Part shown: positions 1 through 64,000 of the stretch, in pieces
How positions within the stretch are numbered: the first letter of the stretch is position 1
Layout: the number at the start of each line of letters is the position of its first letter
Assembly: GCA_025617745.1 (NCBI GenBank)
Contig: CM046873.1
Coordinates: forward strand, 28,719,410-28,783,409
DNA: 64,000 bases
Origin: Heliocidaris erythrogramma
Taxonomy: Eukaryota > Echinodermata > Echinoidea > Camarodonta > Echinometridae
Direction of reading: 5' to 3'
Position numbers and translations under genes: made by a program
Notes under the pieces: model-generated
Database searches by the model: none
What the model was told of the DNA's origin: nothing
What the model saw: the letters and a program-made list of their open reading frames with translations, nothing else

Positions 1-946
1 TCAGTTGAAGTATTTCTTATTTCGAAAAGTATACTTTATTGTCTGTTTTATTGCAGTGGTATGAATTCGGGTTTCTCAGATGGTTCGGGGATTTCCAATT
101 CCCCGCTGTTAAGTGGTGTGATTCGGTCGTTCTTTTTGAAGCGACCTCCTTGTTCTAGGTTAGTGCCGTCTTGGAGTCTGCCTAAGGTCCTGGAGGCCTT
201 GGCGAAACCTCTTTTCGAACCGTTAGGTGAAGCTCTCTTCATCATCTTACGGTTAAGACGCTCTTTTTGGTAGCTTTTGCCTCTGGGCAGAGGCGCAGTA
301 CTCTTCAGGCTCTCTGCCTTACTCCTGGTCATGTTCGCTGGGAGAGAAAAGGCGTTAGATTGATTCCTAAGGCTTCTTTTATTGCCAAGAATCAGACAGC
401 TGCCTCTGGCCCTGTTGAGATTTTTCTTTGTCTGCTTTCTGGGTTTTCGTCAGTGCGCGAGGACAAAGTTTGGTGTCCTGTTAGGGCTCTCAAATGGTAT
501 ATTGATAAGACTAAGTCTTATCGTAAGGATGATCAGTTGTTCCTGATCACTAGAGAGCCTTTTTCTCCTGCTTCTCTTGATTCCATTTCTAGATGGATTG
601 TCGAGGCTATTAGGGCTGCTGGCACAGGGGCTCTTTTTTCCGACAGTAAGCCTCGTGCTCATGACACTCGTAGTGTCGGCACTTCTTGGGCTCTGTTTCA
701 AGGTGTGGCGCTTGATGATATTTTGAAGGCTGCTTATTGGCGTTCGCCCAATTCCTTCATTTCTTGCTACCTTAGGGATGTTCCCGCAGGTGAGGCTATG
801 TTTGCGTCAGCCACCTTGAAGGCCGCTGTGTCTTTGTATTCTTCGCTGTAATCCTATTCCCTTCTGCTTGAAACATGCCTCCCGGTCTTTGAGTTGGCGC
901 TGGTCTGGCATAATAGGTAGGTATATATGATTTATTGCAGTAAATT
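1..946 (+). mobile_element. YR element, copy A (left end outside window)
   Basis: This is the right part of a DIRS-type tyrosine-recombinase element in intron 3 of gene A. It ends in the inverted repeat 906-946 (TGGCATAATAGGTAGG...), whose partner is visible in copies B and D. The position-1 sequence is identical to that at 17281, so about 530 bp of its left end are missing from the window. No reverse transcriptase is visible in any copy. Confidence 0.8.
61..851 (+). pseudogene. Tyrosine recombinase (DIRS-type), frameshifted, copy A
   Basis: The recombinase reading begins at ATG 61 and runs in one frame to about position 234. There the similarity moves to the frame used by the 267-851 ORF, so a one-base break splits the gene. 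The second part (194 aa) has the family's catalytic signature. An Arg lies in GQRRSTLQAL, HDTR supplies His-x-x-Arg, a Trp in AAYWRSPNSF takes the place of the usual second His, and the nucleophile Tyr is in ISCYLRD. This pattern fits YR proteins of DIRS-like elements, which cut and rejoin DNA through a 3'-phosphotyrosine link. The upstream TTTATTGCAG resembles a splice acceptor. Confidence 0.75.
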
Positions 947-1256
947 TGTAAAATCAGCACTGATTTTCTTATTTACTATATAAATCTATATACCTACCTA
1001 TTATGCCAGTAGTCTTGACTACGGGACCCCTTCGAGAATTTAACACAAATGAGTCACAATATTGTGCGCACCCCCCGTAATCCTATTGTCCCCTTCGCCA
1101 CTCACGCGCGTCAACACGCTACGGCCATCTTCCTCTCTTGCGAGCAATCCCAAGTAGAAACATGTTGCTTGCAAGGTGAGGGGAAGGAGGGAGGGTCATA
1201 GGTAGGTATATAGATTTATATAGTAAATAAGAAAATCAGTGCTGATTTTACAAATT
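943..1256. mobile_element. 314-bp element with perfect 59-bp TIRs, copy A
   Basis: This is a non-coding element abutting the right end of the YR element and overlapping it by AATT (943-946). The inverted repeats 943-1001 and 1198-1256 are perfect complements over 59 bp. The 196-bp core (1002-1197) starts with about 135 bp that also occur just inside the left TIR of the YR element (TATGCCAGTAGTCTTGAC...). It may therefore be a non-autonomous relative mobilised by the same recombinase. Confidence 0.82.
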
Positions 1257-1431
1257 CCTCGTATTAGACGTTTTTCTATCTATATCCAACCCGGCCTGGT
1301 ATGACTGATGCTTACAGTTATTTATTATGAGGTTTGCTCGGTCATTGCACCTAATCATTTTTAATTTCCTTGAAATGTTTGCGACCGTGTTATATCAACT
1401 TCAAGTGTTTCTTTTTAAACTTTAACCTCAG

Positions 1432-2839
1432 ATTGTAACTACACGAGGGGTGAGTTTGGACCGTGCAATGAGACGACAAACCGTATGACCAGACAGGACA
1501 CACTCTCAGACCCCGACCAGGTTTCTGAGGAGTGCAGATTGGTGAGGACCATCGAGAAGAAATGTCCCAGATCAGGTATGGAAATCTTCATTTGGTAAAA
1601 AAAAATATGCATTTTGACCATTAAAGGATCAGCCCTTTTGTCTATTGTGCCCACCCCCTTTTAGAATGAAAACCTGTTTTTTTTTAACTTTTTTTTTTAA
1701 TCATCGTCTGCAATGTTATTATACTGAGTAATCTTATTTCCATTTGTTTGAAAATCTCGGCTAACTGCCCCTTTAAAATATCCCGCCGTCGTTATTACAG
1801 TCGCATGACCGAATAGCTAGGCCTACCCGCATTTATGAATATATCTTTTGTATTTTATCTTTCTCTCACACATCGTAGAGAATAGTGGTAAGCCTGTGCG
1901 ATGCAGGTATAACTGGGAGCTAGCCCCTGCCTGCGACGAAACCACGAATAAAATCACCATGACTGGCTCGCTTGTGATTGTAGAGGGCGCCCCAGCTGAC
2001 TGCGAAGCCGTCAGGACACACGAATTGAATTGCAAACAAGGCAAAGGTAGGTGATACTCTTCCTTCCTTGTGATTTCATCCAGATTTGGGAGTCACTAGG
2101 GGTGTCAACTATTTTTTGTCGTAGAAAGGGATGGGGGACTAATCGATTGGGAATATCGATTACAAAGGTAGACAGATGCACTCTGGATTGTGACCAGTGT
2201 TCAACATTCTCTAAACCAATCGGATGCTTCACCCATTACCTGAATTCATGGCAAAGCCTATATTTATGTACTCATAATGGTTTAGATATTATTTGTAATC
2301 AGAGACTATATAATGTTGATTCTGTTCTAAAAGTTTTAGGCTGCACGACTCCGAAACATGTGTTCTATGTTGTTTTTATGTTAAAGCTGTTATGATGTCG
2401 TCCTTTTTGATTATGTTCAATCTTCCCATCCCTCCTTCGCATTGATGTCTTCCGATTTGCTATTCTCTTTTACGTAACAAAACAATGATGAGAGACAATA
2501 CGAGAGACAGGACTTGACGTGTGTGTTTTGAAAAAGATTTCTCACCAACCGGAAATATCTAACGTTTGAAAAATCAGTAGAAACGGTAATTTTCGAAATA
2601 TGGGATATGGATGGTAACGATGGAGCGGGATTCCTGTGAAATTACGCTTCTTGTTATGTTTGATTTTATGTTTGATAAAAACACCTTCTTTACCTCTCCT
2701 CCCTGCAGTACCATGTTCACTGGGTGAATGGGGTGAATTCAGCGAGTGCCTGGACGGAATCCAGACTCGAACCCGTGAGCTGCAGAAAGGCCCTCACATC
2801 TGCCAACGTCTCATGCGGGAGTCAGTCACTTGTGAATAA
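1432..2839 (+). CDS. Midkine/pleiotrophin-like gene A, 3' part (exons 4-6)
   Basis: This is the 3' half of a secreted heparin-binding growth-factor-like gene; exons 1-3 lie left of the window. The exons are 1432-1575, 1879-2046 and 2709-2839 (stop TAA 2837-2839), each behind a CAG or TAG acceptor. The internal donors are GTATGG and GTAGGT. All introns split a codon after its first base (phase 1). Each exon encodes one module with four cysteines, in the pattern of the pleiotrophin/midkine C-domain (two disulfides): NC-PC-EEC-KKC, RC-AC-DC-NC and PC-EC-IC-TC. Exon 4 has N-glycosylation sequons NYT and NET. Two overlapping AATAAA hexamers sit at 2835-2845, the first across the stop codon. The family call rests on cysteine spacing and the N-domain seen in the complete copies. 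The function (extracellular ligand binding glycosaminoglycans) is inferred from the family. Confidence 0.85.
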
Positions 2840-4300
2840 AATAAACATGGCACACGCAAACCGTCGTTAAAGGGGACCAGTCACACATTAAACAAGTTTT
2901 ATTTGCATGTTTTTTTTGCTCCATGCCGGAGTACTATATCCAAACTATCAGCTTAAAATGTTAAATCTGTAAAGCCCGGCTCACACGAGGCGTCGTTTCA
3001 AGTGGATTTTTGAATGAGCAATGTTGCAATTATATTTTCCTTGAAAAAAAAGAACAGTAACGTTTGTGGTACGGTAGGTATTAATTATAAAAAGCCAACG
3101 TGAAATTGACGTAGACATACATGTACATGTATTTTCAAAGTGATATTATGAACTTGTGGCAAATTAAGATTACTGAAATTCAAGTGGATATTTAAAAAAA
3201 AAAGTGATAGAAATTATCTATTGCAAAATAACAACAATGGTTGGGAAACAATATACAATGCATGTATTTTAAAGAAAAACTGAAAAGAATTGATGTATGC
3301 TTGTTTACTCTGTAAACTTTAATAACTCTGGACAGTTTGGAAAAAACACAACAAAATTCAACGTATTTTGTCTCATGAAGAGTAATATGAACACGCTGTG
3401 CGTATGCCAATTCAACCATATACCTTCTCCTTTTTATAATTTGTAAACATTGTGATCGTGAAATAAGGAAACAGTATTTTACACTGATTGCTGTGATTGT
3501 AAAAGTACTTGCGATAATATTTCTGTTTTTTTCATATTTAATTTTTTTTTTATTGAAGACAGCTAATTTTTACTTTAACAACGTTCCAAAAGTCGCATGT
3601 CATCAATTAATGTTGAGAAATGTCTAACTGTGTCATTGCCTATGTATTTGTATATCACAAAAATCTTCCGTCATGACGCTCCGGACAATTTTGAACTGTC
3701 GAATTCTGCGTGGACCGAGTATATATTTACAGGGTTTTTATGTGGCCGATATGCTTCATGGACAAATTTTGATAAAGATTTTAAAAAATAAAGAAGAAAT
3801 GAACAGTTTCCAGGGGAGGAGAGGATGAATGACATAAGAGCCATTCCGTATCAAAACGATTGTCCCTTGTAAAAACATTGGTAATTTTCTCAAGTCTTTA
3901 TTTCTATTTGCAATGAACTTGCCACTTTAACTCTCAATTTACAATGCGAAAAACGAATGTTTTACAGCTTTCTGTATCAAATTGATAAGGAGCTTTTAGG
4001 GACAAATAGATCTACATTTTGAATCTAAAGGTGAATTCAGTGTACATAATGCTAAATATGCAATACATATTTTGCAATACTTATTTATTTGTGTAATGAT
4101 GTGCATCTCAATTTGTGTACATATTACTGTGGAGTGACGTCTAGAATATAATCCTGAATAGTTGTGAATACTGTTGACGTGCCTGCGATATAAGCAAGCC
4201 TTGTGTGTATTCGAGTCGTGGTGAATTATTTGAACAAATTAAAAGGAGGCAAAAATGCTATTTCATGTGATATGTTTCGATCTAACGTGAATTATTTTGA
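2840..4300 (+). other. 3' flank of gene A, probable 3' UTR, no gene seen
   Basis: No coding signal was seen. The left part contains a partial MITE end (about 2970-2995, AAAGCCCGGCTCACACGAGG) whose full form follows gene D. An AATAAA at 3787-3792 could end a 3' UTR of about 1 kb, if the hexamers over the stop codon are not used. Counterparts follow genes B (20119-21580) and C (36027-38540, with the LINE insertion). Confidence 0.5.
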
Positions 4301-4314
4301 TATGATAACAATGG

Positions 4315-4570
4315 TTGGTTTTGACGGAGGGATGGGTGGACAGAGAGATAGAGAAAGAGAAGGGTGGAAAAGATGGTGACCAAGATAGAGTGAGGGGGGG
4401 GGGGATGAAGAGAAAGAGAGAAAGAAAATTAGAGAGTGGGGAGGGGTTCAGAGAGAGAGAGAGAGGAAGTGAGAGAAAAGTTATTGCTAAAGAGAGCTGG
4501 TGAGAGAAGAAGAGAGTGCGAGAGGAGTGACAGAGAGCGAGGAAAAGATGTCGAGAAAGTGGGAGAAAGA
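4315..4570. repeat. GA-rich low-complexity tract
   Basis: This is purine-rich sequence dominated by GAGA and GAAAG, with a poly-G run near 4395. Counterparts are at about 21594-21850 and 38555-38760. Open frames on either strand here are compositional. Confidence 0.75.
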
Positions 4571-4574
4571 AAAC

Positions 4575-4854
4575 ATTTATGGGAGATCAAAATGAGACAA
4601 GTATTCAGGGTCGTAAAAAGGAAAGTAATACAACAAAATCCAGAGAAGACACACATAAGTCTAATAAAAAATGTCAAAAATACCACTTTTAGATTGTTTG
4701 GTGCCTCCAAATTTTTACTTAGAAAAAAGTATACTCTTTCTGGAAATACCCAAAACAAAAATTGACCATGCCAACCAAAATACACATTGATTGAACTCGA
4801 ACTGAAAATGACACAGTGCGACTTTTGGGCAGTCTCGTGGTGCCTGGTCACAAA
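4575..4854 (+). repeat. Dispersed 0.27-kb repeat, copy 1 of unit 1
   Basis: This shares long stretches with 13512-13754 in the same direction, for example CAGGGTCGTAAAAAG, GATTGTTTGGTGCC, CACAGTGCGACTTTT and TGCCTGGTCACAAA. Counterparts lie at 21855-22134, 30809-31051 and 51234-51505. The unit-3 counterpart of copy 1 has been replaced. Function unknown. Confidence 0.65.
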
Positions 4855-4859
4855 ATTAC

Positions 4860-7180
4860 ATGTAGAAACTTCATGAGAGAATATAAAAGAAATAATCAAA
4901 AAGAGACTAACATGATCAATGACCACTGACCATCACAAAATGATTTTCTTAAAAATTGACTCCTACACAAGTGACCATCAATATTTGAAACTGGACGTCC
5001 CATGCCCATGACCAAGCCTCGACAATTGAAAATTAATGACCCTAATGACGCCAAAATTTCGTGCAAGGGCGAAATCAACAGGTTTTCTGGCCGAGGTGAG
5101 TTCTGGGAAAGGTAAAAAATAATATGTGAGCTTTCTCATTTTTTTTATTTTCGTTTGGAAAATTATAGCAGATATGTCCCCTGAAATGGATAGCTCTTCA
5201 AATGCTCTCCTATTCAAAATATGACAAGAAACCGCTGAAATGTTCGGGCCGAACACTTGTGTGATGTAGTCCCAAATACACATATATGTGTGCAGTACAT
5301 ATGACTCTCAGCAGGATTGAGTCAATTTCTTATCATTTGGGTGATTCCAAAACCTTACAGCACACACCAATTCTTATGTGCTATATAATCAACCTTTCCC
5401 AGTTGCTTTGAAACAGTTTCTATCACAATTCCATCTCAAGACCAGAACTCAACTTTATCCTTAAAAGAATCATTATCATTATTCTAGAGCAAATACCCGG
5501 ACAACTACCCCTTAAGATAATTATCCCCTAGGCCCATACCTGAGGGATAATTTTAGGGTAAATATATATTAGAGTAGTCAGTGGTGTACATAGGTGCAGT
5601 CATTAAGGAGGAACTGGCATTGCGGGGGTGGGGGGAGGGGGTGGGGTGGTCTTACTCTATGATTCATCAAGGGGGTAGTGTAGGAGAGGTCGTAGCGTCT
5701 TTCTCTTAAAAAATAGGAATCTTATGTTCCTTTTCCCTTACGATGGGAAGCAATTTCCCAGAAGTCTCTCTTTCTTAAAACTAAAAAAAAAACATTTCTC
5801 CTCATTATCTTAGTTCATTTTGGTAAAATAACTTAATGCACATTTCTTGAAGAAAATCGATTAATAATCTTCAAAAATATCCCTTCATCTTGACTAAAAT
5901 GACGGGGGAGGGGGTCGGGGGTTGGCGACAATTTTTTTTTTTGCCAGACCTCCAAAATTCGCTCGGGGGGGGGGGGGGGTATCGGGGTCCAGTTTCCCTC
6001 CATAATTCTGTGAAGAAAAAAAAAGTTTTCGTTCTCAAACAGACCGATTCTTGGCCTTTGGTGGCAATGTAGTTTTTTGATCGGTCTGATGTCGGTCTGG
6101 CGTCGTTCTTGTCAGTGTGACTGTGCTATTACTGTATGTTAAAGGAAATGGAAAAAGACAGATAGCGATCCCCTTTTAGCAAAAATGTTTGACATGTATA
6201 TTGTCCTCCATATCCGTATCATACCACGGTCACACCACCAAACCGACCCCACACCGATTACAAACCGATCTATTCTTGGCCATCGGTGGCAATGTAATAT
6301 TTTGGTCGGTCTGGCGTCGGTCTTGTCGGTGTGACTGACCTTGCCCAAGTTTCCCTTCATCCTCGTAGTCAATGTCTTGTCAAATTTAATTTCAGTTTAC
6401 CATCTGACCATGGTTACATCAGCCATGTTGGTGTTTGGAAAACGTATAAGACCAACAAAAATCTTTGCCATCATTTGTGCCAAAAGATTTTTTTTTTTTT
6501 AATTAATAATTGGCATCTTCAAGGTATTCTTCTTACAATAAACGGAAATTGTGTGTGTATTTTTAAAATGTAAATTATTTATGGGACATTTCCCAAAGAG
6601 TTATAAAAGTGATGAGGTGTAAACATCTATAATTGAAATATTTAAAAAATAATTAAAAATGATACAATGTAAATCATGTAATATTTTGTTTGTTTGTTTG
6701 CAGATGCTTTTCTGCATTTATTTCATAATCAATGTAAACAACAGTTGCTTTCAAACGTAACATATAATGGATGAGGCGATAAACTTACATAGAAATAATT
6801 GAGTGACAATATTATATACACGTACCAATAATACAGTGAGTATGGATATAATTCTATATAAAACATTTGATGATGTAGGTACAATTATTTACAAAATGCA
6901 GAGGGCAAAACTATCATAAGCAAATGCTTAAGACGATAGCAGCCCGGAATTGCATGCGTATAGATGAGGATTCAGGATATATATATAGAAAGAATTTGCC
7001 ATATTGTAAATTCAAGAAAATTGCATACATTGAGAATCACTTATAACTCGCCATATTGTAATTTTAAGGGAATTGCATATATCTGTGCCGTGAGTGCGCA
7101 GGTGCAAAGTGCATATAGCTGGGGATTATGGTTTAAGGATAAAAATGGATACAGGACAATCAGGGGTCGATATTCAAAGC
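4860..7180. other. Intergenic sequence between gene A and the LINE
   Basis: No gene was seen. It contains poly-G runs near 5625-5650 and 5965-5978, the GTCACACC element, and AT-rich sequence. Counterparts are 22140-24460 and 40338-41835. Confidence 0.5.
6228..6335. repeat. 108-bp TIR element (GTCACACC family), unit 1
   Basis: The left end GGTCACACCACCAAACCGAC and the right end GTCGGTCTTGTCGGTGTGAC are imperfect inverted repeats. A partial tandem relative lies at 6042-6121 (TTGGCCTTTGGTGGCAATGT, ending TCAGTGTGAC). No coding content. Confidence 0.6.
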
Positions 7181-7182
7181 AA

Positions 7183-8547
7183 TCATTCATGGTTGTAATT
7201 TAGCAGCAGATGTTTCTTCATTAGAGCTTTAAAAGAAAAATGAGAAGAGGCAGTTTTTATATTTCCAGGTAGTGAGTTCCATATATCAGGACCATTGTGT
7301 CTAATAGTTTTTTGCGCTATGAATAGTCTGGGATTGTTCAAGTGAATATCAGAAGAATGACGTGTTGGATAGGAATGAATGCTGGAGTTTTGAGTGAAAG
7401 CATTTTGAAGAGTACTAGGTAGAGACTGTTTCGAGAATTTAAACATAAAAATAGCCGTTTAGAATACATGAATGTCATTTATTTTAAGTGTTTTGAGTTT
7501 GTAAAATAACGGATCTGTGTTTGCTAAATAGTGCGAAGACGTAGAAATGCGCAGCGTTTTTTTCTGGAGTAAAAGTAATGAATTGATTCTTGTTTTGTAG
7601 GAATTTCCCCATGCCAGGTTACAGTAAGATAAATACGGATAAACTAGCGCATTATACAATATAAATAAGGATTTTTGAGGTAAACTGTCTTTTAGTTTGT
7701 TTAATATACCTACTCCTCTTGACATGTTAGATGATATATTATCAATGTGATTTTTCCACGTTAAATTGGAATCTATTAACACCCCAAGAACTTTGTTGAA
7801 TCTTTACTAGTAAGGGTAACATCGTCAATAATTATATCGTCGTGGAAAAAATTTGCTGAACTCGCAGTCTTAAACTATATGAAGTTAGTTTTGCTTATAT
7901 TTAACGAAAGTTTATTGCATTTAAACCAATGGGATATATTGATTAGTTGTGTATTAATTGTTTCAATTAGTTCATTTAAATCCTCATGGGAATGAAATAC
8001 ATTAGTGTCATCTGCAAATAATATATATGAATTTTATCAAGGCAAACGTCTATACTTTGTAAAAATGATTCAGTTTTATTGTTTGGTGGTCTGTATACAA
8101 CTCCAACTACTGTGTTTTTTGATTTACTATCTATCAGTTCTAGGAATAAGTCTTCAGCATCTTCAATGTGTATGTCCGGTCTTAGCTTATATTTTAAGTC
8201 TTTATGAATGTAGACGGCTACCCCACCGCCTCTTCCAATCTGGCGATCTACTCGAAAGAGATCATAATTTGGAATATCATATATAGGTGGAGAATTATGA
8301 TTCAACCACGTTTCCGTCAATGCGATTAGGGAAAACTGAAAATTTTTAAGGACTGACAGAAGTAAATTGAAATTATTAAAACTTTTGTTCAAGCTTCTAG
8401 TGTTAGATGAATTAGACTAAGTCCATTTGTAGAAGTATCATTGTTTCCTGCATTTAAAGAATTAAACTTAGTATTAAAATCCTCAGTTGTATAGTAATCA
8501 CTATGAATATTCAAGGCCTGATTATCATTAAGGTCATCATTGTTCAT
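7183..8547 (-). mobile_element. CR1-like LINE, internally deleted, unit 1
   Basis: This is a non-LTR retrotransposon remnant. Reading on the - strand, the endonuclease part begins at 8547 and includes the LTETW and YRPPN motifs of the apurinic-type nuclease. It joins directly to the end of the reverse transcriptase (FLGV/LIDSNLTWK) and the C-terminal tail with HSYPTRHSSD and GPDIWNSLP. About 1.6 kb found in unit 3 is missing at 8020-8036. A one-base loss near 8402 also breaks the endonuclease frame. The FADD active-site codons are still readable beside the deletion. Confidence 0.8.
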
Positions 8548-8559
8548 TTTTTGTGGATA

Positions 8560-10869
8560 GATTGTGTGACGTTATCCTCAACTTATGCCCTGTTGTGCTG
8601 TGCGTGCACGTGGGTGCGTAGTGAAGGTACATGGTGTGTTATAAAGATTAAAGTAAAGAGAGTACATTAAAGTATACAATCTTTCAATGCCAAAAGAAAA
8701 AAAGAGAAAAGGTTATTTGACAGTCTGCCGGGAGTACCAAGGATAAGTAATTGTTGATTAGATACAGCATATAAATATGGAGGGAACAGTTTGAATACAA
8801 CCATAGCATATAGATTCTAGAGTTTAATTCCGGTATGGACCAGTGACCGGGTAGACCCGGTAGGTCGCTGATATTGAAAAGAAAATGTGTGTAATTGTTC
8901 TCATTACAAAGTATGAGGCAAAGGCTTACACAGTATGTAGCAATGAGTCTATAGGGAAACCTAGTACAAAAGGATAGTTGCGTAATTTTTTAGACTTCGG
9001 GATGGAGCAGAACACGAGCATGTTTGGAAATAATAAGTGTAGTGCAGTTGGTTTGTTCTTGCAAGTGTAATGGCGAAAGAAAGGCAGCAAATGAGTGAAG
9101 CAGAATTTGCTGTAAGGATGCTGAAATTATAAATTGGGAAAAAGTAGAGCTGTTTGTTGACATAACAATACATGATTATATGGTTTTCAATTTCTAAAAG
9201 AGAAAAGAAACACCTAGAGCGATTAACATCAGTATGAGTACTTAAATAACATAATTGGTGGTGATTGAGCGGCATATAGCAATCTTAATACTTATGTAAG
9301 GTACACATCGACTGAAATCAATTGTCAAAAGGCAATCTGTTCAGTTTCAGTACGAAGTACATAGCACAGGAGTACAATACATGGTTATATGTTAAATAAC
9401 AAAGGAGTACAATACATTGTTATACCATTGGGAGAATGTGGCCTCAATATACGGTTTTATATTCAGGATAATGCTGAGAACGCAATTAAAAAGTACTGTT
9501 TAGATTTGTTTGTTTAGTTAAACGCAGACCCCATCTCCTTGTTCTATTGAGGCGATCAAACATATGACATTGACAATGGTGCTGTGAAGATTCATACCAT
9601 ACTATTCCAAACCACGTATTTGTGGTATTTCTTTCTTATGGGTTAAACACAGAATGAATAAGTGAGATGCTATAAAAACCCTGAGGTAATTGACCGGCAT
9701 AACAAGTTAAATACCTATGTTAAGAAAAAGGCCCTACATTGACCAAGGTCGAATAGCCGAAAGACAAATTGTTTTGTATGATCCGAAGCAAAATAAAGAG
9801 TAAAACACCAATTGCATAATAGTTCACATGCAGGAGAGTGGACTCCATATAAATCTTTGTTGATTGATTTTTTTTTTCAGAAAAAGGCTGAGAATGCAAT
9901 TAAAAAGACTATTCAGAGTCGTTTTAACGTTTGAAATCTAAACACAAGCCGTTATCTCCTAAGGCGATCATCACAATAGTTTATGAAGAAAAAAATGTAA
10001 AGCCTCGCGACCATTCTCCCAGTCAAAATTCCAAAGTATATATCGCCCGTTTAGAGCCAGAAGGGCGCCAACTCATATGTTTTAACACAGAGTCTACGCC
10101 CCTCCGGCCCCCAACACACGACATTGCAACCCGAAAAACAAATAAGAGCTTAATTTATTCAAAATCGGGCTCAGATATAGACAATCGTAAAAAAAAAAAA
10201 TAAGTAGGATACTGGTCTATACAAGGTGTAATATATACCTTCGAGTTTCAAATCTAATCAGATCGTTTTACTGTTACTACATTCATTGTGATAATCACAT
10301 TTTGTTAATGTTAAAAGAGAAATACGTACCTCTTATGTTATTTTTCGTTCGAGGTTTCATATCCATTCTGAAAACGGAATGAGATAAAATAATAATAGCA
10401 ATAAATACCGAAATTTCAATTTCTGTAAAACACATGTATATTCTTAGATATTTGTTTGTTTGTTTGTTTTGATGTCTGAACCCTTTTCATAATTTTGCGT
10501 CACAAATTCCTGGAAAAATGTTACGTGCTTGATAGGACAAGCACGTTTAAGGACATTCCTATATTCGTTATGTGCATTTTAACAACAGACGAGTACCAGC
10601 TAATATCCTCTACAATGTTTACCGATCTTACAAAGATTGCAAGACAACATGAAAAGAAACAATTTAGAAGACGACCTCGGCTTTGCTGATAGTTCTGATT
10701 TGTCATCATGTTATGTTATAGGGCCTACGTCTAATCTCCCTTTCAGCTACAGCCTGCAAATACAGGTATCCTAATCAGAGCATTTAATAGGACCTATGTA
10801 TAGAAAAGATTACAGGTGAATAATTTTCGTCCCTCCGAATAGCAGAGCGACACTTAGAAATCCCCTATT
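8560..10869. other. Intergenic sequence between the LINE and the gene B promoter
   Basis: No convincing gene was seen. A duplicated phrase (AAGGCTGAGAATGCAATTAAAAAG near 9888, similar to 9470) and short ORFs occur. Counterparts at 25845-28166 and 44805-47128 are unusually similar across all three units, in coding-like and non-coding stretches alike. Part of it may be the LINE 5' region. Confidence 0.45.
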
Positions 10870-11182
10870 TTACAGAATGTACAGTCCGTCCGGAGTGAAA
10901 CACGTCCTGCGCAAGGTCAGTTCAGCCATTCTGACACCTGATTGGTCAATCTCTAGCAAGGTGCGTCCATCTTGTCGGGGACTTGATGAATAAGGTGAAG
11001 TGTCGGCGTCATGTTGAAACACTAGCAAACGAATCATTCCGCTGACGGACCACGCAGGCGACCAGCCGACACACACTTACGCTCAGAGCACCATTTTCTA
11101 CAATTTACACATTTTGACGTTCTATCGCAAATAATTAAAGAGACATTGGCAGAAATCTAGCGCAGACGACAGAATTATTTAG
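10870..11182 (+). promoter_or_regulatory. Candidate promoter and 5' UTR exon of gene B
   Basis: This segment is richer in G+C than its surroundings and is almost unchanged in all three intergenic regions. It contains an inverted CCAAT box (ATTGG at 10941-10945, in CCTGATTGGTCAAT). It ends in a strong splice donor, TTTAG|GTGAGT, with the last exon base at 11182. Because the first coding exon opens after an acceptor at 14046, an upstream noncoding exon is required, and this is the best candidate. No TATA box was seen, and the transcription start was not determined. The 5' UTR exon call is inference. Confidence 0.5.
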
Positions 11183-11541
11183 GTGAGTTCGATACATTAT
11201 TTGAGATGTGTCTGTTGTATTATGTATAGAAACGCGAATACAAGCATTGTGCATGCAGCGGTTATCATTGATAGAAGCTTTGTAAGATGTTGTTTTTTTC
11301 ATCAGTGGCAGATGTGTTAACTTAGATAAGTTTCACTAGTTAGCTCCAGCTCGTTTTAATAAGCATGATATTAAGAGACGAGTAAATAAAGAAGTTAATT
11401 ATATCCCAGGTGTAGTGGTTCCCATGCATTTAGAGAGCAAGAGAGAGAGAGATGGGAGAGAGAGAAAACACAACATCATGGACTCCAGTCAAAGAATGAT
11501 ATGCTATATAGTAGCCTAAACGAGATTTATTAAAATACATT

Positions 11542-11682
11542 ATCATTTACAGATTTTTTTTTTAACAGTTATATACTGCTTTTTACAGTTTAACTAGAAT
11601 AAACAGTACAATACCGTGATTTACTGTGCAGCGGGTTGCCAGTAATTTACTGTAAATTCCTACAGCAATTTTTTACAGTGTA
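11542..11682. repeat. Right half of ACTGTAAAA palindromic element, unit 1
   Basis: This contains CAGCGGGTTGCCAGTAATTT and ends TTTTTTACAGTGTA. The left arm, present in unit 3 (48112 on), is missing. The same half occurs at 28838-28979. Confidence 0.65.
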
Positions 11683-13511
11683 GGTTCAAATATTTTGTGA
11701 ATATTAACACTTGACTGATTTATACTCTAACCTGGGGACTAAATTGGACGTTTTGGTATCACCCGGGGACGTTTTGACCGGTCACCATTAAATAATTCAC
11801 TCTGCTTTTATTTATTTTTATCTTTTCGTTCCATAATAATGTATTTATCTTGTTTTTATATTAGTTATAGATACAATATACTGATTTCCACTCGAAATCT
11901 CTTTTATTTCACCAATCTTATTTTGTGATGTTAGCTCAACTGTATATGATGTACATATGTTTTGTTCAGTAGTTTTTATCCCTCTCAAACAATTACTTTG
12001 ATTAATTAAACGATAATCATTTTTTAAAACATATAATATTATTCGATTAGGGGGTCTACATCACACAAGCTAAGCTTTTTAGTAGATCCCTCCACATATC
12101 CATTTGTCATCTTTCTGTCATATCCATGTATTCTGTTTTTGCAGTGCTGGTAATTTGCACATATTGTTGTAATTTCATTGTAAATGTGGAATCTGAGTAA
12201 AATCAAATCAATTAATCAAAACCTTAAAACATCCAATTTGTAATTGTATGCACTATTCTCTTTTCATGATAATGTGGGTCTGTTCCTACAGAGTAACATA
12301 ATTTGAACAGAACAATTGTATTCACCCTTGGACGATCTTTGTTTTTCCTCGAATTATCAAAACCCATAACATTTATTGCAACCATCATCATGACCGCACG
12401 CCATCATAATAACTATACCATGTCTGGCCTGGGCCAGTTGTCAGGGTTGTGTGACGTGAATGACGTCACGATGCTCTACATTCTCATATCCGGCCTTTGT
12501 TTAAATGTAGCTCCCCACCCCACCCAAACATTGTTGATAACCCCACAAAAGTTTAGTTTTCGGTTGGTCATGCACTTTTGTCTTACTTTGTTATATTCCA
12601 CATTAACGAGGTAGATTTTATATAACCAAAGAATTATGAACGCGCGCAATACATAAGAATTAGACAGAGCCGGATATCACAAGAATATGGTCGCCTAAAG
12701 CCTAAAAAGCCAGCTTTTTTCTTAGCAAACAAAGCGCCAAACTGGTTTCGGGACAGGATAAATTCTGTCTATAGTTTTTAAACAATGGTATCGAGAATAA
12801 CCATTGTTACAGACACAGCGTGGTAGGTCGTCACTGTAAATCTATGGACGAATAAAGATAAGGACTGTTATCGGGTAAAACTAATGGTCGTAATGAGAGG
12901 TTCTTTTAAAACACATCTTCGGATTAAATGTTTATTTTGATTATGCTTAAAAACATTTTAAACAAATACAGTTTATTATTCACATTGAACGAAATAATAT
13001 TTACGAATGGAATAACCTACATGTTTTACGCCGGTACTGAAAAATAAAACGAAACAACGTGTGACGTCATAGATACATTAGTAACAAAAAGGATAAAGAA
13101 GGGTAGGTCCACAGGTATAACAGGACGAATTTAAATGGGCTGAAAGGACAAACGCCATGAAGAGTATTCCTCAATGGGATGTTGGGTATTTTTTCTAGAA
13201 TATTACGTTCGGAGTTGGAGTAAAAGAGAAAATTATAGAGAAAAGTGAAAATGTGACCAGGCACAACAAAACCACCAAAATGTCGCTAGATATGAATTTT
13301 TAGTTAAGGTCTGATTCTGAAAGAGGACATTATCAGCTTTAAAACGAAATATAACTCATTAGCATTGGATGTTCCTAACTCACTGTACAAAGAGAAGAAT
13401 GCAAAGTCCCTCATAATGTTACTTCTGAGAAATAAGGGTTTAAAGTTTGCTGTCTATCAATGCAAGAACTTAATCTGTTTACTCATTTTTGATCTCCCAT
13501 AAATTTTAATC

Positions 13512-13754
13512 AGGGTCGTAAAAAGAAAAGTAATACAAAAAAATCCGTTAGAAGACACACGTAAGTCTAATAAAACAAAACTGTCACAAAATACCACTTT
13601 AAGATTGTTTGGTGCCCCCACATTGTTATATTACTAAGAAAAAAAAGTATACTCTTCCAGGAAATACCGAGCCAACCAAAAACACATTGATTGAGCTCTT
13701 ACTGAAAATCACACAGTGCGACTTTTTGGTGGTTTTGTGGTGCCTGGTCACAAA
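13512..13754 (+). repeat. Dispersed 0.27-kb repeat, copy 2 of unit 1 (gene B intron 1)
   Basis: This is the partner of 4575-4854, lying in the 5' UTR intron of gene B about 0.3 kb before the first coding exon. Confidence 0.65.
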
Positions 13755-14052
13755 TGAAGTAAGAATTTCAATGAACTAAGATATTCTCTTGAAGCAACTT
13801 TGATGATGATGACGTTTTATGTTGATAAAGAAAATATCAAGGATGATTAGACGGTAAGATGAGGATGATAGTGTTGGTGATGGTGGTAATGATGATGATA
13901 ATGACGACGACGATGATGATGGGGCTGAAAGAGAGCAATCATTTAACTCATAATCACATCTGTGCATATTCATAATTTAAAATGCAGGAACACCGTAATA
14001 AAACAAAACAACATAATAACCTTAATATTTTCTCTCTCCTTTGCAGACCAAA

Positions 14053-17000
14053 ATGAATCGATTCCTGGTCCTGCTGGTCGTGCTGGCCCTGGTCCTGGGC
14101 CTAGTCGCAGCTAGGTCCCAACCTAAAAAGAATAAAGGCAGGAACAAGGAAGGCGGAAGGCGTGTGGGAAAAGGTACCTTAGATTAAATCATACTCAGAC
14201 AAAATGTATGAGCCAGAGCAGGCACCGGAAATGACCTGCGTTGATAAGGAATGATGGGCCCTACTATCGGCCGTCTAATTAATGATGGTTGTAGCAGTTG
14301 GGAATAACATTGATCATCAAGAAGTAAACAAACCAAAAAGCAAAAACAAACAATAAGCACACACAAAAAAACAGAGGGACAACCAATGTAAAATCTCTCT
14401 AAGTCTCCCCCTCTTTATAAAGGCCACTTGGCTATAGTGACCCCCTAAATTTTCTCCCTCAAAAAAAAAGAAAGAAATACCATTCATCTGTCTACATTGG
14501 TCACGTTTTGTATTTTCCTTGGGTTGCCTTATTATAAATATTTGACTCATTTGGGAAAGGAAAAAATTATACAATTGTATTTAAGCTTGAGAATATAATA
14601 GATTCAGGGGTGTTTTTCCGAAATTTAAAACCGGGGGGGGGGGGGGGGAGGGGGTAGGATATATTTCGCTATTTTTGAAGGTTCGGGAGCCGTTGACCGA
14701 CTGCAAGTGGAATTACCCCTGGCCTTCAAACAACGTATGGGTTGGGGGGGGGGGGGGGGGGGGGGGCTCATCACTTCGTTCGGAAGGAAGAAGTATCTTG
14801 TGCACTTCTCATTTTCAATAATTATTTTCATTAAAAAATCGTGATAAAATTCTGTTCGGATCTTTGGTTTTCACCAAGGTCGACATGTGTGATGTGCCTT
14901 AGGTAAGGCACACCAATTAAAGCTTGAGAGTAACGATTAAAAATCTGTAAAAAATTGAGAACACGTCGACGTCAGATATTGGAATCATGATAAATACATG
15001 TATGTATATAGAAAGAAACATTCGTGTTCATTGTAGACATGGTAGAATCTATGTTCTTTCGTCAAATTAATCAGTGGTGGAACTCTATTAATCTCAAATT
15101 TATATCACCCATGCATGCACAGGCAACACCGAACCCGCAGCCGAAGTAGAATGGACGTGGGGCGAGTGCGTACCGAACAAAGGCTCATGCGGCAAGGGAC
15201 AGAAGACCGGTAACTGCAGCGGTGAGTTGTGTGAAGTCGCCAACGAGACAACCGCCTGCCGCGTCAAGTGCGCAAAGGAAGCGGGCACAACCGAAGCTCC
15301 GGCTAACGGCGATGTTGAAGGGGCGGTCACGGATGCAGCTCCGGCTCGAGGCGGCGGTAGACCCGGTAAAGGACGTCGACCGAGCAAGGACGGGACTGGG
15401 ATGACTCAGGAGAACAACGGGAACGGGAATGGGAGGAGGGAGAAGCCACCAAGAGGGGAGCGAAGACCCAACAAGACCGACAAACCAGCTAAGACAAAGG
15501 GTGAGCTAAATAACCAACAGACCAGGGCCTCGTTATCAATAACAAGTTCTGATAATCGTTATAAGCTACTGAAATCCTTGAATCTGATGGGCTGAGAGCG
15601 AAGTTGTCACAGAAATGAGCCAGTTTTTTTTAACTAATAACACCTTTTATTTAAGAAAACTTGTTATCAGTACCACCTGTCACGATATTCTGTAACAAAA
15701 TGGACTAACAGCGAAAATTCTTAGTAGCGTATCTTTATCAATATTGTAAAAAAAGTTAAATGTTACAAGTTAAGTTACAAGTTAAATGAAACAATGCCAA
15801 GATCACAAATGCTTAAGATATGTTATGCATGTAATTATCTGCTAAGCTAGTTACTCAAAATAATACTATAGCTTGTCAGAAGCTTGCCGGAATAACAATA
15901 ACTTATTAATGTGATTTATCACTATCAAATATTATACCTTGTGATTACGTATACCGGTGAATGCAATAATTGGTATTTTGGTTCTCGGAGAGTAAGCGCC
16001 AATACATTTGAAAAGATTAGTACACCTGTGTTAATTCTTATAATTACCCATGGATCTATTCCAAGTTTAAGCTTAACTATATGCCCTTTTCCCAAAAGCT
16101 ACTAGTCACCGTCATAAAGGCCCTACAATGTTGGACGCCCCCCTAAACAAACAAACACAAAAACAAAACAAAACTGAATAGTACTACCGATTATAATGTA
16201 GACCTATATCTCTTTGATTTTTGCTTTATCATTCTTTCCTAGAATGCACATATGCAAGAGCGACGATGTCCGATTGCGACCCGATCACCAACAGAATGAA
16301 CAAGACCCGGGCCCTGAAGGGAACCCCTACCCTAGAATGTCCTGAGGTCGTCGTAGAAACTGTGCGGTGCGAGAGGATCACATTGAAGAGAGAGAACAGA
16401 AGTGAGTATTTGTCTGGTTTAGAAGGGGCGAATCCAGAAATTTATAATGGGGGGGGGGGGGCATTATTCTTCCGACCGGGGGAGGTGAAAGTGACCTTGC
16501 TAGAGGGGTGCAAGAGGATGGCTTGTCACATCCCGATTCAAAATGATCTGCAACGCCCCTGGCGAAAGGGGGGGGGGGCGGATGGGGAGGCGGAATGTTG
16601 ACCCGCGGTAACTCCGAAGTGGCTTATTATTGCAAATGGACTCTACCAACAGCTATTTTGAAAAGAGATTAACTAGATAATCGTCTGGTATTGTTTATAA
16701 GGACAGACTTTGTCAGTATGGAGAAGGTTGACGAATGTCATTTGTCAACAATTTACTGCAATAAATCATATATACCTACCTATTATGCCAGTAGTCTTGA
16801 CTACGGGACCCTTCGAGAATTTAACACAAATGAGTCACAATATTGTGCGCACCCCCCGTAATCCTATTGTCCCCTTCGCCACTCACGCGCGTCAACACGC
16901 TACGGCCATCTTCCTCTTTCTTGCTCGCCCCCGACGAGATAGGACGTATAGTCACAGCGCTCCTGAAATCAGGTCGTATAGTATCTTTTAGGTGCGCTTT

Positions 17001-20000
17001 TTCGCACATTTAAAGCACTTTTAGGTACCTATATTCGCTTAGATTATAGTACTGTATGTTTAGTAGTCACTTTTGCCGATTGCAAGGGATTTTTGATATC
17101 CTTTTCTTGGCATTTATTTTTCCCTTTCACGGTCAGCCCCACGTAGATATTTCTGTGTGTTTGCGGGTGTTTCCGTTTGTCACCGAGCCTTTGGGTTCGG
17201 TGTTTGTTCTAACGGTTTTTTGGCTGTGAAAATCTTTTGTGCGTATCTCCCAAATAAATTTTACTCTTATTTTACTGCATTCAGTTGAAGTATTTCTTAT
17301 TTCGAAAAGTATACTTTATTGTCTGTTTTATTGCAGTGGTATGAATTCGGGTTTCTCAGATGGTTCGGGGATTTCCAATTCCCCGCTGTTAAGTGGTGTG
17401 ATTCGGTCGTTCTTTTTGAAGCGACCTCCTTGTTCTAGGTTAGTGCCGTCTTGGAGTCTGCCTAAGGTCCTGGAGGCCTTGGCGAAACCTCTTTTCGAAC
17501 CGTTAGGTGAAGCTCTCTTCATCATCTTACGGTTAAGACGCTCTTTTTGGTAGCTTTTGCCTCTGGGCAGAGGCGCAGTACTCTTCAGGCTCTCTGCCTT
17601 ACTCCTGGTCATGTTCGCTGGGAGAGAAAAGGCGTTAGATTGATTCCTAAGGCTTCTTTTATTGCCAAGAATCAGACAGCTGCCTCTGGCCCTGTTGAGA
17701 TTTTTCTTTGTCTGCTTTCTGGGTTTTCGTCAGTGCGCGAGGACAAAGTTTGGTGTCCTGTTAGGGCTCTCAAATGGTATATTGATAAGACTAAGTCTTA
17801 TCGTAAGGATGATCAGTTGTTCCTGATCACTAGAGAGCCTTTTTCTCCTGCTTCTCTTGATTCCATTTCTAGATGGATTGTCGAGGCTATTAGGGCTGCT
17901 GGCACAGGGGCTCTTTTTTCCGACAGTAAGCCTCGTGCTCATGACACTCGTAGTGTCGGCACTTCTTGGGCTCTGTTTCAAGGTGTGGCGCTTGATGATA
18001 TTTTGAAGGCTGCTTATTGGCGTTCGCCCAATTCCTTCATTTCTTGCTACCTTAGGGATGTTCCCGCAGGTGAGGCTATGTTTGCGTCAGCCACCTTGAA
18101 GGCCGCTGTGTCTTTGTATTCTTCGCTGTAATCCTATTCCCTTCTGCTTGAAACATGCCTCCCGGTCTTTGAGTTGGCGCTGGTCTGGCATAATAGGTAG
18201 GTATATATGATTTATTGCAGTAAATTTGTAAAATCAGCACTGATTTTCTTATTTACTATATAAATCTATATACCTACCTATTATGCCAGTAGTCTTGACT
18301 ACGGGACCCCTTCGAGAATTTAACACAAATGAGTCACAATATTGTGCGCACCCCCCGTAATCCTATTGTCCCCTTCGCCACTCACGCGCGTCAACACGCT
18401 ACGGCCATCTTCCTCTCTTGCGAGCAATCCCAAGTAGAAACATGTTGCTTGCAAGGTGAGGGGAAGGAGGGAGGGTCATAGGTAGGTATATAGATTTATA
18501 TAGTAAATAAGAAAATCAGTGCTGATTTTACAAATTCCTCGTATTAGACGTTTTTCTATCTATATCCAACCCGGCCTGGTATGACTGATGCTTACAGTTA
18601 TTTATTATGAGGTTTGCTCGGTCATTGCACCTAATCATTTTTAATTTCCTTGAAATGTTTGCGACCGTGTTATATCAACTTCAAGTGTTTCTTTTTAAAC
18701 TTTAACCTCAGATTGTAACTACACGAGGGGTGAGTTTGGACCGTGCAATGAGACGACAAACCGTATGACCAGACAGGACACACTCTCAGACCCCGACCAG
18801 GTTTCTGAGGAGTGCAGATTGGTGAGGACCATCGAGAAGAAATGTCCCAGATCAGGTATGGAAATCTTCATTTGGTAAAAAAAAATATGCATTTTGACCA
18901 TTAAAGGATCAGCCCTTTTGTCTATTGTGCCCACCCCTTTTAGAATGAAAACCTGTTTTTTTTAAACTTTTTTTTTTAATCATCGTCTGCAATGTTATTA
19001 TACTGAGTAATCTTATTTCCATTTGTTTGAAAATCTCGGCTAACTGCCCCTTTAAAATATCCCGCCGTCGTTATTACAGTCGCATGACCGAATAGCTAGG
19101 CCTACCCGCATTTATGAATATATCTTTTGTATTTTATCTTTCTCTCACACATCGTAGAGAATAGTGGTAAGCCTGTGCGATGCAGGTATAACTGGGAGCT
19201 AGCCCCTGCCTGCGACGAAACCACGAATAAAATCACCATGACTGGCTCGCTTGTGATTGTAGAGGGCGCCCCAGCTGACTGCGAAGCCGTCAGGACACAC
19301 GAATTGAATTGCAAACAAGGCAAAGGTAGGTGATACTCTTCCTTCCTTGTGATTTCATCCAGATTTGGGAGTCACTAGGGGTGTCAACTATTTTTTGTCG
19401 TAGAAAGGGATGGGGGACTAATCGATTGGGAATATCGATTACAAAGGTAGACAGATGCACTCTGGATTGTGACCAGTGTTCAACATTCTCTAAACCAATC
19501 GGATGCTTCACCCATTACCTGAATTCATGGCAAAGCCTATATTTATGTACTCATAATGGTTTAGATATTATTTGTAATCAGAGACTATATAATGTTGATT
19601 CTGTTCTAAAAGTTTTAGGCTGCACGACTCCGAAACATGTGTTCTATGTTGTTTTTATGTTAAAGCTGTTATGATGTCGTCCTTTTTGATTATGTTCAAT
19701 CTTCCCATCCCTCCTTCGCATTGATGTCTTCCGATTTGCTATTCTCTTTTACGTAACAAAACAATGATGAGAGACAATACGAGAGACAGGACTTGACGTG
19801 TGTGTTTTGAAAAAGATTTCTCACCAACCGGAAATATCTAACGTTTGAAAAATCAGTAGAAACGGTAATTTTCGAAATATGGGATATGGATGGTAACGAT
19901 GGAGCGGGATTCCTGTGAAATTACGCTTCTTGTTATGTTTGATTTTATGTTTGATAAAAACACCTTCTTTACCTCTCCTCCCTGCAGTACCATGTTCACT

Positions 20001-20118
20001 GGGTGAATGGGGTGAATTCAGCGAGTGCCTGGACGGAATCCAGACTCGAACCCGTGAGCTGCAGAAAGGCCCTCACATCTGCCAACGTCTCATGCGGGAG
20101 TCAGTCACTTGTGAATAA
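14053..20118 (+). CDS. Midkine/pleiotrophin-like gene B, complete (366 aa)
   Basis: This is a complete gene with coding exons 14053-14173, 15123-15500, 16243-16401, 18712-18855, 19158-19325 and 19988-20118. The first coding exon starts at 14047 after a TTTGCAG acceptor, so a 5' UTR exon lies upstream (candidate end 11182). Residues 1-20 form a signal peptide (start MNRFLVLL, then a Leu/Val-rich core ending VAA), followed by a Lys/Arg-rich stretch. Exon 2 (about residues 41-166) has a six-cysteine N-domain beginning WTWGEC and a long Gly/Pro/Lys/Arg linker. Exons 3-6 (about 167-219, 220-267, 268-323, 324-366) are four C-domain-like modules with four cysteines each. Vertebrate family members have one N- and one C-domain, so this is an extended form. 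All five coding introns are phase 1. Intron 3 contains a tyrosine-recombinase element and a 314-bp inverted-repeat element. The product should be a secreted, basic, heparin-binding protein; the receptor cannot be told from sequence. Confidence 0.88.
14633..14766. repeat. Paired poly-G runs in gene B intron 2
   Basis: Two long G runs (about 14633-14655 and 14744-14766) vary in length between copies; gene C has about 31933-31945 and 32043-32060, gene D about 52396-52420 and 52501-52520. Similar runs occur in intron 3 (16449, 16568, 33849, 33966, 54342). Confidence 0.8.
16750..18226 (+). mobile_element. YR element, copy B: 1.48 kb with 41-bp TIRs
   Basis: This is a complete copy in intron 3 of gene B. 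The terminal inverted repeats 16750-16790 and 18186-18226 match base for base over 41 nt (AATTTACTGCAATAAATC... against ...GATTTATTGCAGTAAATT). The interior holds an untranslated left part with a small GTGCG/CGCAC hairpin near 16992-17007, then a tyrosine-recombinase gene in the same direction as the host gene. There is no gag, reverse transcriptase, RNase H or methyltransferase. It is therefore an internally deleted DIRS relative, or a separate TIR-bearing YR transposon. Confidence 0.82.
17341..18131 (+). pseudogene. Tyrosine recombinase (DIRS-type), frameshifted, copy B
   Basis: This has the same gene and the same frame break (near 17514) as copy A, so the lesion predates the duplication of the unit or is tolerated. 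Arg, His-x-x-Arg, Trp and the nucleophile Tyr are all present in the 3' frame ending at 18131. The 5' open frame also extends upstream of the ATG to a GTG codon (17239), but nothing supports that as a start. Confidence 0.75.
18223..18536. mobile_element. 314-bp element with perfect 59-bp TIRs, copy B
   Basis: This is identical in layout to copy A: TIRs 18223-18281 and 18478-18536, core 18282-18477 in the same orientation. It overlaps the YR element's right end at AATT. Confidence 0.82.
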
Positions 20119-23100
20119 AATAAACATGGCACACGCAAACCGTCGTTAAAGGGGACCAGTCACACATTAAACAAGTTTTATTTGCATGTTTTTTTTGCTC
20201 CATGCCGGAGTACTATATCCAAACTATCAGCTTAAAATGTTAAATCTGTAAAGCCCGGCTCACACGAGGCGTCGTTTCAAGTGGATTTTTGAATGAGCAA
20301 TGTTGCAATTATATTTTCCTTGAAAAAAAAGAACAGTAACGTTTGTGGTACGGTAGGTATTAATTATAAAAAGCCAACGTGAAATTGACGTAGACATACA
20401 TGTACATGTATTTTCAAAGTGATATTATGAACTTGTGGCAAATTAAGATTACTGAAATTCAAGTGGATATTTAAAAAAAAAAGTGATAGAAATTATCTAT
20501 TGCAAAATAACAACAATGGTTGGGAAACAATATACAATGCATGTATTTTAAAGAAAAACTGAAAAGAATTGATGTATGCTTGTTTACTCTGTAAACTTTA
20601 ATAACTCTGGACAGTTTGGAAAAAACACAACAAAATTCAACGTATTTTGTCTCATGAAGAGTAATATGAACACGCTGTGCGTATGCCAATTCAACCATAT
20701 ACCTTCTCCTTTTTATAATTTGTAAACATTGTGATCGTGAAATAAGGAAACAGTATTTTACACTGATTGCTGTGATTGTAAAAGTACTTGCGATAATATT
20801 TCTGTTTTTTTCATATTTAATTTTTTTTTTATTGAAGACAGCTAATTTTTACTTTAACAACGTTCCAAAAGTCGCATGTCATCAATTAATGTTGAGAAAT
20901 GTCTAACTGTGTCATTGCCTATGTATTTGTATATCACAAAAATCTTCCGTCATGACGCTCCGGACAATTTTGAACTGTCGAATTCTGCGTGGACCGAGTA
21001 TATATTTACAGGGTTTTTATGTGGCCGATATGCTTCATGGACAAATTTTGATAAAGATTTTAAAAAATAAAGAAGAAATGAACAGTTTCCAGGGGAGGAG
21101 AGGATGAATGACATAAGAGCCATTCCGTATCAAAACGATTGTCCCTTGTAAAAACATTGGTAATTTTCTCAAGTCTTTATTTCTATTTGCAATGAACTTG
21201 CCACTTTAACTCTCAATTTACAATGCGAAAAACGAATGTTTTACAGCTTTCTGTATCAAATTGATAAGGAGCTTTTAGGGACAAATAGATCTACATTTTG
21301 AATCTAAAGGTGAATTCAGTGTACATAATGCTAAATATGCAATACATATTTTGCAATACTTATTTATTTGTGTAATGATGTGCATCTCAATTTGTGTACA
21401 TATTACTGTGGAGTGACGTCTAGAATATAATCCTGAATAGTTGTGAATACTGTTGACGTGCCTGCGATATAAGCAAGCCTTGTGTGTATTCGAGTCGTGG
21501 TGAATTATTTGAACAAATTAAAAGGAGGCAAAAATGCTATTTCATGTGATATGTTTCGATCTAACGTGAATTATTTTGATATGATAACAATGGTTGGTTT
21601 TGACGGAGGGATGGGTGGACAGAGAGATAGAGAAAGAGAAGGGTGGAAAAGATGGTGACCAAGATAGAGTGAGGGGGGGGGGGATGAAGAGAAAGAGAGA
21701 AAGAAAATTAGAGAGTGGGGAGGGGTTCAGAGAGAGAGAGAGAGGAAGTGAGAGAAAAGTTATTGCTAAAGAGAGCTGGTGAGAGAAGAAGAGAGTGCGA
21801 GAGGAGTGACAGAGAGCGAGGAAAAGATGTCGAGAAAGTGGGAGAAAGAAAACATTTATGGGAGATCAAAATGAGACAAGTATTCAGGGTCGTAAAAAGG
21901 AAAGTAATACAACAAAATCCAGAGAAGACACACATAAGTCTAATAAAAAATGTCAAAAATACCACTTTTAGATTGTTTGGTGCCTCCAAATTTTTACTTA
22001 GAAAAAAGTATACTCTTTCTGGAAATACCCAAAACAAAAATTGACCATGCCAACCAAAATACACATTGATTGAACTCGAACTGAAAATGACACAGTGCGA
22101 CTTTTGGGCAGTCTCGTGGTGCCTGGTCACAAAATTACATGTAGAAACTTCATGAGAGAATATAAAAGAAATAATCAAAAAGAGACTAACATGATCAATG
22201 ACCACTGACCATCACAAAATGATTTTCTTAAAAATTGACTCCTACACAAGTGACCATCAATATTTGAAACTGGACGTCCCATGCCCATGACCAAGCCTCG
22301 ACAATTGAAAATTAATGACCCTAATGACGCCAAAATTTCGTGCAAGGGCGAAATCAACAGGTTTTCTGGCCGAGGTGAGTTCTGGGAAAGGTAAAAAATA
22401 ATATGTGAGCTTTCTCATTTTTTTTATTTTCGTTTGGAAAATTATAGCAGATATGTCCCCTGAAATGGATAGCTCTTCAAATGCTCTCCTATTCAAAATA
22501 TGACAAGAAACCGCTGAAATGTTCGGGCCGAACACTTGTGTGATGTAGTCCCAAATACACATATATGTGTGCAGTACATATGACTCTCAGCAGGATTGAG
22601 TCAATTTCTTATCATTTGGGTGATTCCAAAACCTTACAGCACACACCAATTCTTATGTGCTATATAATCAACCTTTCCCAGTTGCTTTGAAACAGTTTCT
22701 ATCACAATTCCATCTCAAGACCAGAACTCAACTTTATCCTTAAAAGAATCATTATCATTATTCTAGAGCAAATACCCCGGACAACTACCCCTTAAGATAA
22801 TTATCCCCTAGGCCCATACCTGAGGGATAATTTTAGGGTAAATATATATTAGAGTAGTCAGTGGTGTACATAGGTGCAGTCATTAAGGAGGAACTGGCAT
22901 TGCGGGGGTGGGGGGAGGGGGTGGGGTGGTCTTACTCTATGATTCATCAAGGGGGTAGTGTAGGAGAGGTCGTAGCGTCTTTCTCTTAAAAAATAGGAAT
23001 CTTATGTTCCTTTTCCCTTACGATGGGAAGCAATTTCCCAGAAGTCTCTCTTTCTTAAAACTAAAAAAAAAACATTTCTCCTCATTATCTTAGTTCATTT

Positions 23101-23508
23101 TGGTAAAATAACTTAATGCACATTTCTTGAAGAAAATCGATTAATAATCTTCAAAAATATCCCTTCATCTTGACTAAACTGACGGGGGAGGGGGTCGGGG
23201 GTTGGCGACAATTTTTTTTTTTGCCAGACCTCCAAAATTCGCTCGGGGGGGGGGGGGGGGTATCGGGGTCCAGTTTCCCTCCATAATTCTGTGAAGAAAA
23301 AAAAAGTTTTCGTTCTCAAACAGACCGATTCTTGGCCTTTGGTGGCAATGTAGTTTTTTGATCGGTCTGATGTCGGTCTGGCGTCGTTCTTGTCAGTGTG
23401 ACTGTGCTATTACTGTATGTTAAAGGAAATGGAAAAAGACAGATAGCGATCCCCTTTTAGCAAAAATGTTTGACATGTATATTGTCCTCCATATCCGTAT
23501 CATACCAC

Positions 23509-23616
23509 GGTCACACCACCAAACCGACCCCACACCGATTACAAACCGATCTATTCTTGGCCATCGGTGGCAATGTAATATTTTGGTCGGTCTGGCGTCG
23601 GTCTTGTCGGTGTGAC
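23509..23616. repeat. 108-bp TIR element (GTCACACC family), unit 2
   Basis: Same element as at 6228, with the same partial relative just to its left. Confidence 0.6.
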
Positions 23617-24463
23617 TGACCTTGCCCAAGTTTCCCTTCATCCTCGTAGTCAATGTCTTGTCAAATTTAATTTCAGTTTACCATCTGACCATGGTTACAT
23701 CAGCCATGTTGGTGTTTGGAAAACGTATAAGACCAACAAAAATCTTTGCCATCATTTGTGCCAAAAGATTTTTTTTTTTTTAATTAATAATTGGCATCTT
23801 CAAGGTATTCTTCTTACAATAAACGGAAATTGTGTGTGTATTTTTAAAATGTAAATTATTTATGGGACATTTCCCAAAGAGTTATAAAAGTGATGAGGTG
23901 TAAACATCTATAATTGAAATATTTAAAAAATAATTAAAAATGATACAATGTAAATCATGTAATATTTTGTTTGTTTGTTTGCAGATGCTTTTCTGCATTT
24001 ATTTCATAATCAATGTAAACAACAGTTGCTTTCAAACGTAACATATAATGGATGAGGCGATAAACTTACATAGAAATAATTGAGTGACAATATTATATAC
24101 ACGTACCAATAATACAGTGAGTATGGATATAATTCTATATAAAACATTTGATGATGTAGGTACAATTATTTACAAAATGCAGAGGGCAAAACTATCATAA
24201 GCAAATGCTTAAGACGATAGCAGCCCGGAATTGCATGCGTATAGATGAGGATTCAGGATATATATATAGAAAGAATTTGCCATATTGTAAATTCAAGAAA
24301 ATTGCATACATTGAGAATCACTTATAACTCGCCATATTGTAATTTTAAGGGAATTGCATATATCTGTGCCGTGAGTGCGCAGGTGCAAAGTGCATATAGC
24401 TGGGGATTATGGTTTAAGGATAAAAATGGATACAGGACAATCAGGGGTCGATATTCAAAGCAA

Positions 24464-25830
24464 TCATTCATGGTTGTAATTTAGCAGCAGATGTTTCTTC
24501 ATTAGAGCTTTAAAAGAAAAATGAGAAGAGGCAGTTTTTATATTTCCAGGTAGTGAGTTCCATATATCAGGACCATTGTGTCTAATAGTTTTTTGCGCTA
24601 TGAATAGTCTGGGATTGTTCAAGTGAATATCAGAAGAATGACGTGTTGGATAGGAATGAATGCTGGAGTTTTGAGTGAAAGCATTTTGAAGAGTACTAGG
24701 TAGAGACTGTTTCGAGAATTTAAACATAAAAATAGCCGTTTAGAATACATGAATGTCATTTATTTTAAGTGTTTTGAGTTTGTAAAATAACGGATCTGTG
24801 TTTGCTAAATAGTGCGAAGACGTAGAAATGCGCAGCGTTTTTTTCTGGAGTAAAAGTAATGAATTGATTCTTGTTTTGTAGGAATTTCCCCATGCCAGGT
24901 TACAGTAAGATAAATACGGATAAACTAGCGCATTATACAATATAAATAAGGATTTTTGAGGTAAACTGTCTTTTAGTTTGTTTAATATACCTACTCCTCT
25001 TGACATGTTAGATGATATATTATCAATGTGATTTTTCCACGTTAAATTGGAATCTATTAACACCCCCAAGAACTTTGTTGAATCTTTACTAGTAAGGGTA
25101 ACATCGTCAATAATTATATCGTCGTGGAAAAAATTTGCTGAACTCGCAGTCTTAAACTATATGAAGTTAGTTTTGCTTATATTTAACGAAAGTTTATTGC
25201 ATTTAAACCAATGGGATATATTGATTAGTTGTGTATTAATTGTTTCAATTAGTTCATTTAAATCCTCATGGGAATGAAATACATTAGTGTCATCTGCAAA
25301 TAATATATATGAATTTTATCAAGGCAAACGTCTATACTTTGTAAAAATGATTCAGTTTTATTGTTTGGTGGTCTGTATACAACTCCAACTACTGTGTTTT
25401 TTGATTTACTATCTATCAGTTCTAGGAATAAGTCTTCAGCATCTTCAATGTGTATGTCCGGTCTTAGCTTATATTTTAAGTCTTTATGAATGTAGACGGC
25501 TACCCCACCGCCTCTTCCAATCTGGCGATCTACTCGAAAGAGATCATAATTTGGAATATCATATATAGGTGGAGAATTATGATTCAACCACGTTTCCGTC
25601 AATGCGATTAGGGAAAACTGAAAATTTTTAAGGACTGACAGAAGTAAATTGAAATTATTAAAACTTTTGTTCAAGCTTCTAGTGTTTAGATGAATTAGAC
25701 TAAGTCCATTTGTAGAAGTATCACTGTTTCCTGCATTTAAAGAATTAAACTTAGTGTTAAAATCCTCAGTTGTATAGTAATCACTATGAATATTCAAGGC
25801 CTGATTATCATTAAGGTAATCATTGTTCAT
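24464..25830 (-). mobile_element. CR1-like LINE, internally deleted, unit 2
   Basis: This is the same insertion and the same internal deletion as in unit 1. Here the endonuclease frame is open from 25830 to 25258 because the one-base loss of unit 1 is absent. The C-terminal tail is at 24464-24727 and the RT end at 24740-25069. Confidence 0.8.
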
Positions 25831-28166
25831 TTTTTGTGGATAGATTGTGTGACGTTATCCTCAACTTATGCCCTGTTGTGCTGTGCGTGCACGTGGGTGC
25901 GTAGTGAAGGTACATGGTGTGTTATAAAGATTAAAGTAAAGAGAGTACATTAAAGTATACAATCTTTCAATGCCAAAAGAAAAAAAGAGAAAAGGTTATT
26001 TGACAGTCTGCCGGGAGTACCAAGGATAAGTAATTGTTGATTAGATACAGCATATAAATATGGAGGGAACAGTTTGAATACAACCATAGCATATAGATTC
26101 TAGAGTTTAATTCCGGTATGGACCAGTGACCGGGTAGACCCGGTAGGTCGCTGATATTGAAAAGAAAATGTGTGTAATTGTTCTCATTACAAAGTATGAG
26201 GCAAAGGCTTACACAGTATGTAGCAATGAGTCTATAGGGAAACCTAGTACAAAAGGATAGTTGCGTAATTTTTTAGACTTCGGGATGGAGCAGAACACGA
26301 GCATGTTTGGAAATAATAAGTGTAGTGCAGTTGGTTTGTTCTTGCAAGTGTAATGGCGAAAGAAAGGCAGCAAATGAGTGAAGCAGAATTTGCTGTAAGG
26401 ATGCTGAAATTATAAATTGGGAAAAAGTAGAGCTGTTTGTTGACATAACAATACATGATTATATGGTTTTCAATTTCTAAAAGAGAAAAGAAACACCTAG
26501 AGCGATTAACATCAGTATGAGTACTTAAATAACATAATTGGTGGTGATTGAGCGGCATATAGCAATCTTAATACTTATGTAAGGTACACATCGACTGAAA
26601 TCAATTGTCAAAAGGCAATCTGTTCAGTTTCAGTACGAAGTACATAGCACAGGAGTACAATACATGGTTATATGTTAAATAACAAAGGAGTACAATACAT
26701 TGTTATACCATTAGGGTCAAAAGTTTGGGAGAATGTGGCCTCAATATACGGTTTTATATTCAGGATAATGCTGAGAACGCAATTAAAAAGTACTGTTTAG
26801 ATTTGTTTGTTTAGTTAAACGCAGACCCCATCTCCTTGTTCTATTGAGGCGATCAAACATATGACATTGACAATGGTGCTGTGAAGATTCATACCATACT
26901 ATTCCAAACCACGTATTTGTGGTATTTCTTTCTTATGGGTTAAACACAGAATGAATAAGTGAGATGCTATAAAAACCCTGAGGTAATTGACCGGCATAAC
27001 AAGTTAAATACCTATGTTAAGAAAAAGGCCCTACATTGACCAAGGTCGAATAGCCGAAAGACAAATTGTTTTGTATGATCCGAAGCAAAATAAAGAGTAA
27101 AACACCAATTGCATAATAGTTCACATGCAGGAGAGTGGACTCCATATAAATCTTTGTTGATTGATTTTTTTTTTCAGAAAAAGGCTGAGAATGCAATTAA
27201 AAAGACTATTCAGAGTCGTTTTAACGTTTGAAATCTAAACACAAGCCGTTATCTCCTAAGGCGATCATCACAATAGTTTATGAAGAAAAAAATGTAAAGC
27301 CTCGCGACCATTCTCCCAGTCAAAATTCCAAAGTATATATCGCCCGTTTAGAGCCAGAAGGGCGCCAACTCATATGTTTTAACACAGAGTCTACGCCCCT
27401 CCGGCCCCCAACACACGACATTGCAACCCGAAAAACAAATAAGAGCTTAATTTATTCAAAATCGGGCTCAGATATAGACAATCGTAAAAAAAAAAAATAA
27501 GTAGGATACTGGTCTATACAAGGTGTAATATATACCTTCGAGTTTCAAATCTAATCAGATCGTTTTACTGTTACTACATTCATTGTGATAATCACATTTT
27601 GTTAATGTTAAAAGAGAAATACGTACCTCTTATGTTATTTTTCGTTCGAGGTTTCATATCCATTCTGAAAACGGAATGAGATAAAATAATAATAGCAATA
27701 AATACCGAAATTTCAATTTCTGTAAAACACATGTATATTCTTAGATATTTGTTTGTTTGTTTGTTTTGATGTCTGAACCCTTTTCATAATTTTGCGTCAC
27801 AAATTCCTGGAAAAATGTTACGTGCTTGATAGGACAAGCACGTTTAAGGACATTCCTATATTCGTTATGTGCATTTTAACAACAGACGAGTACCAGCTAA
27901 TATCCTCTACAATGTTTACCGATCTTACAAAGATTGCAAGACAACATGAAAAGAAACAATTTAGAAGACGACCTCGGCTTTGCTGATAGTTCTGATTTGT
28001 CATCATGTTATGTTATAGGGCCTACGTCTAATCTCCCTTTCAGCTACAGCCTGCAAATACAGGTATCCTAATCAGAGCATTTAATAGGACCTATGTATAG
28101 AAAAGATTACAGGTGAATAATTTTCGTCCCTCCGAATAGCAGAGCGACACTTAGAAATCCCCTATT

Positions 28167-28479
28167 TTACAGAATGTACAGTCCGTCCGGAGTGAAACAC
28201 GTCCTGCGCAAGGTCAGTTCAGCCATTCTGACACCTGATTGGTCAATCTCTAGCAAGGTGCGTCCATCTTGTCGGGGACTTGATGAATAAGGTGAAGTGT
28301 CGGCGTCATGTTGAAACACTAGCAAACGAATCATTCCGCTGACGGACCACGCAGGCGACCAGCCGACACACACTTACGCTCAGAGCACCATTTTCTACAA
28401 TTTACACATTTTGACGTTCTATCGCAAATAATTAAAGAGACATTGGCAGAAATCTAGCGCAGACGACAGAATTATTTAG
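28167..28479 (+). promoter_or_regulatory. Candidate promoter and 5' UTR exon of gene C
   Basis: This is the near-identical counterpart of the segment before gene B. ATTGG (inverted CCAAT) is at 28238-28242, and the donor TTTAG|GTGAGT places the exon end at 28479. It would splice to the acceptor before 31344. Confidence 0.5.
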
Positions 28480-31349
28480 GTGAGTTCGATACATTATTTG
28501 AGATGTGTCTGTTGTATTATGTATAGAAACGCGAATACAAGCATTGTGCATGCAGCGGTTATCATTGATAGAAGCTTTGTAAGATGTTGTTTTTTTCATC
28601 AGTGGCAGATGTGTTAACTTAGATAAGTTTCACTAGTTAGCTCCAGCTCGTTTTAATAAGCATGATATTAAGAGACGAGTAAATAAAGAAGTTAATTATA
28701 TCCCAGGTGTAGTGGTTCCCATGCATTTAGAGAGCAAGAGAGAGAGAGATGGGAGAGAGAGAAAACACAACATCATGGACTTCAGTCAAAGAATGATATG
28801 CTATATAGTAGCCTAAACGAGATTTATTAAAATACATTATCATTTACAGATTTTTTTTTTAACAGTTATATACTGCTTTTTACAGTTTAACTAGAATAAA
28901 CAGTACAATACCGTGATTTACTGTGCAGCGGGTTGCCAGTAATTTACTGTAAATTCCTACAGCAATTTTTTACAGTGTAGGTTCAAATATTTTGTGAATA
29001 TTAACACTTGACTGATTTATACTCTAACCTGGGGACTAAATTGGACGTTTTGGTATCACCCGGGGACGTTTTGACCGGTCACCATTAAATAATTCACTCT
29101 GCTTTTATTTATTTTTATCTTTTCGTTCCATAATAATGTATTTATCTTGTTTTTATATTAGTTATAGATACAATATACTGATTTCCACTCGAAATCTCTT
29201 TTATTTCACCAATCTTATTTTGTGATGTTAGCTCAACTGTATATGATGTACATATGTTTTGTTCAGTAGTTTTTATCCCTCTCAAACAATTACTTTGATT
29301 AATTAAACGATAATCATTTTTTAAAACATATAATATTATTCGATTAGGGGGTCTACATCACACAAGCTAAGCTTTTTAGTAGATCCCTCCACATATCCAT
29401 TTGTCATCTTTCTGTCATATCCATGTATTCTGTTTTTGCAGTGCTGGTAATTTGCACATATTGTTGTAATTTCATTGTAAATGTGGAATCTGAGTAAAAT
29501 CAAATCAATTAATCAAAACCTTAAAACATCCAATTTGTAATTGTATGCACTATTCTCTTTTCATGATAATGTGGGTCTGTTCCTACAGAGTAACATAATT
29601 TGAACAGAACAATTGTATTCACCCTTGGACGATCTTTGTTTTTCCTCGAATTATCAAAACCCATAACATTTATTGCAACCATCATCATGACCGCACGCCA
29701 TCATAATAACTATACCATGTCTGGCCTGGGCCAGTTGTCAGGGTTGTGTGACGTGAATGACGTCACGATGCTCTACATTCTCATATCCGGCCTTTGTTTA
29801 AATGTAGCTCCCCACCCCACCCAAACATTGTTGATAACCCCACAAAAGTTTAGTTTTCGGTTTGTCATGCACTTTTGTCTTACTTTGTTATATTCCACAT
29901 TAACGAGGTAGATTTTATATAACCAAAGAATTATGAACGCGCGCAATACATAAGAATTAGACAGAGCCGGATATCACAAGAATATGGTCGCCTAAAGCCT
30001 AAAAAGCCAGCTTTTTTCTTAGCAAACAAAGCGCCAAACTGGTTTCGGGACAGGATAAATTCTGTCTATAGTTTTTAAACAATGGTATCGAGAATAACCA
30101 TTGTTACAGACACAGCGTGGTAGGTCGTCACTGTAAATCTATGGACGAATAAAGATAAGGACTGTTATCGGGTAAAACTAATGGTCGTAATGAGAGGTTC
30201 TTTTAAAACACATCTTCGGATTAAATGTTTATTTTGATTATGCTTAAAAACATTTTAAACAAATACAGTTTATTATTCACATTGAACGAAATAATATTTA
30301 CGAATGGAATAACCTACATGTTTTACGCCGGTACTGAAAAATAAAACGAAACAACGTGTGACGTCATAGATACATTAGTAACAAAAAGGATAAAGAAGGG
30401 TAGGTCCACAGGTATAACAGGACGAATTTAAATGGGCTGAAAGGACAAACGCCATGAAGAGTATTCCTCAATGGGATGTTGGGTATTTTTTCTAGAATAT
30501 TACGTTCGGAGTTGGAGTAAAAGAGAAAATTATAGAGAAAAGTGAAAATGTGACCAGGCACAACAAAACCACCAAAATGTCGCTAGATATGAATTTTTAG
30601 TTAAGGTCTGATTCTGAAAGAGGACATTATCAGCTTTAAAACGAAATATAACTCATTAGCATTGGATGTTCCTAACTCACTGTACAAAGAGAAGAATGCA
30701 AAGTCCCTCATAATGTTACTTCTGAGAAATAAGGGTTTAAAGTTTGCTGTCTATCAATGCAAGAACTTAATCTGTTTACTCATTTTTGATCTCCCATAAA
30801 TTTTAATCAGGGTCGTAAAAAGAAAAGTAATACAAAAAAATCCGTTAGAAGACACACGTAAGTCTAATAAAACAAAACTGTCACAAAATACCACTTTAAG
30901 ATTGTTTGGTGCCCCCACATTGTTATATTACTAAGAAAAAAAAGTATACTCTTCCAGGAAATACCGAGCCAACCAAAAACACATTGATTGAGCTCTTACT
31001 GAAAATCACACAGTGCGACTTTTTGGTGGTTTTGTGGTGCCTGGTCACAAATGAAGTAAGAATTTCAATGAACTAAGATATTCTCTTGAAGCAACTTTGA
31101 TGATGATGACGTTTTATGTTGATAAAGAAAATATCAAGGATGATTAGACGGTAAGATGAGGATGATAGTGTTGGTGATGGTGGTAATGATGATGATAATG
31201 ACGACGACGATGATGATGGGGCTGAAAGAGAGCAATCATTTAACTCATAATCACATCTGTGCATATTCATAATTTAAAATGCAGGAACACCGTAATAAAA
31301 CAAAACAACATAATAACCTTAATATTTTCTCTCTCCTTTGCAGACCAAA

Positions 31350-34300
31350 ATGAATCGATTCCTGGTCCTGCTGGTCGTGCTGGCCCTGGTCCTGGGCCTA
31401 GTCGCAGCTAGGTCCCAACCTAAAAAGAATAAAGGCAGGAACAAGGAAGGCGGAAGGCGTGTGGGAAAAGGTACCTTAGATTAAATCATTCTCAGACAAA
31501 ATGTATGAGTCAGAGCAGGCACCGGAAATGACCTGCGTTGATAAGGAATGATGGGCCCTACTATCGGCCGTCTAATTAATGATGGTTGTAGCAGTTGGGA
31601 ATAACATTGATCATCAAGAAGTTAACAAACCAAAAAGCAAAAACTAACAATAAACACACACAAAAAAACAGAGGGACAACCAATGACAGAAAGTAAAATC
31701 TCTCTAAGTCTCCCCCTCTTTATAAAGGCCACTTGGCTATAGTGACCCCCTAAATTTTCTCCCTCCAAAAAAAGAAAGAAATACCATTCATCTGTCTACA
31801 TTGGTCACGTTTTGTATTTTCCTTGGGTTGCCTTATAAATATTTGACTCATTTGGGAAAGGAAAAAATTATACAATTGTATTTAAGCTTGAGAATATAAT
31901 AGATTCAGGGGTGTATTCCGAAATTTAAAACCGGGGGGGGGGGGGAAGAGGGTAGGATATATTTCGCTATTTTTGAAGGTTCGGGAGCCGTTGACCGACT
32001 GCAAGTGGAATTTACCCTTGGCCTTCAAACAACGTATGGGTTGGGGGGGGGGGGGGGGGGCTCATCACTTCGTTCAGAAGGAAGAAGTATCTTGTGCACT
32101 TCTCATTTTCAATAATTATTTTCATTAAAAAATCGTGATAAAATTCTGATCGGATCTCTGGTTTTCACCAAGGTCGACATGTGTGATGTGCCTTAGGTAA
32201 GGCACAACAATTAAAGCTTGAGAGTAACGATTAAAAATCTGTAAAAAAAATGAGAACACGTCGACGTCAGATATTGAAATCATGATAAATACATGTATAT
32301 AGAAAGAAACATTCGTGTTCATTGTAGACATGGTAGAATCTATGTTCTTTCGTCAATCAAATTAATCAGTGGTGGAACTCTATTAATCTCAAATTTCTAT
32401 CACCCATGCATGCACAGGCAACACCGAACCCGCAGCCGGAGTAGAATGGACGTGGGGCGAGTGCGTACCGAACAAAGGCTCATGCGGCAAGGGACAGAAG
32501 ACCGGTAACTGTAGCGGTGAGTTGTGTGAAGTCGCCAACGAGACAACCGCCTGCCGCGTCAAGTGCGCAAAGGAAGCGGGCCCAACCGAAGCTCCGGCTA
32601 ACGGCGATGTTGAAGGGGCGGTCACGGATGCAGCTCCGGTTCGAGGCGGCGGTAGACCCGGTAAAGGACGTCGACCGAGCAAGGACGGGACTGGGATGAC
32701 TCAGGAGAACAACGGGAACGGGAATGGGAGGAGGGAGAAGCCACCAAGAGGGGAGCGAAGACCCAACAAGACCGACAAACCAGCTAAGACAAAGGGTGAG
32801 CTAAATAAACCAGACCAGGGGGGCGTTTCATGAAAGGACTTGTCAGATATTTTATCGACAAATCTGCTCTCAGCCAATCAGATGCAAGGATTTCAGTAGC
32901 TTATAACAGTTGTCAGATAAAATATCCGACGATTTCCTTTCATGAAACGCGCCCCAGGGCCTCGTTATCAATAACAAGTTTTGATAATCGTTATAAGCTA
33001 CTGAAATCCTTGAATCTGATTGGCTGAGGGCGAAGTTGTCACAGAAATGAGGCAGTTTTTTTTTTTTACTAATAACACCTATTATCAGTACCACCTGTCA
33101 CGATATTCTGTAACAAAATGGACTAACAGCGAAAATGCTTAGTAGCGTATCTTTATCAGTTATTGTAAAAAACGTTACAAGTTAAATGAAACAATACCAA
33201 GATCACAAATGCTTAAGATATGTTATGCGTGTAATTATCTGCTAAGCTAGTTACTCAAAATAATACTATAGCGTGTCAGAAGCTTGCAGGAATAACAATA
33301 ACTAATTATTAATGTGATTTATCACTATCAAATATTATACCTTGTGATTACGTATACCGGTGAATGCAATAATTGGTATTTTGCTTCTCGGAGAGTAAAC
33401 GCCAGTACATTTGAAAAGATTAGTACACCTATGTTAATTCTTGTAATTACCCATGGATCTATTCCAAGTTTAAGCTTAACTATATGCCCTTTTCCCAAAA
33501 GCTACTAGTCACCGTCATAAAGGCCCTACAATGTTGGACGCCCCCCCCAAACACAAAAACAAAACAAAACTGAATAGTACTACCGATTATAATGTAGACC
33601 TATATCTCTTTGATTTTTTCCTTTATTATCATTCTTTCCTAGAATGCACATATGCAAGAGCGACGATGTCCGAATGCGACCCGATCACCAACAGAATGAA
33701 CAAGACCCGGGCCCTGAAGGGAACCCCTACCCCAGAATGTCCTGAGGTCGTCGTAGAAACTGTGCGGTGCGAGAGGATCACATTGAAGAGAGAGAACAGG
33801 AGTGAGTATTTGTCTGGTTTAGAAGGGGCGAATCCAGAAATTTATAATGGGGGGGGGGGCATTATTCTTCCGACCGGGGGAGGTGAAAGTGACCTCGCTA
33901 GAGGGGTGCATGAGGATGGCTTGTAACACCCCGATTCAAAATGATCTGCAACGCCCCTGGCGAAGGGGGGGGGGGGGTGGGGCGGATGGGGAGGCGGAAT
34001 GTTGACCCGCGGTAAGTTTTATTGATGTTTTCTTGGTGTTTAAACTGTGAGGGACGTAGGGTCGACTTCTCCCTATCATCCATGATATATTGTAGATAGG
34101 CACTCTCTAGACCCCATCTAAGAAAAGAACTTGCAATTCAATTGAATCGACCACGAGTCCTCTAAGTAATTGCAAATGGACTCTACCAACAGCTATTTTG
34201 AAAAGAGATTAACCAGCGGAGGCAGAAAATAATCGTCTGGTATGGGGGAATCGTTTTATAAAAGCAGACTTTGTCATTATGGATAAGGTTGACGAATGTC

Positions 34301-36026
34301 ATTTGTAATAAACAATTCCTCGTATTGGACGATTTTCTATCTATATCCAACCCGGCCTGGTTTTATCGATGTTTCAACAAGTATGACTGATGGTTACAGT
34401 TATTTATTATGAGGTTTGCTCGGTCATTGCACCTAATCAATTTTAATTTCCTTGAAATGTTTGCGACCGTGTTATATCAACTTTAAGTGGTTTTTTTTTA
34501 ATTTAACCTCAGATTGTAACTACACGAGGGGTGAGTTTGGACCTTGCAATGAGACGACAAACCGTATGACCAGACAGGACACACTCTCAGACTCCGACCA
34601 GGTTTCTGAGGAGTGCAGATTGGTGAGGACCATCGAGAAGAAATGTCCCAGATCAGGTATGGAAATCTTCATCATTTGGTAAAAAAAAATATGCATTTTG
34701 ACCATTAAAGGATCAGCCCTTTTGTCGATTGTGCCCACCCCCTTTTAGAATGAAAACCTTTTTTTTTTACTTTTTTTTAATCGTCTGCAATTTTATTTTA
34801 CCGAGTAATCTTATTTCCATTTGTTTGACAATCTCGGCTAACTGCCCCTTTAAAATATTCCGCCGTCGTTATTACAGTCGTATGACCGAATAGCTAGGCC
34901 TACCCGCATTTATGAATATCAAATTTGTCTTTTATCTTTCTCTCACACATCGTAGAGAATAGTGGTAAGCCTGTGCGATGCAGGTATAACTGGGAGCTAG
35001 CCCCTGCCTGCGACGAAACCACGAATAAAATCACCTTGACTGGCTCGCTTGTGATTGTAGAGGGCGCCCCAGCTGACTGCGAAGCCGTCAGGACACACGA
35101 ATTGAATTGCAAACAAGGCAAAGGTAGGTGATACTCTTCCTTTCTTGTGATTTCATCCAGATTTGGGAGTCACTAGGGGTGTCAACTATTTTTTGTCATA
35201 GAAAGGGATGGGGGATTAATCGATTGGGAATATCGATTACAAAGGTGGACAGATGCACTCTGGATTATCACCAGTGTTCGACATTCTCTAAACCAATCAG
35301 ATGCTTCACCCTATTACCTGAATTCATGGCATAGCCTATATTTATGTATAATATAATATAATATGCCCATTTATATAGCGCAGCCACTATATGGATATAC
35401 TCTACTGCGCTTAATACAAAGTATCACATTATTACCCCGGCTATGTACTCATAATGGTTTAGATATTATTTGTAATCAGAGACAATATAATGTTGATTCT
35501 GTTCTAAAAGTTTCAGGCTGACGATAGAGTATGCACGACTCCGAAACATGTGTTCTATGTTTTTACGTTAAAGCTGTTATGTCGTCCTTTTTGATTATGT
35601 TCAATCTTTCCTACCCCTCCTTCCCATTGATGTCTTCCGATTTGCTATTCTCTTCTACGTAACAAAACAATGATGAGAGACAATACGAGAGACAGGACTT
35701 GACGTGTGTCTTTCAACAAAAATTCTCACCAACCGGAAATATCTAACGTTTGAAAAATCAGTAGAAACGGTAATTTTCGAAATATGGGATATGGATGGTA
35801 ACGATGGTGCGTGATTCCTGTGAAATTACGCTTCTTGTTATGTTTGATGTTATGTTTGATATAAACACCGTCTACTTTACCTCTTCTCCCTGCAGTACCC
35901 TGTTCACTAGGTGAATGGGGTGAATTCAGCGAGTGCCTGGACGGAATCCAGACTCGAACCCGTGAGCTGCAGAAAGGCCCTCACATCTGCCAACGTCTCA
36001 TGCGGGAGTCAGTCACTTGTGAATAA
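31350..36026 (+). CDS. Midkine/pleiotrophin-like gene C, complete (366 aa), no YR element
   Basis: The coding exons are 31350-31470, 32418-32795, 33643-33801, 34513-34656, 34956-35123 and 35896-36026. Exon lengths and phases match gene B exactly. The product has a signal peptide, a six-cysteine N-domain, a basic linker and four C-domain modules. It is the most divergent copy, with substitutions such as AAG for AAE and AGP for AGT in exon 2, MSEC for MSDC in exon 3, SDS for SDP in exon 4 and ITL for ITM in exon 5. All cysteines are kept. Intron 3 is short (33802-34512) and lacks the recombinase element found in A, B and D. Intron 2 carries an extra inverted-repeat element at 32818-32955. The intact frame and conserved splice sites suggest a functional gene. 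Confidence 0.88.
32818..32955. repeat. 138-bp inverted-repeat MITE in gene C intron 2
   Basis: The ends GGGGCGTTTCATGAAAGGA and TCCTTTCATGAAACGCGCCCC-type are inverted repeats. It is absent from the matching intron of B and D. The interior (CTCAGCCAATCAGATGCAAG) is the reverse complement of sequence found immediately to its right in all copies, so it sits next to an older, inverted relative. Confidence 0.72.
32956..33045. repeat. Older relative of the adjacent MITE
   Basis: This reads CTTGAATCTGATTGGCTGAG, the inverted counterpart of the interior of 32818-32955. It is also present in gene B (about 15524-15600) and gene D (about 53277-53355). Confidence 0.55.
35346..35445. repeat. Short interspersed repeat fragment in gene C intron 5
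   Basis: TATAA repeats lead into GCCCATTTATATAGCGCAG and end near ACCCCGGCT. It is absent from A, B and D. It resembles the opening of the repeat at 63105-63330. Confidence 0.55.
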
Positions 36027-37313
36027 AATTAACATGGCACACGCAAACCGTCGTTAAAGGGGACCAGTCACACATATACAAGTTTTATTTGCATATTTTT
36101 TTTCTTTTTGTTCAATGCCGGAGTACTATATCCAAACTATCAGCTTAAAATGTTAAATCTGTAAAGCCCGGCTCACACGAGGCGTCGTTTCAAGTGGATT
36201 TTTGAATGAGCAATGTTGCAATTATAGTTTCCTTGAAAAAATAGAACAGTAATGTTTGTGGTACGGTAGGTATTAATTATAAAAAGCCAACGTGAAATTG
36301 ACGTAGACATACATGGACATGTATTTTCAAAGTGATATTATGAACTTGTGGCAAATTAAAATTACTGAAATTCAAGTGGATATTTAAAAAAAAGTGATTG
36401 AAATTATCTATTGCAAAATAACAACAATGGTTGGGAAACAATATACAATGCATGTATTTTAAAGAAAAACTGAAAAGAATTGATGTATGCTTGTTACTGT
36501 GTAAACTATAATAACTCTGGACAGTTTGGACAAAAAACAACAAAATTCAACGTATTTTGTCTCATGAAGAGTATTATGAACACGGTGTACATATGCCAAT
36601 TCAACCATATACCTTCTCCTTTTTATAATTTGTAAACTTTGTTATTGTGAAATAAGGAAACATTATTTTACACTGATTGCTGTGATTATGAAAGTACTTG
36701 CGATAATATATTTTTTCTTCATTTTTCAAAATATTTTTTGAATACAGCTAATTTTACTTTAACAACGTTCCAAAAGTCGCATGTGAATGTTGATAAATGT
36801 CTAACTGTGTCATTGCCTAACTGTGTCATTGCCTATGTATTTGTATATCACAAAAATCTTCCGTCATGACGCTCCCGACAATTTTGAACTGTCGAATTCT
36901 GCGTGGACCGAGTATGTATTTACAGGGTTGTTATGTGGCCGATATGCTTCATGGACGAATTTCGATAAAGATAAAAAAAATAAAAATAAACAAGAAATAA
37001 GCAATTTCTAGGGGGAGGGGAGGATGAATGACTTAAGAGCCATTCCGTATCAAACGATTATCCCTTGTAAAACATTGGTAATTTTCTCAAGTCTTATTTC
37101 CATTTGCAATGAACTTTCCATTTTAACTCTCAATTTACAATGCGAAAAACAAATGTTTTACAACTTTCTTTATCAAATATGATAAGAAGCTTTTAGGGAC
37201 AAATTTGAAGTTGAATAAAGTTGAATTCAGTGTACATAATGCTAAATATGCAAGACATATTTTGCAATACTTATTTATTTGTATAATGATGTGCATATCA
37301 ATTTGTGTACATA

Positions 37314-38344
37314 TTCAATTCAATTCAATTTATTTAGCAAATTCATAAAAAACATTACAAATACAATACATGTAATACATTTAAACAATTTAAACAATTG
37401 AAACAATAAAATACTTAAGAAATTGCAGGGAAATGCAGCAGAAGTCTTATATTGAAGCTGCACCCCATGTTATACATAACTACAGTACATGAATAAAATA
37501 CAGTATGTAAAACACGTTGTGCCCTAACACATACACACACCCATACACACACACACACGCTCACACGTTTACATGGCTTTACTTCCGAGGAACTATTGTT
37601 CCTCTATTGTTACTCGTCCTCGGACAGTCGACGGAATAAAGCACAAATTCACTGTCCGCCTTCCGAGGACCATTGTTGTCATGATTTTTTTTGTTCTCTG
37701 TCCGAAAATGTCCTCGGACATAATGCTAAACAAACGCACACTCACATGCAAAATGCCTATTAGATATGTTATTGCACGTACTGAAGTAAATACATTTTAT
37801 ATTTTCTCTTAAAAACATCCAATGATGAACTAATTTTGATATCATTCGGTATTTCATTCCAAATGTTCGGACCATTGTAAAATATGGATTTTTGAAATAA
37901 CGTGGTTCTTGCACATGGAATATTGTAATTTCTGTTACTCCGTGTAAAATAATCATGTATTCAAATTAAAATATGACATAATAGAAACTGGAAGAACTTT
38001 ATGAAAACACATATACATGAATATTGCACTTTGAAGTTTATACATATCATGAATATTTAAAATTTTAAGACGAGCAAAAAGTAGTGTGGTATGAGCTAAA
38101 TACTTGCTATGTGTAATAATTCTTATAGCTCGTTTTTGAAGTTTAAATACGAGTAGTATTTTTGGCAGTAGAATTTGCCCACATCAATATACAATAATTT
38201 AAATAAGGTGATATTAGGGTATGGTATAACATTAACAATATATCTTGGGGGGGGGGGGAAACTTTACATTATTAAGAATGCCAATATTTTTAGATGTAGT
38301 GTTACATATGACACCAGTGTTCATTCCATGTGAATTTTTCATCA
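37314..38344 (-). mobile_element. Second LINE 3' fragment with TTGAA-type tail
   Basis: This insertion of about 1 kb is present only in unit 3; in unit 1 the flanks join near 4127. On the - strand it encodes a LINE-type C-terminus (NGPNIWNEIPNDIK near 37850) and ends in short tandem AATTG repeats at 37315-37332. The sequence ATATT occurs at both edges, consistent with a target-site duplication. A CA-rich tract (37527-37565) and a cluster of small palindromes (37585-37719) lie inside. Confidence 0.72.
37585..37719. repeat. Cluster of nested palindromes inside the LINE fragment
   Basis: This contains GAGGAAC-TATT-GTTCCTC (37587-37604). It also has GTCCTCGGACAGT at 37616-37628 with an inverted partner at 37651-37670, and TGTCCGA...TCGGACA at 37698-37719. 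It may be a small foldback insertion within the LINE remnant. Confidence 0.5.
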
Positions 38345-39356
38345 ATATTACTGTGGATGTGGAGTGACGTCTAGAATATAATCCTGAATAGTTGTGAATA
38401 CTGTTGACGTGCCTGCGATATAAGCAAGCCTTGTGTGTATTCGAGTCGTGGTGAATTATTTGAACAAATTAAAAAGAGGCAAAAGTGCTATTTCATGTGA
38501 TATGTTTCGATTTAAGGTGAATTATTTTGATATGATAACAATGGTTTGTTTTGACGGAGGGATGGGTGGACAGAGAGATAGAGAAAGAGAAGGTGGAAAA
38601 GATGGTGACCAAGATAGGGGGATAGACATAGAGAAAGAACATTAGAGAGTGGGGAGGGGTTCAGAGAGTGGAAGTGAGAGAAAAGTTATTGATAAAGAGA
38701 GCTGGTGCGAGAAGAGAGTGCGAGAGGAATGACAGAGAGCGAGGGAATAGACACTATGAACATGGCGAACAAAGAAGCGGACAAAATAAACAGCTCCTCA
38801 TTGTACCCCCCCCCCCCCCCCCCCCACTCGGAGGTCGAAGGGACCGCATGCGTGTTCCCGAAATCTCCGGTAAATGGGTATTTTTTGGGCGACACAATCC
38901 GGCCCGTGAATTGTAAAAAGGGGGTTGTTTTTTTATCTTTCACCCGGAGATTTCATTAAAAAAGGGGGTTATGAAATATCTTACCATTAAAAAAAAACTT
39001 TTTTATGTCATGATTTTCATTTTTGTTTGGTTTCTTATGACTGCATTGAGATACCATTTTGAACATAAAAACATCTCTTCCAAGGTATTGTAATGACAGC
39101 TTACTGGGGAGGGGGGGGGGGGGGGTGTTTGTCCTGCATGAGATATGGGAATTGGAAATAGAGCTCACCTGAGATAGGGGGGGGGGGGGTACATTGAGCA
39201 GTGTTCTGAATTTAGGGGGGTCTCCAAGGCAGGAAAAGCCCGCGGTAGTGGGTTCAGAAATTTTGGCAGCCCTGAGATGGGGGGGGGGGGGGTGCTTTCA
39301 AAGGGAGGGAACAAGCATACGTGTACCCTAAATAATACTGAGTGGGGGCCGGGCTA

Positions 39357-39520
39357 GTACCTTCCACAATTGCCCTGGTAGACAAAAGAACATCCCTTCA
39401 TTGCTATTATGTAAAAATATGTAGAACAGGTGTCACATGCATATTCACCTGTTCTACTAATTTCACATAATAGTAATGAAGGGGTGTTCTTTTGTCTACC
39501 AGAGCAATTGTGGAGGGTAC
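39357..39520. repeat. 164-bp near-palindromic MITE
   Basis: The left arm (GTACCTTCCACAATTGCCCT..., AAGAACATCCCTTCATTGCT) and right arm (...GTGTTCTTTTGTCTACCAGA, GCAATTGTGGAGGGTAC) pair over about 75 bp. The short centre lies near TGTCACATGCATATTCACC. It is found only in unit 3. Confidence 0.75.
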
Positions 39521-39687
39521 AATGAGGAGCTGTATAATTTGTCCGCTCTCTTTGTCATTGTGTTCATAATGAGATGTCAAAGTGGGAGAAAGAAAAACAG
39601 AGAGTGAGTCATTGTAAAAGATTCGGGGGGGGGGGGGAGATGGGGATCTTTGGATGCCCTAGAAAATGATGTAGAAACTAATTTGTA

Positions 39688-40325
39688 GAAAATAAGCGAT
39701 TTCGAAATTAGGATTTGCGCATGAGCAGATAAAGGTCATTTGACATAAACTGGCATGTTCGTTTAAAATAGACCTGTTTACTAATTTTATGCATACTTTT
39801 GAACAAAAGTTTCTCTTGACGACTCAAAAGCTTGCCAGAGGCTTGCCCGACATAGCAACAACTAATGTATGCAAAATGGATTCCATCTATAGAGATGACA
39901 TTATGCATAGCAGGTGCACCAAATAGTTGGTAACTAAGGATTCTGGAGAGAAACATGCATAAAGTGCAGTAAATTAGTAAACAGGTCTATTCACTGAGAT
40001 AAGCATCGACTGTGATGTAATGATTATTCATATATTCATTTAATTATATTTTTCATTAAATCCACTGAACAGCAACAACGTGTTTCATTGATGGTTGGTA
40101 TTTGACAGTCTGCCAAATGATAGCCAACTTGCAAACAATGCGCTTTCCCAAGTGTTCATTGACGTGCTATTCTAGTCACCTGGTCTACGATGTCTTTCTT
40201 TCATAGAGTTTGAATTCTGTCGGGTAAGCTTACGTATTATCTTTCTTTGAAAAGATGCCTATCCTAATGAAAAAAGGGAAAAGTCATTTGCAAAAAGTTG
40301 TTCAATTACGAAATCGCTTATTCTG
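39688..40325. repeat. About 0.64-kb element with AATAAGCGATTTCG ends
   Basis: AATAAGCGATTTCGAAATT (about 39688) and AATTACGAAATCGCTTATT (about 40306) form a 19-bp inverted pair with one mismatch. A second TIR element (39767-39991) is nested inside. It is found only in unit 3. No coding content. Confidence 0.6.
39767..39991. repeat. 225-bp nested TIR element
   Basis: The ends AATAGACCTGTTTACTAATTT and AAATTAGTAAACAGGTCTATT are perfect inverted repeats. It is nested inside 39688-40325. Confidence 0.7.
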
Positions 40326-40789
40326 AAAGCCATATTTACATGTAGAAACGTCATGAGAGAATATAAAAGAAATAATCTAAAAGAGACTAACGTGATCAAT
40401 GCCTACTTATCATGAAGCGTGACCACTGACCATCACAATGCAATGGTCAAGAAAATCGGATATTGGTCACTGAGAGTTCTCCTACACAAGTGACCATCAA
40501 GATTTGAAACTGGAGGCCCATGCCTATGACCATAAGTTACAATAGTAATGATTTTACATGTTCCATATGGAGTCAAACCATGTTTTACATTATTGAAGCA
40601 AAAATGAAATATATGTATATGATATTTCATACGATACAATTTGTTAGGTCTGTTGTCGGTCTGGCGTCGTTCTTGTCAGTGTGACTGTGCTATTACTGTA
40701 TGTTAAAAAATGTAAAAAGACAGATAGCGATCTTCTTTCAGCAGAAATGGTTAATATGTATATTGTCCTCCATATCCGTATCATACCAC

Positions 40790-40897
40790 GGTCACACCGC
40801 CAAACCGACCCCACGCCGATTACAAACCGATTTATTCTTGGCCATCGGTGGCAATGTAATATTTTGGTCGGTCTGGCGTCGGTCTTGTCGGTGTGAC
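40790..40897. repeat. 108-bp TIR element (GTCACACC family), unit 3
   Basis: Same element in the diverged unit. The left-hand partial relative is reduced to about 40645-40686. Confidence 0.6.
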
Positions 40898-41835
40898 AGA
40901 CCTTGCCCGCGTTTCCCTTCATCCTCGAGTCGTAGTCAATGTTTTGTCAAATTTAATTTCAGTTTACCATCTGACCATGGTTACATCAGCCATGTTGGTG
41001 TTTGGAAAACGTATATTTTTAAGACCAACAAAAAATTCTTTGCCATCAGTTGTGTCAATGATTTCTTATCATTTCTTTAAAATTTATAAGTGGTATCTTC
41101 AAAGTATTCTTCTTACAATAAACGGGAATTGTATGTGTATTTTTAAAATGTAAATTATTTATGGGACATTTCCCAAAGAGTTATGAAAGTGATGAGGTGT
41201 AAACATCTATAATTGAAATTTGTAAAAAATAATTAAAAATGATACAATGTAAATCATGTAATATTTTGTTTGTTTGTTTGCAGATGCTTTTCTGCATTTA
41301 TTTCATAATCAATGTAAACAACAGTTGCTTTCAAACGTAACATATAATGGATGAGGCGATAAACTTACATAGAAATAATTGAGTGTTACATCATGATTGC
41401 AAACCATCTTTCAGTGATAATAATATATACGTGTACCAATAATACAGTGAGTATGGATATAATTCTATATAAAACATTTGATGATGTAGGTACAATTATT
41501 TACAAAATGCAGAGGGCAAAACTATCACAAGCAAATGCTTAAGACGATAGCAGCCCGGAATTGCATGCGCATAGATGAGGATTCAGGAAATATATATAGA
41601 AAGAATTTGCCATATTGTAAATTCAAGAAAATTGCATACATTGAGAATCACTTATAACTCGCCATATTGTAATTTTAAGGGAATTGCATATATCTGTGCC
41701 GTGAGTGCGCAGGTACAAAGTGCATATAGCTGGGGATTATGGTTTTGCAGATAATGTAATTGTATGGAGGGAAATTGAGTTTGGTTTAAGGATAACAATG
41801 GATACAGAACAATCAGGGGTCGATATTCAAAGCAA

Positions 41836-44791
41836 TCATTCATGGTTGTAATTTAGCAGCAGATGTTTCTTCATTAGAGCTTTAAAAGAAAAATGAGAAG
41901 AGGCAGTTTTTATATTTCCAGGTAGTGAGTTCCATATATCAGGACCATTGTGTCTAATAGTTTTTTGCGCTATGAATAGTCTGGGATTGTTCAAGTGAAT
42001 ATCAGAAGAATGACGTGTTGGATAGGAATGAATGCTGGAGTTTTGAGTGAAAGCATTTTGAAGAGTACTAGGTAGAGACTGTTTCGAGAATTTAAACATA
42101 AAAATAGCCGTTTGGATTACATGAATGTCATTTATTTTAAGTGTTTTGAGTTTGTAAAATAACGGATCTGTGTTTGCTAAATAGTGCGAAGACGTACAAA
42201 TGCGCAGCGCTTTTTTCTGGAGTAAAAGTAATGAATTGATTCTTGTTTTGTAGGAATTTCCCCATGGTTACAGTAAGATAAATACGGATAAACTAGCGCA
42301 TTATACAATATAAATAAGGATTTTTGAGGTAAACTGTCTTTTAGTTTGTTTAATATACCTACTCCTCTTGACATGTTAGATGATATATTATCAACGTGAT
42401 TTTCCACGTTAAATTGGAATCTATTAACACCCCCAAGAACTTTGTTGGATCTTTACTAGTAAGGGTAACATCGTCAATAATTATATCGTCGTGGAAAAAA
42501 TTTGCTGAACTCGCAGTCTTAAAGTATATGAAGTTAGTTTTGCTTATATTGAACGAAAGTTTATTGCATTTAAACCAATGGGATATATTAATTAATTGTG
42601 TATTAATTGTTTCAATTAGTTCATTTAAATCCTCATGGGAATGAAATACATTAGTGCCATCTGCAAATAATATATATGATAATGATGGCGCAGAATGAAC
42701 AATGTCGTTAACATAAATTAGAAAGAGGAGTGGACCCAAAAGGGATCCTTGGGGAACGCCACATTTTATAGTGGATGTTTGTGATCTACTATTATTATAT
42801 TGAACAAATTGGGATCTATTGGAAATGTAACTTTTAAACCAAGATAGGGTATTTCCCCTTATTCCATAATGCCTAAGCTTTTGTATTAGAATTGAATGAT
42901 CAATGGTATCGAATGCTTTCGAAAGGTCCATAAAAATTCCAATTGTGTGCTCCTTTTTAGAGAGAGATTTAGTAATTTTATCAGTTAATTCAAGGATTGC
43001 ATAGTCAGTTGGAAGGTTCTTTCGGAATCCATATTGGTTGGGAGTAAGTACATTATTTGTAGCCAAAGAAGAATATAATCTCTTGTAGCCAATTTTCCCC
43101 AGTATTTTGGATATGCTTGACAGTAAAGAAATCGGACGATAGTTACTTATTAAAGATGGATCATCTTTTTTGTGGATGGGAATTACTTTCGCAATTTTCA
43201 GTGCATCAGGAAATATTCCCGAGGAGAGGGATAAATTAAAGATGTGAGTGAGGGGAGATGTTATGTAATAATTTGTTTTAGGAGATGAACGCTTATTTCA
43301 TCATGTCCACTTGATTTTGTATCATTTAATAATCGGACAATTTCTAAAATCTCATAGTCATTAGTTGGATTAAAAAACAAAGAGGCGTTGTTATTGTTTG
43401 GAAGGTATTGGGAAAAATGTCCATGGTCTGTTTGAATTTTTGATGCTAAATCTGGTCCAATATTTATAAAGAAATTGTTAAAAGAATGTGCTATTTCATC
43501 AGGGTTATTGATAACACGGTTATTATGAGTGAATTCTATTTTAGGGTGAGAGTCTTTCTGGCGACCGAGTATATTATTTACAGTTTTCCAAGGGAATCCG
43601 TGTTATTTTTATCGTTTTCAATTATTCGTGAGAAGTATAATTTACGAGAAATGCGGATAACTGTTGTTAATTTATTACGGTATTTAGTCTATTTTGTATG
43701 ATTCTCAGTATTTGGTTGACGTAGTGATTTTTTATATAAGATATTTCTGGTATGTATTGATTTAATAATTCCTCGTGTAATCCAAGGATGTTTACTACGG
43801 TTTTTATGTAACTTTATTTTTTGTAAAATGATGTTTTTGTTATAATAATATGAGAGCTTATTAGTACAAATTTCATATTGACGTCATCTTCATAGAATAC
43901 GTCCTGCCATGCTTCTTCATATAAATCATGAATCAATGCATCTATATTTTGTTTTGTTTCAGCCCTTTGCATTCGAAAACTATTTTTTTCTCCGGTACAA
44001 TTTGCTTTACTCTTGACTAGTTATCATGAATACAGGAAGATGGTCAGAAATGTCATAATACAGTACACCATTGTCTTTATTAATAGGATCATTAGAGAAA
44101 ATATTATCGATTATTGATTGTGTTGAGCTGGTAATCCTGGTTGGTTTATCGATATGTGAATGGAGAGAATGGGATGACAAGATGTTTATAAGTTGAAGGC
44201 GGTGGTAACTGTGAGGGGTTGAAAATCAATATTAAAGTCTCCTACAATGTATTTGAATTTGTTTTCTGTGGAAATTTTATCAAGGCAAACGTCTATACTT
44301 TGTAAAAATGATTCAGTTTTATTGTTTGGTGGTCTGTATACAACTCCAACTACTGTGTTTTTTGATTTACTATCTATCAGTTCTAGCAATAAGTCTTCAG
44401 CATCTTCAATGTGTATGTCCGGTCTTAGCTTACATTTTAAGTCTTTATGAATATAGACGGCTACCCCACCGCCTCTTCCAATCTGGCGATCTACTCGAAA
44501 GAGATCATAATTTGGAATATCATATATAGGTGGAGAATTATGATTCAACCACGTTTCCGTCAATGCGATTAGGGAAAACTGAAAATTTTTAACGACTAAC
44601 AGAAGTAAATTGAAATTATCAAAACTTTTGTTCAAGCTTCTAGTGTTTAGATGAATTAGACTAAGTCCATTTGTAGAAGTATCATTGTTTCCTGCATTTA
44701 AAGAATTAAACTTAGCATTAAAATCCTCAGTTGTATAGTAATCACTATGAATATTCAAGGCCTGATTATCATTAAGGTCATCATTGTTCAT
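41836..44791 (-). mobile_element. CR1-like LINE, longer copy in unit 3
   Basis: This is the fullest copy. The endonuclease region is 44186-44791 (TRSLNKSF, LTETWL, YRPPN, VGDFNIDF). The RT region is about 42360-43260, with FMDLSKAFDTID (motif A), GVPQGSLLGPLLF (motif B), YILFADG (motif C) and the C-terminal tail 41836-42099 (HSYPTRHSSD, GPDIWNSLP). Motif C reads FADG instead of FADD, so the second catalytic aspartate is lost. Frame breaks separate the parts. The element opposes the host array in direction. The 5' boundary upstream of 44791 was not resolved. Confidence 0.82.
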
Positions 44792-47128
44792 TTTTTGTGG
44801 ATAGATTGTGTGACGTTATCCTCAACTTACGCCCTGTTGTGCTGTGCGTGCACGTGGGTGCGTAGTGAAGGTTGGTACATGGTGTGTTATAAAGATTAAA
44901 GTAAAGAGAGTACATTAAAGTATACAATCTTTCAATGCCGAAAGAAAAAAAAAAGGTTATTTGACAGTCTGCCGGGGGTACCAAGGATAAGTAATTGTTG
45001 ATTAGATACAGCATATAAATATGGAGGAAACAGTTTGAATTCAACCATAGCATATAGATTCTAGAGTTTAATTCCGGTATGGACCAGTGACCGGGTAGAC
45101 CCGGTAGGTCGCTGAAATTGAAAAGAAAATGTGTGTAATTGTTCTCATTACAAAGTATGAGGCAAAGGCTGTACACAGTATGTAGCAATGATTCTATAGG
45201 GAAACCTAGTACAAAAGGATAGTTGCGTAATTTTTTAGACTTCGGGATGGAGCAGAACACGAGCATGTTTGGAAATAATAAGTGTAGTGCAGTTGGTTTG
45301 TTCTTGCAAGTGTAATGGCGAAAGAAAGGCAGCAAATGAGTGAAGCAGAATTTGCTGTAAGGATGCTGAAATTATACATTGGGAAAAAGTAGAGCTGTTT
45401 GTTGACATAACAATACATGATTATATGGTTTTCAATTTCTAAAAGAGAAAAGAAACACCTAGAGCGATTAACATCAGTATGAGTACTTAAATAACATAAT
45501 TGGTGGTGACTGAGCGGGATATAGCAAACTGAATACTTATGTAAGGTACACATCGACTGAAATCAATTGTCAAAAGGCAATCTGTTCAGTTTCAGTACGA
45601 AGTACATAGCACAGGAGTACAATACATGGTTATATGTTAAATAACAAAGGAGTACAATACATTGTTATACCATTAGGGTCAAAAGTTTGGGAGAATGTGG
45701 CCTCAATATACGGTTTTATATTCAGGATAATGCTGAGAACGCAATTAAAAAGTACTGTTTAGATTTGTTTGTTTAGTTAAACGCAGACCCCATCTCCTTG
45801 TTCTATTGAGGCGATCAAACATATGACATTGACAATGGTGCTGTGAAGATTCATACCATACTATTCCAAACCACGTATTTGTGGTATTTCTTTCTTATGG
45901 GTTAAACACAGAATGAATAAGTGAGATGCTATAAAAACCCTGAGGTAATTGACCGGCATAACAAGTTAAATACCTATGTTAAGAAAAAGGCCCTACATTG
46001 ACCAAGGTCGAATAGCCGAAAGACAAATTGTTTTGTATGATCCGAAGCAAAATAAAGAGTAAAACACCAATTGCATAATAGTTCACATGCAGGAGAGTGG
46101 ACTCCATATAAATCTTTGTTGATTGATTTTTTTTTTCAGAAAAAGGCTGAGAATGCAATTAAAAAGACTATTCAGAGTCGTTTTAACGTTTGAAATCTAA
46201 ACACAAGCCGTTATCTCCTAATGCGATCATCACAATAGTTTATGAAGAAAAAAATGTAAAGCCTCGCGACCATTCTCCCAGTCAAAATTCCAAAGTATAT
46301 ATCGCCCGTTTAGAGCCAGAAGGGCGCCAACTCATATGTTTTAACACAGAGTCTACGCCCCTCCGGCCCCCAACACACGACATTGCAACCCGAAAAACAA
46401 ATAAGAGCTTAATTTATTCAAAATCGGGCTCAGATATAGACAATCGTAAAAAAAAAAAAAAATAAGTAGGATACTGGTCTATACAAGGTGTAATATATAC
46501 CTTCGAGTTTCAAATCTAATCAGATCGTTTTACTGTTACTACATTCATTGTGATAATCACATGTTGTTAATGTTAAAAGAGAAATACGTACCTCTTATGT
46601 TATTTTTCGTTCGAGGTTTCATATCCATTCTGAAAACGGAATGAGATAAAATAATAATAGCAATAAATACCGAAATTTCAATTTCTGTAAAACACATGTA
46701 TATTCTTAGATATTTGTTTGTTTGTTTGTTTTGATGTCTGAACCCTTTTCATAATTTTGCGTCACAAATTCCTGGAAAAATGTTACGTGCTTGATAGGAC
46801 AAGCTCGTTTAAGGACATTCCTATCGTTATGTGCATTTTAACAACAGACGGTTACCAGCTAATATCCTCTACAATGTTTACCGATCTTACAAAGATTGTA
46901 AGACAACATGAAAAGAAACAATTTAGAAGACGACCTCGGCTTTGCTGATAGTTCTGATTTGTCATCATGTTATGTTATAGGGCCTACGTCTAATCTCCCT
47001 TTCAGCTACAGCCTGCAAATACAGGTATCATAATGAGAGCATTTAATAGGACCTATGTATAGAAAAGATTACAGGTGAATAATTTTCGTCCCTCCGAATA
47101 GCAGAGCGACACTTAGAAATCCCCTATT

Positions 47129-47441
47129 TTACAGAATGTACAGTCCGTCCGGAGTGAAACACGTCCTGCGCAAGGTCAGTTCAGCCATTCTGACACCTGA
47201 TTGGTCAATCTCTAGCAAGGTGCGTCCATCTTGTCGGGGACTTGATGAATAAGGTGAAGTGTCGGCGTCATGTTGAAACACTAGCAAACGAATCATTCCG
47301 CTGACGGACCACGCAGGCGACCAGCCGACACACATTTACGCTCAGAGCACCATTTTCTACAATTTACACATTTTGAAGTTCTATCGCAAATAATTTAAGA
47401 GACATTGGCAGAAGTCTAGCGCAGACGACAGAATTATTTAG
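47129..47441 (+). promoter_or_regulatory. Candidate promoter and 5' UTR exon of gene D
   Basis: This is the counterpart in the third unit. ATTGG is at 47200-47204 and the donor TTTAG|GTGAGT ends the exon at 47441. It would splice to the acceptor before 51808 over a 4.4-kb intron. It stays highly similar to the other two copies although the intron just downstream has diverged visibly. Confidence 0.5.
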
Positions 47442-48111
47442 GTGAGTTCGATATATTATTTGAGATGTGTCTGTTGTATTAATATATTATGTACGTAAAT
47501 ACAAACAGTGTGCATGCAGCGGTTATCATTGATAGAAGCTTTGTAAGATGTTGGTTTTTTCATCAGTGGCAGATGTGTTAACTTAGATAAGTTTCATTAG
47601 TTAGCTCCAGCTCGTTTTAATAAGCATGATAAGAGACGAGTAATAAAGATTCACGTCACAAACAAGAAGTTAATTATATCCCAGGTGTAGTGGTTCCCAT
47701 GCATTTAGAGAGCAAGAGAGAGAAAGAGATGTGAGAGAGAGAGAAAACACAACATCATGGACTTCAGTCAAAGAATGATATGCTATATAGCTGAAACGAG
47801 ATTTATATATGTAATACGTCTTATAGAGCGCATACTGATATTTTGTTTCGCCAAACTCGTATTCTCAAAATTCATGACTTTATCGATTTCAGCTGTACCA
47901 ATTCATGTACAATCTTTATAGAAATAATATGCCATTCGCTTTGAAACAACTGTTTGCAAAAATAGCATTTTACAAAGGTATTACACCAGGCAGGCAAACG
48001 ATTATCATTTACCCAAAACTCGAACGGCTTTTGCCAGTAGAATTATTTTTTCAATGGTCATAAGTATTGGAAATCATTAGAACAGAATTTAAAACTTACG
48101 CCTAACTTAAG

Positions 48112-48328
48112 TACACAGTAAAAAAGTTACTGTAGGAAGTACGGTAAATTACTGGCAACCCGGCTGCACAGTAAAATACTGTATCATTTACAGATTTTTT
48201 TTTTTTTTACAGTTATATACTGCTTTTTACAGTTTAACTGTAGAATAAACAGTACAATACCGTGATTTACTGTGCAGCGGGTTGCCAGTAATTTACTGTA
48301 AATTCCTACAGCATTTTTTTACAGTGTA
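48112..48328. repeat. Complete ACTGTAAAA palindromic MITE, unit 3
   Basis: The left arm (TACACAGTAAAAAAGTTACT..., GGCAACCCGGCTGCACAGTA) and the right arm (TACTGTGCAGCGGGTTGCCA..., ending ACAGTGTA) are extended imperfect inverted repeats of about 70 bp. This resembles the non-autonomous hAT-like elements common in marine animals; the superfamily is inferred. Confidence 0.7.
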
Positions 48329-49112
48329 GGTTCAAATATCTTGTGAAGAAACACTTGACTGATTTATACTCTAACCCGGGGACTAAATGGAACGTTTTGA
48401 CCGGACCCGAGGACGTTTTGACCGGTCACCATCTAAATAATTCACTTTGCTTTTATTTAATTTTGTCTTTTCGTTCCATAATAATGTATTTATCTTGTTT
48501 TTATATTAGTTATAAATACAATATACTGCTTTCCACTCGAAATCTTTTATTTCACCAATCTTATTTTGTAATGTTAGCTCAACTGTATATAATGTACATT
48601 ATGTTTTTAGTAGTTTTCTCCCTCTCAAACAATAACATTGATTTATTAAACGAAAATCATTTTTTAAACATAAAATTGTATCATTATTCGATTAGGGGGT
48701 CTACATCACACAAGCTAAGCTTTTTAGTAGATCCCTCCACATATCCTTTTATCATCTTTCTATGTCATATCCATGTATTCTCTGTTTTTGCAGTGCTGGT
48801 AATTTGTTCATATTGTTGTAATTTCATTGTAAATGTGGAATCTGAGTAAAATCAAATAAATCAATTAATCAAAACCTTAAAAACATGTTATTGTTTTGAA
48901 GGAACATCATCCAATTTGTAATTGTATGCACTATTCTCTTTTCATGATAACTGTGGGTCTGTTCCTAACAAAACTTGAACAGAACAATTGTACAGTATTT
49001 GATTTTATGAGGCGGGCCATCAACTCACTCTTGGACGATCTTTGTTTTTCCTCGAATTATTTAACCACATAACATTTATTTCAACCATCATGACCGCACG
49101 CCATCATAATAA

Positions 49113-49428
49113 TAAGCCAGTTCGGTGTTAGCGCATGGTACAAATGACCCCAAATATCCAGATATTTTAGACATGGAGGGTCCCTTTATGTGCACTTCAG
49201 AAAAATAACTCTGGGAGTGATAGAGGTGCCTCATGAATAGCTTTTGTTTCCCCATTTAAAAAGAATACTTCCACCTGGATATCATGGAATGCACCATTAG
49301 TGCATAATTGAATAATGATTACATGACATTCATGAGCACATATCGAATATTAGTGTCAGTGGGTTTTAGAATTTGGTACAGATGACCTTTATCTGCTCAT
49401 GCTCAGATTGCATCTCCGAAGTGGCTTA
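49113..49428. repeat. 316-bp TIR element (TAAGCCA) in gene D intron 1
   Basis: The ends TAAGCCAGTTCGG and CCGAAGTGGCTTA are inverted repeats. It interrupts sequence that is continuous in units 1 and 2 (near 12411). The terminal motif CCGAAGTGGCTTATTA also appears alone in intron 3 of genes B (16613) and D (54393), so related fragments exist there. Confidence 0.6.
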
Positions 49429-51083
49429 TAATTATACCATGTCTGGCCTAGGCCAGTTGTCTGGGTCGTGTGACGTGCATGACGTCACAATGCTCTACAT
49501 TCTCATATCCGGCCTTTGTTTAAATGTAGCTCCCCACCCCACCCCAAACATTGTTGATCACCCCACAAAAGCTTAGTTTTCGGTTGGTCATGCACTTTTG
49601 TCTTGTCCTGTTATATTCCACATTAACGAGGTAGACCTAACCATAGTACTATATGCAGGTACCTGCATGTGTATTGAATGCACGCAATATTACATAAGAA
49701 GAAAGGGGTGTGTGTTAGCATAAAGAAACGTTTTGACAAATTGAGCAGGAATGCACGTTCATATTTTCCGACAAAAATGAATTGTCTTACAGAATGTTTA
49801 CAAACTAATTTAATAAAATTGATAAGGTGGGGGGGGGGGGGGGGGTTATATAGCCGGCTTACTTGTGTTTTAGAAAGTAATACAGCTGGTTCAAAAAATG
49901 CGGGGAAGAAAATTAAGCCCATTCTGAAGAGAACATGGTTTACGTTGGTTTGAACATCAACAATCGGTACCCTATGACGTCACCAATCTCTTTCCAAATT
50001 AGCAAAGGATGAATTCTGTCTATAGTTTTAAACTGGTTTCGAACCATTATTATAGCAGTATTGGCAGGGAGGGATCAACGCGACGCGACACTATCCACCC
50101 TTTCGTACAAGCCACTTTGGCTAACTTTTTGGCAAAATTTGGTCCAACAGCCCTCATTGAAATATGTCTATAGCGATGCTCCCTCCCTCTAATATCCATG
50201 CAGACAAACCTGTTTCGTCTATAACAGATTTTTATATCAACGTGCAAAATTACCTGAACAATTTTACGTTGTGTCTTATTTTACCCATTTCTACTTCATA
50301 CATAGTCTTGTAGTATAGTCGTATCATTATTCAGTAGCGCTAGAAGAGATTCACATGGATTCCGGGAAAAGAAAAAGATTAACTATAAACCGAAGGTATA
50401 TTATAGGTGCCAGTAAACAATGGTATCGAGAATAACACAGACACAGCGTGACGGGATGTTACTGTAAATAAAAAAAACACTGGAGGAATAAAGATAAGGA
50501 CTGTTATCTGGTAAAACTTATGGTCGTAATGAGAGGTTGACCTCATCATAAAAGTTTATTTTTATTATGCTTAAAAAAAACATTTTACACAAATACAGTT
50601 TATTATTCACATTGAACGAAAGAATATTTACGAATGGAATAACCTACATGTTTTATGCGGGTACTGAAAAATAAAACGAAACAACGTTTGACGTCATAGG
50701 TACATGGGTAACAAAAAGTATTAAAAAGGGTAGGTCCACATGTATAACAGGACGAATTTAAATGGGCTGAAAGGACAAACGCCTTGAAGAGTATTCCTCA
50801 ATGGGATGTTGGGTATTTTTTCTAGAATATTACGTTCGGAGTTGGAGTAAGAGAGAAATTATAGAGAAAAGTGAAAATGTGACCAGGCACAGCAAAACCA
50901 CCAAAAAGTCGCTAGATATGAATTTTTAGTTAAGGACTGATTCTGAAAGAGGAGATTCTCAGCTTTAAAACGATATATAACTCATTAGCATTGGATGTTC
51001 CTAACTCACTGTACAAAGAGAACAATGCACAGTCCCTCATAATGTTACTTCTGAGAAATAAGGGTTTAAAGTTTGCTGTCTAT

Positions 51084-51210
51084 TGAAGGACCCTTGGGCT
51101 CAGGTGACAAAAGGGGGATTAGATAACAATTTCTATGCAGGGATTATCAGATTGTCATAAAACTTGGCATACTAATTAGTCATATCCTGTTCATCATAGT
51201 GCACAAGTAT
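51084..51210. repeat. 127-bp insertion in gene D intron 1
   Basis: This is present only in unit 3; unit 1 reads straight through GCTGTCTATCAATGC near 13450. No inverted repeats were recognised and its nature is unknown. Confidence 0.4.
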
Positions 51211-51233
51211 CAATGCAAGAACTTACTCTGTTT

Positions 51234-51505
51234 AAAATTTATGGGCGATCAAATTGAGTATTCAGGGTCGTAAAAAAGAAAAGTAATACAACAAAATCCA
51301 TTAGAAGACACACACACATATATCTAATAATAAAACTGTCAAAAATACCACTTTAAGATTGTTTGGTGCCTCCACATTGTTAGATTACTTAGAAAAAGTA
51401 TACTCTTCCAGGAAATACCATGCCAACCAAAACACATTGATTGAGCTCTAACTGAAAATCTCACAGTGCGACTTTTGGGTGGTTTTGTGGTGCCTGGTCA
51501 CAAAT
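51234..51505 (+). repeat. Dispersed 0.27-kb repeat, unit 3 (gene D intron 1)
   Basis: This is the counterpart of 13512-13754. It keeps TTTATGGGCGATCAAA at its left end, which is seen in the 4575 copy but altered in the 13512 copy. Confidence 0.6.
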
Positions 51506-51813
51506 GAAGTAAGAATTTCAATGAACTAAGATATTCTCTTGCGAGGTTTTCTAGAAGCAATTATGATGATGACGTTATATGTTGATAAGGAAAATATCAA
51601 GGATGATTACGGTAAGGTGAGGATGATAGTGTTGGTGATGGGGGCAATGATGATGATGATGACGACGACGATGATGATGGGGCTGAAAGAGAGCAATCAT
51701 TTAACTCATAATCACATCTGTGCATATTCATAATTTAGAATGCAGGAACACCGTAATAAAACAAAACAACATAATAATAACCTTAATATTTTCTCTCTCC
51801 TTTGCAGACCAAA

Positions 51814-54800
51814 ATGAATCGATTCCTGGTCCTGCTGGTCGTGCTGGCCCTGGTCCTGGGCCTAGTCGCAGCTAGGTCCCAACCTAAAAAGAATAAAGGC
51901 AGGAACAAGGAAGGCGGAAGGCGTGTGGGAAAAGGTACCTTAGATTAAATCATTCTCAGACAAAATGTATGAGTCAGAGCAGGCACCGGAAATGACCTGC
52001 GTTGATAAGGAATGATGGGCCCTACTATCGGCCGTCTAATTAATGATGGTTGTAGCAGTTGGGAATAACATTGATCATCAAGAAGTAAACAAACCAAAAA
52101 GCAAAAACAAACAATAAGCACACACAAAAAAACAGAGGGACAACCAATGTAACCAAATCTCTCTAAGTCTCCCCCTCTTTATAAAGGCCACTTGGCTATA
52201 GTGACCCCCTAAATTTTCTCCCTCCAAAAAAAGAAAGAAATACCATTCATCTGTCTACATTGGTCACGTTTTGTATTTTCCTTGGGTTGCCTTATTATAA
52301 ATATTTGACTCATTTGGGAAAGGAAAAAATTATACAATTGTATTTAAGCTTGAGAATATAATAGATTCAGGGGTGTTTTTCCGAAATTTAAAACCGGGGG
52401 GGGGGGGGGGGAGGGGGTAGGATATATTTCGCTATCTTTTAAGGTTCGGTAGCCGTTGACCGACTGCAAGTGGAATTACCCCTGGCCTTCAAACAACGTA
52501 GGGGGGGGGGGGGGGGGGGGCTCATCACTTCGTTCGGAAGGAAGAAGTATCTTGTGCACTTCTCATTTTCAATAATTATTTTCATTAAAAAATCGTGATA
52601 AAATTCTGATCGGATCTCTGGTTTTCACCAAGGTCGACATGTGTGATGTGCCTTAGGTAAGGCACACCAATTAAAGCTTGAGAGTAACGATTAAAAATCT
52701 GTAAAAAATTGAGAACACGTCGACGTCAGATATTGGAATCATGATAAATACATGTATGTATATAGAAAGAAACATTCGTGTTCATTGTAGACATGGTAGA
52801 ATCTATGTTCTTTCGTCAAATTAATCAGTGGTGGAACTCTATTAATCTCAAATTTATATCACCCATGCATGCACAGGCAACACCGAACCCGCAGCCGAAG
52901 TAGAATGGACGTGGGGCGAGTGCGTACCGAACAAAGGCTCATGCGGCAAGGGACAGAAGACCGGTAACTGCAGCGGTGAGTTGTGTGAAGTCGCCAACGA
53001 GACAACCGCCTGCCGCGTCAAGTGCGCAAAGGAAGCGGGCACAACCGAAGCTCCGGCTAACGGCGATGTTGAAGGGGCGGTCACGGATGCAGCTCCGGCT
53101 CGAGGCGGCGGTAGACCCGGTAAAGGACGTCGACCGAGCAAGGACGGGACTGGGATGACTCAGGAGAACAACGGGAACGGGAATGGGAGGAGGGAGAAGC
53201 CACCAAGAGGGGAGCGAAGACCCAACAAGACCGACAAACCAGCTAAGACAAAGGGTGAGCTAAATAACCAACAGACCAGGGCCTCGTTATCAATAACAAG
53301 TTCTGATAATCGTTATAAGCTACTGAAATCCTTGAATCTGATTGGCTGAGAGCGAAGTTGTCACAGAAATGAGCCAGTTTTTTTTAACTAATAACACCTT
53401 TTATGAGACGGGGCCTATGGGTCCATTTAAGAAAACTTGTTATCAGTACCACCTGTCACGATATTCTGTAACAAAATGGACTAACAGCGAAAATTCTTAG
53501 TAGCGTATCTTTATCAATATTGTAAAAAAAGTTAAATGTTACAAGTTAAGTTACAAGTTAAATGAAACAATGCCAAGATCACAAATGCTTAAGATATGTT
53601 ATGCATGTAATTATCTGCTAAGCTAGTTACTCAAAATAATACTATAGCTTGTCAGAAGCTTGCCGGAATAACAATAACTTATTAATGTGATTTATCACTA
53701 TCAAATATACCTTGTGATTACGTATACCGGTGAATGCAATAATTGGTATTTTGGTTCTCGGAGAGTAAGCGCCAATACATTTGAAAAGATTAGTACACCT
53801 GTGTTAATTCTTACAATTATAATTACCCATGGATCTATTCCAAGTTTAAGCTTAACTATATGCCCTTTTCCCAAAAGCTACTAGTCACCGTCATAAAGGC
53901 CCTACAATGTTGGACGCCCCCCTAAACAAACACAAAAACAAAACAAAACTGAATAGTACTACCGATTATAATGTAGACCTATATCTCTTTGATTTTTGCT
54001 TTATCATTCTTTCCTAGAATGCACATATGCAAGAGCGACGATGTCCGATTGCGACCCGATCACCAACAGAATGAACAAGACCCGGGCCCTGAAGGGAACC
54101 CCTACCCCAGAATGTCCTGAGGTCGTCGTAGAAACTGTGCGGTGCGAGAGGATCACATTAAGGAGAGAGAACAGAAGTGAGTATTTGTCTGGTTTAGAAG
54201 GGGCGAATCCAGAAATTTATAATGGTGGGGGGGGCATTATTCTTCCGACCGGGGGAGGTGAAAGTGACCTCGCTAGAGGGGTGCAAGAGGATGGCTTGTC
54301 ACATCCCGATTCAAAATGATCTGCAACGCCCCAGCGCGAAAGGGGGGGGGGGGGGGCGGATGGGGAGGCGGAATGTTGACCCGCGGTAACTCCGAAGTGG
54401 CTTATTATTGCAAATGGACTCTACCAACAGCTATTTTGAAAAGAGATTAACTAGATAATCGTCTGGTATTGTTTATAAGGACAGACTTTGTCAGTATGGA
54501 GAAGGTTGACGAATGTCATTTGTCAACAATTTACTGCAATAAATCATATATACCTACCTATTATGCCAGTAGTCTTGACTACGGGACCCCTTCGAGAATT
54601 TAACACAAATGAGTCACAATATTGTGCGCACCCCCCGTAATCCTATTGTCCCCTTCGCCACTCACGCGCGTCAACACGCTACGGCCATCTTCCTCTTTCT
54701 TGCTCGCCCCCGACGAGATAGGACGTATAGTCACAGCGCTCCTGAAATCAGGTCGTATAGTATCTTTTAGGTGCGCTTTTTCGCACATTTAAAGCACTTT

Positions 54801-57800
54801 TAGGTACCTATATTCGCTTAGATTATAGTACTGTGTGTTTTAGTAGTCACTTTTGCCGATTGCAAGGGATTTTTGATATCCTTTTCTTGGCATTTATTTT
54901 TCCCTTTCACGGTCAGCCCCACGTAGATATTTCTGTGTGTTTGCGGGTGTTTCCGTTTGTCACCGAGCCTTTGGGTTCGGTGTTTGTTCTAACGGTTTTT
55001 GGCTGTGAAAATCTTTTGTGCGTATCTCCCAAATAAATTTTACTCTTATTTTACTGCATTCAGTTGAAGTATTTCTTATTTCGAAAAGTATACTTTATTG
55101 TCTGTTTTATTGCAGTGGTATGAATTCGGGTTTCTCAGATGGTTCGGGGATTTCCAATTCCCCGCTGTTAAGTGGTGTGATTCGGTCGTTCTTTTTGAAG
55201 CGACCTCCTTGTTCTAGGTTAGTGCCGTCTTGGAGTCTGCCTAAGGTCCTGGAGGCCTTGGCGAAACCTCTTTTCGAACCGTTAGGTGAAGCTCTCTTCA
55301 TCATCTTACGGTTAAGACGCTCTTTTTGGTAGCTTTTGCCTCTGGGTAGAGGCGCAGTACTCTTCAGGCTCTCTGCCTTACTCCTGGTCATGTTCGCTGG
55401 GAGAGAAAAGGCGTTAGATTGATTCCTAAGGCTTCTTTTATTGCCAAGAATCAGACAGCTGCCTCTGGCCCTGTTGAGATTTTTCTTTGTCTGCTTTCTG
55501 GGTTTTCGTCAGTGCGCGAGGACAAAGTTTGGTGTCCTGTTAGGGCTCTCAAATGGTATATTGATAAGACTAAGTCTTATCGTAAGGATGATCAGTTGTT
55601 CCTGATCACTAGAGAGCCTTTTTCTCCTGCTTCTCTTGATTCCATTTCTAGATGGATTGTCGAGGCTATTAGGGCTGCTGGCACAGGGGCTCTTTTTTCC
55701 GACAGTAAGCCTCGTGCTCATGACACTCGTAGTGTCGGCACTTCTTGGGCTCTGTTTCAAGGTGTGGCGCTTGATGATATTTTGAAGGCTGCTTATTGGC
55801 GTTCGCCCAATTCCTTCATTTCTTGCTACCTTAGGGATGTTCCCGCAGGTGAGGCTATGTTTGCGTCAGCCACCTTGAAGGCCGCTGTGTCTTTGTATTC
55901 TTCGCTGTAATCCTATTCCCTTCTGCTTGAAACATGCCTCCCGGTCTTTGAGTTGGCGCTGGTCTGGCATAATAGGTAGGTATATATGATTTATTGCAGT
56001 AAATTTGTAAAATCAGCACTGATTTTCTTATTTACTATATAAATCTATATACCTAACTATGACCCTCCCTCCTTCCCCTCACCTTGCAAGCAACATGTTT
56101 CTACTTGGGATTGCTCGCAAAAGAGGAAGATGGCCGTAGCGTGTTGACGCGCGTGAGTGGCGAAGGGGACAATAGGATTACGGGGGGTGCGCACAATATT
56201 GTGACTCATTTGTGTTAAATTCTCGAAGGGGTCCCGTAGTCAAGACTACTGGCATAATAGGTAGGTATATAGATTTATATAGTAAATAAGAAAATCAGTG
56301 CTGATTTTACAAATTCCTCGTATCTATATCCAACCCGGCCTGGTATGACTGATGCTTACAGTTATTTATTATGAGGTTTGCTCGGTCATTGCACCTAATC
56401 ATTTTTAATTTCCTTGAAATGTTTGCGACCGTGTTATATCAACTTCAAGTGTTTCTTTTTAAACTTTAACCTCAGATTGTAACTACACGAGGGGTGAGTT
56501 TGGACCGTGCAATGAGACGACAAACCGTATGACCAGACAGGACACACTCTCAGACCCCGACCAGGTTTCTGAGGAGTGCAGATTGGTGAGGACCATCGAG
56601 AAGAAATGTCCCAGATCAGGTATGGAAATCTTCATCATTTGGTAAAAAAAAATATGCATTTTGACCATTAAAGGATCAGCCCTTTTGTCTATTGTGCCCA
56701 CCCCCTTTTAGAATGAAAACCTGTTTTTTTTTACCTTTTTTTTTTAATCATCGTCTGCAATGTTATTATACCGAGTAATCTTATTTCCATTTGTTTGAAA
56801 ATCTCGGCTAACTGCCCCTTTAAAATATCCCGCCGTCGTTATTACAGTCGCATGACCGAATAGCTAGGCCTACCCGCATTTATGAATATATCTTTTGTAT
56901 TTTATCTTTCTCTCACACATCGTAGAGAATAGTGGTAAGCCTGTGCGATGCAGGTATAACTGGGAGCTAGCCCCTGTCTGCGACGAAACCACGAATAAAA
57001 TCACCATGACTGGCTCGCTTGTGATTGTAGAGGGCGCCCCAGCTGACTGCGAAGCCGTCAGGACACACGAATTGAATTGCAAACAAGGCAAAGGTAGGTG
57101 ATACTCTTCCTTCCTTGTGATTTCATCCAGATTTGGGAGTCACTAGGGGTGTCAACTATTTTTTGTCGTAGAAAGGGATGGGGGACTAATCGATTGGGAA
57201 TATCGATTACAAAGGTAGACAGATGCACTCTGGATTGTGACCAGTGTTCAACATTCTCTAAACCAATCGGATGCTTCACCCATTACCTGAATTCATGGCA
57301 AAGCCTATATTTATGTACTCATAATGGTTTAGATATTATTTGTAATCAGAGACTATATAATGTTGATTCTGTTCTAAAAGTTTTAGGCTGCACGACTCCG
57401 AAACATGTGTTCTATGTTGTTTTTATGTTAAAGCTGTTATGATGTCGTCCTTTTTGATTATGTTCAATCTTCCTATCCCTCCTTCGCATTGATGTCTTCC
57501 GATTTGCTATTCTCTTTTACGTAACAAAACAATGATGAGAGACAATACGAGAGACAGGACTTGACGTGTGTGTTTTGAAAAAGATTTCTCACGAACCGGA
57601 AATATCTAACGTTTGAAAAATCAGTAGAAACGGTAATTTTCGAAATATGGGATATGGATGGTAACGATGGAGCGGGATTCCTGTGAAATTACGCTTCTTA
57701 TGTTTGATGTTATGTTTGATAAAAACACCTTCTTTACCTCTCCTCCCTCCAGTACCATGTTCACTGGGTGAATGGGGTGAATTCAGCGAGTGCCTGGACG

Positions 57801-57883
57801 GAATCCAGACTCGAACCCGTGAGCTGCAGAAAGGCCCTCACATCTGCCAACGTCTCATGCGGGAGTCAGTCACTTGTGAATAA
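51814..57883 (+). CDS. Midkine/pleiotrophin-like gene D, complete (366 aa), last of the array
   Basis: The coding exons are 51814-51934, 52877-53254, 54018-54176, 56476-56619, 56926-57093 and 57753-57883. The layout and phase-1 introns are the same as in gene B: signal peptide, six-cysteine N-domain plus basic linker, and four four-cysteine C-domain modules. Exons 1-3 and their introns resemble gene B more than gene C. Visible differences from B include LRREN for LKREN at the end of exon 3 and PVCD for PACD in exon 5. The acceptor of exon 6 is CTCCAG rather than CTGCAG and is still valid. Intron 3 carries the YR element, and the adjacent 314-bp element has its core flipped relative to A and B. 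Similarity to the other units fades just beyond the stop codon, so this is the array's right edge. Confidence 0.88.
54528..56005 (+). mobile_element. YR element, copy D: 1.48 kb with 41-bp TIRs
   Basis: This is a complete copy in intron 3 of gene D, with inverted repeats 54528-54568 and 55965-56005. It is nearly identical to copy B but has an additional nonsense change in the recombinase frame (55347-55349). Confidence 0.82.
55120..55910 (+). pseudogene. Tyrosine recombinase (DIRS-type), frameshift plus nonsense, copy D
   Basis: This copy shares the frame break (near 55293). In addition it has TAG at 55347-55349 where the other copies read CAG, just before the first catalytic arginine. The downstream frame with HDTR, Trp and the Tyr nucleophile is otherwise intact to the stop at 55910. 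This copy is the most clearly dead. Confidence 0.78.
56002..56315. mobile_element. 314-bp element, copy D: core inverted between its TIRs
   Basis: The same element has the same length and the same place beside the YR element (TIRs 56002-56060 and 56257-56315, one mismatch). The core 56061-56256 reads as the reverse complement of the A and B cores. It begins GACCCTCCCTCC and ends TACTGGCATA, where A begins TATGCCAGTA and ends GGAGGGTC. One further base difference lies inside the core. The breakpoints coincide with the inner edges of the TIRs. Confidence 0.85.
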
Positions 57884-58016
57884 AATTAACATGGTATACG
57901 CAAACCGTCGTTAAAGGGGACCAGTCACACATAAACAAGTTTTATTTGCATGTTTTTTTGTTTGTTCGTTGCCGGTGTACTGTATCCAAACTATCAGTTT
58001 AAAATGTTAAAATCTG

Positions 58017-58211
58017 TAAAGCCCGGCTCACACGCGTCAGTACCTGCGCTAATTGAGCCTCTAAATGATACGTTACGTTACTAAAAGTATTGTTGCACTA
58101 TTCATTTTGCGATCACTTTTTAAAGTCAAAGAGTATAACTCTTTCACGACGCGCTTAAAGACCATACAAGTCATTGGCGCGGTCCTAACGCCTCGTGTGA
58201 GCCGGGCTTAA
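58017..58211. repeat. 195-bp TIR element after gene D
   Basis: The ends TAAAGCCCGGCTCACACG and CGTGTGAGCCGGGCTTA are inverted repeats. Only the left end, with different internal sequence, follows genes A (2970), B (20249) and C (36162). The D copy is therefore complete, or a second insertion of the same family at the same place. Confidence 0.68.
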
Positions 58212-58471
58212 GAGAAAACAGCGAGACTAAATACTGTTAATGAAGGTTAGGTGACTGGTCGACGCACCCGCACGCGTGCGCGTATGCACGAAAAAAGAAC
58301 CCAAGTCACGACCCCGGTCATGACCCAAGTCCGACTTGGTTTCCGTGCGTCGGGTTTTTTGATATTATCCTGTTTTCTCTATACTCCTAAACCACTCACC
58401 CATAAAATGTTGGATTATATTATGTTGGTTTTTCTGTTCTTTTACAAACACTGTAAAAAATTATTATGGGT

Positions 58472-58521
58472 GACTGATTAGTGACTGATTACAGTACTGA
58501 TTACAGTACTGATTACAGTAC
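58472..58521. repeat. Minisatellite, unit about ACTGATTACAGT
   Basis: This holds tandem copies of a 12-13-base unit (ACTGATTACAGT), at least three near-perfect plus a degenerate start. Confidence 0.75.
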
Positions 58522-58584
58522 GTGGGATCGGTCTTGGCCTAGGGTATGGTGCACGGGGCAAAGGTGTGATTGGGTGTGGTGTTG

Positions 58585-59045
58585 ATGGGCTGGGCTGGAC
58601 TGGGCGGGGTTGGGGTGCGAATGGGCGTGGTCAGGATGGAGTGGGTGGTAGGGTTTATTGAGGGTGATATTTTCAGTAAGATTAAAGCAGTTTACGCACG
58701 TGCAGTCTGGAAAGCTTGTACTGGGTCGCGAAAATGGCATGAATTTCCTTGGAAACATCCCCGCTTCGTTCGTCCTGGTCCAAGTAGAGGGCTGCAGGAA
58801 CTCATGTGGTCCCATTACCCTTTAGTACCCCCAAATCAAATAAAACCAGATCTGGAAAATATATTAACCCCCGCCCCCTCTCCCATCACAAAGCTCCAAG
58901 ATCCGCCACTGGTTATAATCATCGTCATCATGATGGGCTGGACTGGGCGGGGTTGGGGTGAGAATGGGTGTGGTCAGGATGGAGTGGGTGGTAGAGTTTA
59001 TTGGGGGTGATACTTTCAGTAAGATTAAAGCAGTTTACGCACGTG
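58585..59045 (+). repeat. Direct repeat flanking an interspersed repeat
   Basis: 58585-58702 and 58933-59045 are about 115-bp direct repeats (GGACTGGGCGGGGTTGGGG... AAAGCAGTTTACGCACGTG). They bracket 58738-58931, which recurs at 61370-61563. Confidence 0.7.
58738..58931 (+). repeat. Interspersed 0.19-kb repeat, copy 1
   Basis: This runs from CATGAATTTCCTTGG to AAGATCCGCCACTGG and CGTCATCATG. It shares nearly all bases with 61370-61563 in the same orientation. Confidence 0.75.
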
Positions 59046-60520
59046 ATCATTCATTTTTGCTAAAATGCAACAGATATGAAATACATAAGACAAAGTAAAA
59101 GAAAACTTGATCGTAATTTACGAGATATATTCGTAAACTGAATCCTTCACAAATATTTTGGGTGTAGTTATGGATAGTTGCGATTTTCAATATTCCACGT
59201 GACCAAATGAGAAATTTCTAGTGTCATACTATTAACATTTTATGGTAAATATGTTGGTGGTTATATTTTGCAGCTTTTTTGTACTTTGTATTTTCTCAAC
59301 CTTTAGTGACGAAATAAAAGGTAGAAACATAGCACATATTAGTTTTGGACACTTATGTACTTCTGTGTTTTTAAAATTTAGAGAATGAGAGAGGGCGAGA
59401 GAGATTTTAGCACTGAAATTTAAAGGTACTTCATCAAACACCTAACTGCTTAAACTTGGCGTGTTTTTGTCCCATCATGTATTGTGCAAGAATGCATAGT
59501 CAAATTTAAGATATACATTGTTTTTCTTATTTAATTATGTAATTTTTTTCAAGGAATTCTCACTTTTTCAGTTTTCCCTATTTATGGAGAAAATGCATTC
59601 AAATTTGGCATGTTTGTAGCTTGTCATATAATCTAAAAGATAGCTAAGTGAATTTGACTATGTGTATTGAAATTTCATATTGATACTTAGATTAATTATG
59701 CAAATAAGCTAATTTTTCTTCTACATCTGCATGTAGAATAATTCATTATAATCCACCATCAACAACATGAAATGTGTGAAATTATTTGCCCATTGACATT
59801 ATTTTAGATGATTTTCTTTTTTCACTTTGTTGACCAATTCTTATGTATTTCTTTGTTTTTAATTTCTTATGTATTTCTTTGTTGTTAAATCTTTTGTTTT
59901 TCATTGTTCTGTTATATGGAATAGTTGATGATAGCCAAAAGAGATGTTATCTGAAGAAAAAAAAAAAAAAAATTCTTCTGACAACACTTCTTGTAAAGCC
60001 CATACATTGTATACACAAACTTATTGGAAACCGCCATTTTTTGTGACATTGGTCATGAATATGTGCTATAATTTATCTCCGCAACCGTACCCCTGATTTT
60101 CACAAATAGGGTCTTAAAATGTGCACGAGACGTGAAAGAAAAGTCATGAAATTTCAGCACGAGATCTTTTCGCGTTAAAAAATTATCGCCAAAAATGTCG
60201 AAGGGGGGGGGGGGGGCTAAATTAGGCCCCCCGGGCTATTGAGGGTTAAACGTGTTGAAAGAAAATATAGCTCTTGCCAACTATTTGCTTCCGAGTGCAT
60301 TCCGTAAACACGCAAGTGGGTAGTTCATCTGGTGTTTGTTTGTTGGATATGGTCGTAGCCCATTAAATGGTTTATATCACCTTTCTCTTTTCCCTTTCTC
60401 TCTCTCACCTCTCCCCCCCCCCCCCCCCTCTCTATATCCGCACATCCCTCAAAATAATTTTTGGACATTCCTAAACCTAAAGTAAAAGGACATAAAGTCG
60501 ATTGAAAACGAGAAAGAGCA
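59046..60520. other. Unassigned sequence
   Basis: This is AT-rich sequence with no gene, RNA or recognisable element. It contains poly-A (about 59957), poly-G (about 60201) and poly-C (about 60413) runs. Confidence 0.5.
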
Positions 60521-60755
60521 TGGATAAAATTAAGAGATAGGTAGGTAGGTAGGGGAGACATAGAGAGATGGGGGAGAGAGAGAGAGAGAGATGTAGTGAC
60601 GGACAAGAGCAAAAATAAAAGATGCTAATAGAGGGCGGCACGATGAGTATGGACAAAATGAGGGAGAGAGAGAGACAGACAGAGAGAGAGAGGGAGAGAG
60701 AACGTAAGAGAGAAAACAAAAACCAAAAAGCAATAGAGGAGAGGGAGAGGACATT
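60521..60755. repeat. GA-rich low-complexity tract
   Basis: This is GAGAGA-rich sequence with GTAGGTAGGTAGG near 60540 and ACAGACAGAGAGAG near 60674, similar in composition to the tract in the array units. ORFs here are compositional. Confidence 0.75.
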
Positions 60756-61288
60756 ATTAGCTGGGCCGTATAAGCGGAATATTACGCAATTATTAAAAGA
60801 AATTCGACAGGGTCAAAGTTTTCTGAATCAATAAAAAACACGTTTAATTTGTCAAAACAGAATTCAAAGCGTTTCGATTGTCACTTGCAGTGAAATTCAT
60901 ACAAAACAAAAACATATTGCAACATCCAATATTTCTGTTAGAAATGTAAGTCTTGTTACAAGAAAAAGAATGAAATTATTTTTATAAATGAAAATGAAGT
61001 TGACGATTATTTAAAAGTGTAATTTCATAAAGTTAAATGACCAATACATTTAAGAATATTCTTTCTAGAAAGTGCAGAATGTTTTTCTCCGTCGTAATTC
61101 GTGACAGCATTCGTGGCAGAATCCAGGATTCTCAGCCGGAGGGCAGGGGGAGGGGGGATAGTGTTACAAGTCTTAAAATTCTCTTGTCAGGCAAGCAACA
61201 CAAAATGAATTGATAAAGGTTTTCCTATTTCCAGGAGCCTTTTGGGATCTTCATTGTATTTTAATATAATTTTCATTAGAGGTACTTT

Positions 61289-61349
61289 AATCAATTCAAA
61301 CGACAGTCTGGAAAGATTCAATCTTTCCAGACTGTCGTTTGAATTGATT
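61289..61349. repeat. Perfect palindrome, 30-bp arms, 1-base centre
   Basis: The left arm 61289-61318 (AATCAATTCAAACGACAGTC...) is exactly complementary to the right arm 61320-61349, with a single C between. A second small hairpin (CATGACATT...AATGTCATG) follows at about 61350-61373. The CAGTCTGGAAAG in the arm also occurs left of the repeat copy at 58704. Confidence 0.85.
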
Positions 61350-61369
61350 CATGACATTGTCGTGAATGT

Positions 61370-61563
61370 CATGAATTTCCTTTGAAACATCCCCGCTTCG
61401 TTCGTCCTGGTCCAAGCTGAGGGCTGCAGGAACTCATGTGGTCTCATTACCCTTTATTACCCCCAAATCAAATAAAGCCAGATCTGGAAAATATATTACC
61501 CCCGCCCCCTCTCCCAGCACAACGCTCCAAGATCCGCCACTGGTTATAATCATCGTCATCATG
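61370..61563 (+). repeat. Interspersed 0.19-kb repeat, copy 2
   Basis: This is the partner of 58738-58931, lying just right of a perfect palindrome and just beyond the 3' end of the minus-strand gene. Confidence 0.75.
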
Positions 61564-61640
61564 GAGCAAATTCATTACGCCGAATAATCATTTGAAGGCC
61601 TACTTCACAAAAAAATTAGTAAAAATAATAATCGTTTTAA

Positions 61641-61654
61641 AGAGCAAAAGCTCT
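61641..61654. other. Hairpin just after the stop codon
   Basis: AGAGCAAAAGCTCT forms a 5-bp stem with a 4-base loop immediately 3' of the minus-strand stop. Its significance is unclear. Confidence 0.35.
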
Positions 61655-63094
61655 CTACTCATCATCATCATCATCATCATCATCGTCATCATCATCGTCA
61701 TCATCATCATCATCATCGTCGTCGTCGTCGTCATCATCACTGCTCAACATTGACATCAAGCCTTTTCTGCTTCCATCCTCTTTACGGGTGGACTTGAAAG
61801 TCGCCATACTCTCGAGTCTGTTTGATAGGGTGCTGCCAAGCCCCTTCTGCCCCCGTCCCGCCCTCTCCTTGCGTGTTCCATGAAAAGCTATCATGGAGTA
61901 GTCTTCAAAAGTTTCCTTTTTGACCAATCTCTCCTTCTGTCTCTCTTCCATTCTTTTCCTCATCATCAGAAACTTTTCCTTATCGCTCAGTTTGGGTTTA
62001 TCCTCGGCCAGCGGTGGTGGGGTCTCGGGTTTCGTCTCAGCAGAGTCATGATCGATAGCTACAGATGCTGAACGATTGTCTCTATAAGGTGATGAACATG
62101 ATAAAGATGGCAGTCGAATTTTGGTTTCAGCACTCTCTACACTTCCCTTCTTTTCAGTTCCTTCGTCAAGAGATTTTATACTGGAAGATTTTGATTTCGT
62201 CGACTTGGAAGATTTTGCCCTCTCATTTCGGGTCTTTTTCTTTGTTTTGAATGATTTTGTAGAAGGCGGGGGTGACGGTGGTGGTAAAATGTCCGGCTGT
62301 GTTATAATGGGTTCGTCCATCATCATTGGCGGTTCGATATCATTATCGCTATCATGGCTATCGTCGCTATCACTCCTCTGTCGTCTGCGAAGCTTTACCT
62401 TCCGTGATTTGTTCGTGCGGAGAAAGTCCACGCGCGGTTTGTCCGTTTGCGCGCCCTCCACACAACAAGCCTCGCAACTTCTGCGGAAATGTGTCGGAGA
62501 ATGAGAAGGTGCGGGTTTTCTGCGCTTCTCTCTATCTCGTCTTTCCTGTATTTTCTTCTCTTCCTCCTCTACGTCAATATTCAACACATCCCAGTCGTTG
62601 ATGTGCGATTGGACGTATCGGATATCGAAGTTGAGATCTACGTGTGGGCGTGGACTAGTCAAATCTAGTGCTTCAAATATGGCAAGAGGCTCGCTGTTAG
62701 CCATTGTCATGTTCTCAATGATTTCCGAGGCCTCGTCATTTTCAATTTCTTTCTCTACCATGTCTTTGTACCACTCCTCTGAGCCCCTCTCGTACATTGT
62801 CATTTGGAGCCCTTCTTCCATGGCCGAATTTTCCCGCGCCGTCTGTCCGTTGAGCTGTCGTCTGACCGCGCGTAGCTTCTTGCAGAGCGCAACATCGAGT
62901 TGTTCCTTCGCATAGATGAGCCGACGGTAGGTGGGCGAGTTGCTTCGAGAGTGGTATCCATATTTCGAAGGCTCAACGATGACTTCTCTATTGGAGTCTC
63001 GGTGGTGTCTTGTCTGAGATGTGGCGGATTCCAGTCTAGATGGGAGTGAGTTCGGGCGGGGTGATATCTTCGGTGATCCGTTGACGATGCTCAC
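61655..63094 (-). CDS. Unrecognised gene, last exon; acidic C-terminal tail
   Basis: This is a single open exon of 480 codons on the - strand, stop at 61655-61657. It opens at GTG directly after a CAG (63097-63095) with a short pyrimidine stretch, so it is best read as an internal or terminal exon behind a splice acceptor. GTG is not a plausible eukaryotic start, and earlier exons should lie at higher coordinates or beyond the window. The product is very hydrophilic. It has a Ser/Arg-rich start, an acidic helical middle (NDEASEIIENM), a Lys/Arg-Glu segment (EEEEKKIQERRDREKRR), basic clusters that could be nuclear signals (RKVKLRRRQR, KTKKKTRNERAK), a proline run and a second charged coiled-coil-like stretch. 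It ends in 26 Asp and one Glu. No domain was recognised. A cytoplasmic or nuclear protein is likely, and the function is unknown. It converges on the array. Confidence 0.7.
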   Translation of the reverse strand: MSIVNGSPKISPRPNSLPSRLESATSQTRHHRDSNREVIVEPSKYGYHSRSNSPTYRRLIYAKEQLDVALCKKLRAVRRQLNGQTARENSAMEEGLQMTMYERGSEEWYKDMVEKEIENDEASEIIENMTMANSEPLAIFEALDLTSPRPHVDLNFDIRYVQSHINDWDVLNIDVEEEEKKIQERRDREKRRKPAPSHSPTHFRRSCEACCVEGAQTDKPRVDFLRTNKSRKVKLRRRQRSDSDDSHDSDNDIEPPMMMDEPIITQPDILPPPSPPPSTKSFKTKKKTRNERAKSSKSTKSKSSSIKSLDEGTEKKGSVESAETKIRLPSLSCSSPYRDNRSASVAIDHDSAETKPETPPPLAEDKPKLSDKEKFLMMRKRMEERQKERLVKKETFEDYSMIAFHGTRKERAGRGQKGLGSTLSNRLESMATFKSTRKEDGSRKGLMSMLSSDDDDDDDDDDDDDDDDDDDDDDDDDDE

Positions 63095-63104
63095 CTGCGA
63101 ATGA

Positions 63105-63330
63105 AATCAATAATAATAATAATAATAGTATTGTCCATTTACATAGCACAGATACTATACAAATACCCTCTATTTTTTACCCCAGCTTTAGCCAAGATGC
63201 CATGAAAAGACACTCAAGCATTAAAGGAATTTCTAGCTGCCGGGTACCCATTTACTTCACCTATGTGGAGAGTGGCAAATGTAGATTAATGTCTACATGT
63301 GATGCGCAGTTCGGTGACGCATCCACTAGA
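63105..63330. repeat. SINE-like repeat beside the minus-strand gene
   Basis: A TAA microsatellite (63107-63126) leads into GTCCATTTACATAGCACAG, then GCTGCCGGGTACCCATTTAC, GAGAGTGGCAAATGTAG and a tail near CATCCACTAGACCACGAC. The opening matches 35346-35445. The class is inferred from short length and layout. Confidence 0.5.
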
Positions 63331-64000
63331 CCACGACATGCTCTTATTAATTTATTCAGTCTTCACTGGTTTTCATGTGAATATCTTCAACGTGTGTGTT
63401 ATAGTGCAATTAGTGCCATTGGGTCCAAAAGCATAAGGAAACTACAATAACATTTTGTGACAGGGACAGGCCTATGCATTTTGGGCCTACTGTGATGAGA
63501 TTGATCATGATCGTAATGAATAATTATTTGCTCAGTCTACCTTTTCGAGCTTTAACATAGACAAGTATAAACGTTGAAATATAAATTACCGATTTGAATA
63601 CTATTGTGTAAAGATGCTGCAACGAGGAATCGTTTAAAAATATAAATAATGTTACACTATTAAATACAAGATTGATTCAATACAACTAGAAAGTGATTAA
63701 GATCATTCCTACACTGCAAATTACGTTTGTTGAAAAGGCTGCACAGAGAATGGTCATAATAAAGAAAAATGTCTTTATTGTTTTATCGGTAAAACGAACC
63801 AAAACACAGTGGAACAAAATTTATCTTTGTATACGCAGTGAAACCAGAAATGTTCGAGAATTTCGCGCAAGTCCAATGCCGCGAAATAATTGAATTAGCA
63901 CTGACACATCACCGAATGTTTAAGATTCATTTTTCTCGTTTTACATTAACTGTTTATTAATAGTTTTAAGTTTACCTTTAATTTTGGGTTATTGGCCAAA
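63331..64000. other. Unassigned sequence right of the SINE-like repeat
   Basis: No exon or RNA gene was recognised. It probably belongs to an intron or upstream region of the minus-strand gene. Confidence 0.4.

Follow-up and report, generated by a model that had tools for sequence, protein, structure and literature searches.

The window, the whole analysed stretch of 64,000 nucleotides of Heliocidaris erythrogramma DNA, carries a 314-bp segment in three copies of a gene region, and the 196-bp core of the segment does not point the same way in all three. The locus raises the question of what the segment is, which orientation of the core is the usual one, and how the core was turned round. The cores of copies A (1002-1197) and B (18282-18477) are identical, and the core of copy D (56061-56256) reads as their reverse complement at all but one of 196 positions, as the sequence-only reading had reported; read in the same direction as A and B, it differs at 150 of the 196 positions. 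The 59-bp inverted arms described in that reading were also recovered in all three copies, with no mismatches in A and B and one in D, at position 56056. The single strand of the 314-bp segment in D folds at -79.7 kcal/mol, compared to a mean of -29.5 for 100 shuffled sequences (z -13.15).

Anatomy and site of the insertion

The window holds tandem copies of a midkine-like gene region bearing an open reading frame with a pleiotrophin/midkine N-domain, as identified by self-comparison and a domain search. The 314 bp are the right end of one larger DIRS1-like insertion in this region. A donor-like site 3' of the exon-like frame suggests that the element lies in an intron. The features are, from left to right (a slash marks the insertion point):

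1-1256, plus strand: copy A of the identical insertion, left part beyond the window, core flipped; matches B fully
905-1001, plus strand: internal complementary region of A
1002-1197, minus strand: core of A, flipped
15092-15595, plus strand: open reading frame with pleiotrophin/midkine N-domain, host gene; donor-like GGTGAGC near 15500
16751-18536, plus strand: copy B of the identical insertion, 1786 bp, right-repeat core flipped
16751-16924, plus strand: left inverted terminal repeat of B, the shared left-end sequence of the sequence-only reading
17511-18131, plus strand: open frame of 206 aa in B, with R, HxxR, W and Y in order, read by eye
18185-18281, plus strand: internal complementary region of B
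18282-18477, minus strand: flipped core of B, with a terminal repeat that runs in the same direction as the left one
18478-18536, plus strand: right terminus of B
34313-34328, plus strand: empty site in copy C, CAATT/CCTCG, uninserted
54529-56315, plus strand: copy D, DIRS1-like deletion derivative, right repeat canonical
54529-54703, plus strand: left inverted terminal repeat of D, beginning ATTTACTGC
55964-56001, plus strand: internal complementary region of D, left half, 38 bp; matches the left terminus in reverse complement
56002-56060, plus strand: left arm of D, 59 bp, formed by the internal complementary region's right half; matches the right terminus in reverse complement
56061-56256, plus strand: core of D, canonical, about 56 bp plus an inverted copy of the conserved terminal repeat
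56257-56315, plus strand: right arm of D, which is the right terminus; last bases ACAAATT

The terminal repeats of D are inverted (54529-54698 against 56287-56120, 97.6% identity over 170 bp). The left end of B, 16751-16924, recurs within the core, and the terminal repeats of A and B are direct because the core is flipped. When the right and left ends of the element are joined and reverse-complemented, they agree with the internal complementary region (ICR) of D, 55964-56060, at 96 of 97 positions; the ICR matches the circle junction. The two 59-bp terminal inverted repeats of the sequence-only reading thus correspond to the right ICR half on one side and the right terminus on the other, and the core is made up of the right terminal repeat and about 56 additional bp. 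The right ICR half and the right terminus lie 196 bp apart and face each other as inverted arms. The 314 bp had been regarded as a terminal-inverted-repeat element of its own; this interpretation falls, since the arms belong to the larger insertion and there is no separate target-site duplication. Among the classified copies, only one (L020, the same as L038) lacks an adjoining ICR flank, and we rejected a separate TIR element or MITE.

Inverted terminal repeats, an ICR equal to the circle junction, the empty site in copy C and ATT ends are the DIRS1 hallmarks of the window; inverted terminal repeats, left and right ICRs, a circle junction and ATT ends are described for DIRS1-like elements in PMC3266345. 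A full-length relative (L010, 602-6292) is about 5.7 kb long, and the copy in the window is without about 3.9 kb of its interior.

The filled site in B reads CAATT/TACTGC at the left and ACAAATT/CCTCG at the right end of the element, and the empty site in C, at 34313, reads CAATT/CCTCG. The single ATT of the empty site has become two ATT in the filled site, which fits conservative joining of a circle without target-site duplication. Because unit C is uninserted at this position, the insertion in A, B and D can be seen to lack a target-site duplication, in the one insertion site compared. The body and near flanks of the A/B and D insertions are 96-100% identical in 250-base steps, gaps apart, and the internal deletion is common to them. 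Between the left terminus and the beginning of the core, B and D differ by three substitutions and three one-base indels. A separate insertion in D with its own target-site duplication, the case named beforehand as speaking against an inversion, does not hold in the assembly, where A/B and D have a common insertion site, near flanks and element body.

Three further observations concern the surroundings of the element. A stretch of 15 bp to the right of the element (18542-18556 in B, with a counterpart in the empty site in C) is absent from D at 56320, a post-insertion deletion. The frame at 42359-43297 on the minus strand encodes a reverse transcriptase (PF00078, E 7.8e-36) of another, LINE-like element. 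A 483-aa frame at 61655-63106 on the minus strand ends in a C-terminal aspartate run, has no Pfam match at E 0.01, and is perhaps a host gene.

The 206-aa frame of copy B is presumably a tyrosine recombinase; it gave no match in Pfam or NCBIfam, and a search of PDB sequences returned a chance-level hit only. Full-length DIRS1-like elements would carry reverse transcriptase, RNase H and methyltransferase; in both full-length copies inspected, L010 and L023, the frames are broken. One L010 frame matched RVT_1 at E 0.058, short of the cut-off, and the comparison of an L010 frame with PDB sequences gave chance-level hits only; the frame may resemble DIRS reverse transcriptase and RNase H. The putative recombinase and reverse transcriptase are named from motif reading, since the family searches did not reach their cut-offs.

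Orientation of the core across the genome

The canonical junction pattern occurs at 2512 places in the genome with up to three mismatches. The flipped junction pattern occurs at 120 places, false positives included, of which 100 were listed. Backwards control patterns, canonical and flipped alike, were found at 0 places. The canonical orientation is far commoner, which makes A and B the flipped ones; the sequence-only reading had named D, which carries the majority orientation. Copies in mixed orientation, for which it had proposed a genome-wide search, were found.

Flipped-pattern places with two or three mismatches include canonical right ends beside a chance flank, as judged from the listed letters. 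Forty-four places with zero or one mismatch were examined, comprising A, B, L013, L026 and 40 fetched loci. All 15 places with zero mismatches are truly flipped, as are 23 of the 29 with one mismatch (29 fetched of 42 listed), which gives 38 of 44; with L105, from the one-mismatch list, there are 39 flipped places. By their flanks, these correspond to about 35 insertions, because A equals B, L087 equals L088, and L085, L093 and L105 are the same. The true share of flipped copies within the range of the patterns is between about 1.5% (39/2551) and 4.6% (120/2632). Loci L047 and L055 were counted as flipped, although their left ICR is reduced to about 16-17 nt, and were left out of the trees.

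The places rejected as not flipped have other structures. In L052, L081 and L091, the right end of one element is joined to the left-end or ICR-like sequence of another, and the joins sit at an ATT junction, which would fit the integration of a circle into an existing junction. L054 has a chance flank and is canonical when read from the other side. In L082 and L098, the ICR is joined to the 5' end of an element; the order is ICR, its right arm, then the 5' end, so that the arm is fused to the left terminal repeat, with which it has about 30 bp in common. Locus L029 (414-894) contains a tandem duplication of the right end, with the junction at a stretch common to the right repeat and the left ICR. 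The 100 listed canonical places with zero mismatches are all on contig C1, and 42 of them lie at 41.8-46.6 Mb, where a plus-strand run turns to the minus strand near 45.3 Mb; this is perhaps a pericentromeric array.

The flipped copies are scattered over the trees of the element. In a tree of the upstream and core sequences with 80 rows (33 flipped and 47 canonical; A, L088, L093 and the second core of L029 left out), orientation needs 21 changes, at least eight of which are forced by well-supported branches. The mean for shuffled labels is 25.7 changes, and 15-17 of 500 shuffles were as low as the observed value, which indicates slight clustering of the flipped label. Because the first canonical set was biased towards D-like copies, a second tree was made from 31 flipped rows and 19 less selected canonical rows (C1 only, zero mismatches), from which the long L043 and L058 were also left out. 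There, 14 changes compare with a shuffled mean of 15.3, and 160-161 of 500 shuffles were as low; the label is not clustered. The nearest neighbours of the 33 flipped rows are only flipped in 16 cases, only canonical in 15 and tied in two, flipped rows making up about two fifths of the sample. Loci L087 and L089 are both flipped and identical over 516 compared positions, and their right flanks are different, the one sign seen that a flipped copy may have been copied. The scatter over the trees led us to reject a single flipped lineage spreading by transposition, for which the L087/L089 pair keeps a small possibility.

Duplicated insertions and the cause of the flip

The right flanks of 12 flipped loci served as queries against the genome, and 13 other places bearing those flanks were fetched. 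In four pairs (L042/L099, L092/L101, L051/L102 and L096/L103), the insertion site and right flank are common and the cores are opposite. In a fifth set, the same applies to flipped L085, L093 and L105, which are equal, and canonical L106. All five duplicate sets that bear the element hold a canonical copy, and together with the set in the window there are six sets in both orientations. L092 and L101 match at 119/119 positions upstream, 59/59 and 59/59 in the arms, 200/200 in the core after it is turned round, and 24/24 in the flank; in this pair and in L085/L106, every compared position is alike apart from the orientation. L042 and L099 differ by eight substitutions besides the flip. One insertion is thus seen in two orientations, whether the duplicates are paralogues or unmerged haplotypes, and in these six sets, as assembled, the change came after insertion. 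At L100, L104 and L107-L111, the flank is present and the element was not found there. Four of the five element-bearing duplicates are on the contig of their partner, 34-268 kb away.

In a second flank search with 18 loci, only the six with 155-base flanks were judged, and none of these six further flipped loci has a near-identical duplicate among the best 40 places. Overall, 5 of 18 flipped loci have an element-bearing duplicate among the best 40 places per flank search; duplicates of loci with short or repetitive flanks could escape a search of this depth. Of 19 usable canonical control loci, 15 were searched, and in nine of these the flank is 155 bases long and does not belong to a common repeat. 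None of the nine has an element-bearing duplicate among its best 40 places, and for one (L064) there is a near-identical copy of the flank that does not carry the element. Flips may be in excess in duplicated segments, which could point to a duplication-linked or an assembly cause; the numbers are too small to judge.

We consider it likely that the flip is a rare, recurrent post-insertion inversion between the arms, made by host recombination or template switching. The DIRS1-like derivative would have been inserted before copies A, B and D parted, bringing with it the right ICR half and the right terminus as 59-bp inverted arms 196 bp apart. After insertion, the DNA between the arms would be inverted by host homologous recombination or by template switching during replication, possibly mediated by a hairpin, and the flip would have arisen in the common lineage of A and B and in many independent events at other loci. 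The high stability of the fold, compared to shuffled sequences, speaks for this reading. An inversion between inverted arms, as proposed in the sequence-only reading, is strongly supported. Host homologous recombination or template switching is the simplest cause; host repair rather than a recombinase of the element would then make the flips, and flipping would be rare and functionless. Precedents are the recurrent palindrome-associated microinversions of chloroplasts, as described in PMC3123225, and, in humans, inversions that recur between inverted repeats (PMC3961182). No stem-loops were found at the bird hotspots studied in PMC3123225 itself, which counts against this reading.

The element ends were read directly, from one copy per insertion (35; the right end of L080 is unreadable), and bear on where the exchange took place. 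Inversion by the recombinase at the junction would be expected to leave target-derived last bases on the internal side of some copies. Of the 34 flipped copies with a readable right end, 22 have an end other than AAATT; the internal side reads AATT in all 35, a count limited by the pattern, which spans the internal side. The pattern for flipped copies allowed up to three mismatches, the fetched places, from which most of these copies come, have zero or one, and a changed AATT was not found among the 100 listed flipped-pattern places with an intact TTGCAGTA ICR prefix. Right ends are also changed in canonical copies (13 of 17 from C1, 14 of 28 from the D-like set), and the internal side is changed in none. 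As the changed bases are at the outer and never at the internal side, the exchange occurred inside the arms or before integration. The right end is unchanged in 12 of 34 flipped, 4 of 17 C1 and 14 of 28 D-like copies, so there is no clear need for matching junctions.

These ends are difficult to reconcile with inversion of the segment by the element's tyrosine recombinase at inverted ATT sites, one in the ICR junction and the other at the right end. The ICR does carry, precisely at the outer boundary of the 314 bp, the reverse complement of the circle junction; both boundaries read AATT in A, B and D; and inversion of the whole 314 bp would yield the same product as a flip of the core. However, target-derived last bases remain outside in 22 of 34 flipped copies and are internal in 0 of 35 (the latter limited by the pattern selection), matching junctions are not clearly needed, and the frames of both inspected full-length copies are broken. 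We consider the recombinase, which the sequence-only reading had brought into play, an improbable cause. Another reading is a flip before integration, in which the right end would pair with the ICR of the same strand during reverse transcription or circle formation. In the DIRS circle model of PMC3266345, termini and ICRs pair with each other; this course of events would leave target-derived bases at the right end, as observed; and L087 and L089 are alike within the element and differ in their flanks. Nevertheless, the six sets that hold one insertion both ways require a later change, unless they are assembly errors, and as a general explanation a pre-integration flip is unlikely; for loci without a duplicate it is equally possible.

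The anatomy of the insertion, its opposite orientations at one site and the recurrence of the flip are observed in the genome as assembled. A further explanation is an artefact: the inverted arms could have been traversed wrongly during assembly, or PCR could have switched template in the library. The flips sit at near-perfect inverted repeats, and near-identical duplicates with discordant orientation exist. Yet the flip is concordant in A and B, in L087 and L088, and in L085, L093 and L105; the eight substitutions between L042 and L099 speak against a single sequence that entered the assembly two times; among about 2500 copies, the flipped ones make up just a few per cent; and the window is free of N. 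An artefact is accordingly rather unlikely, somewhat more so than a flip before integration. The proposal that the core acts as a functional DNA switch in the intron of the host gene finds a motive in the terminal repeats of Dictyostelium DIRS-1, which are strong promoters (PMC4482531), so that a flip could turn a promoter outward. It fares worst: the flipped state makes up at most a few per cent of copies, is common to the duplicates A and B, L087 and L088, and L085, L093 and L105, and occurs at scattered loci with differing flanks, and we regard a switch as very improbable.

Relation to known elements and inversion systems

The element resembles the DIRS1-like elements described in PMC3266345 in its inverted terminal repeats, a conserved part of about 140 bp, two ICRs and a right extension, and in its ATT ends, circle junction, absence of target-site duplication and full length of about 5.7 kb. 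The ICRs are 38 and 59 bp long, and those of AcDIRS1 are listed there at 40-58 bp. Unlike in DIRS1-like elements, the right terminal repeat, which sits between right ICR and right terminus, is turned round in a minority of copies, and this makes the terminal repeats direct. No flipping of DIRS terminal repeats was found in the titles and abstract openings surveyed, mainly of freely accessible papers. The repeat orientation of single copies is a poor basis for classing such elements in annotation.

The flipped copies share with the PAT-type elements of PMC4157794 that their A repeats, at the left end and in the core, are direct, and differ in that their B repeats, in the right ICR and at the right terminus, are still inverted. 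The flipped copies do not have the split direct repeats A1-B1-A2-B2 of PAT, but one of the two repeat pairs only. The scenario favoured in PMC4157794 is that inverted and split direct repeats arose via multiple sequential inversions; the required intermediates had not been observed by 2014, possibly because they are inviable. From their repeat order, the flipped copies would be at most a partial intermediate between the DIRS1 and PAT plans. Since they hold part of the intermediate arrangement, the interconversion of DIRS1 and PAT becomes testable. In Dictyostelium DIRS-1, the right repeat is believed to make antisense RNA, and the opposing repeats give rise to siRNAs (PMC4482531). It is conceivable, and in our view doubtful, that the flipped copies are living intermediates from DIRS1 to PAT, formed by one in-place inversion and in some cases still transposing, for which L087 and L089 would speak, and in which the flip reverses the promoter and changes self-silencing.

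The inverted arms of DIRS1-like elements appear here as a recurrent site of post-insertion microinversion, in one genome as assembled, and the duplicated insertions serve as before-and-after pairs. Parvoviruses have a terminal palindrome in two orientations, flip and flop, which result from the replication of hairpin ends; the two orientations described here are, in contrast, those of chromosomal copies. In the chloroplast microinversions of PMC3123225, as in the present element, sequence beside hairpin-capable inverted repeats flips repeatedly, whereas the sequence here is nuclear, lies within a multicopy transposon, and has arms of 59 bp and a loop of 196 bp. The human inversions at inverted repeats reported in PMC3961182 are likewise recurrent, and differ in scale: they span 5.6 to 37.6 kb, compared to the 196 bp turned round between the arms of the sea urchin element.
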